Shown one piece after another: positions 1 through 46,911 of a DNA stretch of 46,911 bases. Source of the DNA: a virus. The stretch is taken from positions 1-46,911 of IMG/VR virus record IMGVR_UViG_3300025138_000074; one strand, written 5' to 3'. Every line of letters starts with the position of its first letter. Position 1 is the stretch's first letter. The position numbers and the translations under genes are program-made. Under the pieces are notes generated by a model, which was given only the letters and a program-made list of their open reading frames with translations, did not search any database and had not been told where the DNA came from.

Positions 1-38
1 AAAATTATTTTTCCCCGCAAAAAAAGATCAAAAAGCTG

Positions 39-66
39 TTGACTTTAGTATAGAATGTCTGATAAT
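39..66 (+). promoter_or_regulatory. Early sigma70-type promoter P1
   Basis: TTGACT at 39-44 and GATAAT at 61-66 are separated by 16 nt, with a TG-containing extension before the -10. It is one of five near-identical copies in the window. It lies 27 nt before the first gene, which starts at 94. The left edge (1-38) holds no gene. Confidence 0.85.
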
Positions 67-93
67 AAGGGATAGTTAATTAAAGGAGTTAAT

Positions 94-429
94 ATGAAAA
101 TCACAGTAATGCACAAACACCACGAAATAGAAGACGGTCTCACTATAGTAGCAGAAGTTAAGGCACCTACTTCTAACGTCGACGATGCACTCGAGTATGC
201 ATTCAGATGGACACAGAACATTTCTGGTTCTTGGTCTAAGAAGATCGGGGACGATACAAATAATCGTGTCGAAGTTTTAGACATCCGTGAAGATGGTCTT
301 GGTCTGAGAAGTACCAGTGTTGGTGACAGAATGATGTTTAAAGACACAGAATATGAAGTTGCTAGTTTTGGTTTTGAAGAAGTGAGAGATATCAATAAAG
401 ATGTCGATATTAATTGGGAGTCAATTTAG
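94..429 (+). CDS. Conserved small phage protein of unknown function, early gene
   Basis: A 111-residue acidic, soluble protein with no signal peptide or membrane segment. The start is supported by AAAGGAGTT ending 3 nt before the ATG and by early promoter P1 just upstream. The N-terminus (MKITVMHKHHEIEDG) and the C-terminal part (GLRSTSVGDRM, then YEVASFGFEEV) resemble, from memory, hypothetical proteins encoded early in other marine phages; I cannot assign a function. The TAG stop at 427-429 is followed directly by promoter P2, so this is a single-gene unit. The open frame on the opposite strand here is a shadow. Confidence 0.8.
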   Translation: MKITVMHKHHEIEDGLTIVAEVKAPTSNVDDALEYAFRWTQNISGSWSKKIGDDTNNRVEVLDIREDGLGLRSTSVGDRMMFKDTEYEVASFGFEEVRDINKDVDINWESI

Positions 430-432
430 CTG

Positions 433-460
433 TTGACTTTAGATTCAAATGTGTGATAAT
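433..460 (+). promoter_or_regulatory. Early sigma70-type promoter P2
   Basis: TTGACT at 433-438, 16-nt spacer, GATAAT at 455-460 with TGTG before it. It begins 4 nt after the stop codon of the preceding gene. An apparent ATG at 449 lies inside this promoter and so cannot be the start of the next gene. Confidence 0.88.
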
Positions 461-493
461 AATAGTAAGTTAAAATTTAATTGGAGAGAAAAT

Positions 494-772
494 ATGAATT
501 TCGGTATATACAGTAAAATGGTTGTTTCAAATAATGGTTCTGAATTAGAAGTGTCTACAACAGATACAGGTCTAATTAATGAGTTAGTCTCAATTATTAT
601 GTCTCAAGTTAACACCGGTCTGGAAGTTGAGAGATTTATCGGTTTAGATACAACTCAAATCAATATCAGCAACCATATTGGTCATGGCATTGTTGAGGAG
701 TGGAATGTACACGAACTTCAAGGTGTATTACCATTAGAAAGTACACCTCAGTTTATGCAGAGAATACTTTAA
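494..772 (+). CDS. Hypothetical early protein
   Basis: I do not recognise this 92-residue protein. The longest open frame begins at 449, but that ATG is within the spacer and -10 of promoter P2. The ATG at 494 follows a good Shine-Dalgarno (GGAGAG at 483-488) and is the better start. The product (beginning MNFGIYSKMVVSNNG) has no signal peptide or membrane helix; short beta-prone segments and an acidic balance suggest a soluble early protein. Its TAA stop overlaps the ATG of the next gene (TAATG at 770-774), so the two are probably translationally coupled. Confidence 0.72.
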   Translation: MNFGIYSKMVVSNNGSELEVSTTDTGLINELVSIIMSQVNTGLEVERFIGLDTTQINISNHIGHGIVEEWNVHELQGVLPLESTPQFMQRIL

Positions 773-993
773 TGCTTAAATGGAACAGAGTTCGCAACGA
801 TAACGGTGGTGTGGAGTATCACTCGACCAAAAATAATGTTGTTATTAAGCGAAACGGTAAAAAATTTATCTGTACTTATCTGAGTTATGGGGTAATCACA
901 GGAAATACTGTAACTGAGCTTAAGAGAACTGTTGAATGGGTACTGTCACAGAAAAAAAATCGCGGTTCAATGCTGAATTTCGGAGTAAAATAA
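772..993 (+). CDS. Hypothetical small basic protein
   Basis: A 73-residue lysine- and arginine-rich protein starting MLKWNRVRNDNGG, with no recognised family. A longer frame exists from 700 but lies inside the preceding gene; the ATG at 772 forms a TAATG overlap with that gene's stop, a junction type used throughout this genome. The stop at 991-993 directly abuts the ATG of the SWIM-like gene. Genes 494-1203 therefore form one short operon from P2. The pattern of alternating beta-prone stretches could suit a small nucleic-acid-binding protein, but this is speculation. Confidence 0.62.
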   Translation: MLKWNRVRNDNGGVEYHSTKNNVVIKRNGKKFICTYLSYGVITGNTVTELKRTVEWVLSQKKNRGSMLNFGVK

Positions 994-1203
994 ATGAATT
1001 TTGTGAAAAAACACGAATCTGAAGAAATTAACACTAAAGGACATCACTTAGTCGGTGTAGTTTGGCCTGTTGTAGGTTCTAAAGGTGATAATTATCGTGT
1101 AAAAATGGAAGAAAGAGGGTTTACTTGCGATTGTATATCGTTTAGAAAATGTAAACACATAAAAAGTGTAGAAAAAAGGCTTTTAGGACGATTTAGTGGT
1201 TGA
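994..1203 (+). CDS. SWIM-type zinc-finger miniprotein
   Basis: A 69-residue protein whose C-terminal half has CxC, five residues, then CxH (CDC at about residues 45-47, CKH at about 53-55). This is the ligand pattern of the SWIM zinc finger, known from SWI2/SNF2 ATPases, plant MuDR transposases and other DNA-associated proteins. It is basic overall and has no other domain, so it is essentially a free-standing zinc finger. An SD-like CGGAG lies 11 nt before the ATG. Its TGA stop (1201-1203) is embedded in the -35 box of promoter P3, so the coding end and the next promoter overlap. Nucleic-acid or protein binding is inferred. Confidence 0.7.
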   Translation: MNFVKKHESEEINTKGHHLVGVVWPVVGSKGDNYRVKMEERGFTCDCISFRKCKHIKSVEKRLLGRFSG

Positions 1204-1227
1204 CTTTAGTTCTAAATGTGTGATAAT
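1200..1227 (+). promoter_or_regulatory. Early sigma70-type promoter P3 (for gene 55)
   Basis: TTGACT at 1200-1205, 16-nt spacer, GATAAT at 1222-1227. The -35 hexamer contains the stop codon of the preceding gene. This promoter puts the late sigma factor under early, host-type control. Confidence 0.88.
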
Positions 1228-1262
1228 AAGAAATAATAAGAAAATAACTCGGAGAGAAATGA

Positions 1263-1784
1263 ATGTTACATAATAAAAGAGTAAAAATACCTAAAGGAAA
1301 TCCTACTAACGCTGATGAGGCTGTGAGAGCTTGTACTGCAATGGTTAAAGCATGCGTTAAGAAGTGGATGCGTAACCATTATGGAGACTATAACGACTTA
1401 ATGCAGTCTGGTTTCTGTGGTGTTATGCATGCATACGGTAAATTTGACTTTAAGAAGAATGTTAAATTTACTACTTATGCTTATTTCTGGATTAGAGCGT
1501 ATGTTCGCGAAGCTGCTATGAAGAATTGGAATGTAATGAACCATTCTGCTAGATTAGATAAAGTTGATTTCATGATCGAAGCTCCTACAGGCGCTGAAGA
1601 TATGTTTCGCTTCGCTAACTTTGTAAATGCAAGAAGTAAGTTGTCTGCTGACGATAAGCAATTGCTTGATTGGAGAGCTGAAGGTTATACTTACTCTGAG
1701 ATCCAAGCGAAGATAGGAGCTTCTAATCTTTCTGTCGTTAGAAAGAAGTGTATGGAAATAGTTTCAAAAATTGAAAAGGATTAG
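1263..1784 (+). CDS. gp55: Late-transcription sigma factor, T4 gp55-like
   Basis: A 173-residue divergent sigma70-family protein. Residues about 44-85 are a clear region 2: DLMQSGFCGVMHAYGKFD followed by KFTTYAYFWIRAYVREA, matching the core-binding and -10 recognition helices of sigma factors. The C-terminal third has a short helix-turn-helix-like stretch (GYTYSEIQAKIGASNLSVV). In T4, gp55 (185 aa) replaces sigma70 and recognises TATAAATA late promoters, which are abundant later in this window. SD GGAGAG (1251-1256) fixes the start at 1263; the ATG at 1259 stops after four codons. It is expressed from early promoter P3 and works with gp33 encoded at 9646-9885. Confidence 0.93.
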   Translation: MLHNKRVKIPKGNPTNADEAVRACTAMVKACVKKWMRNHYGDYNDLMQSGFCGVMHAYGKFDFKKNVKFTTYAYFWIRAYVREAAMKNWNVMNHSARLDKVDFMIEAPTGAEDMFRFANFVNARSKLSADDKQLLDWRAEGYTYSEIQAKIGASNLSVVRKKCMEIVSKIEKD

Positions 1785-1787
1785 CTG

Positions 1788-1815
1788 TTGACTTTAGTTG
1801 TTTATGTGTGATAAT
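1788..1815 (+). promoter_or_regulatory. Early sigma70-type promoter P4
   Basis: TTGACT at 1788-1793, 16-nt spacer, GATAAT at 1810-1815, starting 3 nt after the TAG stop of gene 55. It carries the same flanking CTG and TTTAG as the other copies. Confidence 0.88.
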
Positions 1816-1847
1816 AAACATAATGAAAATTTAACTAGGAGCTTAAG

Positions 1848-2486
1848 ATGATTGATTACGGTAGAATATATAGCAGAGTAGATGACTTCTTACAATCGAG
1901 AGAAGGTCTACGTAATCCTAAAAATTCACAAGATTATGTTTGGTTTGTTAGAGAATTAACTGGTATCTTTTGTGGTGCTAGTTATGAACATAATCTTACT
2001 ACAGGGGCTATATTGCATTATTTCGATATGGTTCAAATTCATAATATAACTAACTTGGATACTTCTGGAACACAGAGAGAAGTTAAAGCTCTTATATCTG
2101 AAGAAATCTTGGAACATCCTTTGTATGAAATTACCGAGTTTACGCTAATGAATTATAAGCCTGGTAATGTTCAAGTAGGTCCTGGTGAATTTTTCTTTTG
2201 TTTCTACGATAGTACTTCTACATTCGGTATTGATAATCAAGCTGGATATGATGTTATAGTTGATAACACTACAACAGAGTTTAAAAAGCTAGGTTCTAAC
2301 TTCACTTCGCCTGAGTTGTTTGATAAATATGCTGAATCGAAAGAAGTAGAAAGGTTGTTAGTTATTAAACCTGTTTCTAATGCTAAGAAGCCAGCACTTA
2401 GATCTAAGTACGCGTGTACGCCGACTACAAAGTGGAGAACAGCATTTACACATAGAGGTAAAGCTGGAACACTTGCAATGTCATAG
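1848..2486 (+). CDS. Hypothetical protein, possible PD-(D/E)XK-type fold
   Basis: A 212-residue soluble early protein with SD AGGAG 8 nt before the ATG. Residues about 104-145 contain GPGEFFFCFYD, then GYDVIVDN, then TTEFKK: an acidic residue followed after about ten residues by E-x-K, with a preceding GxGE helix. This arrangement is seen in restriction-endonuclease-like folds and in other phage hypothetical proteins with a G-D-h-x(n)-E-h-K pattern. The remaining sequence is not recognised. A nuclease role is a weak inference; the fold could be degenerate. It is transcribed from P4, and its stop lies inside the AGGAGG that begins a hairpin before the next gene. Confidence 0.6.
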   Translation: MIDYGRIYSRVDDFLQSREGLRNPKNSQDYVWFVRELTGIFCGASYEHNLTTGAILHYFDMVQIHNITNLDTSGTQREVKALISEEILEHPLYEITEFTLMNYKPGNVQVGPGEFFFCFYDSTSTFGIDNQAGYDVIVDNTTTEFKKLGSNFTSPELFDKYAESKEVERLLVIKPVSNAKKPALRSKYACTPTTKWRTAFTHRGKAGTLAMS

Positions 2487-2506
2487 GAGGTAATCCTCCT
2501 CGGAGG
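2485..2506 (+). promoter_or_regulatory. Competing hairpins around a Shine-Dalgarno
   Basis: AGGAGG (2485-2490), TAAT, CCTCCT (2495-2500) form a perfect 6-bp inverted repeat. The following CGGAGG (2501-2506) is the Shine-Dalgarno of the gene at 2512. CCTC (2495-2498) can pair either with the upstream AGGAGG or, through a 4-nt loop, with GAGG in the Shine-Dalgarno, so the two stems exclude each other. Confidence 0.5.
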
Positions 2507-2511
2507 TTTAC

Positions 2512-2730
2512 ATGGAGCTTGTTTTTGCTCTTATTACATATTTAGGTTTGCAAACAGTTGATGAATCTTTTTTTAGAAATATTGATGATTGTAAATATTT
2601 TGCTGAGAGAATAAACAAACAACCATCAGTACCTAACAGAACTACAGGTCAAGATGTACCTAAAACTAGATCATACACAGCTGTATGTGAACCGCGGAAA
2701 ATTGATATTAAAAAAGTTAAGGTTTACTAA
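2512..2730 (+). CDS. Small exported two-cysteine protein (family of three)
   Basis: A 72-residue protein with a hydrophobic N-terminus (MELVFALITYLGL) and two cysteines, one in FRNIDDCKYFAERIN and one in YTAVCEP. The same plan (short signal-like segment, aromatic-x(5-6)-C-x2-Y/F, second C near the end) recurs in the two opposite-strand neighbours at 2717-2959 and 2956-3201, so the three look like diverged paralogues. A disulphide in the periplasm or membrane-proximal space is likely. CGGAGG precedes the start by 5 nt and may be masked by a hairpin. Its last 14 bases overlap the convergent gene. Function unknown. Confidence 0.68.
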   Translation: MELVFALITYLGLQTVDESFFRNIDDCKYFAERINKQPSVPNRTTGQDVPKTRSYTAVCEPRKIDIKKVKVY

Positions 2731-2959
2731 TTGTATTATAAACTTTTTGAGCATCTTCCTCAGTTATACACTTTATCATATAATTATTTATTTTAGGTTT
2801 AGAAAAATTTAATTTAAGTTGTTCTACTAATTGTAGTTTATATTTGTTAAGATAAAGATTACATTCATTTTGTGTAGTGAAGTGTAATCCCCCATGTACT
2901 TTTAAATTAGGGGATGGATTATTTGCAAATGTTACCATTGCTACTAATAACCATTTCAT
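2717..2959 (-). CDS. Small exported two-cysteine protein (family of three)
   Basis: An 80-residue product beginning MKWLLVAMVTFA, a probable signal peptide or anchor, followed by HFTTQNECNLYLNKY and a second cysteine in MIKCITEED. It resembles the genes on both sides (2512-2730 and 2956-3201) in size, hydrophobic start and cysteine placement. The ATG overlaps the preceding stop as ATGA (2956-2959), so it is co-translated with its neighbour. It converges on and overlaps the plus-strand gene by 14 bases with no terminator between them. No function can be assigned; it may act in the envelope during lysis or superinfection exclusion (speculation). Confidence 0.7.
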   Translation of the reverse strand: MKWLLVAMVTFANNPSPNLKVHGGLHFTTQNECNLYLNKYKLQLVEQLKLNFSKPKINNYMIKCITEEDAQKVYNTISKP

Positions 2960-3201
2960 ATGCTAGTTCCTTGAGGTTTTAGAAGTTGAGGAATTAATTT
3001 TTTATCGACACAATAAATTTCTTTAGGTTTCAATTTATATCTATATGCTTCAAAAGATTTTTTATATATAAATTGATTGTAACTTTGAACATACTTATTG
3101 CAATCTTGAAATGATGTAAAGGAAGGTTGTGTAAAGATATAAAAAGGTTCACCTGCAGCTGGATTTACTGCATACATAAGCACTACAATTAAATAAGTCA
3201 T
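2956..3201 (-). CDS. Small exported two-cysteine protein (family of three)
   Basis: An 81-residue protein with N-terminal MTYLIVVLMYAVNPAAG, compatible with a cleavable signal peptide, then SFTSFQDCNKYVQSYN and a late cysteine in EIYCVDKK. It is the third member of the local two-Cys family. No Shine-Dalgarno is visible; a late-promoter-like AATAAATA on the minus strand lies 7 nt before the ATG, inside the loop of an 11-bp inverted repeat that includes the start codon. Late expression, perhaps as a leaderless message, is inferred. Confidence 0.7.
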   Translation of the reverse strand: MTYLIVVLMYAVNPAAGEPFYIFTQPSFTSFQDCNKYVQSYNQFIYKKSFEAYRYKLKPKEIYCVDKKLIPQLLKPQGTSI

Positions 3202-3227
3202 AACATTTTATTTATTAATGTTATGAC
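3197..3227. repeat. Perfect 11-bp inverted repeat around a late promoter
   Basis: GTCATAACATT (3197-3207) and AATGTTATGAC (3217-3227) are exact inverted copies with a 9-nt centre. On the minus strand the centre contains AATAAATA, a late promoter element, and the left arm contains the start codon of the gene at 2956-3201. It could be a protein-binding palindrome or an RNA hairpin. Confidence 0.75.
3209..3216 (-). promoter_or_regulatory. Late promoter element (AATAAATA)
   Basis: Read on the minus strand this is AATAAATA, one mismatch from the T4 late -10 element TATAAATA, 7 nt before the ATG at 3201. Confidence 0.55.
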
Positions 3228-3248
3228 TAATACAATTCAATATATTGA

Positions 3249-3485
3249 CTATTTTCTTAACAATTCTATTTCCATTTTAAGCATATTGTCAAACAAACGA
3301 AATTTTTTACGTTTCTTGTTGTACATTGTTGCTCTAAATGATTGTACTGGAAGTAACCACGGTGCGTGGGAGGATCTAACTGCGACTTCTTCAATAAAAT
3401 CTACAGCTTGGTCTAATGATGGAAATTGTTCATGACATAAAAGATCGTTGAACACAGGTTCCTTTGTAACTAATGTATATCTCAT
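3249..3485 (-). CDS. Hypothetical protein
   Basis: A 78-residue soluble protein starting MRYTLVTKEPVFNDLL, with a basic C-terminal half (RATMYNKKRKKFRLFDN). It is not recognised. An AAGGAG Shine-Dalgarno 7 nt before the ATG and a TATAAATA late promoter at 3544-3551 strongly support this frame over the overlapping plus-strand frame at 3223-3435, which has no ribosome site. The promoter implies late expression, so it could be a minor virion or assembly factor, but nothing in the sequence proves that. Confidence 0.75.
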   Translation of the reverse strand: MRYTLVTKEPVFNDLLCHEQFPSLDQAVDFIEEVAVRSSHAPWLLPVQSFRATMYNKKRKKFRLFDNMLKMEIELLRK

Positions 3486-3543
3486 AATATACTCCTTTTG
3501 TTTTAGTTTGTGGTTGTTTTAAAACGAGTAACCAACTCTAGTA

Positions 3544-3551
3544 TATTTATA
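3544..3551 (-). promoter_or_regulatory. Late promoter (TATAAATA)
   Basis: Exact TATAAATA on the minus strand, 58 nt upstream of the ATG at 3485, in the gap between that gene and the small membrane protein gene. Confidence 0.75.
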
Positions 3552-3563
3552 AGGAGTATTGAA

Positions 3564-3719
3564 TTATTTTAAGATCTTATCAACTATTTTTTTGCCAATA
3601 TAAAGTATAGCAACTATACCAATTAGTATGCTAGCTTCAGTATAGAGATTGCCTGTATCTTCAATCTCTATACCTTTTGTTGGACTAACAACTATTCTGC
3701 AGTTTTCACATTCATTCAT
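3564..3719 (-). CDS. 51-residue single-span membrane protein with CxxC
   Basis: This small gene was found by reading the gap. The product starts MNECENCRIVV and contains one membrane helix (about residues 30-42, ASILIGIVAILYIG) followed by a basic tail (KKIVDKILK). The N-terminal C-x-x-C at residues 4 and 7 could bind a metal or be redox-active. The ATG overlaps the stop of the large upstream gene as ATGA (3716-3719), which supports it as a real, coupled gene although no Shine-Dalgarno is present. By the positive-inside rule the lysine-rich C-terminus would be cytoplasmic. Function unknown. Confidence 0.7.
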   Translation of the reverse strand: MNECENCRIVVSPTKGIEIEDTGNLYTEASILIGIVAILYIGKKIVDKILK

Positions 3720-4897
3720 GCTGGTGGTGGAGGAGGTGCTAAGCCTTCAAACATCTTCGAAGGAGCTTCACCACTAGGAGGAGGTGGAGGTGCTAAACCT
3801 TCCATTCCAGGAGGTGGAGGAGGAGGTGCAAGTGTGGTAGTACTTACATTATCATCTGACACTTTAGGAATATTAGGTTGATGAGTAGGAAATCTTTGCT
3901 TACACTCCAAAATCCAATTTTCAACAATTTGTTTATCTGAAGGAATAAAACTATTACCAGACTTTGGATCTGTAACTATAAAAGGTGCAACATTAACTTG
4001 AAGTTTATTTAAAGTTACTTGTACTTCTTGGTTTGGATTTTTTCGAAATAGCTTAGCAGCTTGTAATCTAATTTTAATTACATCATCTGGATGTATTCTA
4101 TCTGTCATGATAATATTTTCTTGACCTGCTACTTGTCTTTCGTAACAAGCTCTCTCATCATCAATATTAGTTTCGAGATATAGTTTACCTTCAGTCTCTC
4201 CTGTGTTCTTCGTATCTACTAGTTCAACATCTTTTTCTAAATGCTCTATTAAATTAGACCATGTTATTTGATGCCAGTTTGGTGCACCAATTAATCTTTC
4301 AGGAGATTTACCTTCAAAAGGATCAACATGATAAAAATCAACATTTGGATATGTTTTTAACATCCATTGAAATCTTCTTTGCCAATTCCTATATGTAGGA
4401 GCTACACCTTTCTCTCCTTGTTTAACTTTCTGATAATGTTTCTCATTAGCATATAAGTTATTAAGTTCACCATTTTTTTCAGTTCCAGTAGATCCTTTAC
4501 CAAAGAAATCCATACCTATTAAAAATAATTTTTTAGATTCATGAATATCAATAGCTAAATGTGATGCCATAACACCAGCAGCCATTTTTTCAGGGGTAGT
4601 ACATTTCTTTGCACCTGATCCTGGTTTAGGATACCACGTATATAACCAATTCCTTCTTGAAAAATCAGGAAATAATTTATATATAGATTTTGTTAATGGT
4701 TCATCTGATGATATATTAACATGAGGTCTAAACTCTTTTTTAAAGAACCAATTACAACCATACATTATACCATAATCCATTAGTTGTTTTATGTCTTTAT
4801 CTTTTCTTGAAGTACCGTTACCAATTATCCACGAGTATTGGTTAGTAGGAATTACTGGTTTGCTTCCAGGACTTTTCTTTATTTTTATTTTGCGCAT
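3716..4897 (-). CDS. GNGxS-motif protein (DUF115/sialyltransferase-like) with polyproline tail
   Basis: A 393-residue protein. Near the N-terminus (about residues 23-30) WIIGNGTS resembles the glycine-rich nucleotide-binding start of DUF115/MptE-like and GT42 sialyltransferase-like proteins; further on come MYGCNWFF, an HVNISSDEP segment and GMDFFGKG after a helix, all in keeping with a Rossmann-like transferase. The last 40 residues contain three copies of a GLAPPPPP-type element (about 350-393), which is very unusual in a phage protein. The start overlaps the upstream gene by 56 bases, but no later methionine precedes the GNG motif. A sugar- or nucleotide-transferase role is tentative. Confidence 0.6.
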   Translation of the reverse strand: MRKIKIKKSPGSKPVIPTNQYSWIIGNGTSRKDKDIKQLMDYGIMYGCNWFFKKEFRPHVNISSDEPLTKSIYKLFPDFSRRNWLYTWYPKPGSGAKKCTTPEKMAAGVMASHLAIDIHESKKLFLIGMDFFGKGSTGTEKNGELNNLYANEKHYQKVKQGEKGVAPTYRNWQRRFQWMLKTYPNVDFYHVDPFEGKSPERLIGAPNWHQITWSNLIEHLEKDVELVDTKNTGETEGKLYLETNIDDERACYERQVAGQENIIMTDRIHPDDVIKIRLQAAKLFRKNPNQEVQVTLNKLQVNVAPFIVTDPKSGNSFIPSDKQIVENWILECKQRFPTHQPNIPKVSDDNVSTTTLAPPPPPPGMEGLAPPPPPSGEAPSKMFEGLAPPPPPA

Positions 4898-5075
4898 ATG
4901 ACGTACATACCTTCCACATTATCTTTTCTATTTCAGTTGGATTTAAAGATTTAAATTGACTGTTTTGCTTTATATATTTAATAGTTGATTCAACGTCCTT
5001 TACTTGGTAAAGGAATATTGCTCTTTCAATCAAATCATATAAAGTTTGATAAGTTGACTTTTGTTGTTGTTTCAT
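4842..5075 (-). CDS. Hypothetical protein
   Basis: A 77-residue soluble, helical, basic protein beginning MKQQQKSTYQTLYDLIERAI, with one cysteine (KVCTSY). It is linked by TAATG (5073-5077) to the gene before it and overlaps the gene after it by 56 bases. No family recognised. The tight packing of this and the two preceding small genes implies a single minus-strand transcript that also covers the polyproline protein. Confidence 0.65.
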   Translation of the reverse strand: MKQQQKSTYQTLYDLIERAIFLYQVKDVESTIKYIKQNSQFKSLNPTEIEKIMWKVCTSYAQNKNKEKSWKQTSNSY

Positions 5076-5284
5076 TACAGTCCTAACATCTTACTAACAG
5101 TTTTCTGTTCAGAACTTAAAGGTTTACCTGACCTTATCCATTCCACGATTTGATCAAAAAAGAAAGCGGCCGCTTTTTCACCACTATCAGTTAATTGTGT
5201 ACTTCCTTCATTTAGAACACGAATTAAATTTTGTGGGTTAATAGTAGTTACATCTCTTTTCATAGTTTTAGCAAATCTTTGCAT
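5075..5284 (-). CDS. Hypothetical protein
   Basis: A 69-residue helical protein (MQRFAKTMKRDVTT..., ending SKMLGL) with a tryptophan-containing amphipathic middle (DQIVEWIRSGKPLS). Both ends use TAATG overlaps, with the 54-residue gene upstream and the 77-residue gene downstream. Not recognised. Size and composition are compatible with a small assembly or chaperone-like protein, but this is not supported further. Confidence 0.65.
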   Translation of the reverse strand: MQRFAKTMKRDVTTINPQNLIRVLNEGSTQLTDSGEKAAAFFFDQIVEWIRSGKPLSSEQKTVSKMLGL

Positions 5285-5448
5285 TATTTTATACTCTCTT
5301 CTATTTGTTGTTGAACTTCGTCTACTCTTCCTTGGAGATAACTTATTGATGTATGAATGTGACCTGTATCTTGAGGTTGTAACTTACTTTTAGCTACAGA
5401 TATTTCATCCATCAATAAAATTAGTCTTGCTGTTAGTGATATACTCAT
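5284..5448 (-). CDS. 54-residue helical protein
   Basis: A small gene found in the gap. It starts at the ATG at 5448 after GAGGAAAG, a good ribosome site, and ends in a TAATG overlap with the next gene. The product is helical with heptad-like hydrophobics (ARLILLMDEI; later SYLQGRVDEVQQQIEE), suggesting a short coiled coil. It is the first gene of a five-gene minus-strand chain ending at 3564. Function unknown. Confidence 0.75.
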   Translation of the reverse strand: MSISLTARLILLMDEISVAKSKLQPQDTGHIHTSISYLQGRVDEVQQQIEESIK

Positions 5449-5477
5449 GCTTTCCTCTATCTCTTATTTGTTATAGT

Positions 5478-5945
5478 TTATAATAGTCTTTTTTTGAAAA
5501 TAGTTATTAATTTTTCCAAATTTATTTCTGTTAATAATATATGTTTTCTAGCTAGAAATGTTCTATATTGTTCTTCGTTTTTAAACTTTCTAATAAAAAA
5601 TATTTCAGACAATATATCATCTGTCATACCTTTTCTATTCATTATAGTATTATAATCAAACATCTCTGTAATATTATTAATAAAATTGTTCTGGGATATT
5701 CTTTGATAAAGATCTGGATGCTTTAATCTTGTGTACATGGTAAATGTACCTGCATAATTACAATTATGACAGTAACACATTAGATTATTATCTCTCTTAC
5801 TTACATAAAACCTTGCTCTATGTAACTTAGATTTTGAATCACCACAAACATCGCAAGACCAATTCCAAAACCATTGTTGCTTACGAGTATAATTACGAAC
5901 TCTACTTTCTAATTCACAGACTATTTCAACTTGTTTAGATATCAT
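5478..5945 (-). CDS. Stand-alone primase-type zinc-ribbon protein (gp61 N-domain-like)
   Basis: Residues about 30-65 contain CDVCGDS, a basic RARFYV stretch and CYCHNC, then YAGTF: the four-cysteine zinc ribbon with an RAR-x-Y core found at the N-terminus of T4 gp61-type primases. The following stretch (RLKHPDLYQRI) also resembles the segment after the ribbon in those primases. The protein is only about 155 residues, so the TOPRIM catalytic domain is absent. The frame opens at 5987, but the methionine at 5945 avoids overlap with the divergent gene and starts nearer the conserved part; neither has a Shine-Dalgarno. It may be a regulator of primer synthesis or a DNA-binding zinc protein. Confidence 0.62.
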   Translation of the reverse strand: MISKQVEIVCELESRVRNYTRKQQWFWNWSCDVCGDSKSKLHRARFYVSKRDNNLMCYCHNCNYAGTFTMYTRLKHPDLYQRISQNNFINNITEMFDYNTIMNRKGMTDDILSEIFFIRKFKNEEQYRTFLARKHILLTEINLEKLITIFKKRLL

Positions 5946-5965
5946 GCATTTGTTATAGTAACTGT

Positions 5966-5973
5966 TATAAATA
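5966..5973 (+). promoter_or_regulatory. Late promoter (TATAAATA) 5 nt before a start codon
   Basis: Exact TATAAATA with only ATTTT between it and the ATG at 5979, so transcription should begin at or next to the start codon. Confidence 0.7.
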
Positions 5974-5978
5974 ATTTT

Positions 5979-6968
5979 ATGAAACATTTAATTTTATTTA
6001 CAGCACTAGGTATATCATTCATTGCTGCTTATTATAGTATAGTTGGACTAGCAGCTATATTTGCTGCTAGCGTTATTCCAGTTATAGTGATGGGTACATC
6101 ATTAGAAATTGGTAAATTAGTTAGTGTAGCTTACTTACATCAAAAATGGAACACTGTTCCAATACTGTTGAAAGGTTATTTTATCTTTGCAATATTTCTT
6201 TTAATGTTCATTACATCTATGGGCATCTTTGGCTTTCTATCGAAGGCTCACATCGAGCAAACAGTGGTTTCAGGTGATAATACTATAAAGATTGAAAGAA
6301 TTGACAGTCAGATAAAAAGACAAAATAGAGTAATAAAAGATGCTGAAACTGTTTTGTATCAACTCGATAAAGCTGTACAGGTGTTAATTGACTTTGATAG
6401 AATAAGAGGAGATACCGGAGCAATTGCTCAAAGAGAAAAACAAAAGAATGAAAGAAATCAATTATCATTAGTAATTAATGGTGCAGAGAATGTAATTGAT
6501 GGATTACAGATTCAAAAGTTATCTTTAGAAAAAGAACAAATACAATTAGAAGCAGAAGTGGGTCCTATAAAGTATATTGCTGAATTTGTTTATGGTGAAA
6601 AGGCAAATAGGTCAATGCTTGAAGAATCTGTTAAGTGGGTTATAATTTTAATTGTAATTGTATTCGATCCATTAGCAGTTTCTCTTTTAATTGCTTGGTC
6701 TCACTTATCTATTTCAAATGTCAAAAAAGAATTCGTAAACGCTAATGCTAATAATAAGAAAAAAGTTTTATTTGAAGTACCAAAAGAAGTTAAAGTTAAA
6801 GTTGATGAAAAAAGAAATAAAACAATTATTATAGGTGGAATAGTTTATACGGAAGCACAGATAGCTGGTATTCTGAAAGCTAATTATAATGATTTACCAG
6901 ATGATCAAAAGACAGTTTACAATAAATTTAGAAAAAAGAAATCTGGTGGAAAATCTGGATCTGCATAA
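5979..6968 (+). CDS. Membrane protein with central coiled coil
   Basis: A 329-residue protein. The N-terminus has hydrophobic segments at about residues 2-44 and 62-88, a long charged helical region (about 95-205) predicted to form a coiled coil, another membrane span (about 220-240, WVIILIVIVFDPLAVSLLIAW), and a lysine-rich tail. The frame opens at 5931, but MKHLILFTALG at 5979 follows the late promoter and is the natural start. The conserved-looking EVGPIKYIAE stretch before the last span recalls hypothetical membrane proteins of marine phages. It could be an envelope or ejection-associated protein; function unknown. Confidence 0.72.
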   Translation: MKHLILFTALGISFIAAYYSIVGLAAIFAASVIPVIVMGTSLEIGKLVSVAYLHQKWNTVPILLKGYFIFAIFLLMFITSMGIFGFLSKAHIEQTVVSGDNTIKIERIDSQIKRQNRVIKDAETVLYQLDKAVQVLIDFDRIRGDTGAIAQREKQKNERNQLSLVINGAENVIDGLQIQKLSLEKEQIQLEAEVGPIKYIAEFVYGEKANRSMLEESVKWVIILIVIVFDPLAVSLLIAWSHLSISNVKKEFVNANANNKKKVLFEVPKEVKVKVDEKRNKTIIIGGIVYTEAQIAGILKANYNDLPDDQKTVYNKFRKKKSGGKSGSA

Positions 6969-6971
6969 ATA
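6964..6971 (+). promoter_or_regulatory. Late promoter-like element (CATAAATA)
   Basis: CATAAATA overlaps the stop codon of the membrane protein gene and lies 25 nt before the next ATG at 6997, leaving room for the AGAGGG ribosome site. Confidence 0.5.
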
Positions 6972-6996
6972 ATATAACTTGTTAGGTTAGAGGGAC

Positions 6997-7221
6997 ATGA
7001 TCTATCAACATAAGAATTATACTTTAGATAACATCGATGGTACAGGTTACTTGTATTCTGAGCATCAATTACTTTTTAGAGGTGATGCATATAAAGCTAT
7101 ACTTATGTTTATAAAATTCTCTAATAATGACAAGAATGTTCTGAATGCTTTTAAAAAACAATTGGATCAAAGAGAAGAATGTAGATTGAAAAAATTTAGA
7201 AATGATGAAGAACAATTATAA
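6997..7221 (+). CDS. Hypothetical protein
   Basis: A 74-residue soluble protein (MIYQHKNYTLDNIDGTGYLY...) with a highly charged C-terminus (REECRLKKFRNDEEQL). The start has AGAGGG 4-5 nt upstream. It overlaps the following gene by 20 bases. Not recognised. The first half looks like a small beta domain, the second a helix. Confidence 0.65.
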   Translation: MIYQHKNYTLDNIDGTGYLYSEHQLLFRGDAYKAILMFIKFSNNDKNVLNAFKKQLDQREECRLKKFRNDEEQL

Positions 7222-7600
7222 ACTTTTAGCAATTTTATTTTTAGTTTATGTCATGATGTTAATATGCGCAAGCTCCAAACAAACACAAGGAGCAGGAAAG
7301 ATTTACGAGCCAAAAACTGATAAAAAGAAAATTTATGGTAAAGTAAAGAACTATTCCTTACAACAAAAAATAATAAGAGGTGATATAGAAGTAAAAAAAT
7401 ACACTACATGCAGATTAGCCAAAACAATAAAATCAAGAGTGACCGGTCAACAAGCATGTGTATACAGAGGCGGTAATCAGACGTTTGAATTGATGTTCGA
7501 CAATAATTGTCCTAAACAATTTAAATGTGTATATAATCCGGGTCAAAAAGAACCCAACATTGATAGTGTAATAGAAAGTTTGAATAAAATAAAAAAATAG
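7202..7600 (+). CDS. Exported or membrane-anchored cysteine-containing protein
   Basis: A 132-residue protein with an N-terminal hydrophobic segment (about residues 6-23, YKLLAILFLVYVMMLICA) and a lysine-rich exported part that carries four further cysteines (TTCRLAKT, QQACVYRG, NNCPKQFKCVYN). The signal segment ends in LIC-A, but the lipobox is not canonical, so lipidation is doubtful. Disulphides in the periplasm are likely. Translation may begin at either of two adjacent methionines (7202 or 7205). It lies among other membrane genes; function unknown. Confidence 0.65.
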   Translation: MMKNNYKLLAILFLVYVMMLICASSKQTQGAGKIYEPKTDKKKIYGKVKNYSLQQKIIRGDIEVKKYTTCRLAKTIKSRVTGQQACVYRGGNQTFELMFDNNCPKQFKCVYNPGQKEPNIDSVIESLNKIKK

Positions 7601-7608
7601 GGGAAGCA

Positions 7609-8100
7609 ATGATAGATCCAATTACCGCAATTGCAGCTGCAACATCAGCTTTTAATGTTATTAAAAAAGGTTTCGAAGTAGGAAGAGACATAGAGGGTAT
7701 GTATGGTGACATGGGTAGATGGATGGGAGCAGTCTCAGACATTGACCAAGCTGAAAAGATGAATAAAAATCCACCTTTATTTAAAAAAATATTTTCTGGT
7801 TCATCAATAGAAGAAGAAGCTCTAAACATATTTGCAGCTAAGAAAAAAGCTGAAGCTATGGAACAAGAACTTAGAACATATGTTAACATGATGCACGGTC
7901 CTGGTAGCTGGAACGAGATAGTTGCTCTTCAAGCTCAAATAAGAAAAGATAGAAAAGCACAAATCTATGCTCAACAAGAAAAACAAAGAGAAATACTTAA
8001 CGCAATAGGCCTTGTTATTCTTTCAGTAATTTTCTTGGGTGTTGTAGCTTTTGTATTTTATTTTGGAGTGCAAATGGCAGGAAAACCTGCTCCTTGGTAA
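7609..8100 (+). CDS. Conserved phage membrane-anchored protein, unknown role
   Basis: A 163-residue protein beginning MIDPITAIAAATSAFNVIKKG with a glycine-rich GRDIEGMYGDMGRWMGA stretch, a charged helical middle (about 60-130), and a single C-terminal membrane span (about 134-156). From memory this plan recurs in T4-like marine phages and other phages as a conserved hypothetical, sometimes found near virion genes. The start has GGGGAAG just upstream. The stop codon is part of the loop of a terminator hairpin. I cannot assign a function. Confidence 0.75.
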   Translation: MIDPITAIAAATSAFNVIKKGFEVGRDIEGMYGDMGRWMGAVSDIDQAEKMNKNPPLFKKIFSGSSIEEEALNIFAAKKKAEAMEQELRTYVNMMHGPGSWNEIVALQAQIRKDRKAQIYAQQEKQREILNAIGLVILSVIFLGVVAFVFYFGVQMAGKPAPW

Positions 8101-8111
8101 GAGCAGGTTTT
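8082..8111. terminator. Bidirectional rho-independent terminator
   Basis: AAAACCTGCTC (8082-8092), an 8-nt loop, and GAGCAGGTTTT (8101-8111) form a perfect 11-bp stem with A/T flanks on both sides. It lies between two convergent genes (7609-8100 and gene 32) and can terminate transcription from either direction; the left arm is within the coding region of the plus-strand gene. Confidence 0.9.
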
Positions 8112-8117
8112 ATATAG

Positions 8118-9026
8118 TTAGTCTTTAGCTAAAGATTTAAAATAATCTTCTAGATCTTCATCATCGTCTGATGACTTCGAAGCAACAGGAGCTGGAGCAG
8201 GCACTTCATCTTTTTGAAATACATTATTCCACTCGCCCTTTTCTTCTGTAGGCTGCAATCCAGATTGATTGTTAATTACAGGAGAAGTTTTTTCAGTAAC
8301 TTCATTTAATCTTACAGATAATTCTTCATAACTCTTAAAATTGGAACTATCAATTAACTCATGAACATCATGCTGAGCTTCAAACATAGATTTCATTTTA
8401 CTGTTATCCTCAGAAAGAATTGCAGGCTTTTCAAATTCAGAAGAATCATAATTCCAGTAACCTGAAACGATCTTTATCTTTATTCTAAAGTTTGCACCCT
8501 CAATCATGTCAAAAGGATTAACAGGAGTATCATCAGCAAACTCAGGTTGCATAACACTCATAATTTTATCAAATATCTTTTGACCAAATCTGAACATCTT
8601 TACTTGACCTTCGTTTTCTGGATGCTCTGGATCTTTTAAGATAAGAGCATTAGCAAAATAAGAAGTTCTTCTCTTCTGCTTTCTAGCAATATCTTTATTA
8701 GCTTCAATTCCGGAATTCCAAAGTGTAGCATTATACTCACTGACAGGATCTTTCTGACTTATAGTAGTTAGAGAATTCTCTATATACCATTTACCTGTAG
8801 GACCTTGAAAGCCATGATCATACATTCTTACCCATGGTGTTTTATCAGGATTAGAACCTGGTAACAATCTTATAACAGCATAACCTGTACCGTCTTTACC
8901 CATTTTAGGTTTCCAAATACGATCATCAGTTCTGTTGTCTTGATTTCCCTGTAGTTCAGTTTTTAAGTTAGTTGTAAGTTTTTCAAAAGCAGACTTACGG
9001 TTCTGCATATAATCTTCAAAAGACAT
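8118..9026 (-). CDS. gp32: Single-stranded DNA-binding protein gp32
   Basis: A 302-residue homologue of T4 gp32 (301 aa), which coats ssDNA in replication, recombination and repair and loads partners. Recognisable parts are the N-terminal basic segment (QNRKSAFEKL), the OB-fold core with YAVIRLLPG, GKWYIENSLTTISQKDPVSEY, ARKQKRR and MFRFGQKIFDKI, and an acidic C-terminal tail (SSDDDEDLEDYF) for protein contacts. The T4 zinc-ligand cysteines are absent, as I recall for marine relatives. It is downstream of genes 33 and 59, the T4 order. AAGGA precedes the ATG within a 27-nt A-rich leader. Confidence 0.97.
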   Translation of the reverse strand: MSFEDYMQNRKSAFEKLTTNLKTELQGNQDNRTDDRIWKPKMGKDGTGYAVIRLLPGSNPDKTPWVRMYDHGFQGPTGKWYIENSLTTISQKDPVSEYNATLWNSGIEANKDIARKQKRRTSYFANALILKDPEHPENEGQVKMFRFGQKIFDKIMSVMQPEFADDTPVNPFDMIEGANFRIKIKIVSGYWNYDSSEFEKPAILSEDNSKMKSMFEAQHDVHELIDSSNFKSYEELSVRLNEVTEKTSPVINNQSGLQPTEEKGEWNNVFQKDEVPAPAPVASKSSDDDEDLEDYFKSLAKD

Positions 9027-9053
9027 ATATTTTCCTTTTTCTAGTTTCTAGTT
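9027..9053 (-). promoter_or_regulatory. A-rich leader of gene 32 with a direct repeat
   Basis: On the minus strand this gap between genes 59 and 32 reads AACTAG-AAACTAG followed by an A-rich stretch containing AAGGA before the ATG. In T4, gp32 represses its own translation by binding an unstructured A/U-rich leader; this segment has that composition, but no pseudoknot was established. Confidence 0.4.
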
Positions 9054-9653
9054 TCACTGTTTATTTGCTTTGAATATTTCCAAAGCTATATCATTGTAAT
9101 ATGTAATATTCAGAATTTTTTTCACAAAAGGTAAATAATTTTTAACTTTTTGTATATGATCTGGCCACATGATAGGCAACGATATTCTTTTGTAGTGATC
9201 ATCAATAAATGGAAAGAAATTATCCATCAATATTAATGTCTCTATGTTAATTACCTTTTTAATAACTAAGTCATGTATTAGAGGTATAGAAGTATCGGTT
9301 TTGACTTCGATTAATTGGTATGGTGCATATTCACAAGATAACATTTCGACATCTTGTTTAAATTTTTCAGGGAATTTTTTCAAATGAGATTTATATCTTT
9401 CGTAGTTCTCTTTAGACATATCCTTTATCCAACAATTAGGTTTAGATATGAAATGAGAAACAAAAAAGGTTTCTAATTCTTTCTGAGGTAAAATTTTAGA
9501 TAACTTTTCAAATGAAAAATGATCTGTTCTGTTATTATAAGCAGTTTTACTAGCATTGACTTTACCTTGATATTTAAAATAATCATATTCAGATGTAAAG
9601 TGTCTTTGCAATGCTAAGTAATTAATATAAGTGTAATAACCTGTATCAGACAA
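9054..9653 (-). CDS. gp59: Helicase-loading protein gp59
   Basis: A 199-residue homologue of T4 gp59 (217 aa), which binds fork DNA and gp32 and loads the gp41 helicase. Matches include YDYFKYQGKV, KTAYNNRTDHFSFEKLSK, the LETFFVSHFISKPNCWI segment and the LILMDNFFPFID helix in the C-terminal domain. The start codon is TTG at 9653; no ATG lies before the conserved region. It overlaps gene 33 by 8 bases and precedes gene 32, the same order as in T4. Confidence 0.93.
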   Translation of the reverse strand: MSDTGYYTYINYLALQRHFTSEYDYFKYQGKVNASKTAYNNRTDHFSFEKLSKILPQKELETFFVSHFISKPNCWIKDMSKENYERYKSHLKKFPEKFKQDVEMLSCEYAPYQLIEVKTDTSIPLIHDLVIKKVINIETLILMDNFFPFIDDHYKRISLPIMWPDHIQKVKNYLPFVKKILNITYYNDIALEIFKANKQ

Positions 9654-9885
9654 CCGTTTTCTTCTTGTATTTTAACGCATTAACAATTAAAGCATCTCTC
9701 TCTATTTTTTCTTTTATATTTTTGTTAATTAATCTTTTACAATCTCTTGGATCAATATCATACATCTTACATACTTCAATTGTTGCATCTATGTAATTTA
9801 ATCTTTTGTGTTTTACTGCTTCTTCTATTAATAATGGAAAAGATTTATTATTAATACCAAAGTCTGAATCAACTATCTTCTTCAA
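9646..9885 (-). CDS. gp33: Late-promoter transcription co-activator gp33
   Basis: A 79-residue protein in the T4 position for gene 33 (33-59-32). LNYIDATIEVCKMYDIDP and RLINKNIKEKIERDAL match the short gp33 proteins of marine T4-like phages, which are shorter than T4 gp33 (112 aa). gp33 binds the beta-flap of RNA polymerase and links it to the sliding clamp for late transcription with gp55. The start is TTG at 9885, preceded by a strong GGAGGG 8 nt upstream. Confidence 0.88.
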   Translation of the reverse strand: MKKIVDSDFGINNKSFPLLIEEAVKHKRLNYIDATIEVCKMYDIDPRDCKRLINKNIKEKIERDALIVNALKYKKKTVV

Positions 9886-10105
9886 AACCTGTACCCTCCA
9901 AATTACTATTTTTATTAATCATAATATCACACAATTGTGCAAACCACGAATCAATTGTTGTTAAGTTCCTATCTTTGTAATAGTCTTTAACCATATTAAG
10001 TATTTTTATTTTATCTTCAGGTGAGGCTTTAGATGTATTCCAGTAATTTGTTATATCTCTAGCTGTTACTTCGATATCTGTTGGTTTAATTAGAGGTAAG
10101 TCCAT
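9869..10105 (-). CDS. Hypothetical protein between genes 33 and the nuclease
   Basis: A 78-residue acidic helical protein starting MDLPLIKPTDIEV when begun at the ATG at 10105; an upstream TTG (10117) would add four residues but sits against the AGGA ribosome site. It contains ITNYWNTSKASPEDKIKIL and ends in GTGFEEDS. It overlaps gene 33 by 17 bases and the nuclease gene by 20. Not recognised. Location suggests a role in replication or late transcription, unproven. Confidence 0.65.
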   Translation of the reverse strand: MDLPLIKPTDIEVTARDITNYWNTSKASPEDKIKILNMVKDYYKDRNLTTIDSWFAQLCDIMINKNSNLEGTGFEEDS

Positions 10106-10769
10106 TGTACTTATCAATCCTTTCTTTTAATTCATTTGTATATTTTATAATATCTTTTTTGTTAAGTGTAAATGTTTGAGTTGTACCATCTTGTACAGAA
10201 ATCAAAATACATACTTGAAAAGGCATCTCTCCAACTAATTCTCTATATGCCATAAAATAAAAACAACCTTGCAAAAAATAATCACGTATCCATATTTCTT
10301 TTTTAGGTCTTATAGATGTTTTAAAATCTATAACTGATAATTTACCTTCGTATTCAGCAATACAATCAACAGTACCAGCTACTTTTAATATATTTGAATG
10401 CAGCTGTGTTTCTAAACATCTAACATTGTCTATTAAATCTAATTTAGGACGTATCCCCCTAAATAGAAACTCACCACTAGTAGAACCAAGATCATCCAGA
10501 GGCTCATTGAGTAAATAGTCCTCGCAGAGCTTATGCATTGAAGTACCGCGAGTTGTAGCAGCCTTAGTAACTTTCCTGGCTTGTTCTTCACCAACTCTCT
10601 TACGCCATTTAACAAGCGAACTTTTATCAGAAGTTTTAGATAAGACAGTTGTAATTGAAGGATATGATATCTTTGAATTAATTTCATAAACTCTACCTTT
10701 GTCTTCGCTGTTTATTTGTTTAATCTTGGGAATCTCTTTCCAAAGATGATTGAATTTTTTTAACATCAT
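10086..10769 (-). CDS. RecB/MGME1-like PD-(D/E)XK exonuclease
   Basis: A protein of about 227 residues with the motifs of RecB-family nucleases: an N-terminal helical part (PSITTVLSKTSDKSSLVKW), GTSMHKLCEDYL, AGTVDCIAEY giving the first metal-binding Asp, LSVIDFKTS (the D-x-K motif), and QGCFYFMAY (the QxxxY motif). Such proteins in T4-like marine phages are annotated as exonucleases and are thought to trim ends in replication or recombination. The annotated frame can start at GTG 10772; two ATG codons follow at 10769 and 10766. It overlaps the 3' end of the ClpX-like gene by 50 bases. Confidence 0.88.
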   Translation of the reverse strand: MMLKKFNHLWKEIPKIKQINSEDKGRVYEINSKISYPSITTVLSKTSDKSSLVKWRKRVGEEQARKVTKAATTRGTSMHKLCEDYLLNEPLDDLGSTSGEFLFRGIRPKLDLIDNVRCLETQLHSNILKVAGTVDCIAEYEGKLSVIDFKTSIRPKKEIWIRDYFLQGCFYFMAYRELVGEMPFQVCILISVQDGTTQTFTLNKKDIIKYTNELKERIDKYNGLTSN

Positions 10770-11856
10770 CACTAGTAACTGTAATACCTTTCAATTCAAA
10801 CATACTATCTAATAGTACATTTTCTATAATAGTTTTTAATCCTCTAGCACCAGTTTTCTGATGCAAAGCTAACTCCGCTATTGATTGTAAAGAATCTTCA
10901 CCAAATTTTAATTCTAATTGTGATTCTTCAAATAATTTTATATATTGTTCAGTAGGATTATTTTTTACTTTTGTCAATATATAAATTAAATCTTCAACTG
11001 TCAATTGTCTCAAAGCTGCTATCAGTGGTATCCTACCTATCAACTCAGGTATGAAACCATAATCTTCAATATCTTGTGGAGTACATTTTTGTAATAAAGC
11101 TACATCAGGATCATAGTCTTTGATACTAGCATTGACACCTATATTTGTAGTTGGTCCTACTTTTAGTCTCTTTGCAATGTTTTCTTCTAATCCAACAAAC
11201 GCTCCACCAACAATGAACAATATGTTAGTAGTATCAACCTGAAATTTCATTCTAGTTAACCCGGTCTGCTTTTCAATATCTACTGTTGTACCTTCCATTA
11301 ATTTTAATAATGCTTGTTGTACACCTTCACCTCCAACATCTCTTTGTTTATTTCCATTAAATCTTTTTGCTATCTTATCAAATTCATCAATAAAAATAAT
11401 TCCTGTTCCAGCTGCTTCAAATGATTGACCAGCTGCTGAAATCAAACCATCTATCATTGTTTCAACATCTTTACCAACATATCCTGCAGCTGTTAATGAA
11501 TTAGCATCAGCTATGTGTACTGGAACTTTTAAAAACTCAGCTAATTTTTTTACTAGATAAGTTTTACCTGTACCTGTAGGACCTAACATCATTACGTTGG
11601 TTTTATCTAACCGTACTTTGAATCCTGAGTCTCTATAAATCATCAATCTTTTATAATGATTAAATGCTGCTGTAGCTAAAACTTTTTTAGCTTTATCTTG
11701 ACCTACAACATAACTATCAAGGTAATTATATATTTCTTTTGGTGATGGTAAATCAAAATCCAACATAGCAGTTGAATCGTGCACTAAGTCAATCTTTTCC
11801 TTCAACCCTTCTAAAAATTCAGAAAGGAATTTACTATCTTTATCCGCAATTTTCAT
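10720..11856 (-). CDS. clpX: ClpX-like AAA+ unfoldase without zinc-binding domain
   Basis: A 378-residue AAA+ protein clearly in the ClpX family: YVVGQDKAKK (about 49-58), Walker A GPTGTGKT (92-99), pore loop GYVG (125-128), Walker B FIDEFD (155-160), GGEGVQQALLKLMEGT (175-190), FIPELIGRIP (268-277) and TGARGLK near the end. E. coli ClpX is 424 aa; the N-terminal C4 zinc domain that binds adaptors is missing. The RKH substrate loop is shortened and replaced by EKQTGLTRMKF, and the ClpP-docking IGF tripeptide reads IGV (239-241). It may remodel phage or host proteins without ClpP, or engage host ClpP weakly. Confidence 0.93.
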   Translation of the reverse strand: MKIADKDSKFLSEFLEGLKEKIDLVHDSTAMLDFDLPSPKEIYNYLDSYVVGQDKAKKVLATAAFNHYKRLMIYRDSGFKVRLDKTNVMMLGPTGTGKTYLVKKLAEFLKVPVHIADANSLTAAGYVGKDVETMIDGLISAAGQSFEAAGTGIIFIDEFDKIAKRFNGNKQRDVGGEGVQQALLKLMEGTTVDIEKQTGLTRMKFQVDTTNILFIVGGAFVGLEENIAKRLKVGPTTNIGVNASIKDYDPDVALLQKCTPQDIEDYGFIPELIGRIPLIAALRQLTVEDLIYILTKVKNNPTEQYIKLFEESQLELKFGEDSLQSIAELALHQKTGARGLKTIIENVLLDSMFELKGITVTSDDVKKIQSSLERDSQD

Positions 11857-11860
11857 AATG

Positions 11861-12103
11861 TTATATAAGGTGGTCTACACCTTTTCCTCTAGGATGTTTT
11901 TGTTTTATTAATTTTAATTGATCTCTAAAACCACTAGGTAGTTTTCCACCTTCAATAGTTCTACCTCCAATGAATGAAGCTGTTGTAAGTAATTTTTGTA
12001 TTTCAGGGTTGTCTTCTAAGTATTTCACTGAAGCTTCATACGTTGAAAAGAACTCACTGAATTCATTATTAGTTTTTGTATTTAAAAAATTATATGTTGG
12101 CAT
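11861..12103 (-). CDS. Small MPTY-type conserved phage protein
   Basis: An 80-residue protein starting MPTYNFLNTKTNNEF and ending GFRDQLKLIKQKHPRGKG. From memory, small proteins with an MPTY start and a GF(R/K)D-x-LK-x-IK-x-KH end are common in T4-like phages; they resemble the FmdB family N-terminus but lack its zinc-ribbon cysteines, as here. Function is not known to me. It is TAATG-linked to the upstream 58-residue gene and ends 4 nt before the clpX-like ATG, so these genes form one operon. Confidence 0.72.
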   Translation of the reverse strand: MPTYNFLNTKTNNEFSEFFSTYEASVKYLEDNPEIQKLLTTASFIGGRTIEGGKLPSGFRDQLKLIKQKHPRGKGVDHLI

Positions 12104-12279
12104 TATAGTGTTTCTTTGTTGGTTATTATCTTTTTTGCTAATTCATCAAAGAATACTTTAAAAGATTTATCTTCTTTAAAGATTACCGGTTTGGCATCCA
12201 TTAAGTTAGATAGTGCATTCCATGATGTTCTTGCTGCTCTCAGAGCTTTTTTACTGTACATATAGTGTGACTGTTCCAT
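12103..12279 (-). CDS. 58-residue hypothetical protein
   Basis: A small gene found in the gap. It has AAGGAG 6 nt before its ATG at 12279 and ends in a TAATG overlap with the MPTY gene. The product (MEQSHYMYSKKALRAARTSW...) is basic and helical, with an aromatic-rich second half (KSFKVFFDELAKK). Not recognised. It is the first gene of the minus-strand replication operon that runs to gene 32. Confidence 0.78.
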   Translation of the reverse strand: MEQSHYMYSKKALRAARTSWNALSNLMDAKPVIFKEDKSFKVFFDELAKKIITNKETL

Positions 12280-12311
12280 TATTACTCCTTTATATTATAA
12301 TGAATTTTTGT

Positions 12312-12319
12312 AATAAATA
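12312..12319 (+). promoter_or_regulatory. Late promoter-like element (AATAAATA)
   Basis: AATAAATA 43 nt before the ATG at 12363, in the divergent gap between the replication and virion operons. Confidence 0.5.
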
Positions 12320-12362
12320 TCTTACAATACAAATTATTTATCAGAAAGTTGTAATTCATTTA

Positions 12363-12983
12363 ATGGAAATTAACAAAAGATTAAAAAATCAAAGACAAAT
12401 AAAAAACAATATTAGTGAAAAAAAAGAAAATGCTAGTATTGATAAAAGAACTATAGCTAAAAAATTTAGAGAACTTGCTTTAAAAGCTCAAAAAACATTA
12501 GGCACTAAAGAATCGATTAGCTTCTTTAGAGATAAATTAGTTAGAAGAAGAGTTGATCACGATACTCTTCTAAAAAATTATAAAACTACTTCTTCTCCAA
12601 AACCAGGATCTATGTTAGTGTATACATATGATCCTAAACATAAAGATAAGTTACCATTCTATGATACCAATCCTTGTATAATACTTTTAGATTATACAAA
12701 AGATGGATGGTATGGAGCAAATTTACATTACTTACCTCCTACTGCTAGAGCTGATTTATTAGTTGAAATTGGTTGGAATAAAAACGTTTCTTTGTTTAAT
12801 ATAGCTAAAGCATTAGAAAGAAATAAAATAACTAAACATTGTTTAAAAAGATATCTAAGAAATCAATTAAATAGTAGACTAAAGGTAGTAAACAGGGAAG
12901 ACTGGGAAATTATTATACAATTACCATTTGACGCTTTTGTAAATGAAAGCAGAGGTCGCATCTGGAGGAAAGTTAAAAGATAA
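12363..12983 (+). CDS. Conserved T4-like phage late protein of unknown role
   Basis: A 206-residue basic protein. The frame is open from 12213, but the added part is hydrophobic shadow over an opposite-strand gene; MEINKRLKNQ at 12363 is the natural start. It contains KPGSMLVYTYDPKHKDKLPFYDTNPC, then GANLHYLPPTARADLL, and ends with WEIIIQLPFDAFV; from memory this layout is conserved among diverse myoviruses. I cannot confirm a name; in T4, small head-maturation genes (2, 4) lie next to tail genes, so a role such as DNA-end or head completion is possible but unproven. It is TAATG-linked to gene 54. Confidence 0.75.
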   Translation: MEINKRLKNQRQIKNNISEKKENASIDKRTIAKKFRELALKAQKTLGTKESISFFRDKLVRRRVDHDTLLKNYKTTSSPKPGSMLVYTYDPKHKDKLPFYDTNPCIILLDYTKDGWYGANLHYLPPTARADLLVEIGWNKNVSLFNIAKALERNKITKHCLKRYLRNQLNSRLKVVNREDWEIIIQLPFDAFVNESRGRIWRKVKR

Positions 12984-13798
12984 TGTCACTACAAGAATTC
13001 AAAACTTCAGCATATGCAGATACAGGATTTGCAAGAGCTAATAAATTTATAGTAAATGTATTCTTACCAAATTCAAAAACTGCTATGGGTGCTGGTTTAA
13101 TTGGCACATTATTTAAAAATATGCCAAGTACTCCTTTTTCTCAACCAGGTAGTTCATTTATAAATATCCCAGGTTTTTTCACTGGATCTCAAGGTGTAAA
13201 TATAGATGCTGCACAACCATTGAGAAATGCATTGGCTAATAAAAATTTTGTTAGTGGTGTAAGTAAATTAGGAAGACCTATATCTGGTTTTGTTTTTCAA
13301 AATATTATTGGAAGAGGTAGACAATTAACTTTATATTGTACTGGAGCAGAAATTCCATCAAGGGATATTGAAGCTACTGAGTTGTATCTTTATGGCGAAT
13401 CAAGACAAGTAGGTTTTAGACATCAACATCAACAATTATCATTACAATACTATTGCTCGGAAGATTTAAGAGAAAGAAGATTTTTTGAAGAATGGCAAAA
13501 TATGGTTTTTGATCCTGTTCATAAAAATGCTGGATATTATGATGAATATACTTCAACAGTTCAAGTACAGCAATGGGATTATGGTTTAACTAGAAAAATG
13601 GCAGAATATGTTTTTGATGAAGCATATGTAGCTACTATAGGTAATCTAAATTACGAATATGCTAATTCTGAGATTCAGAGGTTATCAGTAAGTTTTAATT
13701 ATAGGAATTATAGAAGAACAGATTCAGGCTCTACAGGAGGTCTTGGTGATGTCGTTGGTAACTTTGCTAAAAAAATAGCTAACGGAATAGGAATATAA
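12983..13798 (+). CDS. gp54: Baseplate tail-tube initiator, gp54-like
   Basis: A 271-residue tail-tube-fold protein. The central part (LTLYCTGAEIPSRDIEATEL, then GESRQVGFRHQ and LSLQYYCSEDLRERRFFEEW) is typical of gp19/gp54-type tube proteins, with a matching FDPVHKNAGYYDEY stretch. T4 gp54 (320 aa) sits on the hub and starts polymerisation of the tube. It has no SD and is translationally coupled by TAATG. It is here separated from genes 29 and 48, while in T4 it follows them. A tube protein paralogue cannot be fully excluded, but gene neighbours favour gp54. Confidence 0.75.
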   Translation: MSLQEFKTSAYADTGFARANKFIVNVFLPNSKTAMGAGLIGTLFKNMPSTPFSQPGSSFINIPGFFTGSQGVNIDAAQPLRNALANKNFVSGVSKLGRPISGFVFQNIIGRGRQLTLYCTGAEIPSRDIEATELYLYGESRQVGFRHQHQQLSLQYYCSEDLRERRFFEEWQNMVFDPVHKNAGYYDEYTSTVQVQQWDYGLTRKMAEYVFDEAYVATIGNLNYEYANSEIQRLSVSFNYRNYRRTDSGSTGGLGDVVGNFAKKIANGIGI

Positions 13799-13799
13799 G

Positions 13800-14255
13800 A
13801 TGGGTGATATAAATCAATTGAGTGTTGACTTAACAGCTATGATACTTCCATGGATGGGTGTGATACTATCTGTAATTATTGCTATTTGGTTAAAAGACTT
13901 TGCAACTAATGCTGCAAAAGGTTGGGCATTTAAATCTAACCAATCTTTTAACGAAGGTGATCATATTATACTAGATGGTAGAGATGCAATAATAGTTAAG
14001 ATAGGAATGTCCCAAACGGTATTTGGTGTCTATACAGATAAAGGATACACGTGGAGATATATTTCAAATGATAGATTAGCTAGTTCTAAAATAGAAAAAA
14101 TAATTAATAAAAATCTCCATTTAGATACAGAAGCTGAAAAAGGTATGAGAATTCAAAAGATGATCGATGCTTCACAAAATAATATGATAAAACAAAACGA
14201 ACAACAAATAAAAGAGAATAAGAAAAAGATCGAAGAGTTGAAAGAAAAAAAATAA
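13800..14255 (+). CDS. MscS-like minimal channel-domain protein
   Basis: A 151-residue protein. After a short N-terminus comes one membrane helix (about 13-31, LPWMGVILSVIIAIWLKDF), then ATNAAKGWAF and FNEGDHIILDGRDAIIVKI, TVFGVYTDKG and a YISNDRL turn. This matches MscS from the end of TM3 (LSNLAAG) through the beta domain (F-x-x-GD-x-h and the IPN turn). The first two helices of MscS and the C-terminal alpha/beta cage are absent; instead a 50-residue charged coiled coil ends the protein. It sits between genes 54 and 26 in a virion operon. A membrane pore or DNA-entry or lysis role is speculative. Confidence 0.65.
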   Translation: MGDINQLSVDLTAMILPWMGVILSVIIAIWLKDFATNAAKGWAFKSNQSFNEGDHIILDGRDAIIVKIGMSQTVFGVYTDKGYTWRYISNDRLASSKIEKIINKNLHLDTEAEKGMRIQKMIDASQNNMIKQNEQQIKENKKKIEELKEKK

Positions 14256-14269
14256 ATTATGAGGACATT

Positions 14270-14971
14270 ATGAGTTTAAAAAATATTAAATTAAAAACAC
14301 CTGAATATGATGACAAGGTTCCTTCTACAGAAGAAAATATAAAATTTAGACCTTTTACAGTAGCTGAAGAAAAATTATTATTAATTGCAAGTGAGTCAAG
14401 TGATAATAAACAAATTGCTGATTCTATGAGAAAAATAATAACTAATTGTACTGGTATTGATGCCTCTACATTAACTTATTATGACATAGAATATCTTTTT
14501 ACAAAAATAAGATCTAAATCTGTTGGTGAAGTAGCTAAATTAAAATTCAGTTGTGAAAAATGTGAAACTGAAAATGAAGTTGGTGTTGAATTAGACAAAG
14601 TATATATAAAAAGAACTGAAGATCATACTAACATAATAAAACTTGATGAAAATTTAATATTTGTTTTAAAGGAACCTCAACTAGAGGCTTTAGGTTTATA
14701 TGATGATGATAAAAATTCTGTTGATAACATAGTTAACATAATTTGCAATTCTTTAAAAAATGTACAATTGGATGATGAAATAATAGAAGTTAATGCTAGT
14801 GAAATAGAAGATGCAAAAAATTTAGTTGAACAATTGACTTCAGATCAATTTAAAAAAATAAGTTCTTTTTTTGATACAATGCCAAAAACTAATATAGATC
14901 TTGAATTTACTTGTTCTCATTGTTCTGAAATAAATAAAAAAACTTTGGAGGGTATGCACAATTTTTTTTAG
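14270..14971 (+). CDS. gp26: Baseplate hub assembly protein gp26-like
   Basis: A 233-residue protein of the T4 gp26/gp51 type: KFRPFTVAEEKLLLIA near the start, the TYYDIEYLFTKIRSKSVGE segment, and two CxxC pairs (CEKC about residues 93-96, CSHC about 218-221) that could bind zinc. T4 gp26 acts in assembling the central hub. GAGGACATT precedes the ATG. The gene ends AAT TTT TTT TAG, and a -1 frame remains open across this stop, so ribosomes could shift into the downstream frame (see 14962-14993). Confidence 0.85.
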   Translation: MSLKNIKLKTPEYDDKVPSTEENIKFRPFTVAEEKLLLIASESSDNKQIADSMRKIITNCTGIDASTLTYYDIEYLFTKIRSKSVGEVAKLKFSCEKCETENEVGVELDKVYIKRTEDHTNIIKLDENLIFVLKEPQLEALGLYDDDKNSVDNIVNIICNSLKNVQLDDEIIEVNASEIEDAKNLVEQLTSDQFKKISSFFDTMPKTNIDLEFTCSHCSEINKKTLEGMHNFF

Positions 14972-14993
14972 TTAACCTTTCTCACACAGGGTT
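14962..14993 (+). promoter_or_regulatory. Probable -1 programmed frameshift site (gene 26 to 51)
   Basis: T-TTT-TTT at 14962-14968 is in the correct phase for -1 slippage and is followed at once by the TAG stop of gene 26. After a 5-nt spacer, AACCTT (14974-14979) can pair with AGGGTT (14988-14993; one G-T pair) over an 8-nt loop. Slippage would join 233 residues of gp26 to 65 residues ending at 15165, a product of about 298 residues. Confidence 0.65.
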
Positions 14994-15003
14994 GGTAGTA
15001 TTT

Positions 15004-15165
15004 ATGAAAAATATTTTTGCTTGTATGCAACATCATAATTGGTCATATACAGAAATAATGGAAATGTTACCGTGGGAAAGGGATATTTACTTTAACTTTT
15101 TAGTTGCACATATAAAAGAAGAAAATGATAAAATTGAACAACAAAATAGAAAGATTAATAGCTAA
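15004..15165 (+). CDS. gp51: gp51-position short ORF; probable frameshift extension of gp26
   Basis: A 53-codon frame from ATG 15004, open upstream in the -1 frame right through the end of gene 26. The product contains HHNWSYTEIMEMLPWERDIY and a charged coiled-coil end; this small aromatic/WER helical module recalls the T-domain of G/GT-type tail assembly chaperones, which binds the tape measure. The ATG has only a weak AGGG 12 nt away. The stop overlaps the tape measure ATG (TAATG). In T4, gene 51 follows gene 26. Both independent translation and frameshift fusion are possible. Confidence 0.72.
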   Translation: MKNIFACMQHHNWSYTEIMEMLPWERDIYFNFLVAHIKEENDKIEQQNRKINS

Positions 15166-16832
15166 TGGCTAAATTAAATGAAGATGCAATTCAAGATCTA
15201 GCTAAATCTATTACTGGAATGTTTAATGTTTTTAAAAGTTCTTCAGAAAGAACTTATGATCTTTTAATCAAAAGAAGAGATCAAAATAATAAAAAAATTG
15301 AAGATCTTCAACGTCAAATAACTCAAGAAACAAGATCAGGTCCTCCGACAGCTGATAGTGCTAGAATTGTTAGAGAAGCACAAAATAAAATTGCTAATCT
15401 AGAACAACAAACGTATGATCGTATTGAAAGATATAAGGGTAGATTTGGTGAAAGACAGTTAAAAAATCAACAAAGAAAAGAAACAGATCCTGCATACAAA
15501 AAATTTACAAGAGGTAAAACTAAAGGCGATGAAAGTAGAATGGATAAAGTTAAGTTTGGATTACAAAAAGAAGGAATAGGTCTTCTCAAAAACATAGGTA
15601 AAAAAATAGGAGATTTCATAAAAGCACCTTTCAAAGCTATTAATACAGTAGTTGATGCAGGAATTAAAGGTATACTACTTGCATTAGGTTTTGCTTCATT
15701 TGTAAAATTTTTAGAAGGGCTAGAAAAAGCATCAGAGTGGTTTGGTGAAAATCCATCATTTGGAGAAATTATCTCTTCAGGTTTAGCTAATTTAATTGGT
15801 TTCTTTACAGGTATGAATGAAGAAGAAAGAAAGAAATTAGCTAAAGATATTAAAGAAGGATTTCAAACTATCAAAGATGGATTTTTTTATATTATAGATT
15901 CATTTAAAACATTTACAAATATTGTTACTAAATTAATAGAAGGTGATTTTAAAGGGGCATGGAAAGAATTTCAAAAAGATGGAGCTGTGTGGAAATTTGT
16001 TACTGCTATGTCATTATTAGCATTAGCTATATTGCCTTTTATAGGTATACTAACTCCATTAATAGCACTTTTTGGTTTTCTACTTAGTCCTTTTAAAAAA
16101 TTATTAAGTAAATTAAAAACTACTAAAGCAGAAATCAAAAAACTAGACAAACAAGATAAACCTAAAAATAATAAAACATACAATAGAAACAGTAAAGGTC
16201 AATTTGCAAAAAAACCTCAATCTAATGTTTCAAGAATTGCTAAAAATTTACTTGAAGGTTTGAAAAAAGGTGGAAAATATGCTGTTAACATTTTAAGAAA
16301 TGGTACACCTTTAATTGTTCCCTTTACATTAGGTTCTATATTAGCAAACGATGATGGAAAATCAACTGAAATAGCTAATCAAAAAAATAATTTATTAAAA
16401 CAAGGGTTAACCAAAAACGTAGATGCAAAAGCTGAAGATGTATTTGTAGAAGATCTCAATTCAACTGCTGGAACAGACAAATATAATTTTGCAGATAGAG
16501 TTAATAATATAAAAGATAAAAACCTTACTAATGCATTAGAAAATTATTTTACTAAAAACCTTAAAACTGAATTAGAATTAAAAATTCAAAAAATGCAATT
16601 GATTCCAGATGAATCAACTGCTTTATCAGAAACAAATACTCAATTGCAAGGTTCTATTGAATCTGTCAATAAACTTACTGAAACATTACAAAATCATTTT
16701 AAAAAATTAATGCCTAACGATGTCAAAGTTAATAATACTAGTATTAATAACACACAAGTTACACCTAAAATGGAAATGAAATATTTTACTCCAAGTAAAG
16801 GTAAAGGTCCTTATTCAAACGTGTTAACTTAA
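15165..16832 (+). CDS. gp29: Tail tape measure / hub protein, gp29-like
   Basis: A 555-residue lysine-rich protein with an N-terminal coiled coil (about 20-110), hydrophobic segments at about 165-184 and 279-308, a basic low-complexity linker (about 325-350), and a polar C-terminus with helical repeats. Length, hydrophobic centre and coiled coil fit T4 gp29 (590 aa), which sets tail length and is the core of the hub. It directly follows the gp26/gp51 chaperone-like pair and is followed across gene 4 by gene 48, as in T4. Sequence identity alone is weak; the assignment depends on synteny and architecture. Confidence 0.78.
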   Translation: MAKLNEDAIQDLAKSITGMFNVFKSSSERTYDLLIKRRDQNNKKIEDLQRQITQETRSGPPTADSARIVREAQNKIANLEQQTYDRIERYKGRFGERQLKNQQRKETDPAYKKFTRGKTKGDESRMDKVKFGLQKEGIGLLKNIGKKIGDFIKAPFKAINTVVDAGIKGILLALGFASFVKFLEGLEKASEWFGENPSFGEIISSGLANLIGFFTGMNEEERKKLAKDIKEGFQTIKDGFFYIIDSFKTFTNIVTKLIEGDFKGAWKEFQKDGAVWKFVTAMSLLALAILPFIGILTPLIALFGFLLSPFKKLLSKLKTTKAEIKKLDKQDKPKNNKTYNRNSKGQFAKKPQSNVSRIAKNLLEGLKKGGKYAVNILRNGTPLIVPFTLGSILANDDGKSTEIANQKNNLLKQGLTKNVDAKAEDVFVEDLNSTAGTDKYNFADRVNNIKDKNLTNALENYFTKNLKTELELKIQKMQLIPDESTALSETNTQLQGSIESVNKLTETLQNHFKKLMPNDVKVNNTSINNTQVTPKMEMKYFTPSKGKGPYSNVLT

Positions 16833-17389
16833 CTTTTTCTTTTGGGTCTAGGTTTTTTAGGTTTTGAAGATTTGAAAATATTCACAAATTTAGGTTTTTT
16901 ACTTTTTGTACTTTCTTTTAAGAGTTTTATCTTATCAGTTTCCCAATTCAATATACCCATCTCTTTTAAAGTTTTTTCAGTCCATATCTCAAATGTAAAA
17001 TCATTCTTCTGTGAAACTTCAGTTGCTTTAGCCCACTTAGTCATATTAATTGTGTATGTTATCATTTCATTGACATATCTAGAAGTTTTATTTTTTGACT
17101 TAGGGGTAATAGGTTTTTTTGTTTGAACTTCAGGTTTAACTTCTATAACTTTTACTGTACCATCAACAAATTTTACATAAAAGTCAGGATAATATTTTTG
17201 TCTTCTTTGATATATAGGATGTTCGTATGGTATAGCTATCTCTTCAGAAGCCCATTCAATGACAGATTCATTCCCATCCAACCATCTCATTACGTTTCTT
17301 TCCCAATGAGATCTATAAATTATCTTGGTTATATCACCAACATATTTTTCTGGATGTTTAATATCAGTAAATTTTCCTTTATGATACAT
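16829..17389 (-). CDS. gp4: Head completion protein gp4 (TnsA-like nuclease fold)
   Basis: A 186-residue homologue of T4 gp4. The N-terminus reads KGKFTDIKHPEKYVGD, then IIYRSHWERNVMRWLD, VIEWASEEIAIPY, RRQKYYPDFYVKF and VIEVKPEVQT: a Glu, a PDF-type Asp and an E-x-K, the pattern of TnsA-like endonuclease folds. T4 gp4 finishes filled heads before tail joining. The C-terminus is strongly basic (KPKKPRPKRKS). It is alone on the minus strand in a plus-strand block, overlaps the end of gene 29 by 4 bases, and has its own late promoter (17409-17416). Confidence 0.92.
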   Translation of the reverse strand: MYHKGKFTDIKHPEKYVGDITKIIYRSHWERNVMRWLDGNESVIEWASEEIAIPYEHPIYQRRQKYYPDFYVKFVDGTVKVIEVKPEVQTKKPITPKSKNKTSRYVNEMITYTINMTKWAKATEVSQKNDFTFEIWTEKTLKEMGILNWETDKIKLLKESTKSKKPKFVNIFKSSKPKKPRPKRKS

Positions 17390-17396
17390 ATAAATA
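17389..17396 (+). promoter_or_regulatory. Late promoter (TATAAATA) for gene 48
   Basis: Exact TATAAATA, overlapping the first base of the gene 4 start codon on the other strand. It leads to gene 48 at 17433 with AAGGAA as ribosome site. Confidence 0.75.
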
Positions 17397-17408
17397 CCTT
17401 ATAATATA

Positions 17409-17416
17409 TATTTATA
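17409..17416 (-). promoter_or_regulatory. Late promoter (TATAAATA) for gene 4
   Basis: Exact TATAAATA on the minus strand, 19 nt before the gene 4 ATG. Its position downstream of the plus-strand promoter means the two initiation sites fall within a few bases of each other, in opposite directions. Confidence 0.75.
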
Positions 17417-17432
17417 AGGAATTACAAACAAG

Positions 17433-18332
17433 ATGTATTACACATTTCCTAGTAAAGGTTTAGGAGTTCCAAACGAGATTCCTGGATGGATTCAGATAAT
17501 AGCAAGACAAGTTAATTTTGGTTTAACTAAAACAGTAAAAAGACCCAGTACTTTAAGAGGCAATTCTAATATTGGAAGTGAATCAGCTGACACTGAAGCT
17601 GATACCTTTCAAACAAGCGCTACAATTTCTTTACCTATGCCTCAAAATTTACTTTATGCTCAAGCTGCAGGCTACAATACTGAAAATGTTGGAGCAACAG
17701 GAGCAGCTATTGCAGACGCTACTAATTCTTCTTCATTATCAGACTTAGTAGCTAACAAAGGCGCAGGTTTGTTATCTGGTGTATTAACAGACTTGTCTAG
17801 TATAGTTAAAAATCCTTTACAGTTAGCAAAAGGCGTTGTAGCTAATCCTTTTTCATTTACTATGTTTGGTTCAATGGCTCATAGAACATTTAATTACAGT
17901 TGGGTATTTGCTCCAAGAAATGAAATTGAATCAAATGAGATAAAAGCTATTTGTGATGCTCTATCTTATTTTCAATTACCAGGAAGAGACACAGAAGGTT
18001 TTTTACAATTTCTTGAAATTCCTTTACAGTTCGATATAGATTATTGGTGGATGAATGGACCAGATGCATATCTAGAACAACCCAATAGATCAGTACTTTC
18101 AAACATTACAGTTAATTATGGTGGTACTACAAGAGCACAAAGACATATAAATGGTGCACCGATAGAAATAGGATTAGATTTAACTTTTGTTGAAGTAGAA
18201 CCGTTAATTAGAAATAAAATTGGTCACGCTGATACTTTAACTGGAGGAGATAAAATTAAAGCTGCAGAAACAAAAACACAAAAGTCAATTACGAAATTTA
18301 AAAGTGGTGGATATATGGATGGTGTAATATAA
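17433..18332 (+). CDS. gp48: Baseplate tail-tube cap, gp48-like
   Basis: A 299-residue protein with the C-terminal tube-like fold of T4 gp48 (364 aa): FGSMAHRTFNYSWVFAPRNE, ALSYFQLPGRD, EIPLQFDIDYW and a LSNITVNYGG segment, then IGLDLTFVEVEP. The N-terminal part has a low-complexity alanine/serine region (about 85-115). It caps the hub and connects to gp54 and the tube. It begins an overlapping gene chain 48-53-27-5. Confidence 0.85.
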   Translation: MYYTFPSKGLGVPNEIPGWIQIIARQVNFGLTKTVKRPSTLRGNSNIGSESADTEADTFQTSATISLPMPQNLLYAQAAGYNTENVGATGAAIADATNSSSLSDLVANKGAGLLSGVLTDLSSIVKNPLQLAKGVVANPFSFTMFGSMAHRTFNYSWVFAPRNEIESNEIKAICDALSYFQLPGRDTEGFLQFLEIPLQFDIDYWWMNGPDAYLEQPNRSVLSNITVNYGGTTRAQRHINGAPIEIGLDLTFVEVEPLIRNKIGHADTLTGGDKIKAAETKTQKSITKFKSGGYMDGVI

Positions 18333-18979
18333 TGAGTTACTTTGATGAATTTCCATATGTAGAATATAGTTTTAATAATGAAGTTAAATTAATTAAAAAC
18401 ATTTCATTTAAGCCCGAACTTATAGAAAAAGTAAAAACTTCAAGAGCTGCTTTTGAAACATATATAATTCAAGAAGGTGATACGGTTGAGTTGATAGCTA
18501 ATAAATTATATGGAGATGTTAATTTACATTGGGCTATTATGATTGCAAATGACATGATTTCTCCTTATTTAGATTTTCCACTTACATCACAACAGTTAGA
18601 TGAATTTATATTTCAAAAATACAAGAATCAACAAGACTCTGAAAATGTTAATGTAATTTTAAATAAAACTAATACTTTAGCCTTCACACAATTTGTAGGT
18701 ACAACAACTAATAATTTTAATACTATTATAGGTGGTGTAACTGCAAAGCCTCATCATTTTATAGACAAAGATAAAAATAGATATTCGTATGATTATATTG
18801 TCAACAATCCTGTAAAAAGTAACGCTTACGCAAGAGTGGAAATAACACCTACAGTAACACCTGTTTCAATTTGGGACGAAGAGCATGAATTGAATGAAGC
18901 AAAAAGATCTATATTAATTTTAAAAGGATCCTTAGTTAATCAATTGAAGAATGAATTTAAGAGAGTAATTAATGAGTGA
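18332..18979 (+). CDS. gp53: Baseplate wedge protein gp53 (LysM-like)
   Basis: A 215-residue protein. YIIQEGDTVELIANKLYGDVN followed by HWAIMIANDM is the LysM-like segment of T4 gp53 (196 aa), which joins wedges around the hub. The C-terminus is helical and basic (NQLKNEFKRVINE). It is TAATG-coupled to gene 48 and overlaps the hub gene by 8 bases. Confidence 0.92.
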   Translation: MSYFDEFPYVEYSFNNEVKLIKNISFKPELIEKVKTSRAAFETYIIQEGDTVELIANKLYGDVNLHWAIMIANDMISPYLDFPLTSQQLDEFIFQKYKNQQDSENVNVILNKTNTLAFTQFVGTTTNNFNTIIGGVTAKPHHFIDKDKNRYSYDYIVNNPVKSNAYARVEITPTVTPVSIWDEEHELNEAKRSILILKGSLVNQLKNEFKRVINE

Positions 18980-20252
18980 TTATGCTGGTTCATATAAGTT
19001 TAAAAAAGTTTCTATTGCAAGAAATAAAAACAATTCAGATATAAGTGGTATTATTTCAGAGATAAATGTTTTTGCATATATTAATCAACCTTCTGTGACT
19101 GTAATAGTTACATGTAGAGATTCACAAAATTTTTTAAATGATTTTCCTATAAAGGGAGGTCAAGAGATTGAAATAGAAGTTGAATTTAGTAATGAAGTGA
19201 GAACATGGAATCTTGTTATTGCTTCTGTAGAAGATATTAAGTCAACACTAAATACAACTCTTTATAATTTAAGATGTGTATCTCATTTACTTTTTAAATC
19301 TCATCATTCAACAATTTCACAATCATTCAAAGGCAAAGTTTCAGATATTGCTGAATCAATATTCAATAATTATAAAAACAAAAAAGAGAACATAAGAGTT
19401 TGGGAAGAATCTATTAACAGTAGTACTTATATAATTCCTGGTTGGTCACCTATTCAAACTTTATTGTGGTTATCTTCTAAATCAAGAGCTAAAAATACAG
19501 ACACAAGGTTTAAGTTTTTTCAAGACTCTTTTCTTAATTACAACTTCTTACCTTTAGAAAGTTTAAATGAAAAATACTTAGATCAAGATATTCAAACTTT
19601 TCATTATCACATATCTAAAACTAATAACATTTTAAGAAAAAAAAGAGAGATGAATGAAATAATATCTTATTCTTTAAACGATTCAAATAATATTTTAGAT
19701 AGTTTTTCTAATGGTTTTGTTACTGGTGAACTATTTGAATTTAATACTACAAGTAAAAATTCTAACACAATAAGTCACAACTATTTAAATGACTTTAATC
19801 TTTTTAAACAAGAAACAACTAATAAAAAACCTTTGTGGAGTGAGACAGATTTTTCTAATGATATTGCAACTAATCAAATAGGTAATGGATTAGAAATAGA
19901 ACAAATATCGAGATTCAGAGATGATGATTTAGAAGACAAAAGTGAAGTATTAGATAAATCTAGCATTCTCAAAAGTTATTTTAATTTAAGTAACAACATG
20001 GTTACAATAACTGTAAGAGGAAATAATGTTACAGATATTGGCCAAATAATAAACTTAGAATTTCCTAAAATAAAACCTTTAGAACAAGGTAATCTAAAAG
20101 ACGAACTTATATCTGGAAGATATTTGATTGTAGGTAAAAGACAACAATTTAGTAAAAATGATTCAATTAGTGATTTAGATTGCATAAGAGATTCAAATAA
20201 TATTAATAGTTTTTACAGTGGTAATGATGAATTAGGCGGAGAAGAAGTATGA
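18972..20252 (+). CDS. gp27: Baseplate hub protein gp27-like
   Basis: A 426-residue protein in the gene 27 position, directly before the spike. N-terminal tube-like beta domain (ISGIISEINVFAYINQPSVTV, then LNDFPIKGGQEIEIEVEF), the central SFKGKVSDIAESIFNNY and WSPIQTLLWLSSKSRA segments, and a C-terminal beta domain (MVTITVRGNNVTDIGQIINLEF, then LISGRYLIVGKRQQF) match the hub fold shared by gp27 and gpD/VgrG N-domains. The gp27 trimer holds the spike. It ends in an ATGA overlap with gene 5. Confidence 0.87.
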   Translation: MSDYAGSYKFKKVSIARNKNNSDISGIISEINVFAYINQPSVTVIVTCRDSQNFLNDFPIKGGQEIEIEVEFSNEVRTWNLVIASVEDIKSTLNTTLYNLRCVSHLLFKSHHSTISQSFKGKVSDIAESIFNNYKNKKENIRVWEESINSSTYIIPGWSPIQTLLWLSSKSRAKNTDTRFKFFQDSFLNYNFLPLESLNEKYLDQDIQTFHYHISKTNNILRKKREMNEIISYSLNDSNNILDSFSNGFVTGELFEFNTTSKNSNTISHNYLNDFNLFKQETTNKKPLWSETDFSNDIATNQIGNGLEIEQISRFRDDDLEDKSEVLDKSSILKSYFNLSNNMVTITVRGNNVTDIGQIINLEFPKIKPLEQGNLKDELISGRYLIVGKRQQFSKNDSISDLDCIRDSNNINSFYSGNDELGGEEV

Positions 20253-21634
20253 GTTATTTTGGTGATACATTTAAATGGTTTATTGGTGTTGTAGAAGATA
20301 GAAATGACCCTAGTGAATTAGGACGAATTAAAGTAAGATGTCATGGATTGCACACTGATGATAAAATAAAAATACCTACAAAAGACCTTCCTTGGGCACA
20401 AGTAATGATGCCTGCTACATCAGCAAGTGTAGGAGGTATAGGAGAATCACCAACAGGAATAGTACAAGGTTCAACTGTAGTAGGTTTTTTCACTGATGGT
20501 GTTAATATGCAACAACCTTTTGTGTTAGGTACTTTCCACGGTATGAATAAACAACATTCAGATCCAACAAAAGGTTTTGTTGATCCTAACGAACAGCATC
20601 CAGTTAGATTAGGTGAACCTGAAAATAACAGTGACAATGACGTTCCATACAATGCTCAGAGACTTAACTTTGAAAAAACAGACAATTACATAACCAGACT
20701 TAATGGAAGAGTTGATTCAGTAGATACAGCTTCACCACCAAAAGTTTCTTCAGTTGCACAAGATAAAGATTTTTCATATTATGAAAAAGAAACCTGGGAT
20801 GAACCTTATCCTTATAATGGATCTAGTCCTACTTACCCATATAATAAAGTTTTAGAATCTGAAAGAGGTCATATAAAAGAAATAAATGATACACCTGGAT
20901 CTGAAAGTATATTAGATTATCATAGATCAGGTACTTTTGAAGAGGTTGTAGTAGACGGAACTAAAACTTTAAGAGTTGTAGGTGATAATTATTCAGTTAT
21001 TTTTAAAGATAATAATATGTTAGTACAAGGTGATATGAACTTAACTGTTAAAAAAGATTTGAGAATCAAAGTAGATGGTAATTATCACTTAGAAGTGAAG
21101 GGTAATTATACTGAAAATATCAAAGGTGAAAAACAAGTTAAAGTATCTAACTCTTTTAATATGGAAGTAGATCAAGACTTTGTACAAAATATTGGAGAAG
21201 ATTACGATACAAGAATAAATGGTAGTGAATCTAGACATGTTGTTGGAGATAGAAACACTATAGTAAATAGAACTAATTCTTTAAACGTAGATAGTGATCA
21301 TCAAATATTTGTAGAAAACACAATTAATACTTTTAGTGTTAATAGAAATGTAACAGCTACTTTAGATGAATATAAAGTTATAAGTGAAAAAGATATCACT
21401 ATTGAAACACCTGCTAATATGAAAGTTGAAGTAGATACAAATGTAACAGAAACTGTTGGGGGAAATACAACTAAAACTGTTGCTGGAACTTTAACAGATA
21501 CCATAACTGGTAAAGGAGTTATCAATATGTCTAATGCTGAAAGTGAAGTAACAGCTAAGTCTATTACACTTACAGGTCATACGCACACAGATCCAGCTGG
21601 AGTAGCTGGTGCACAAACATCAACACCTAATTAG
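20249..21634 (+). CDS. gp5: Central spike protein gp5-like without lysozyme domain
   Basis: A 461-residue spike. The N-terminal OB-fold reads WFIGVVEDRNDPSELGRIKVR, with LPWAQVMMP and VVGFFTDG further on; residues about 235-440 form a repetitive beta-helix needle (VKVDGNYHLEVKG, YTENIKGEKQVKV and similar). The last 20 residues contain HTHTDP with histidines at 444 and 446, the H-x-H iron-binding tip of P2 gpV and phi92 type spikes. T4 gp5 (575 aa) carries a lysozyme between these domains; here it is absent. Confidence 0.92.
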   Translation: MSYFGDTFKWFIGVVEDRNDPSELGRIKVRCHGLHTDDKIKIPTKDLPWAQVMMPATSASVGGIGESPTGIVQGSTVVGFFTDGVNMQQPFVLGTFHGMNKQHSDPTKGFVDPNEQHPVRLGEPENNSDNDVPYNAQRLNFEKTDNYITRLNGRVDSVDTASPPKVSSVAQDKDFSYYEKETWDEPYPYNGSSPTYPYNKVLESERGHIKEINDTPGSESILDYHRSGTFEEVVVDGTKTLRVVGDNYSVIFKDNNMLVQGDMNLTVKKDLRIKVDGNYHLEVKGNYTENIKGEKQVKVSNSFNMEVDQDFVQNIGEDYDTRINGSESRHVVGDRNTIVNRTNSLNVDSDHQIFVENTINTFSVNRNVTATLDEYKVISEKDITIETPANMKVEVDTNVTETVGGNTTKTVAGTLTDTITGKGVINMSNAESEVTAKSITLTGHTHTDPAGVAGAQTSTPN

Positions 21635-21642
21635 AGATTATT

Positions 21643-24009
21643 ATGGCATTACAATGTGGTAAAAATTTAGATCAAGAATCTGTAAAAGCTTCTCAAAAAG
21701 ATATGAAAAGTTTTATGAAAAAAGGTAGAGGTATGTTATCTAACCTTAAAAAAAGTAATGCTTTTAAACAATTAGATATTAAAAAATTAGAAAAAATACC
21801 TAAGAAATTAAACGAAGTTATTATTACTGGTTATTCCAACAAAGTTACAGTTCCTGATAATACATTTCTTATAGGAGCTGTATATGGTAAAAAAGCAGGC
21901 TCTGGAATGAAATTTTTAATACTTGATTACGCTTATGACAAAGAAACAAATATAGTTTCAACTACTGAAGATGTTAATGAATTTATTGTTACTGCTCTTG
22001 TACCTGATGGAACAGAAGAAGTTAATCTTAAAAAAGAAGTTGAAAAACTTCAAGGAACTGGAAATGTAAATGATTTTATAGCAAAAGCTCAAGAACTACA
22101 ATTGAAATTTGGATCTGCAACTCCTGCTCCTTCTATAGCTGATGTTGAAGAAGTTGCTGAGAATACTTCTACAATAAATTTAAGCGATAAGCCAATTAAG
22201 ATATTAAAAGTTTTAATAATGACTGGTGATAATAATTTTTTTGGTGGAACAAGAAATTTTAAATTAGAAGATACTGTTGTTACTTTAACTGTTCCTGGTG
22301 AACCAAAGAAATTAAGAATAGTAAAAAAAGTTAAAGTAAAATATTCAATACCTGGTACAAGTTCAGTAGCAATGGGATCTAAAGGAAATTTTGACATTAA
22401 TCAAATACTTGCAAAGGTAACAAAAGATAAAGATTTTACTACTGATGATTTAAAATCAATTGACAATGCTAAAGTTAAAGGTTTAATGGGTTCTTACGAA
22501 AAAGATATTGCAAAAGGTTTAAATGATTTAGATACAAGTAAAATGGGTGCACCTGAAAAAGATTTATTAAATCAATTCAAAGGTGGTATAGGATCTGATG
22601 GAAAAATTAACATGGATGGATTAAATGTTAATAAAATATTTGGAGCAGCTAAAGATATAGCCGGAAATTCAGCTAAAGGTAAAATAGAAGAAACTGCTGT
22701 AAAGAAAATGTTGTCAGGTGATTTGATAGGAGGTTTTAAAGAAGGTCTAAAATTAAATCAAATTGGGGGACCAAAGTTACCAGGAATTCCTACATCATTT
22801 GATTTAACTAAAGTTTCGAAAGATCCTACTACAGCTTTGAGTAGTTTATTAAGTTTACAAACAGCTAGACCAAGTGCAACTGAACTTAGAACTGTTGAAT
22901 ACAGTAGTAGCTCATCAGGAGGCAATACAAATAAAACTCTTACGTTAACTAAATCTATTACTCAAATTGTAAATGTAGAAGGAAAAAAAGCAGGTACAGA
23001 TTTTTTCTCTAAAGTAAATTTTAAAAGAAATGGTAATCTTATTACTACTACTGATTCGTATGAACAAATTAAAGTAACTTACAAAACAAAAGCGCCTGAA
23101 TTGAAACCAGGAGAAGCTTTCTCTAAAAGAAAATTAGATACATGTAAAGACATTCCAGATATTAAAGTAATTTTACCAGTATTAAGTTTGAAAGAATTAC
23201 AACAAGGCAAAACGTTATCTGATGTGTCTTCTATTGTTCCTATGAGTAAAGCAAAAAAACCTCCTGTTGAGAAACCTAAAGCATCTTCTGTTGACATAGA
23301 TGCTTTAAAATTTTCAGCAAACGTATCATTTAAAGAGTATGTTTCCAAAAAAGATTTAGATGTATTTGCTGAATATCTCGATATTCTTCTTGATGATATT
23401 AACCAACATTTTTATGTTCAGATAGGTCAAGCTAAAATAGCTAAAGATGATATACAAGCAACAACAGAATTTAAAAAATTAAAAAATATTTTTAAAGCTA
23501 ATCCAGGAAAAGATCGAAAAGAAATATTTAAACTTGGTTTAATTACACAAGAAGAAAATGATTTTCTAAAAAATAAATTTGGTCCAATATATAAAAGATA
23601 CAGAGCTCTTTTATTTAATTACAATAGTAAAAATGGTTTAGGAATAAGACAATGTGTCGAAGATTTTATTTCAGTAACTGCTGAAAAAAATGTTTTTGAA
23701 GAAGTAATAGAAATAGCTAAAAGAGGTGACGAAGGTTTGCTAGCTGCTTTTAAACAAGGCGAAGTTAATGCTTACGATAGAAGATTGAAAGTATTGAGGA
23801 GTGTGACTATTGATTTTGAAAATGAATCTATTATTACACCAGAAGATAAAGAGGAAATACAAAAAGCATTAGATCTAGCTAATTTTAAATTTCCTTCTGA
23901 GTTAGATGGTATTAAATATAAAAATGCTTTTATTAGAAGAGTTTTTAGCGATGAAGAAGTAAATCAAGCTGTTGTTTATGATTTACAAAATAATTATAAA
24001 GTATTATAG
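21643..24009 (+). CDS. Large virion protein of unknown function after the spike
   Basis: A 788-residue protein that I do not recognise. It begins MALQCGKNLDQESVKASQKD; residues about 70-125 and 185-245 form beta-rich units (NTFLIGAVYGKKAGSGMKF; KPIKILKVLIMTGDNNFFGG), about 245-390 are lysine/glycine-rich and low complexity, and about 575-788 are helical (DLDVFAEYLDILLDDI; ENDFLKNKFGPIYKRY). There is no signal peptide or membrane helix. Its place between the spike and the lysis genes suggests a baseplate or hub-associated structural protein; this is inference from position only. Confidence 0.7.
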   Translation: MALQCGKNLDQESVKASQKDMKSFMKKGRGMLSNLKKSNAFKQLDIKKLEKIPKKLNEVIITGYSNKVTVPDNTFLIGAVYGKKAGSGMKFLILDYAYDKETNIVSTTEDVNEFIVTALVPDGTEEVNLKKEVEKLQGTGNVNDFIAKAQELQLKFGSATPAPSIADVEEVAENTSTINLSDKPIKILKVLIMTGDNNFFGGTRNFKLEDTVVTLTVPGEPKKLRIVKKVKVKYSIPGTSSVAMGSKGNFDINQILAKVTKDKDFTTDDLKSIDNAKVKGLMGSYEKDIAKGLNDLDTSKMGAPEKDLLNQFKGGIGSDGKINMDGLNVNKIFGAAKDIAGNSAKGKIEETAVKKMLSGDLIGGFKEGLKLNQIGGPKLPGIPTSFDLTKVSKDPTTALSSLLSLQTARPSATELRTVEYSSSSSGGNTNKTLTLTKSITQIVNVEGKKAGTDFFSKVNFKRNGNLITTTDSYEQIKVTYKTKAPELKPGEAFSKRKLDTCKDIPDIKVILPVLSLKELQQGKTLSDVSSIVPMSKAKKPPVEKPKASSVDIDALKFSANVSFKEYVSKKDLDVFAEYLDILLDDINQHFYVQIGQAKIAKDDIQATTEFKKLKNIFKANPGKDRKEIFKLGLITQEENDFLKNKFGPIYKRYRALLFNYNSKNGLGIRQCVEDFISVTAEKNVFEEVIEIAKRGDEGLLAAFKQGEVNAYDRRLKVLRSVTIDFENESIITPEDKEEIQKALDLANFKFPSELDGIKYKNAFIRRVFSDEEVNQAVVYDLQNNYKVL

Positions 24010-24018
24010 GAGAATAAT

Positions 24019-24468
24019 ATGCTTACACTATTATCATCTTTGTTAGGTTTTGGAACAAGTTTTGTTCCTAAAGTTTTAGAATTTTGGCAAGACAAATCTG
24101 ACAAAGCACAAGAATTAAAAGTAATGGCACTTCAAATTGAAAGAGAAGAAAAGATGCTAGCAGTAAAAGCAGAAATGATGGATTCTGCTAATGATATGCA
24201 AAGAGATGTAGCTTTGCTACAACATGATACAGCAACAGCTAAAAAAGCATCTACGTGGGTTCACAATTTGAGATCTTCTGTTAGACCAGTTATCACATAT
24301 CTTTTTTTTGTATTGTTCTTTTTTGTAGAAGGAGTAGCAGCTTATGTTATATTACGAGATGGTGGTGACATATCTATCATTGCATCAACGTTATGGTCAG
24401 AAGAAACGTCCAGTATATTTGCAGCTATTGTTAGTTTTTGGTTTGGTTCTCGTGCTATAAAGAAATGA
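24019..24468 (+). CDS. Holin of the 3TM type
   Basis: A 149-residue membrane protein with a hydrophobic N-terminus (about 1-20), an acidic amphipathic middle (EREEKMLAVKAEMMDSANDM), two strong spans (about 92-112 VRPVITYLFFVLFFFVEGVAA, and about 130-146), and a basic end (GSRAIKK). The RPVITY motif and the FWFGSRA-type end fit the three-span holin family related to gene transfer agents. It overlaps the endolysin gene by ATGA. It would form the inner membrane lesions that let the endolysin out. Confidence 0.82.
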   Translation: MLTLLSSLLGFGTSFVPKVLEFWQDKSDKAQELKVMALQIEREEKMLAVKAEMMDSANDMQRDVALLQHDTATAKKASTWVHNLRSSVRPVITYLFFVLFFFVEGVAAYVILRDGGDISIIASTLWSEETSSIFAAIVSFWFGSRAIKK

Positions 24469-24914
24469 TCATGAATATTAGTAACAATTGTATAATATTA
24501 ATTAAACATCACGAAGGTGTTAGAAATACTCCATACCAAGATCCAATAGGTTTGTGGACAGTTGGAGTAGGACACTTAATGGGTAATGGTAAAGTAAAAC
24601 CTAAAGATTGGAATAGAGAAAGATCTGACCAAGAAGTAGATGATCTTTTGAGATATGATATTAGAAGATTTGAAAGAGGTGTTGATTCATTAATCAATGT
24701 TGATTTAAATCAAAATCAATTTGATGCTTTAGTATGTTTTGCTTTTAATGTTGGTTTAGGCAATCTTCAAGCTAGTACTTTAAGAAGAAAACTTAATAGA
24801 GATGATTATGAAGGAGCTGCTAATGAGTTTCCTAAATGGCGTAGAGCAGGTGGAAGAGTTTTAAAAGGATTAGTTAAAAGACGTAATGACGAAAAGATTC
24901 TTTTCTCTTCCTAA
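24465..24914 (+). CDS. T4-type lysozyme (GH24 endolysin)
   Basis: A protein of about 149 residues in the T4 lysozyme family (T4 gpe 164 aa). With the start at 24465 the catalytic triad is Glu17 (HHEG), Asp26 (YQDP) and Thr32 (LWTVGVGH), with the same spacing as Glu11-Asp20-Thr26 of T4. NQFDALVCFAFNVG and FPKWRRAGGRVLKGLVKRR complete the fold. It hydrolyses peptidoglycan glycan strands. No signal peptide is present, consistent with holin-dependent release. An alternative start is 24471; the longer frame at 24438 is inside the holin. Confidence 0.95.
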   Translation: MIMNISNNCIILIKHHEGVRNTPYQDPIGLWTVGVGHLMGNGKVKPKDWNRERSDQEVDDLLRYDIRRFERGVDSLINVDLNQNQFDALVCFAFNVGLGNLQASTLRRKLNRDDYEGAANEFPKWRRAGGRVLKGLVKRRNDEKILFSS

Positions 24915-25783
24915 GGTCTTGTATAGAAAGAAAATACTACATTACCATTTACATCTTTAATTTGAAAATCATTCATAACTTTTTGAAATAGTGGCTTTAA
25001 AATATCTGAATCAGCAGTAGTGTTAATTAAAGAATATTCATTAAACATATTTACAACAGAATCAGAATCTAATTGAAGATCTATTGCTGTAGTATTTGTG
25101 TTTGTTTGACTAACTACACTGTTTATCTGTGATGTATGACTACTAACAGTACTGTTAATTGTTGATATATCACCATCGTTACTTGTTATTTGTGTCTGTA
25201 GTGATTGTAGTTTATTATCATCAGAATCTAATCTACTTTTAATTGTACTTAAATTTACATTATTACTAGTTATTTGAGTTTGTAAAGACTGAATTTTATG
25301 ATCGTCAGAATCTAATCTACCTTTAAGAGCAACTACAGTAGGTGAAACTACTAACGTACCTTCGAAAGATGCATTTGTAATTAAAGAATCAGAATCTGTA
25401 GCTTGTTCTTTATTAACATTTACTAATATTTTTCTATTAGCTACCCATGCATCTCTTTGACCGTTGTATTGAAATGAAGGAGATGTGCCTCTCTCAAATA
25501 AAGCATCGCTGTCTGCAATTGTTATTCCAGCGTTGTTGTATTGATCTGAATCGTAAGCATTTTTAGCAATAACTATATTTTTATCTGTAATAGTTAAAGT
25601 TGAAGAATTGACTACCGATTGGGATCCATACACTCTAAGATCACCATTTATTCTTACATTGTCAAATGATACGAATCCATCAGCGTCTGAGTCAGCTAAT
25701 AAGTTGTTATTATTCTTATCAACTAATCCCGTAACTTGAGATCTTCCTAATTGGTTTGTGATTCTTCTAGTATTTTTGGCCAT
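24911..25783 (-). CDS. Fibre-type virion protein with coiled-coil repeats and DSD motifs
   Basis: A 290-residue protein. Residues about 28-115 hold a marine-phage fibre unit: LADSDADGFVSFDNV (an EF-hand-like DxDxDG loop), INGDLRVYGSQSVVNSSTL, NAGITIADSD and QRDAWVANRKI. Residues about 155-200 contain two tandem copies of RLDSDDxKxQSLQTQITSN, a heptad coiled-coil repeat, and the end reads QIKDVNGNVVFSFYT. There are eight Asp-Ser-Asp motifs. A TATAAATA late promoter sits 4 nt from the ATG and there is no Shine-Dalgarno. It is on the minus strand amid plus-strand virion genes and converges with the endolysin gene (4-base overlap). Confidence 0.78.
   Translation of the reverse strand: MAKNTRRITNQLGRSQVTGLVDKNNNNLLADSDADGFVSFDNVRINGDLRVYGSQSVVNSSTLTITDKNIVIAKNAYDSDQYNNAGITIADSDALFERGTSPSFQYNGQRDAWVANRKILVNVNKEQATDSDSLITNASFEGTLVVSPTVVALKGRLDSDDHKIQSLQTQITSNNVNLSTIKSRLDSDDNKLQSLQTQITSNDGDISTINSTVSSHTSQINSVVSQTNTNTTAIDLQLDSDSVVNMFNEYSLINTTADSDILKPLFQKVMNDFQIKDVNGNVVFSFYTRP
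25204..25325 (-). repeat. Tandem coiled-coil repeat inside the fibre-type gene
   Basis: Two diverged copies of about 75-80 bases encode RLDSDD(H/N)K(I/L)QSLQTQITSN, followed by a variable SxI/V segment. The spacing fits trimeric coiled-coil repeats of fibre shafts. DNA differs at silent positions, so the repeat is kept at protein level. Confidence 0.75.
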
Positions 25784-25787
25784 GATT

Positions 25788-25795
25788 TATTTATA
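25788..25795 (-). promoter_or_regulatory. Late promoter (TATAAATA) 4 nt before a start codon
   Basis: Exact TATAAATA on the minus strand, then AATC, then ATG at 25783. No ribosome site lies between promoter and ATG. Confidence 0.82.
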
Positions 25796-25829
25796 CCTAA
25801 ATAGAAATAAAAATAAATTAAATTAACTG

Positions 25830-25857
25830 TTGACTTTAGTTTTGAATGTGCGATAAT
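25830..25857 (+). promoter_or_regulatory. Early sigma70-type promoter P5 (for the SleB-type hydrolase)
   Basis: TTGACT at 25830-25835, 16-nt spacer, GATAAT at 25852-25857, the same consensus as P1-P4 but 24 kb away among late genes. Confidence 0.87.
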
Positions 25858-25886
25858 GTATATAGTTAATAACAAGGAGAAAAGTA

Positions 25887-26384
25887 ATGAACGAATTTTT
25901 AGCAGCATTGTTTATATCAAAGGCAATAATATTTTCTACTACACCAATTGAAGTTAAAACAGCTTCACCTGAATTATATTGTCTAGTACAAAATATTTAT
26001 TTTGAGTCTGGCAATCAGTCGTATGCAGGAAAAGTTGCAGTTGCTGAAGTAACTTTAAATAGAGTAAAAACAAGAAAATATCCATCTACTATTTGTGGTG
26101 TAGTCAAACAAGCTAGAATGAGTAAGTGGTGGAAGGAAGAACATGGTAAGGATGTTCCTGTTAGAAATAAATGTCAATTTTCATGGTTCTGTGATGGAAA
26201 AAGTGATGAGATAAAATATGCTGGAACTTGGAAGAGTTCAATGATTGCTGCACACGATGCACTTAACTCAGAACGTAAATTCACAGAAGGTGCGCTTTAT
26301 TATCACGCTAATTACGTAAATCCTAAGTGGAATAAGTCAAAGGAATACATTACTAGTATAGGAGATCATATTTTCTATAGGTAA
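25887..26384 (+). CDS. SleB/CwlJ-type cell wall hydrolase
   Basis: A 165-residue protein. After an N-terminal hydrophobic segment (FLAALFISKAIIFS, probable export signal) comes the Hydrolase_2 domain: LVQNIYFESGNQSYAGKVAV with the likely catalytic Glu in YFESG, VTLNRVKTRKYPSTICGVV, CQFSWFCDG, and the end ALYYHANYVNPKW...ITSIGDHIFYR. Such enzymes act as lytic transglycosylases or amidases on peptidoglycan. AAGGAG lies 7 nt before the ATG. It is driven by an early-type promoter rather than a late one, so it may act before or apart from lysis. Confidence 0.9.
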   Translation: MNEFLAALFISKAIIFSTTPIEVKTASPELYCLVQNIYFESGNQSYAGKVAVAEVTLNRVKTRKYPSTICGVVKQARMSKWWKEEHGKDVPVRNKCQFSWFCDGKSDEIKYAGTWKSSMIAAHDALNSERKFTEGALYYHANYVNPKWNKSKEYITSIGDHIFYR

Positions 26385-26388
26385 CTGT

Positions 26389-26396
26389 CATAAATA
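26389..26396 (+). promoter_or_regulatory. Late promoter (CATAAATA) 4 nt before gene 25
   Basis: CATAAATA, then AAAC, then ATG at 26401; no Shine-Dalgarno between. Confidence 0.78.
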
Positions 26397-26400
26397 AAAC

Positions 26401-26820
26401 ATGTCTATTTATGATCAAAAATTTATTAGAAAAAACGTATATAAAGATTTAGATTTTAATTTTTCTAGATTAGCACTTTCGAATGACGTAGGTTCCAAAT
26501 CTGATACTAATGCTATTAAGCAATCAGTTGTGAACCTCGTTATGACTAACTTTGGAGAAAGACCTTTTCATCCTGAAATAGGTAGTAACGTAAATGCATT
26601 ATTATTTGAACCATCTGGACCAATAACTAATAGTTATATTCAAGATACTATTAAAAGTGCAATAGAAAACTTTGAGCCAAGAATACAAATTACATCAATA
26701 AGAGTTGATGACACTCCAAATAACATAGACCAAAACCAAATTTTTATAAGAATTGCTTTTATTTTTCTAGAAAAAAATGAAACTGATTCTTTTGATATAG
26801 TACTTGAAAGGTTAAGATAA
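26401..26820 (+). CDS. gp25: Baseplate wedge protein gp25
   Basis: A 139-residue homologue of T4 gp25 (132 aa), the most conserved wedge component, also found in type VI secretion (TssE). Typical stretches are NAIKQSVVNLVMTNFGERPFHPEIG and AIENFEPRIQI, which includes the conserved EPR. gp25 clamps sheath ends onto the baseplate. It leads a TAATG-linked chain 25-6-7-8. The late promoter abuts its ATG. Confidence 0.95.
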   Translation: MSIYDQKFIRKNVYKDLDFNFSRLALSNDVGSKSDTNAIKQSVVNLVMTNFGERPFHPEIGSNVNALLFEPSGPITNSYIQDTIKSAIENFEPRIQITSIRVDDTPNNIDQNQIFIRIAFIFLEKNETDSFDIVLERLR

Positions 26821-28628
26821 TGGCAACAGTAAACAAGCCAGTGGTAGCTAATTTAGATTTTGATGATATTAAAAAAGATATTATTGATCATTTTAAAGAT
26901 GACAATGATTTCAAAGATTATAATTTTAAAGGTTCAGCCTTAAATTCACTAATTGATATTTTAGCTTATAATACACATTTAAATGCTCTTACAGCAAATT
27001 TTTCTATTAACGAAATGTTTATCAACACAGCTCAAAAAAGAGAAAATATAATTTCAATTGCTAAAGGAATGAATTATATTCCTACATCTGCAACATGTTC
27101 GAAGGTAGAAATTACAATAAGTGTTCCTAGACTTGGATCAGAAAGATCATTTACAATTCCAGTTGGTTCAACATTAAGTGCTGTTAGTGGTAATACTTCA
27201 TATACTTTTAATCTTACACAAGATTATATAGTTCAATTTTTATCAGGAGAAACTTCAAAGAATCTAAAAATGATTTTTTATGAAGGTAAAAGTTTAACTG
27301 AAAGATTTGTACAAGACAATACAAATGTCAATTTCCCAACATACGAACTATTAAATGATAATATAGATACACAGACTATTTCATTAAGAGTTAATAATAT
27401 AAAACATACATTACTGAATCCTGAGAATGAAAGTATAAGTAATATTAATAATTCTTCAACAATATTTTTTGTAGAAGAAACAACTAATAAAAAATACAAA
27501 CTTAAATTAGGTAATGGGGTAATTGGAAAAAAAGTTAATGTTGGTGATGAAATAATTGTAAGTTATTTAACATGCGCTGGTGAAGCTTCTAATGGTATCT
27601 CATCATTCTCTCTTTCTGTTAAAGGAAGATCAGATATTTCAATTGCTTCAAGTGGTATGTCATATGGAGGTAGTTTAATTGAGACAGAAAGATCAATTAA
27701 AGACAATGCTCCACATTGGTTTCAGTCACAATATAGAGCTGTTACTGCTAATGATTATGAAACAATTGTCAAGAAAAACTTTCCAGATATTCAAGCTATT
27801 AATGCTTATGGAGGAGAAGAAGTAGGAAAGCCAGGTAAAGTCTTTCTTACAATAAAACCAAAAGTTGGTGATAAATTATCTCAAGCAGCAAAGCTACATA
27901 TAAAAAATAACATTATAAAAAAATTTAATATTGTTAATATTAAACCTGAGATATTAGATCCTGCTTATATAGAATTATTGTTAAACAGTACTGTAATTTA
28001 TGACAATAGTAGATTGACTAGTAATGAGTCAACATTAAAATCAAAAATATTTTCATTATTTACTTCTTTTAATAATAATAGATTAAGTGATTTCAAAAAA
28101 AGTTTCTTTGAACAAAATTTAGCTGAAGAAATAAAGTTATTAGACAGATCAATTGTTTCAATTAATACAAGAACTTCTTTAAGATTTGATTCAACTGTAA
28201 CAAACAACAAACTAAACAAATATCAAATTAGATTTAATAACCCATTATACCATCCACTATTAGGATTTAATTCAGATAGAGGTGGTATATTATCAACTAA
28301 TAATTTTACAAGAATCGGTAAAAGTTTTACATCTGGTTTTGATGATGATGGTAAAGGTAATATAAGATTGTTTGATAATTTAGATGGTGTCAAGGTTTAT
28401 GCAAATAATAAAGCGGGGACGATAGATTATGGTTCAGGTATTTTAGATATAAAAGACTTTGATCCTATAGATGGAAATATAAATTTTACAGTTGTACCAG
28501 ATAGTTTTGATGTTCTTTCTCTTAACGAATACATTCTAAGAATAAGTTTAGATTCTTCAATAATAAACATTGTTGAAAAAGATAATATTGAATTAATTAA
28601 CTTACTTAACAAATCAAGAAGTGTATAA
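26820..28628 (+). CDS. gp6: Baseplate wedge protein gp6
   Basis: A 602-residue homologue of T4 gp6 (660 aa), a gpJ-type wedge ring protein. The N-terminus DFDDIKKDIIDHFKDD and LNSLIDILAYNTHLNALTANF with the MFINTAQKRENI run are typical; GNGVIGKKVNVGDEIIVSYL and YRAVTANDYETIVKKNFP follow in the core. It lies between genes 25 and 7, as expected from wedge assembly. Unlike the following genes it has no DSD motifs. Confidence 0.93.
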   Translation: MATVNKPVVANLDFDDIKKDIIDHFKDDNDFKDYNFKGSALNSLIDILAYNTHLNALTANFSINEMFINTAQKRENIISIAKGMNYIPTSATCSKVEITISVPRLGSERSFTIPVGSTLSAVSGNTSYTFNLTQDYIVQFLSGETSKNLKMIFYEGKSLTERFVQDNTNVNFPTYELLNDNIDTQTISLRVNNIKHTLLNPENESISNINNSSTIFFVEETTNKKYKLKLGNGVIGKKVNVGDEIIVSYLTCAGEASNGISSFSLSVKGRSDISIASSGMSYGGSLIETERSIKDNAPHWFQSQYRAVTANDYETIVKKNFPDIQAINAYGGEEVGKPGKVFLTIKPKVGDKLSQAAKLHIKNNIIKKFNIVNIKPEILDPAYIELLLNSTVIYDNSRLTSNESTLKSKIFSLFTSFNNNRLSDFKKSFFEQNLAEEIKLLDRSIVSINTRTSLRFDSTVTNNKLNKYQIRFNNPLYHPLLGFNSDRGGILSTNNFTRIGKSFTSGFDDDGKGNIRLFDNLDGVKVYANNKAGTIDYGSGILDIKDFDPIDGNINFTVVPDSFDVLSLNEYILRISLDSSIINIVEKDNIELINLLNKSRSV

Positions 28629-31600
28629 TGTCTAAAAGAATATATCCTCATATAAGTGAACAAATACCAGATTTTATTCGTAGTAACTATGAGTTGTTTG
28701 AGAAATTTCTTAAAGTGTATTTTGAATATATGGAGAAACAAAATGATTCTGATTCATCAACAGATTCAACTTTATATAAAAAATTAACTAATCCTAATGA
28801 TTTGATACAAGGTCAACAGGAATATAGAGATCCAGATAAAACATTAGAACCTTTTTTAGAATATTTTAAAAGAGATATTTTACCAATATCTGTAACACCT
28901 CAAGGTGCTGATGATAGATTTATAATTAATAAAATAAGAGATTTGTATCTTTCTAAAGGTACACCAGATTCTTTTAAATCTTTTTTTAGACTTTTATATG
29001 GAAAAGAAATAGAAATTTTACAGCCAAGTGAGCAAATTTTAGATGCATCTGAAGGAACATACGTATCTAATGATGTGTTAACATTTATATCTAATGATTC
29101 AGATGGTGTACTTAATACTGTTGACTTTAATAATTCTTTTATTGAACAAGACGATAGTGAAATAGCTAATGTTGTTTTTGGATCAAAGATTAATAAAATT
29201 GGTTTAAATTCAGTAGTTACTATTACTACATCAGCTCCTTTCAATAAACAACCTGATTCAGAAATTATAATTATTAATAGAAATGATAGAAACAAATATG
29301 TCACAGGAAGAGTTTTAAGACAAATAAAAAATTTAACTATTGAAGATTCAGAAATAGGTTTATATAATGTCGGAGATGAGATTACAGTTAAACAAAATAA
29401 TAATAAATTTGTAGTTCCAGTTAGGACTACAACTTCCGGTCCTGTAACATCTGTAATTATAAAAAATAGAGGAATTGATTACAGTGTAAATGATACTATA
29501 ATTTTTACTTCAAAAGGTTATGGAACAGGTGGTTCAGCTACTATAACAGAAGTAGATTCAGCAGGTAGAATTTTAAGTATTGATAATAATAATGTTAGAA
29601 CAGGTATACTAAGAAATGGATATTTGTCAAACGATTTTCAAAATGTTAATGTACCAATTTTACAAGGAGGTAGTTACAGTCAACTACCACAAGTTAAAAT
29701 AATATCAGGAGCTGGTCATGGAGCCGAGATAGTACCTTTTTCAAATAGTATAGGAAGAATTAATGACTTTAATTTTTTCAATAAAGGTTTTTTTGATTCT
29801 GAAGGTCACGTGATTGTTACAATGCCAATGAACTTTAACATTCATGGCGAAACAGATCTCAACGAAGGACAAACTGTTAGAATACAAAAATTCGAAGCTG
29901 ATTCAGATGGATTTCTATTTGATAGTGATACATTTAGATTTAGTATTAAATTTAGTAATAGAAATTTTGATGTAACAGATAGTGAATTAGTTAAAGTAAG
30001 AATACCTTACTCCTTTGATTTTAATACATTTCAATGGATTGATAGTGAGTTTACATTTAGACATACAGATTCAGATTCGCTAGCCCATACATTAAAAGAT
30101 ATTTTAGACAGAGAGATAAAACAAAATTCTACATATAAGTTTAAAGTAATTGATAGTGATGAAAAGGGAAATCCTGATTCTGAAACATTGAGAATATTTC
30201 TTCAAGACCCTAATTTAAAAGGTTTAGATAATTTTCACTTTGATATATTATCTAGATACGAAGATAGTGACAAATATAGATCAATAGCTTTTAAGAAAAT
30301 TAAACAAACACCTTTTCTTGGTCTTAATGAAAATGTAGGTAGATTTAAAAATACAAAATTCTTAGGTAAAGTTGCATCTATAAGTAAAGATAAAAATATT
30401 GTAAAAATAAAAGAAACAAATATTATTAATTCAGATGATATTTTTCCCTTTGATTCTGATCTTAATAATATTGAAAAAGATAGGTATAAAATTTTAAGAT
30501 TAGTCCCTGTCGATAAAGAGACCAATAACGTTACAATTGATGAGCAATTTAAATTTAAAAATGTTATTGCAAATCATCAAAGAGGTAAAGCTAGTGTAGT
30601 TTTTGAAGGTTCTGGTCAAACTTCAAAACAATTTTTAGATGAAAAAGGATTTTTAAATTCTTTAAGTGGTGGTGTTTTAAGAGATAACTTTTTCTTTGAT
30701 GTATACAGTTATGTTATCAAATCTAATTTGTCTATAAGTGATTGGAGAGAATATGTAAAAAATACTCTACATCCTGCTGGTATGAATATGTTAAGTGCAC
30801 TTAATGTTAATTCAGATGTTAACAGTGTAACAAAAAAATCTGCTAAAGTAGAAAATATAAGTGAATCATTTAAAATTACTTTTGATAGATCTCTTGATCA
30901 TTCATTAAATGCAGCAGAAAATGTAGGAGCTATAAACGCAGCTACATCAATATATTCTACTAATGCTTTTAATTATTATAATGCTACGTTTGAAAATGGA
31001 ACAAGCATTACAGCAGATAACACTAGTTTAAATTTAGAAGAAGGCGAAGAAGCTGAATTTGGTAATTCTTTTTGGGATTATGAACCTATAGGTTTTATTG
31101 ATCCTAAATCAACACAAGTTTTAGATAGTGATAATTCAGAATTTATTTCTGAGAGAAATTACATTCATTCAACATATGATATCAAATCTAAAGATTCAGA
31201 TTATTCAAATGAATTTTACAAATATAAAAATTTAAATAGATATCCAGATCAATATAACATTGTGATAGGTAAAACACAATTTAAGGCTGGAACAAATATC
31301 TTCATGACTTTTAATTCAGAAAAACAAAATACAATTAATTTTATTAGATTTGATTATACAAAAGATAGTGATAATAGTTATGTAAATGATAGTGAAGAAT
31401 CAAGTATTTTTAAAGGTATAGTTTATAAAAAATTAAAAGATACAGATTCAGATTTTGTTAAACAACAATTGACTAAAAGAAATTATGAATATTTAATTGA
31501 ACATCAAAATGATCTTAACAATGCATCTAAAATGGACGATTCATTTTCATATGCAGTAAATGGAACTACGTTTTTTAATTTAGAAGCTTTTGAACAAAAG

Positions 31601-31903
31601 TGGAATACTATTCATAGAAAAAGAAAAAATAATCAAGGTTGGGAAATACAAGGCTTCAGTTCTGCGTATGTTAATGCAACAGGTGTAGATTACAGATACA
31701 TTAACAACCATTATAATTTAGAACCTATATATTCAAAAATTAAATCATCTGTAAATAAAGAATTTTGGAATACAACTGATACAATTGTTTGGAAAAATGC
31801 TTACATTAGTCCAATAAATAACTATGATACACTAACTAATTTAAGTTATATTGATTCAGACAGTAGGAATCCTAATTTGTATAATAACTTGAGAAGAGAT
31901 TAA
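28628..31903 (+). CDS. gp7: Baseplate wedge protein gp7-like
   Basis: A 1091-residue protein in the gene 7 position (T4 gp7 1032 aa). The N-terminus (YPHISEQIPDFIRSNYELFE, then FLKVYFEYMEKQ) and LYLSKGTPDSFKSFFRLLYG match proteins of marine T4-like phages annotated as gp7 or as virion structural. Multiple beta units follow, with 13 Asp-Ser-Asp motifs. T4 gp7 forms the wedge core with gp6, gp10 and gp53. Assignment is based on synteny, length and N-terminal type. Confidence 0.8.
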   Translation: MSKRIYPHISEQIPDFIRSNYELFEKFLKVYFEYMEKQNDSDSSTDSTLYKKLTNPNDLIQGQQEYRDPDKTLEPFLEYFKRDILPISVTPQGADDRFIINKIRDLYLSKGTPDSFKSFFRLLYGKEIEILQPSEQILDASEGTYVSNDVLTFISNDSDGVLNTVDFNNSFIEQDDSEIANVVFGSKINKIGLNSVVTITTSAPFNKQPDSEIIIINRNDRNKYVTGRVLRQIKNLTIEDSEIGLYNVGDEITVKQNNNKFVVPVRTTTSGPVTSVIIKNRGIDYSVNDTIIFTSKGYGTGGSATITEVDSAGRILSIDNNNVRTGILRNGYLSNDFQNVNVPILQGGSYSQLPQVKIISGAGHGAEIVPFSNSIGRINDFNFFNKGFFDSEGHVIVTMPMNFNIHGETDLNEGQTVRIQKFEADSDGFLFDSDTFRFSIKFSNRNFDVTDSELVKVRIPYSFDFNTFQWIDSEFTFRHTDSDSLAHTLKDILDREIKQNSTYKFKVIDSDEKGNPDSETLRIFLQDPNLKGLDNFHFDILSRYEDSDKYRSIAFKKIKQTPFLGLNENVGRFKNTKFLGKVASISKDKNIVKIKETNIINSDDIFPFDSDLNNIEKDRYKILRLVPVDKETNNVTIDEQFKFKNVIANHQRGKASVVFEGSGQTSKQFLDEKGFLNSLSGGVLRDNFFFDVYSYVIKSNLSISDWREYVKNTLHPAGMNMLSALNVNSDVNSVTKKSAKVENISESFKITFDRSLDHSLNAAENVGAINAATSIYSTNAFNYYNATFENGTSITADNTSLNLEEGEEAEFGNSFWDYEPIGFIDPKSTQVLDSDNSEFISERNYIHSTYDIKSKDSDYSNEFYKYKNLNRYPDQYNIVIGKTQFKAGTNIFMTFNSEKQNTINFIRFDYTKDSDNSYVNDSEESSIFKGIVYKKLKDTDSDFVKQQLTKRNYEYLIEHQNDLNNASKMDDSFSYAVNGTTFFNLEAFEQKWNTIHRKRKNNQGWEIQGFSSAYVNATGVDYRYINNHYNLEPIYSKIKSSVNKEFWNTTDTIVWKNAYISPINNYDTLTNLSYIDSDSRNPNLYNNLRRD

Positions 31904-33369
31904 TGACAGCTAAAATAACAAATAATTTCAATGCTTTTGTAGCTAAAGCTGTGAGAGATAATTTAAAAGATATAAACAACCTAGATGCTTATTATGCATT
32001 TGTTAGTTTTAATAATGATTCTGATCTTCAAAGATATACAGATTCTGATGGAATAGATGGTGATGCTGAATTTACTGGTGGAATAAATCCAACATTTAAT
32101 TCAGATGATAAAAGTTATTACATGCAACATGCTATATCAGCTCACAAGCTTCAAAAAGGTAATATAACAAGAGTTGTTCCTAGAGTTAATTGGATTACAG
32201 GAACAAACTATTTAGTTAACAATTATGTAATGGTTACATCTGTTATTAGAGGTATTACTAATCTTAATGTTTATAAAGTATTACATGCTCCTAAGTCTCC
32301 AAGTTTAACATCGCCTTCAGGCGATCAATCAACGCCTATAACTACATCAGACAAATACGTCTGGCAATATATGTATACAATTAATTCTTCAGATAGTTTG
32401 AGATTTATAACAGAATCATTTATTCCTATACCAGAAAGAATTGAAGATAACGAGATAGAAAATTTAAATGTAGGTACGTCTAAATATAAACAATTCCAAG
32501 TACAAAGAGATTCATCTGTTGGATCAATTTACAATGTATCAATTAACGACAGTGACTGGGAAGTATGGGCTAGAAATAGTTACGGTTCATTTTCACTTAT
32601 TCCTACTAGTATCAGTTTAACAGCTCAAAATTCTACATCTAATATTCCCTCAAAAATATTTTCAGGTTCAATAGAAAAACATGATAGTGAATTTTCATTT
32701 AGTTTAATTAATTATGGAGAAGGTTACAGCGAAGGTACTATTGTTAAGATTGGTTCAAATACACCAGCTGGATTATCTACAGATGTTTCCCCTGGCTTAG
32801 GTCATGGAACTAATGCACCATTAGAATTAAATTCAAATTCTGTAATGATTAATATAAGAAATGTTCCAGATGAAGACGTTGTTAAATTTTCAAGAAACGA
32901 TTTTAGAATGGTTTCGTTGTTAAGAAATCCAATTGACAATTCAACAAATAAAATTGCTAAGAATGATTTTTATGTAGCTTGTAAATCATTTATTGGAAGT
33001 GATTCAGATGGAGGCAATACAACATTTAATATAGGAGATATTGTTTCAACAGCAGACATTGTTGGAAATAATTACGATAGTACTACAGCAAAAGTTGGTA
33101 GAATTGTAGCTGTAGATGTATCTAAAAAAGAATACTTCTATGTAAATTTAGGTAAAGTAAAAGATAAAGATACATTTGTAGTAGATGATAATGTAAAAAT
33201 TGTTACTACTTCCGGAACAGTTTCTGGTAATCCTTTGACTATATCTAAAATTAATAACAGACAAATTTTATACAATTCAGGTGATATTTTGCTTACGGAC
33301 ATTAAAAGTTCAAAAATAAGAAGAGCAAAAGATCAGATTGAATCGTTTAATTTTATCTTAACTTTGTGA
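31903..33369 (+). CDS. gp8: Baseplate wedge protein gp8
   Basis: A 488-residue protein (T4 gp8 334 aa). The N-terminal domain has AYYAFVSFNND, an acidic insertion, then AHKLQKGNITRVVPRVNWITGTNY, and further on KYVWQYMYTINSSDSLRFITESFIPIP, typical of gp8. A beta-rich C-terminal extension of about 150 residues is additional to T4. Four DSD motifs occur in loops. Start by TAATG coupling to gene 7. Confidence 0.88.
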   Translation: MTAKITNNFNAFVAKAVRDNLKDINNLDAYYAFVSFNNDSDLQRYTDSDGIDGDAEFTGGINPTFNSDDKSYYMQHAISAHKLQKGNITRVVPRVNWITGTNYLVNNYVMVTSVIRGITNLNVYKVLHAPKSPSLTSPSGDQSTPITTSDKYVWQYMYTINSSDSLRFITESFIPIPERIEDNEIENLNVGTSKYKQFQVQRDSSVGSIYNVSINDSDWEVWARNSYGSFSLIPTSISLTAQNSTSNIPSKIFSGSIEKHDSEFSFSLINYGEGYSEGTIVKIGSNTPAGLSTDVSPGLGHGTNAPLELNSNSVMINIRNVPDEDVVKFSRNDFRMVSLLRNPIDNSTNKIAKNDFYVACKSFIGSDSDGGNTTFNIGDIVSTADIVGNNYDSTTAKVGRIVAVDVSKKEYFYVNLGKVKDKDTFVVDDNVKIVTTSGTVSGNPLTISKINNRQILYNSGDILLTDIKSSKIRRAKDQIESFNFILTL

Positions 33370-33377
33370 TATAAATA
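33370..33377 (+). promoter_or_regulatory. Late promoter (TATAAATA) 4 nt before the DUF4815 gene
   Basis: Exact TATAAATA, then GAAC, then ATG at 33382. The ATAAATARAAC-ATG block is repeated before genes at 26401 and 42546. Confidence 0.83.
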
Positions 33378-33381
33378 GAAC

Positions 33382-36300
33382 ATGGCAAATATTGATTTAA
33401 ACATTTCACCTTACTTTGATGACTTTGATGAAAATAAAGATTTTTTAAGAGTATTATTTAGACCTGGCTTTCCAGTACAAGCTAGAGAATTAACTACAGC
33501 ATCATCTATTTTACAAGAACAAATAAAAAGAACTGGGGACTTCTTGTTAAAAGATGGTTCAAGAGTTACTGGAGCTAAAATACAATTTGATAAAAAAGCT
33601 AAAAGAATTGATTTAACAGGTTCTGCGAATACTTCTTTTCCAGCTTCTACAGCTAGAGCTAGTTCTATTTTATCAAATATACAAGATTTAGAAAATTTAG
33701 TTATTTCTAATACTGAAGGAACAGTTAAAGCTGTTGTTATGTCTAGTCCAACTGGAACTAATAAAATAACTTCTGTAGGTAATTTGTATGTAAAATATAT
33801 TACATCAACAGAGTTTGATTTGTCAGGTGGATACATTTATGCTACATTAGCAGATAATCCACAATTAACAGCAGAGTTATATAATACCTTTTCAACTACT
33901 AGTGTTTGTTCACTTGCACATATAGAAGAAGGTGTGTATTATGTTCAAGGTTTTTTTACTAGAGTAAAACAACAAACAGTTGTAGTTGATAATAATTCAA
34001 AAAATCCAAATGTAAAATTAGGTTTTACAGTTTCAGAGACATTAGTAACACCAAATACAGATACAAGTTTATTTGATAACGCAAGAGGTTCTTCAAATGA
34101 AGGAGCTCCTGGTGCTCATAGATTACAACAAACATTAGCTTTTGGTATAAGATCTTTATCAGCAGACACTGATCCTAACTTCTTTGAAGTAATGAATATA
34201 CAAGATGGTATTTCAATTCAACAAACATCTACAACAGATAATATAGGCGGAGGTATTTCTAAAGCTTTCAGTGATAGAATATACGAGACTTTAGGAAGCT
34301 ATCAAATTTCACCTACAAATTTAACTTACAATTATACAGACAGTGACTCAACTTTTGCATACACCTTTGATAGAATTAAAGCATATGTGAACGGTGATAG
34401 ATTTCAAAGTAAAGGTAAAACATCTATAGTTGCACCTAAGCCCGAGTCTACTCTTAGAGTTAATAGCGAAACTGTTGACATAACAGGTGTACCATTTATA
34501 AACATTAATATAGAAACAAATAGTGCACTTCCAGGTTTTGTATCTGCTACATCAAACAATCCACATTTACATACTAACAGATTATTACTTCAAGATTCAG
34601 ATAATAAAACATATGGTTATGCTCGAGCTTACAGTTTAGTAAACGTATCAACTAACGATATAAGACTTTACTTATACGACGTTAAGTTCTTTCAGAAACT
34701 TAGATTGCAAGGTACCCCTCACGTTTTAGGTATTGGATATGATATTAAAACTATTAACGACACTTCTGCATATTACACAGAGTTAGAAAATACTGGATCT
34801 GCAGATACTAATTGGGTAGGTGATTCAGATATTTTATTAATAGATCATAATAAAAATTTTAGAGTTGGTCAAACTATATCTTCATCTGTAGATAAAAGTT
34901 TAAAGAAAGTAATTGATTCTGTAGAAAGTTATAGTTGGAACAACATTACTAATATAGCAGGTAAGGCTGGAACTTTTTATGCTAAGATAAAAAGCAATTC
35001 TAAAATACAAAATAATAAAAGTCAACTTTTAGGTATAGTACCTGGGATTGTTAGAACAGCTAGAGATGATTCTAAAGTCTTTGATAATGACTTTGAAGTA
35101 CTAATTCCTAATCCTCCTGTAATAGCTGGAACAGGTGGAAATATTTCTATAACTCCAAAAACTACTGATAGTTTTTTATCTACAGCTACAGCAAATGGTG
35201 ATTATGTTAGAACAAGAATTGACGATGGAAATGAAATAACAAAAAAATTAAAATATGCTTATGTCAAGATAAGAAACGGTACAAGTAGATCTACCTCTAT
35301 AAATTATGGATGGACTACCAACGACAGAGAAATGACTTTAATATATTCTGATATACATAAAGTTCAAGGTTTATCACAGGGAACAGTTGATAATCAATTT
35401 TCACATTTTGATCAAATTAATATTAACATAGCAGGTGGAGGAATTATTCCTCAAGGATCATTAATCATTGGAGCTGTTTCTAGAACTTATGCTCTAGTTG
35501 CATTGTCTAATACTTCTTTAAATGAAACTGAGCTAACTAATTCAAATGGTTATCATACTACAAGAACAGGAACTGGTTCAACTACTGTAATAGAAATAAT
35601 AAAAAGAGATAACAATAAATCTTTTATTAATAACGAAAAAATATTAATAGTAGTCCCTAACGACAAAGATACATTTACTAATACTGTAACATTTGAGTCT
35701 AATAGAGCAAAGGTTGCAACTAATATAACTGAAACATTTGGAAATAGAGTTGAACAGAATTATTTTGTAGACGATGGACAAAAAAATCACATATATGAAA
35801 CAGGTAAATTAATAAGGAAAAAGTTAATTCAAGCACCATCTAAAGGGGACTTAACTATATTCTTTTCTTATTACGAAGATCAAGATGCAACAAATAAATT
35901 TTATTACAACGCAGACACTTATTTGAATAGTGGTTTTGGTAAATCTAACCCAGTTTTTAATAACAGAATAATTAAAATAAAAGGTAATGAAGTTATTAAT
36001 GGAATTAGTAGAAAAAATTTAGTTGATTTTAGAAAAAAACTTCAGTCAAATACTAACACTGGTCTTAATTCTTTTCACTTTAATCATAAAGTTTTCGAAA
36101 ATAGACCTAGTATTATTCCAGGCGTGGGTAATAGTTTTGATAGTAAATCTAAATTTACATTTACATTTGAAGAATATCTAAGTAGATATGATGTATTATA
36201 TATCAATTCAGGTGCTAATAAACAAATTTCAAGATTAGCAGGTTTACCTGCTAGAGATCCACAAGTTCCTAAATTTACTAATTCGATGGGAATGAAATTA

Positions 36301-37932
36301 GCAACTGTAAAAGTTCCTGGAGCATTTAAAGTTTTTAGTGAATTGAGTAAAGTTATAGAAAATAATAGAAACTTTACAATGAAAGATATACAAGGTATTG
36401 AAAATAGATTAAAAAATCTAGAAAATATAGTTTCATTATCAATTTTAGAAACACAAGCGCTAGCTGAAGATGTAAGCGATAGAACTAAATTAGGATTTAT
36501 TGTTGATGATTTTTCTGTATCAACTGATAATGTTATACAAGATTATAAATTATCAACTGCTACTGCTTCGTTAAAAGATAAAACATTGAGACCAGTTTCA
36601 GTATCAACTACCGTTGATATGGAACTTTTAGATAGTACTGATTTAGGATTAAAAAGAAGTGGTATAGATCCTTTTTATTTTAAACAAGGTTTTATAACTA
36701 AATCGTATACACAATTTCCTAATGTAGATAATAAAGACAACGAATATGTTTCACAGTTACAAGCTTCTTCATCAATAAAAGTAAATCCATACTCAACTAG
36801 TACTTATACAGGATATATAACTTTAGATCCTCCAAGAGATACAGTAAAAATAAAAGCTAGTAGACAGATTAAAAAGTATACTATTGACAGAGAAGGTCTT
36901 ATTAATGATTCCGATGTTACCTTACAAGAATTTGAAAAACACGTTAAAGCTATTCCAATGTCTGATAGATGGGCAGGAGATTGGGAAGACTTAGGAGCTG
37001 TATCAACTATATCTTCTGTAAAAGGTAATTTTTCAGTATCGATGGACACACAGCCACAAATAAAAAATACTTTTCAGAAACAATTAGTAACAAGAGATAA
37101 AGCTAACCAATTTGATAGAGAAGATACATTTATTGATATAAATGCATTTATACCATCAAGAGAAATTATTTTTAATGCTGAAGGTTTAAAACCTAATACT
37201 GTTATGACTGCAATGTTTGATCATAGAGATGTAACTAATAATTGTATACAAGCAGATGATACGTCTGGTGCTTTAACATTTAGTAGTAGTACTAATGGTG
37301 TTCTTAAAACTGATGGGTTTGGTCTATTAAGAGGTAAATTTACAATACCTGCAAATATTTATAAGACAGGAAATCATATATTCACTCTCAAAGATGTTAC
37401 AGCTCTTTCGACAGCTCAAGCAAAATACACTGCTGGTTCTTCTTACGATATAGGCAATTTGTCTAAATTTAGAACAGATGGTATAGAAGATGTTTTAGTT
37501 ACTACAGAAACAAGATTGAAAACTTTTAATAAAGTGTCTAAGTATTTAGGAAGAGTTATTGCTACTGATACAAGTGAAAATACTTACGAAGGTGATACAA
37601 CAAACAGAGGTGTAACTCAGACTTCAAATATTATGGATGATATTCACGCAGCTAATAATATAGCAGATCCTTTCGAGCCTGCTTCTAATGGAACATTAGA
37701 TTATTCAGATTTTTCTTCATTTGGAGATCCTACAGCTGGTATTGATGGACACGTACAAGATCTTCATACAGCACATGTTAATAGTATGTATTCTAATGAT
37801 GGTGATAATTCTAATCATGGTCCTACTAGCAATCCTAGTAGTACTGATATGAGTTACAGTGATTTTGGTGATGGAGGTCATGGAGGAAACAATAGTTCAG
37901 ATGATAATGGTATGGGAGGAGAGGACGTATGA
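33382..37932 (+). CDS. DUF4815-type large fibre/baseplate protein, N-terminal part
   Basis: A 1516-residue protein. The N-terminus PYFDDFDENKDFLRVLFRPG, then VQARELTTASSILQEQIKR and a GSRVTGAK turn is the DUF4815 signature of marine T4-like phages, where it is a tail-fibre or baseplate-periphery protein. Around 1210-1330 are MSDRWAGDWEDLG and FGLLRGKFTIPANIYKTGNHIFTLKD, also typical. The last 100 residues are low complexity with repeated YSDF/SFGD and His/Gly/Asn/Asp. The module that normally ends the protein is encoded by the next gene, which overlaps it by ATGA. Confidence 0.83.
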   Translation: MANIDLNISPYFDDFDENKDFLRVLFRPGFPVQARELTTASSILQEQIKRTGDFLLKDGSRVTGAKIQFDKKAKRIDLTGSANTSFPASTARASSILSNIQDLENLVISNTEGTVKAVVMSSPTGTNKITSVGNLYVKYITSTEFDLSGGYIYATLADNPQLTAELYNTFSTTSVCSLAHIEEGVYYVQGFFTRVKQQTVVVDNNSKNPNVKLGFTVSETLVTPNTDTSLFDNARGSSNEGAPGAHRLQQTLAFGIRSLSADTDPNFFEVMNIQDGISIQQTSTTDNIGGGISKAFSDRIYETLGSYQISPTNLTYNYTDSDSTFAYTFDRIKAYVNGDRFQSKGKTSIVAPKPESTLRVNSETVDITGVPFININIETNSALPGFVSATSNNPHLHTNRLLLQDSDNKTYGYARAYSLVNVSTNDIRLYLYDVKFFQKLRLQGTPHVLGIGYDIKTINDTSAYYTELENTGSADTNWVGDSDILLIDHNKNFRVGQTISSSVDKSLKKVIDSVESYSWNNITNIAGKAGTFYAKIKSNSKIQNNKSQLLGIVPGIVRTARDDSKVFDNDFEVLIPNPPVIAGTGGNISITPKTTDSFLSTATANGDYVRTRIDDGNEITKKLKYAYVKIRNGTSRSTSINYGWTTNDREMTLIYSDIHKVQGLSQGTVDNQFSHFDQININIAGGGIIPQGSLIIGAVSRTYALVALSNTSLNETELTNSNGYHTTRTGTGSTTVIEIIKRDNNKSFINNEKILIVVPNDKDTFTNTVTFESNRAKVATNITETFGNRVEQNYFVDDGQKNHIYETGKLIRKKLIQAPSKGDLTIFFSYYEDQDATNKFYYNADTYLNSGFGKSNPVFNNRIIKIKGNEVINGISRKNLVDFRKKLQSNTNTGLNSFHFNHKVFENRPSIIPGVGNSFDSKSKFTFTFEEYLSRYDVLYINSGANKQISRLAGLPARDPQVPKFTNSMGMKLATVKVPGAFKVFSELSKVIENNRNFTMKDIQGIENRLKNLENIVSLSILETQALAEDVSDRTKLGFIVDDFSVSTDNVIQDYKLSTATASLKDKTLRPVSVSTTVDMELLDSTDLGLKRSGIDPFYFKQGFITKSYTQFPNVDNKDNEYVSQLQASSSIKVNPYSTSTYTGYITLDPPRDTVKIKASRQIKKYTIDREGLINDSDVTLQEFEKHVKAIPMSDRWAGDWEDLGAVSTISSVKGNFSVSMDTQPQIKNTFQKQLVTRDKANQFDREDTFIDINAFIPSREIIFNAEGLKPNTVMTAMFDHRDVTNNCIQADDTSGALTFSSSTNGVLKTDGFGLLRGKFTIPANIYKTGNHIFTLKDVTALSTAQAKYTAGSSYDIGNLSKFRTDGIEDVLVTTETRLKTFNKVSKYLGRVIATDTSENTYEGDTTNRGVTQTSNIMDDIHAANNIADPFEPASNGTLDYSDFSSFGDPTAGIDGHVQDLHTAHVNSMYSNDGDNSNHGPTSNPSSTDMSYSDFGDGGHGGNNSSDDNGMGGEDV

Positions 37933-39776
37933 TAGGTAGTATAGCGCAAACTTTTACTTTACCAGGTGTATTTGCACAATCGTTAGGTTACGACGCTGAT
38001 GGTATTCCTTTTAATAAAACAACTTCTAATGATGATAATTCTCTAGCAGTTAGAGATGCATGTTTTGTAACATCTGTAGATATATTTTTTGACTATGTAG
38101 ATTTAAATAGCAATCAAAATTATGTTAGAGTAGAATTAAGAGACACGAGACCTGATGGAACACCTGGAAGTGTAGTGGTAGGTTATGCTTCTAAATTTTT
38201 AACAGACAGTGATGGTTCAGCTATTGGAAGAGCAACTGCAACTACAGTATCAAATTTTAGATTCAATTCACCAGTTTACTTATCAGCTAGTAAAATTTAT
38301 TCTTTAGTAGTTAAAACTAGATCACCTCTCACAAGTATATATGTATCTGAATTAGGTAAAACTGATATTACATCAGGTAAAGGTGGTTTAATAAACAGAC
38401 CTCCAGTTATAGGACAAGCAGGGGGAACACTTTATACATCTGATAATGGTTTTACTTATATACCTATTCCAACTAAAGATATGAAATTTAGATTGTACAA
38501 AGCTAAGTTCGATACAACAACTAATGAAATAAATCTAAGATCTAAACTTTCAAAATTAGCAGTTAATATAGGCAAGCTAAACGATGGTATTCCTTTGAGA
38601 ACTTTCAATCATTCACCATACGTTTTAGTGAAACACATGAATCATGGAATGTATGGAGCAAATCAAAAAGTTGTAATATCAGGTGTAGTTGGATCTAATG
38701 GTACAAGTTTGTTAGGAGGTATTCCTATCGATCAACTTAATACTCAAAAAGATGCAGCAGCTGAAGGTTTTGTAAAATCACACGATGTACTTTATCCTTT
38801 TCAAAATGGATATTTTATAAAAGTTACACAAAACGCATCTTCAAATGAAGATGGAGGTGGCTTAAATGTACTTGCAACTTCTAATTTACAATACAGTAAT
38901 TTATACTCAAATCTTAATGCAGTCAATAATGAATTTACAAGAATTGATACTAAAATAAAAACTACTTCAGGTACTACATTAGATAATAATATTATTAATA
39001 AATTAAAAGTTTTAGATACTACACACATAGATTATAGAAATACTGGTACTAAAGATGATAATTTTAATCATATTGAACCAGATAAAAATATTTATTTTAA
39101 TAAACCAAAATCTATTTTATCATCTGTTAATTCTACATCAAGTACATTAGATATGAATATTATTATGAATACTGCTAATGAAAATTTTTCTCCTGTTATA
39201 CCTATTGAATCAAATGAGTTCAATATAATAAACAGAGTTAAATTGTTAAGAAATAAAGTAGGTCAAAGTCCTGATGATTCTGATTTAGATAATAACTACT
39301 TAACTTTTCAAAATTCAAGAGCCAACGATAGCGATTTATTAGGCGAAGGTGACTCAGACGATGTTAACAAACAAGAAAAAGTTGCCTCTTATTATTCTTC
39401 ATTGTATGCTAGCAAAGTAGATCATTCAGACTATGTAACTAAATTGGTTAGTTTAGAGACACCAGCAGATACTATTATCATAAAATTTTCAGCTGATATG
39501 AATCCTTCTAATGAAATTGATATATCTTTTAAAGTTATGAGGTTAGGAGACACAAAAAATATTAATGATCAGGATTTCGAAAATTTTAAGCTTAATCAAT
39601 TTATTAATGAAACAAATTTTGGACAATTTAATTCATCTGAAGACTTTAAAGAATATACTGCTGAACATAAAGTAGGTGAAGATTTTACAGATTTCATTAT
39701 AAGAATAAGAATGAAAACAAAAAATGAATCTTATGTTCCTAGAATAAAAAATTTGAGGATTATAGCTGTTGCATAA
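37929..39776 (+). CDS. DUF4815-type C-terminal module as a separate protein
   Basis: A 615-residue protein whose first 150 residues (SIAQTFTLPG, ACFVTSVDIFFDYVDLN, VRVELRDTRPDGTPGS, RFNSPVYLSASKIYSLVVKT, IYVSELGKTDI) match, from memory, the sandwich domain found at the end of single-chain DUF4815 proteins (DPLAQTF...FVTSVDLFF...PVYL...YAlVL). The remainder is a polar beta/coil region with four DSD motifs. The ATGA overlap with the previous gene suggests stoichiometric co-synthesis of a split protein. Structural role in fibre attachment inferred. Confidence 0.72.
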   Translation: MIGSIAQTFTLPGVFAQSLGYDADGIPFNKTTSNDDNSLAVRDACFVTSVDIFFDYVDLNSNQNYVRVELRDTRPDGTPGSVVVGYASKFLTDSDGSAIGRATATTVSNFRFNSPVYLSASKIYSLVVKTRSPLTSIYVSELGKTDITSGKGGLINRPPVIGQAGGTLYTSDNGFTYIPIPTKDMKFRLYKAKFDTTTNEINLRSKLSKLAVNIGKLNDGIPLRTFNHSPYVLVKHMNHGMYGANQKVVISGVVGSNGTSLLGGIPIDQLNTQKDAAAEGFVKSHDVLYPFQNGYFIKVTQNASSNEDGGGLNVLATSNLQYSNLYSNLNAVNNEFTRIDTKIKTTSGTTLDNNIINKLKVLDTTHIDYRNTGTKDDNFNHIEPDKNIYFNKPKSILSSVNSTSSTLDMNIIMNTANENFSPVIPIESNEFNIINRVKLLRNKVGQSPDDSDLDNNYLTFQNSRANDSDLLGEGDSDDVNKQEKVASYYSSLYASKVDHSDYVTKLVSLETPADTIIIKFSADMNPSNEIDISFKVMRLGDTKNINDQDFENFKLNQFINETNFGQFNSSEDFKEYTAEHKVGEDFTDFIIRIRMKTKNESYVPRIKNLRIIAVA

Positions 39777-39936
39777 AAGTCTTAAACGTGTAAACGGAGC
39801 TATAATTAACACTGATCCTTCTCTTAGAAATAAAATACAAACGAGAAAACAAAAAGAAAAAAGATTAGATATCATGGAAGATAAGTTAAATAAAATAGAA
39901 ACATTATTAACAAGATTGTTGGAAAAAAATGGCTAA
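39769..39936 (+). CDS. 55-residue coiled-coil protein with TTG start
   Basis: A small gene found between two virion genes. The frame TTG (39769) to TAA (39934-39936) encodes LHKSLKRVNGAIINTDPSLR, a lysine-rich linker and a heptad region (LDIMEDKLNKIETLLTRLL). From memory, a small protein with a KRVNGA-x-NTD start and a coiled-coil end is conserved at this place in T4-like marine phages. GAGG lies 10 nt before the TTG. It overlaps the previous gene by 8 and the next by 8 bases. Function unknown. Confidence 0.7.
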   Translation: MHKSLKRVNGAIINTDPSLRNKIQTRKQKEKRLDIMEDKLNKIETLLTRLLEKNG

Positions 39937-40666
39937 TACCTTACTATCAGATTATTTAACTAAAACAGGTGCAATTAATAGACCTTCTATAATAGATCCT
40001 GCAAATAGCAATGCTGTAGTTTCTGAAAATGACTATACAGTTAATAATAACACAAGAGTTAATATAGGATCTTCACCAAACGCTAACGATGGGGATCCAT
40101 TAAGAACTGCTTTTCAAAAATTAAACAATTTTATTGAAGCTGTATATAGAGTAAACGCAAATGTAAACACTGATATATCAACTTTGAGTTCAGCTGGAAC
40201 GTTTTTAGGAGCTAAAAATTATATAGAAATTACAGGTTTGTCACCTAATAATAACGATACAATTGTTCTTGATGAACCTATTACAACAACAAACCCTGAC
40301 TTGACACCAGTCTATACAACATTTATAACTATTGAAAGTTTTACTTTAGCTAATGGTCTTTATACTATAGCAGGTGGATCATTTTTAAAATACAATAGTA
40401 CTAAATCTAAATTTGAATTAGATCACAACAATGGTGGAAACAATGTTACTTTTGACTTTGATGGTGCAGTTGCAAGACTAGCACAAGGATTAGCTAGTAG
40501 TACTTTAACTAGTTTAGAGCAGCAACAATTGTATGCTGAATATCAAAAATTAAATCAAGGTGCTGCTAACAGTAAAAGAATTCAAGCAACTACAGTAGAA
40601 GATGCAATTACTGAGTTGACTGTAAAATCAAGTACATCGGGAAGAGATGCAGGATACTATGCATAA
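39929..40666 (+). CDS. Fibre-type virion protein (NIG-DPLRTAF module)
   Basis: A 245-residue protein. VNIGSSPNANDGDPLRTAFQ followed by KLNNFIEAVY is the attachment-like module seen near the N-terminus of many marine phage fibre and baseplate proteins; the C-terminus has ATTVEDAITELTVKSS. The middle is beta-rich. It has no DSD motif, unlike most neighbours. It is TAATG-linked to the neck protein gene; position recalls whisker/fibritin or gene 13 in T4, but neither is shown by sequence. Confidence 0.7.
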   Translation: MANTLLSDYLTKTGAINRPSIIDPANSNAVVSENDYTVNNNTRVNIGSSPNANDGDPLRTAFQKLNNFIEAVYRVNANVNTDISTLSSAGTFLGAKNYIEITGLSPNNNDTIVLDEPITTTNPDLTPVYTTFITIESFTLANGLYTIAGGSFLKYNSTKSKFELDHNNGGNNVTFDFDGAVARLAQGLASSTLTSLEQQQLYAEYQKLNQGAANSKRIQATTVEDAITELTVKSSTSGRDAGYYA

Positions 40667-41697
40667 TGGCTATTATAAACAAATTCATTGGATTCAGTGT
40701 AGCTACAGAAGCCGAATTAAATAATGCTGATAATGATTCTGATTTTGGAATAAATCAAAATAGAAGCATTAAAAAAATTAATAGCAATTATGATCTTCAA
40801 GCTGGTATAACAAACACATACATTAATGGTTACATTAACCAATATGGATCATCTGCAAACTTTTCAACTAATGAACAAAGATTAGTTCAAAATTTAATAA
40901 GAGAATCAATCAATACAAATGGTATAACAATTCGTTACATGCCAAGACACTCTGCTTATACAGACTCAGTGTTTAATGAAAGACCTGAATCAAGCTTTCA
41001 TAAAGGTTTGAATATGGATATGATGTTAGTTGCTGCAGCTGGTTTTGAAGGTGAAGGCGATGTTATGACTAACTATGGTATTGAATTTAGAGAAGAAGTT
41101 ATTCTAGCTGTAGCTATAAACAATTTTGAGAATAAATATAAAGATTATGACAGTGATTTATCAGATAGTGATTCATCACTTTACAACAGAACAAGACCAT
41201 TAGAAGGAGATGTTATTGTTGTACCATTTGGAAGATCAGCACAAAACAAAAAAAATTATGTTCCAAAAATGTTTGAGATTACAAGAGTAACAACTTTTCA
41301 CGATGGAGCATTTTTTCAAGTAGGTGACAACTATCAATATAAACTTAGGTGTAAATTATTCGAATTATCTGGAGAGGATATTGGATTTTCACCAACTGCT
41401 ATTACATATAATACAACTACCGGTAAGGAAGAAACAACAACTAATGAAGTGGTTGCAAGAGCTAAAGCTGGTTATAATTTTGAGGACAGTGATACGAAAG
41501 CTATTAATATTGTAAGAGACTCAGATTCAATAACAGATTCTTATGCTAATAACAGAGCAATAGAACAACGAGCGCAAGAAAAAATTGTTTACAATGATGA
41601 GGGTGAAGTATTTGAGAAAAATAGTGTAGTCGTAGAAGACTATGGAAAATCAGCTCATGTACAACCTGGAATTATTAACCCATTGGATAAAAATTAA
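40666..41697 (+). CDS. gp14: Neck protein gp14-like
   Basis: A 343-residue protein (T4 gp14 256 aa). RESINTNGITIRYMPRH, KGLNMDMMLVAAAGFEGEGDV, TNYGIEFREEVILAVAINNF, the RPLEGDVIVVPFGRSA stretch and the KLRCKLFELSGEDIG segment are the features of marine gp14 neck proteins. It helps join head and tail. Five DSD motifs cluster in a loop about residues 160-175 and in the C-terminal tail. TAATG coupling on both sides places it in an operon with gp15. Confidence 0.82.
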   Translation: MAIINKFIGFSVATEAELNNADNDSDFGINQNRSIKKINSNYDLQAGITNTYINGYINQYGSSANFSTNEQRLVQNLIRESINTNGITIRYMPRHSAYTDSVFNERPESSFHKGLNMDMMLVAAAGFEGEGDVMTNYGIEFREEVILAVAINNFENKYKDYDSDLSDSDSSLYNRTRPLEGDVIVVPFGRSAQNKKNYVPKMFEITRVTTFHDGAFFQVGDNYQYKLRCKLFELSGEDIGFSPTAITYNTTTGKEETTTNEVVARAKAGYNFEDSDTKAINIVRDSDSITDSYANNRAIEQRAQEKIVYNDEGEVFEKNSVVVEDYGKSAHVQPGIINPLDKN

Positions 41698-42542
41698 TGT
41701 TAGGTACACATTTTTACAACGAGTCTATAAAAACATCCGTTGCTGTCTTTGGAAGTCTTTTTAATAACATAGTTATAAAAAGAAGAGATGGTAAAATGTT
41801 ACCTGTGCCTATCTCATATGGTCCTAGGCAAAAATGGTTAGATGCACAGAAACAATTTCAACCTACAGAAGAAATGTTTGAAAAATTACTTCCTAGAATG
41901 TCATATGAAATTGTAGCTATGAATTATGATAGTAGTAGAAAATTAACAAATAAACAATCAATGTTAAGAACACCAGATGGTTTAAATGATCCTAGACAAA
42001 GAATTAATGTTCCTGTACCATACAATTTAGATTTTACAATGAATGTTACAGCTAAAACATTAAACGATGGTTGGCAAATACTTGAACAAATTCTACCTTT
42101 TTTTACTCCTGCTTATACAGTTAAAGTAAGACATTTTCCAGAAGATCAAAGTCCTCTTACACCAACTCCAACAAACGCATTTGATCAAACATTTGTATTG
42201 TTAGCAGTTATGTGGGCAGATGATTATACTGGAGATTTAGGAGATAGAAGATTTGTTGAATGGACTTTAGAATTTCAAACAAAAATATGGATGCATGGTC
42301 CTGTAGCTTCAACTACTGTAATATATGATTCAAGAGCTATTGTAAGTGTACCTCCATCTGGTGTTCCAATAAGTAAAATGAATAGAGCATCTAGCCAAGA
42401 TGGTATCGAAACTGGTTATGCTCAACAAATAGATTCTGAAACAATATTTAACAATGATTCAGATAGAAGCCCTACTATTCTCAATTTGAGTGATAGTGAT
42501 GGTAATATAATAAAAATAGTAAGAGATTTACCGAATAAATAA
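41697..42542 (+). CDS. gp15: Tail sheath terminator gp15
   Basis: A 281-residue homologue of T4 gp15 (272 aa): FYNESIKTSVAVFGSLFNNI, KMLPVPISYGPRQKWL, LLPRMSYEIVAMNYDSSRKL, WQILEQILPFFTPAYTVKV and RRFVEWTLEFQTKIWMHGPV are in the expected order. It caps the sheath and tube and binds the neck. The C-terminal tail is less conserved and carries two DSD motifs. Confidence 0.95.
   Translation: MLGTHFYNESIKTSVAVFGSLFNNIVIKRRDGKMLPVPISYGPRQKWLDAQKQFQPTEEMFEKLLPRMSYEIVAMNYDSSRKLTNKQSMLRTPDGLNDPRQRINVPVPYNLDFTMNVTAKTLNDGWQILEQILPFFTPAYTVKVRHFPEDQSPLTPTPTNAFDQTFVLLAVMWADDYTGDLGDRRFVEWTLEFQTKIWMHGPVASTTVIYDSRAIVSVPPSGVPISKMNRASSQDGIETGYAQQIDSETIFNNDSDRSPTILNLSDSDGNIIKIVRDLPNK
42534..42541 (+). promoter_or_regulatory. 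Late promoter (AATAAATA) 4 nt before a fibre gene
   Basis: AATAAATA, then AAAC, then ATG at 42546; the element overlaps the stop of gene 15. Confidence 0.72.
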
Positions 42543-42545
42543 AAC

Positions 42546-43982
42546 ATGGCTAATAAAGATTTAATTAATATAGGAAGTGCTCCTGACTCCGGAACCGGAG
42601 ATACAATACGTAAAGGTGGTCTAAAGATCAATAACCTTTTTGCAGACATTTATCAAAATTTTGGAGACAATCCAATTGGTAATGATCCCGAAGGAAAAAA
42701 CTATGGATATAGAAAAATATATTCCGAGGGGGAATATAAAGTAGGTGAACTTTTTGGTGCTGGAAAATTTAGAAGAGTAGTATTTCAATCTGACTCTGAC
42801 AATGCTACTAAGAGATCTGATGGTTCTTTCAAATTTCATCACAACAACGAAGGATATTTTATTAAAGATTCTGATGGTATAATATACTCAGATAATAATA
42901 CAACTGTACCAGCTGCATATGATAGTAAAGAATGGTATTTTTTATCAAGAGGTGAACAAATAGTTCCAGATCTTAGTAAAATGGATTCAGATTATTTTCA
43001 TTGTGTGTTGCCTTTAGCAAAAGCAGGTGATAGAATAATAATAAGAGATAGTTTAGGACATATAAATCAAGATAAACCTTTATCTTTATGGACTACACCA
43101 TATGAATGGCAATCAGTATCTCAGATTAACGAATGGATTACTAATACACCTGAAGCAAATATGTCTCCTGATTCAGATAGTTTCCCTTCAATCAACCATG
43201 CTAAAATTTTAAATCCAGGAGCATCAGTTGCAACCAATGCTTCTCTTAGAACAGCTCAGATTACAAATTCAGATATTGTTGCTATGAGTACATTTGGAAA
43301 AGTACCTTTCGCAGGTTCTAATGGAGCTAGTTTAACACCTAATGTTCCAGTATCTCAAATAACTTTTGATGAACAATTTACTCAAGTTGAATGTAATTAT
43401 TTAGGAATTGATAAAGGATGGACATACACAAAAACAATTATAAGTAATGCTGGCGATACAAGTTTAAGACACACCTTTGATGATTTTATAAAAAGAGATT
43501 GGTTCAAATGGACACAACCTGACTTGTTAGATTCTGATTCTATAATATTACAAAATCAATACTTGTTACCTGTTATGAGTTCAAAAGGACAAAGAATTTT
43601 TGGTACTAATGGTAAAACAATGCCTGTGTTTAAAGTTTATCAAGATATAGGATACGACTCTGATGAATTTGGAATAAAATTACAAAACTTTTTTAGTTCT
43701 TATGAAACAGCCAATAGTGAAAATGTTATAGGTGATGGAAATGATAATTTATTGATTACAGATAAGTTTGATTCAGATAGTTCTATGCAACGAAAATATA
43801 GAAGATCTCAAATAGCTTCAGGCAATGGTACATACAGAGCAGGTGTGAATCAATCTATAGACAAATGGTTCAATGAAGTAACTTTACCTTCAGTTTGTAC
43901 AAAAGATGGTATGTTAATTTTAATTTCTAATTATCCTTTTGATGGTAGAGTAGAAATATTTGTTAAAGGAAATATTGACTAA
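42546..43982 (+). CDS. Fibre-type virion protein
   Basis: A 478-residue protein. The N-terminus INIGSAPDSGTGDTIRKGGL followed by KINNLFADIYQNFG is the same attachment module as at 39929, in its complete form. The body is beta-rich with aromatic turns, a SLWTTPYEWQSVSQINEWI stretch and seven DSD motifs; the C-terminus (MLILISNYPFDGRVEIFVKG) ends compactly. It has no enzyme motif. Likely a trimeric tail or neck fibre component; a specific T4 equivalent cannot be named. Late promoter abuts its ATG. Confidence 0.75.
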   Translation: MANKDLINIGSAPDSGTGDTIRKGGLKINNLFADIYQNFGDNPIGNDPEGKNYGYRKIYSEGEYKVGELFGAGKFRRVVFQSDSDNATKRSDGSFKFHHNNEGYFIKDSDGIIYSDNNTTVPAAYDSKEWYFLSRGEQIVPDLSKMDSDYFHCVLPLAKAGDRIIIRDSLGHINQDKPLSLWTTPYEWQSVSQINEWITNTPEANMSPDSDSFPSINHAKILNPGASVATNASLRTAQITNSDIVAMSTFGKVPFAGSNGASLTPNVPVSQITFDEQFTQVECNYLGIDKGWTYTKTIISNAGDTSLRHTFDDFIKRDWFKWTQPDLLDSDSIILQNQYLLPVMSSKGQRIFGTNGKTMPVFKVYQDIGYDSDEFGIKLQNFFSSYETANSENVIGDGNDNLLITDKFDSDSSMQRKYRRSQIASGNGTYRAGVNQSIDKWFNEVTLPSVCTKDGMLILISNYPFDGRVEIFVKGNID

Positions 43983-45295
43983 TGGCTAATCCAAATATAG
44001 ATTCAGATTTTAGCAGAGGTTTTTATCAACACAGAAGAACGTATAGTTCAAATGTTAATGGTGATGGAAGACCTTTGGCTTCTGATATTTTGGAAGGTGA
44101 AATAGCATTAAATTTAAGTACACAGAAAATGTATACTAAAAAGAATGCATATACAACTGTAGATTACACTGCTAAATTATCTCAATTAGTTACAAATGCA
44201 GGAATTTTATTAACAATAACACCTATTCCATTATCTTATATTGGTCAAAAAATTGGAATAAATTTTAACAATGGAACGAAGAGTTTCTATACAATAGATT
44301 CAGATGATTCGTCTGCTGTTACAAATTTTATTACAGGAATAGCCTCACACATAAGTACAAATCATCCAACCGTATCTGCTGTTAATGGTGCAGCATTAGG
44401 TATTTTTGGTAAAGATACACAAGTGTTTCTCTATAACAACGATTCAGATAATTCTATGTCATATGATTTAGATTCAGATTTTATCAAATATGTCGATCAC
44501 AATCTAACTAATGTTTCAAGATATATACAAGACTCAGCTGATGATACAGATATATTTACAAGTGGAGGAACAGTTACTCCTGATTCATTTATACAAACAT
44601 ATAAAACTGTTGGTTCTGTGAAATCAGTTACAACAGCAGGTAGACCAGTTTACAAAGATGTTGCAACATCAAATAATAGTTATTACATTACAAACTTAAT
44701 AATAACATCAGGGGGATTCACACAGGGGTCAGATCAATTTAGAGCTTTTATAGATACAGCAACACCTACAATATTAGATCTTTCTCAATCAGTACCTTCT
44801 GTTTCGAATACGCCTCCTATTGTCAGTACAGAATCAGGTAGTAGTGGTAACAGTGGGGATTTGTGGATACAACCTCCTGGTATTCAAAACGACAGTGAAC
44901 CTTCATTTTTATATTGGTTAGATTTGTCAATTGTTAATAGTACAAGAGCTCAGAATAAAGCACGTGGATTAAATGATTCAGATAGAACGTCCAATGGAAT
45001 AGTACTATATGATTCAGACGGAGCTGGTAATGAAAGATATGGGGAGTGGAGACAAGTACAAAGTAATTCATTTTTAATTACAAGAAATTTAGGTACAACA
45101 TCACAAATTCAAACTTTTGATTCTGATTCTACAACTATATTTAATGGTAATTTTAATGTAAAAGATGGTACACTAAGAGCAGGATCTAGATTTGAATTTC
45201 AAAATGAAATGTTTACTAAAACAAAGAGATTAAGAATAAAAGATGTTAATGGAACTACACAATTTTCAATGTTTGGTTTTGATTCAGATAATTAA
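43982..45295 (+). CDS. Fibre-type virion protein with DSD motifs
   Basis: A 437-residue protein. The N-terminus has LASDILEGEIALNLSTQKMY, the phage fibre 'GE(I/L)A-N' motif for attachment, followed by a beta-rich body and a proline/glycine segment (SGDLWIQPPG; SFLYWLDLS). The end LRIKDVNGTTQFSMFGFDSD resembles the end of the minus-strand protein at 24911-25783. Eight DSD motifs are spread over the length. TAATG-linked to the preceding fibre gene. Role as a fibre or whisker is inferred. Confidence 0.75.
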   Translation: MANPNIDSDFSRGFYQHRRTYSSNVNGDGRPLASDILEGEIALNLSTQKMYTKKNAYTTVDYTAKLSQLVTNAGILLTITPIPLSYIGQKIGINFNNGTKSFYTIDSDDSSAVTNFITGIASHISTNHPTVSAVNGAALGIFGKDTQVFLYNNDSDNSMSYDLDSDFIKYVDHNLTNVSRYIQDSADDTDIFTSGGTVTPDSFIQTYKTVGSVKSVTTAGRPVYKDVATSNNSYYITNLIITSGGFTQGSDQFRAFIDTATPTILDLSQSVPSVSNTPPIVSTESGSSGNSGDLWIQPPGIQNDSEPSFLYWLDLSIVNSTRAQNKARGLNDSDRTSNGIVLYDSDGAGNERYGEWRQVQSNSFLITRNLGTTSQIQTFDSDSTTIFNGNFNVKDGTLRAGSRFEFQNEMFTKTKRLRIKDVNGTTQFSMFGFDSDN

Positions 45296-45350
45296 AAAAA
45301 TTGTATGTTTTTTACTATAACAAATAAAATGCTAAGGTACTTTAAATATT

Positions 45351-46280
45351 ATGACAATAAGAAGACCATTTAAAATAGACGGTACAACCGGACTTAAACA
45401 AATGACAGATGGTGAGCTAGATTATATATCTTACTTAACACGTGTAGCGTATGCTGCGTTATCAAATGGACCAGGACATATAACAATTAATTCAGCTCCA
45501 GCTGGGTATTCTAGTATTGGAACTGTTGATGATGAAACAAGAGATGTAGGAAGATCTCAAAGTAACATTGGCGATGTACATGGTGTAGGTCCAGATAATG
45601 GTAATGTTGCTGCACCAGGATCTTTAAGTACTGTAACGTATACTTTATCCCAAAATTATAACAACAGCAATGATGTACCTTCAACATCAAACTGGAATTT
45701 AGGACCATTGGTATCCGTTGATGCTTCCTTCAATAATGTACAACCCTTGGGTTATATAGATGGTGTTCAAACTTTACAAGATGTTTATGATACTTTAATT
45801 GATCCAATTGTACAAGATATAGAAGGTGGAGGCGTTGGTATTTTTAGATTAGCTACATCATCACCAGGAGGCGATTGGACTAGTACTGGATTTTCTATGG
45901 CTAATAGAGCTGTGGATCCAAATAACTATAATGGTCCTAGTACAACTACTTATACACTTTACAAAAGAACTTCTGAAACTTCACCATCAGTTGTTCGTCC
46001 TGTAAGAAAAGACACCAATGGTGGTTTCAAAGAAATGACGAATACAGAAATAACTAATTATACTTTACCATTGTTATACAACAGAATAAACGAAGGTAAT
46101 AGATTAGTTTATACATTTGGTGGCGATGCTTCAGGTATTGACGCAGGTTCATACACAGAAACACATCACAATAGTACTACAAATGCATCAGCCTCACAAT
46201 TAGTTTCTGGTCATACATATTACAGAGCTGTAACAGGCTTATCATCAGAATTAAAGTACTTGAGGTTAAAAAATACATAA
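45351..46280 (+). CDS. Virion-associated hypothetical protein
   Basis: A 309-residue protein starting MTIRRPFKIDGTTGLKQM, with DGELDYISYLTRVAYA and long Ser/Thr/Asn/Gly-rich beta segments. LKQMTDGELDYI near the start and FKEMTNTEITNYTLP at about 227 look like a repeated unit. It has no DSD motif. It is probably a fibre or baseplate-decoration protein, to judge from composition and neighbours. The start has only a weak AGG; the 55-nt gap before it contains no clear promoter. Confidence 0.68.
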   Translation: MTIRRPFKIDGTTGLKQMTDGELDYISYLTRVAYAALSNGPGHITINSAPAGYSSIGTVDDETRDVGRSQSNIGDVHGVGPDNGNVAAPGSLSTVTYTLSQNYNNSNDVPSTSNWNLGPLVSVDASFNNVQPLGYIDGVQTLQDVYDTLIDPIVQDIEGGGVGIFRLATSSPGGDWTSTGFSMANRAVDPNNYNGPSTTTYTLYKRTSETSPSVVRPVRKDTNGGFKEMTNTEITNYTLPLLYNRINEGNRLVYTFGGDASGIDAGSYTETHHNSTTNASASQLVSGHTYYRAVTGLSSELKYLRLKNT

Positions 46281-46299
46281 CAGCATATAGGATTATATT

Positions 46300-46818
46300 A
46301 TGGAAAACATTATTTCAACTAAAACAATTTACGAACCAGACTCAGCAATTTTCATTGATCATGATAAAACTACAATAAACGTTAAAGTCAAAGAACAATT
46401 TGTAGTTAAAGATTGGTCAGGTAAAGAACATCCAAAAGAAAATACATTTACTAGAACTATAAGAGTAGAACCTTCAGATGTTCTTACAGAGTTTTTATCT
46501 CAAATAGAACTTAATAAAGTAGATGAAAATACAATTAAAATTAATACTATGTTAGAAGAACAAAACAAAATTTTAGAAACTAAAATAAAAAAAGACATTC
46601 TCAAAGATATAAATTTAAAAACAGAACAAACACAACAAAATGATAATTTTGATTTCTATAATATGAAAGATGAAGATTTGTTTAAATTGAAATTACAATC
46701 TTTTGAAATTGAACAAGTTAAAAATTCTACTAATAGAGAATTGAAATCTTCACTAAGAAAAAGTCAAACATTTATGGAAGCTGTTGCTTACACTGCTGCT
46801 TTAATTCTTGACAAATAA
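46300..46818 (+). CDS. Hypothetical protein with coiled coil
   Basis: A 172-residue soluble protein: a beta-rich N-terminal half (about 1-70, DHDKTTINVKVKEQFVVKDW) and a helical half with coiled-coil character (about 80-172, EEQNKILETKIKKDILKDI). AGGA lies 8-9 nt before the ATG. It overlaps the following partial gene by 11 bases. Not recognised; possibly an assembly factor for the adjacent fibres. Confidence 0.68.
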   Translation: MENIISTKTIYEPDSAIFIDHDKTTINVKVKEQFVVKDWSGKEHPKENTFTRTIRVEPSDVLTEFLSQIELNKVDENTIKINTMLEEQNKILETKIKKDILKDINLKTEQTQQNDNFDFYNMKDEDLFKLKLQSFEIEQVKNSTNRELKSSLRKSQTFMEAVAYTAALILDK

Positions 46819-46911
46819 ATTACCATCAGAAACTTTTTGCGCTTTACCTTGGCTACATCTTTCAACTAGACCTAATGGTCACATGAGAGTTTGTTGTACA
46901 GCTAACGCAAG
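46808..46911 (+). CDS. Radical-SAM/SPASM-like protein, N-terminal fragment (cut by window edge)
   Basis: The frame opens at TTG 46808 (no ATG before the conserved part) and runs off the window. It encodes SETFCALPWLHLSTRPNGH followed by MRVCCTANA: the F-C-x-x-P-W-x-H-x-x-x-x-P-x-G-x-x-x-x-C-C pattern of SPASM-type iron-sulphur proteins carried by many T4-like marine phages. Only about 34 residues are visible, so the CxxxCxxC radical SAM motif cannot be checked. Modification of a peptide or glycan is possible. Confidence 0.7.
   Translation, partial: MTNKLPSETFCALPWLHLSTRPNGHMRVCCTANA

Follow-up and report, generated by a model that had tools for sequence, protein, structure and literature searches.

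A stretch of viral DNA of 46,911 nucleotides (IMG/VR record IMGVR_UViG_3300025138_000074, positions 1 to 46,911; hereafter, the window) carries a gp26-like ORF and, overlapping its end, a gp51-type reading frame, and the locus raises the question of whether the two are separate genes or parts of a single gene expressed by programmed -1 ribosomal frameshifting. The gp26-like ORF (14270-14971, plus strand) codes for a protein of 233 aa, the putative short tail assembly chaperone, TAC-N, which matches PF12322 (E = 1.1e-51) and phrog_150 (E = 3.9e-54). As the original prediction had it, the ORF ends in AAT TTT TTT TAG (codons starting at 14960, 14963, 14966 and 14969), and the sequence confirms that a heptamer, U_UUU_UUU (14962-14968, plus strand), lies in phase for -1 slippage with the TAG stop (14969-14971, plus strand) immediately 3′ of it; the run comprises eight T (14962-14969). 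The -1 frame (14962-15165, plus strand) is indeed open up to a TAA stop (15163-15165), which overlaps the ATG of the next ORF (15165-15167) as TAATG; the length originally given, 65 codons, has to be corrected, in that 66-67 residues would be added depending on where counting starts (67 when counted from 14962). This extension, the candidate gp51-type tail of a longer protein, TAC-NC, matches phrog_634 (E = 1.5e-18), the gp51 family, annotated as 'baseplate hub assembly catalyst'; a comparison with Pfam gave nothing above the curated cut-off, DUF6760 appearing only at E values of 0.03-0.09. Homology to the T4 gp26 and gp51 families was found for both the gp26 part and the extension.

The gene order in the window is gp26, extension and then a 555-aa ORF (15165-16832, plus strand), placed in the tape measure position by its location, by the TAATG overlap and by a family match that is only weak (phrog_16297, tail length tape measure protein; E = 0.00078). 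The surroundings are T4-type, with a gp2-like DNA end protector (12213-12983) and a tail tube family protein (12983-13798) upstream. Downstream follow a gp48-like tail tube cap (17433) and, at 18332, a gp53-like wedge protein. An ORF of 151 aa (13800-14255, plus strand) separates the tail tube family gene from gp26; by eye it has a hydrophobic stretch at its N-terminus, and it is without a PHROG or Pfam match. Elsewhere in this marine T4-like phage, an ORF of 378 aa (10720-11856, minus strand) resembles, again by eye only, a ClpX-type AAA+ ATPase, with a GPTGTGKT motif.

In a window of 30% GC, T runs call for caution. Runs of seven T are common, yet fewer than expected from shuffling (57 found, 89 expected), and their abundance was rejected as evidence by itself. 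A second in-phase T_TTT_TTT occurs inside gp26 (14866-14872, plus strand); slippage at 14866 would end early, since the -1 frame that leads into the extension is closed until 31 nt before the gp26 stop. Because such runs are common and one of them recurs in phase within the same gene, the T run alone proves nothing. An open frame of 67 codons has a probability of about 0.003 by composition. Judged by these figures, the window sequence alone is only moderately beyond chance, and it is conservation in relatives that settles the observation.

The slippery site in related loci

Loci of relatives were retrieved by similarity to the gp26 protein only; three isolates were added and near-duplicates removed, leaving 89 distinct loci, 85 of which are not cut by a contig end. 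A heptamer of the form T_TTT_TT[C/T/A] is present in all 89 loci, read in the zero frame and separated from the gp26 stop by 0-8 codons, so that both the T run and its phase, for which the original prediction had called for an alignment of relatives, are kept throughout; the seventh base is C in 63 loci, T in 23 and A in three. Past the site, the -1 frame extends for 59-71 codons in every one of the 85 uncut loci, which supports the proposed frameshift from gp26 into the gp51-type extension. The zero-frame residues at the site are Asp, Ser, Asn or Ala followed by Phe-Phe or Phe-Leu, all of which could be encoded without a slippery run. Nevertheless, the first Phe codon is TTT in 89/89 loci, as compared with 77% elsewhere in the same genes (nominal probability 5e-11), and T is the last base of the preceding codon in 89/89, with 57 expected (nominal probability about 1e-18); the loci are related to each other, and these nominal probabilities overstate their independence. 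On this codon usage, the choice of slippery codons at the site goes beyond the need of the protein, with no exception among the 89 related loci.

The same in-phase T6 site followed by the -1 extension is found in named isolates from several families: in P-SSM2, P-HM1, Bellamy, S-RIM8, S-CRM01, C48C1 and Mosig (cyanophages and relatives), as well as in Schizotequatrovirus PVA23, Aeromonas phage 65 (Emmerichvirinae), Vibrio D479 and Bakedbeans, Stenotrophomonas Yut2, Rhizobium RHph_I9 and Pseudomonas 30-3. A search for further close relatives of the window returned only the contig of one already in the collection (L002) and distant loci.

Some other loci show related arrangements. In Bacillus phage SP-15 (L108; gp26-like ORF at 2483-3223), a gp51-like extension lies in the +1 (or -2) frame, not -1, and adjoins a T6 run (GAA TTT TTT CAC), possibly reflecting another direction of shift. 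The same -1 extension follows gp26 in three loci of Ackermannviridae (L103, L109 and L114), in Pseudomonas Cygsa01 (L104) and in Vibrio D495 (L102); their sites are ATTTTC- or CTTTTC-like, not T6, some carry a TAATG stop-start overlap, and either frameshifting or reinitiation is possible there. In a distant gp26 relative (L012, match at 3001-3135), finally, TTTTTTC again occurs close to the end, and the -1 frame stays open some 70 codons beyond the stop but lacks a recognisable gp51-type motif.

A Shine-Dalgarno-like element upstream of the site

A feature overlooked in the original prediction is a Shine-Dalgarno-like GGAGGG (14947-14952, plus strand), a likely stimulator of slippage, of which the GGAGG (14947-14951) ends 10 nt upstream of the heptamer. 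Among the 89 loci, 85 have GGAGG, GAGG, AAGG or AAGGA ending 8-10 nt upstream of the heptamer. The element overlaps a conserved Leu-Glu-Gly of gp26, and its codons can be compared with those used for the same amino acids elsewhere. For Glu, the ratio for GAG is 52:25 at the element and 543:1501 elsewhere (p = 2e-13, related loci with their kinship ignored); for Leu, TTG or CTG is used in 49/79 cases versus 395/1688 (p = 1e-12, kinship likewise ignored); and for Gly, GGG is used in 18/88 versus 23/506 (p = 3e-6, again ignoring kinship). By this comparison, codon choice at the element is well beyond what the protein requires.

Constraint on the extension and alternative explanations

The most serious alternative treats the gp51-type frame as a small gene in its own right, with a start codon of its own at which reinitiation or translational coupling would begin its translation; in the window the candidate start is ATG 15004, and in some cyanophages it is an ATG that closely follows the gp26 stop. 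Most records annotate the frame separately, an ATG is found at codon 5 of the -1 frame in 28 loci, and in P-SSM2 an ATG lies 2 nt past the gp26 stop. However, the part of the frame that precedes such starts behaves as coding sequence. Over -1 codons 4-18, ahead of the conserved core, the -1 frame has stops in 0/85 loci, versus 65 and 80 for the other two frames, and it is never closed upstream of the start codon in relatives, a point on which the original prediction could have failed. Changes between nearest relatives over the same codons number 155, 115 and 280 at first, second and third positions, and among the residues of the extension, numbered from the first Phe, His8, Leu11, Asn18 and Phe19 vary hardly or not at all. 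When the window is compared with L002, a single close relative, 18/23 of the changes after the ATG are at third positions and only three changes fall within the first 42 nt. This pattern argues that the extension is protein-coding and conserved ahead of any likely start codon. Moreover, 24/85 loci offer no ATG, GTG or TTG within the initial 14 codons of the -1 frame, and loci with and without a nearby ATG alike retain the slippery run (89/89); the starts annotated for C48C1 and for Mosig fall inside the conserved core. Nor does ATG 15004 have a good ribosome-binding site in the window: the nearest GGAGG is the one described above, and the 52 nt between them is too far for it to be an ordinary ribosome site for this ATG. 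We therefore reject a separate gene with its own start for most loci and regard it as improbable as a general explanation; reinitiation could be an additional source of product where an ATG closely follows the stop (about half of the loci, e.g., P-SSM2).

From the comparative evidence, we consider it very likely that a single gene, expressed by programmed -1 ribosomal frameshifting, comprises both gp26 and the gp51-type frame. The majority of ribosomes would stop at TAG 14969 and produce the short chaperone, TAC-N, of 233 aa, and a fraction would slip on U_UUU_UUU to produce TAC-NC, with about 66 extra residues; pairing of the anti-Shine-Dalgarno sequence with the GGAGGG about 10 nt upstream may aid slippage. 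If the roles are those of lambda G/GT, coating of the tape measure protein would fall to the short form, and the extension of the long form would link the chaperone to tail parts. We infer that slippage occurs, as well as its efficiency and the tape-measure-coating role.

A fused protein could also arise if RNA polymerase slipped on the T run and added a U to some transcripts, which would then be translated normally. The run of eight T in the window might permit some slippage of this kind. Runs of six T are too short for efficient transcript slippage, however, and since the run in 66/89 loci stops at six T, with C or A next, the explanation is unlikely family-wide; the strict codon phase and the Shine-Dalgarno-like element fit ribosomal slippage instead, and we give transcript slippage an even smaller chance than a separate start. 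That the split is an assembly or sequencing error and gp26-gp51 truly one continuous frame, as might be suspected since T runs are error-prone in some sequencing methods, is practically discounted and already refuted family-wide, since 89 distinct loci, the majority carrying TTTTTTC, show the same frame relation, as do the genomes of isolates (P-SSM2, P-HM1 and Bellamy, among others).

RNA structure downstream of the site

The original prediction had also pointed to a hairpin. Its core stem, AACCTT (14974-14979) paired with AGGGTT (14988-14993), is present as described, with 6 bp including one G-U and an 8-nt loop; it begins 5 nt after the heptamer and can be extended to 8 bp (14972-14995, plus strand; -5.3 kcal/mol). 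Its significance did not hold up: set against shuffles of the 32 or 49 nt around it, the window hairpin shows no excess stability (z of -0.44 and +0.15), although the 20-nt hairpin taken alone gives a z of -1.9. RNAalifold found no consensus structure in the window's own group, and the hairpin is not shared by the wider group. We therefore rejected it as key evidence and consider its role in this phage uncertain.

Across the family, the RNA just 3′ of the site forms more stable structure than shuffles do (mean z of -1.15 to -1.43 at offset 10), and a scan along the gene indicates that this signal is local. Groups of loci were defined by peptide, not by structure. In group B (28 cyanophage-type loci with Met at position 9 of the extension), a 5-bp stem covaries (score of 0.355 versus 0.234 for shuffles, sd 0.026), a value reached in 0/500 shuffles and above all slid controls; it sits at the place that matches the window hairpin. 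Group A (12 loci, including P-SSM2) has an 11-bp stem with modest covariation. The downstream structure thus appears to be a genuine component of the signal, though one confined to certain lineages.

Fold and probable function of the gp26-like protein

An AlphaFold2 model of gp26 (pLDDT 90) was compared with known structures. For residues 1-94, the top three matches are 2ob9, the HK97 tail assembly chaperone, 3fgx and 3klu (YqbN), the latter two of which we take to be members of prophage tail chaperone families; the Z scores of 6.0-6.7 over 83-85 residues are middling, under 8. Foldseek gave no significant match for the model (E above 1), and a comparison of the gp26 profile with the sequences of solved structures gave nothing useful. 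Taken with the gene order and the frameshift, the middling fold match makes a G/GT-type tail chaperone the best reading of the gene.

Very probably, the 'baseplate hub gp26' and the 'baseplate hub assembly catalyst gp51' of cyanophages and other marine T4-like phages are then one frameshifted chaperone gene. The extension matches 562 phage records, and none of the annotation tables examined joins the gp26 and gp51-type frames. If the proposal is true, the short downstream gene is misannotated in hundreds of records and the long protein is missing from databases.

Comparison with known systems

Tail building with the help of a frameshifted chaperone is common to many phages. The lambda G/GT genes share with the window a short protein, a -1 frameshift just before its stop, an extension frame and then the tape measure position. 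The lambda slippery sequence is G GGA AAG, as opposed to U UUU UU[C/U/A] in the window and its relatives, and there is no detectable sequence homology, the link being gene order and the middling fold match. In Escherichia coli dnaX, the signal consists of a Shine-Dalgarno-like element, a slippery heptamer and a downstream hairpin. The resemblance is one of architecture only: the window and its relatives have the element about 10 nt upstream of a heptamer as in dnaX, but the heptamer is of U instead of A, and the hairpin, weak in the window, has good support in only some of the relatives.

A different arrangement is found in the Tevenvirinae, T4's own group. Mobillu and Cronus encode gp26 and gp51 as two genes, one on each strand, and no gp51-type extension follows gp26. 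The Tevenvirinae gp51 contains a gp26-like domain (hhalign E = 1.1e-8), to which is joined, in frame, a C-terminus that matches the frameshift extension (hhalign E = 1.2e-6). By these profile comparisons, it is what the frameshift product would be elsewhere, and the Tevenvirinae appear to do without frameshifting. The T4-type two-gene arrangement was not found in the window, a 46.9-kb fragment in which only the short -1 extension follows gp26; a second copy could lie outside the fragment. Because the Tevenvirinae gp51 combines a gp26-like domain with the same extension, and because of the middling fold resemblance, the equivalence with G/GT put forward in the original prediction is supported.

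The same prediction treated this equivalence as one not yet established for T4, a view since overtaken: Vladimirov, Gautam and Davidson (2022; Virology 566:9-15), as cited in PMC10885494 and PMC12846349, identified the tail chaperone genes of T4-like phages. As there, gp26/gp51-type genes are here seen as the chaperones TAC-N and TAC-NC. According to PMC10885494, that study describes a short gene and a longer fusion gene in some T4-like phages, which fits our Tevenvirinae result, and PMC12846349 credits it with poly-T slippery sequences in T4-like TAC-N genes. Its title stresses a non-frameshift mechanism, whereas frameshifting would be the rule outside the Tevenvirinae here. The chaperone identity and the poly-T sites of T4-like phages thus appear, from these citing papers, to have been published already. 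Pseudomonas phage Adele and the Vandenendeviridae/Andersonviridae are also described as shifting to -1 where TAC-N ends, on a conserved poly-T site (GTTTTT), and there the extension is open in every genome (PMC12846349); these are other phage families with a different chaperone sequence, and the account in PMC12846349, so far as it bears on the site, mentions no Shine-Dalgarno-like element.

On balance we lean, by a little, towards a broader view in which frameshifting from one gene is ancestral in T4-like tail chaperones, with a three-part signal (Shine-Dalgarno-like element and U6 heptamer, joined in some lineages by a hairpin), and in which the T4 subfamily is derived through gene duplication and fusion; the Shine-Dalgarno-like element and the covarying hairpin are possibly undescribed. 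The T4-like phages would then offer a natural comparison, in which a ratio of proteins set by frameshifting has been replaced, in the T4 line, by two genes.
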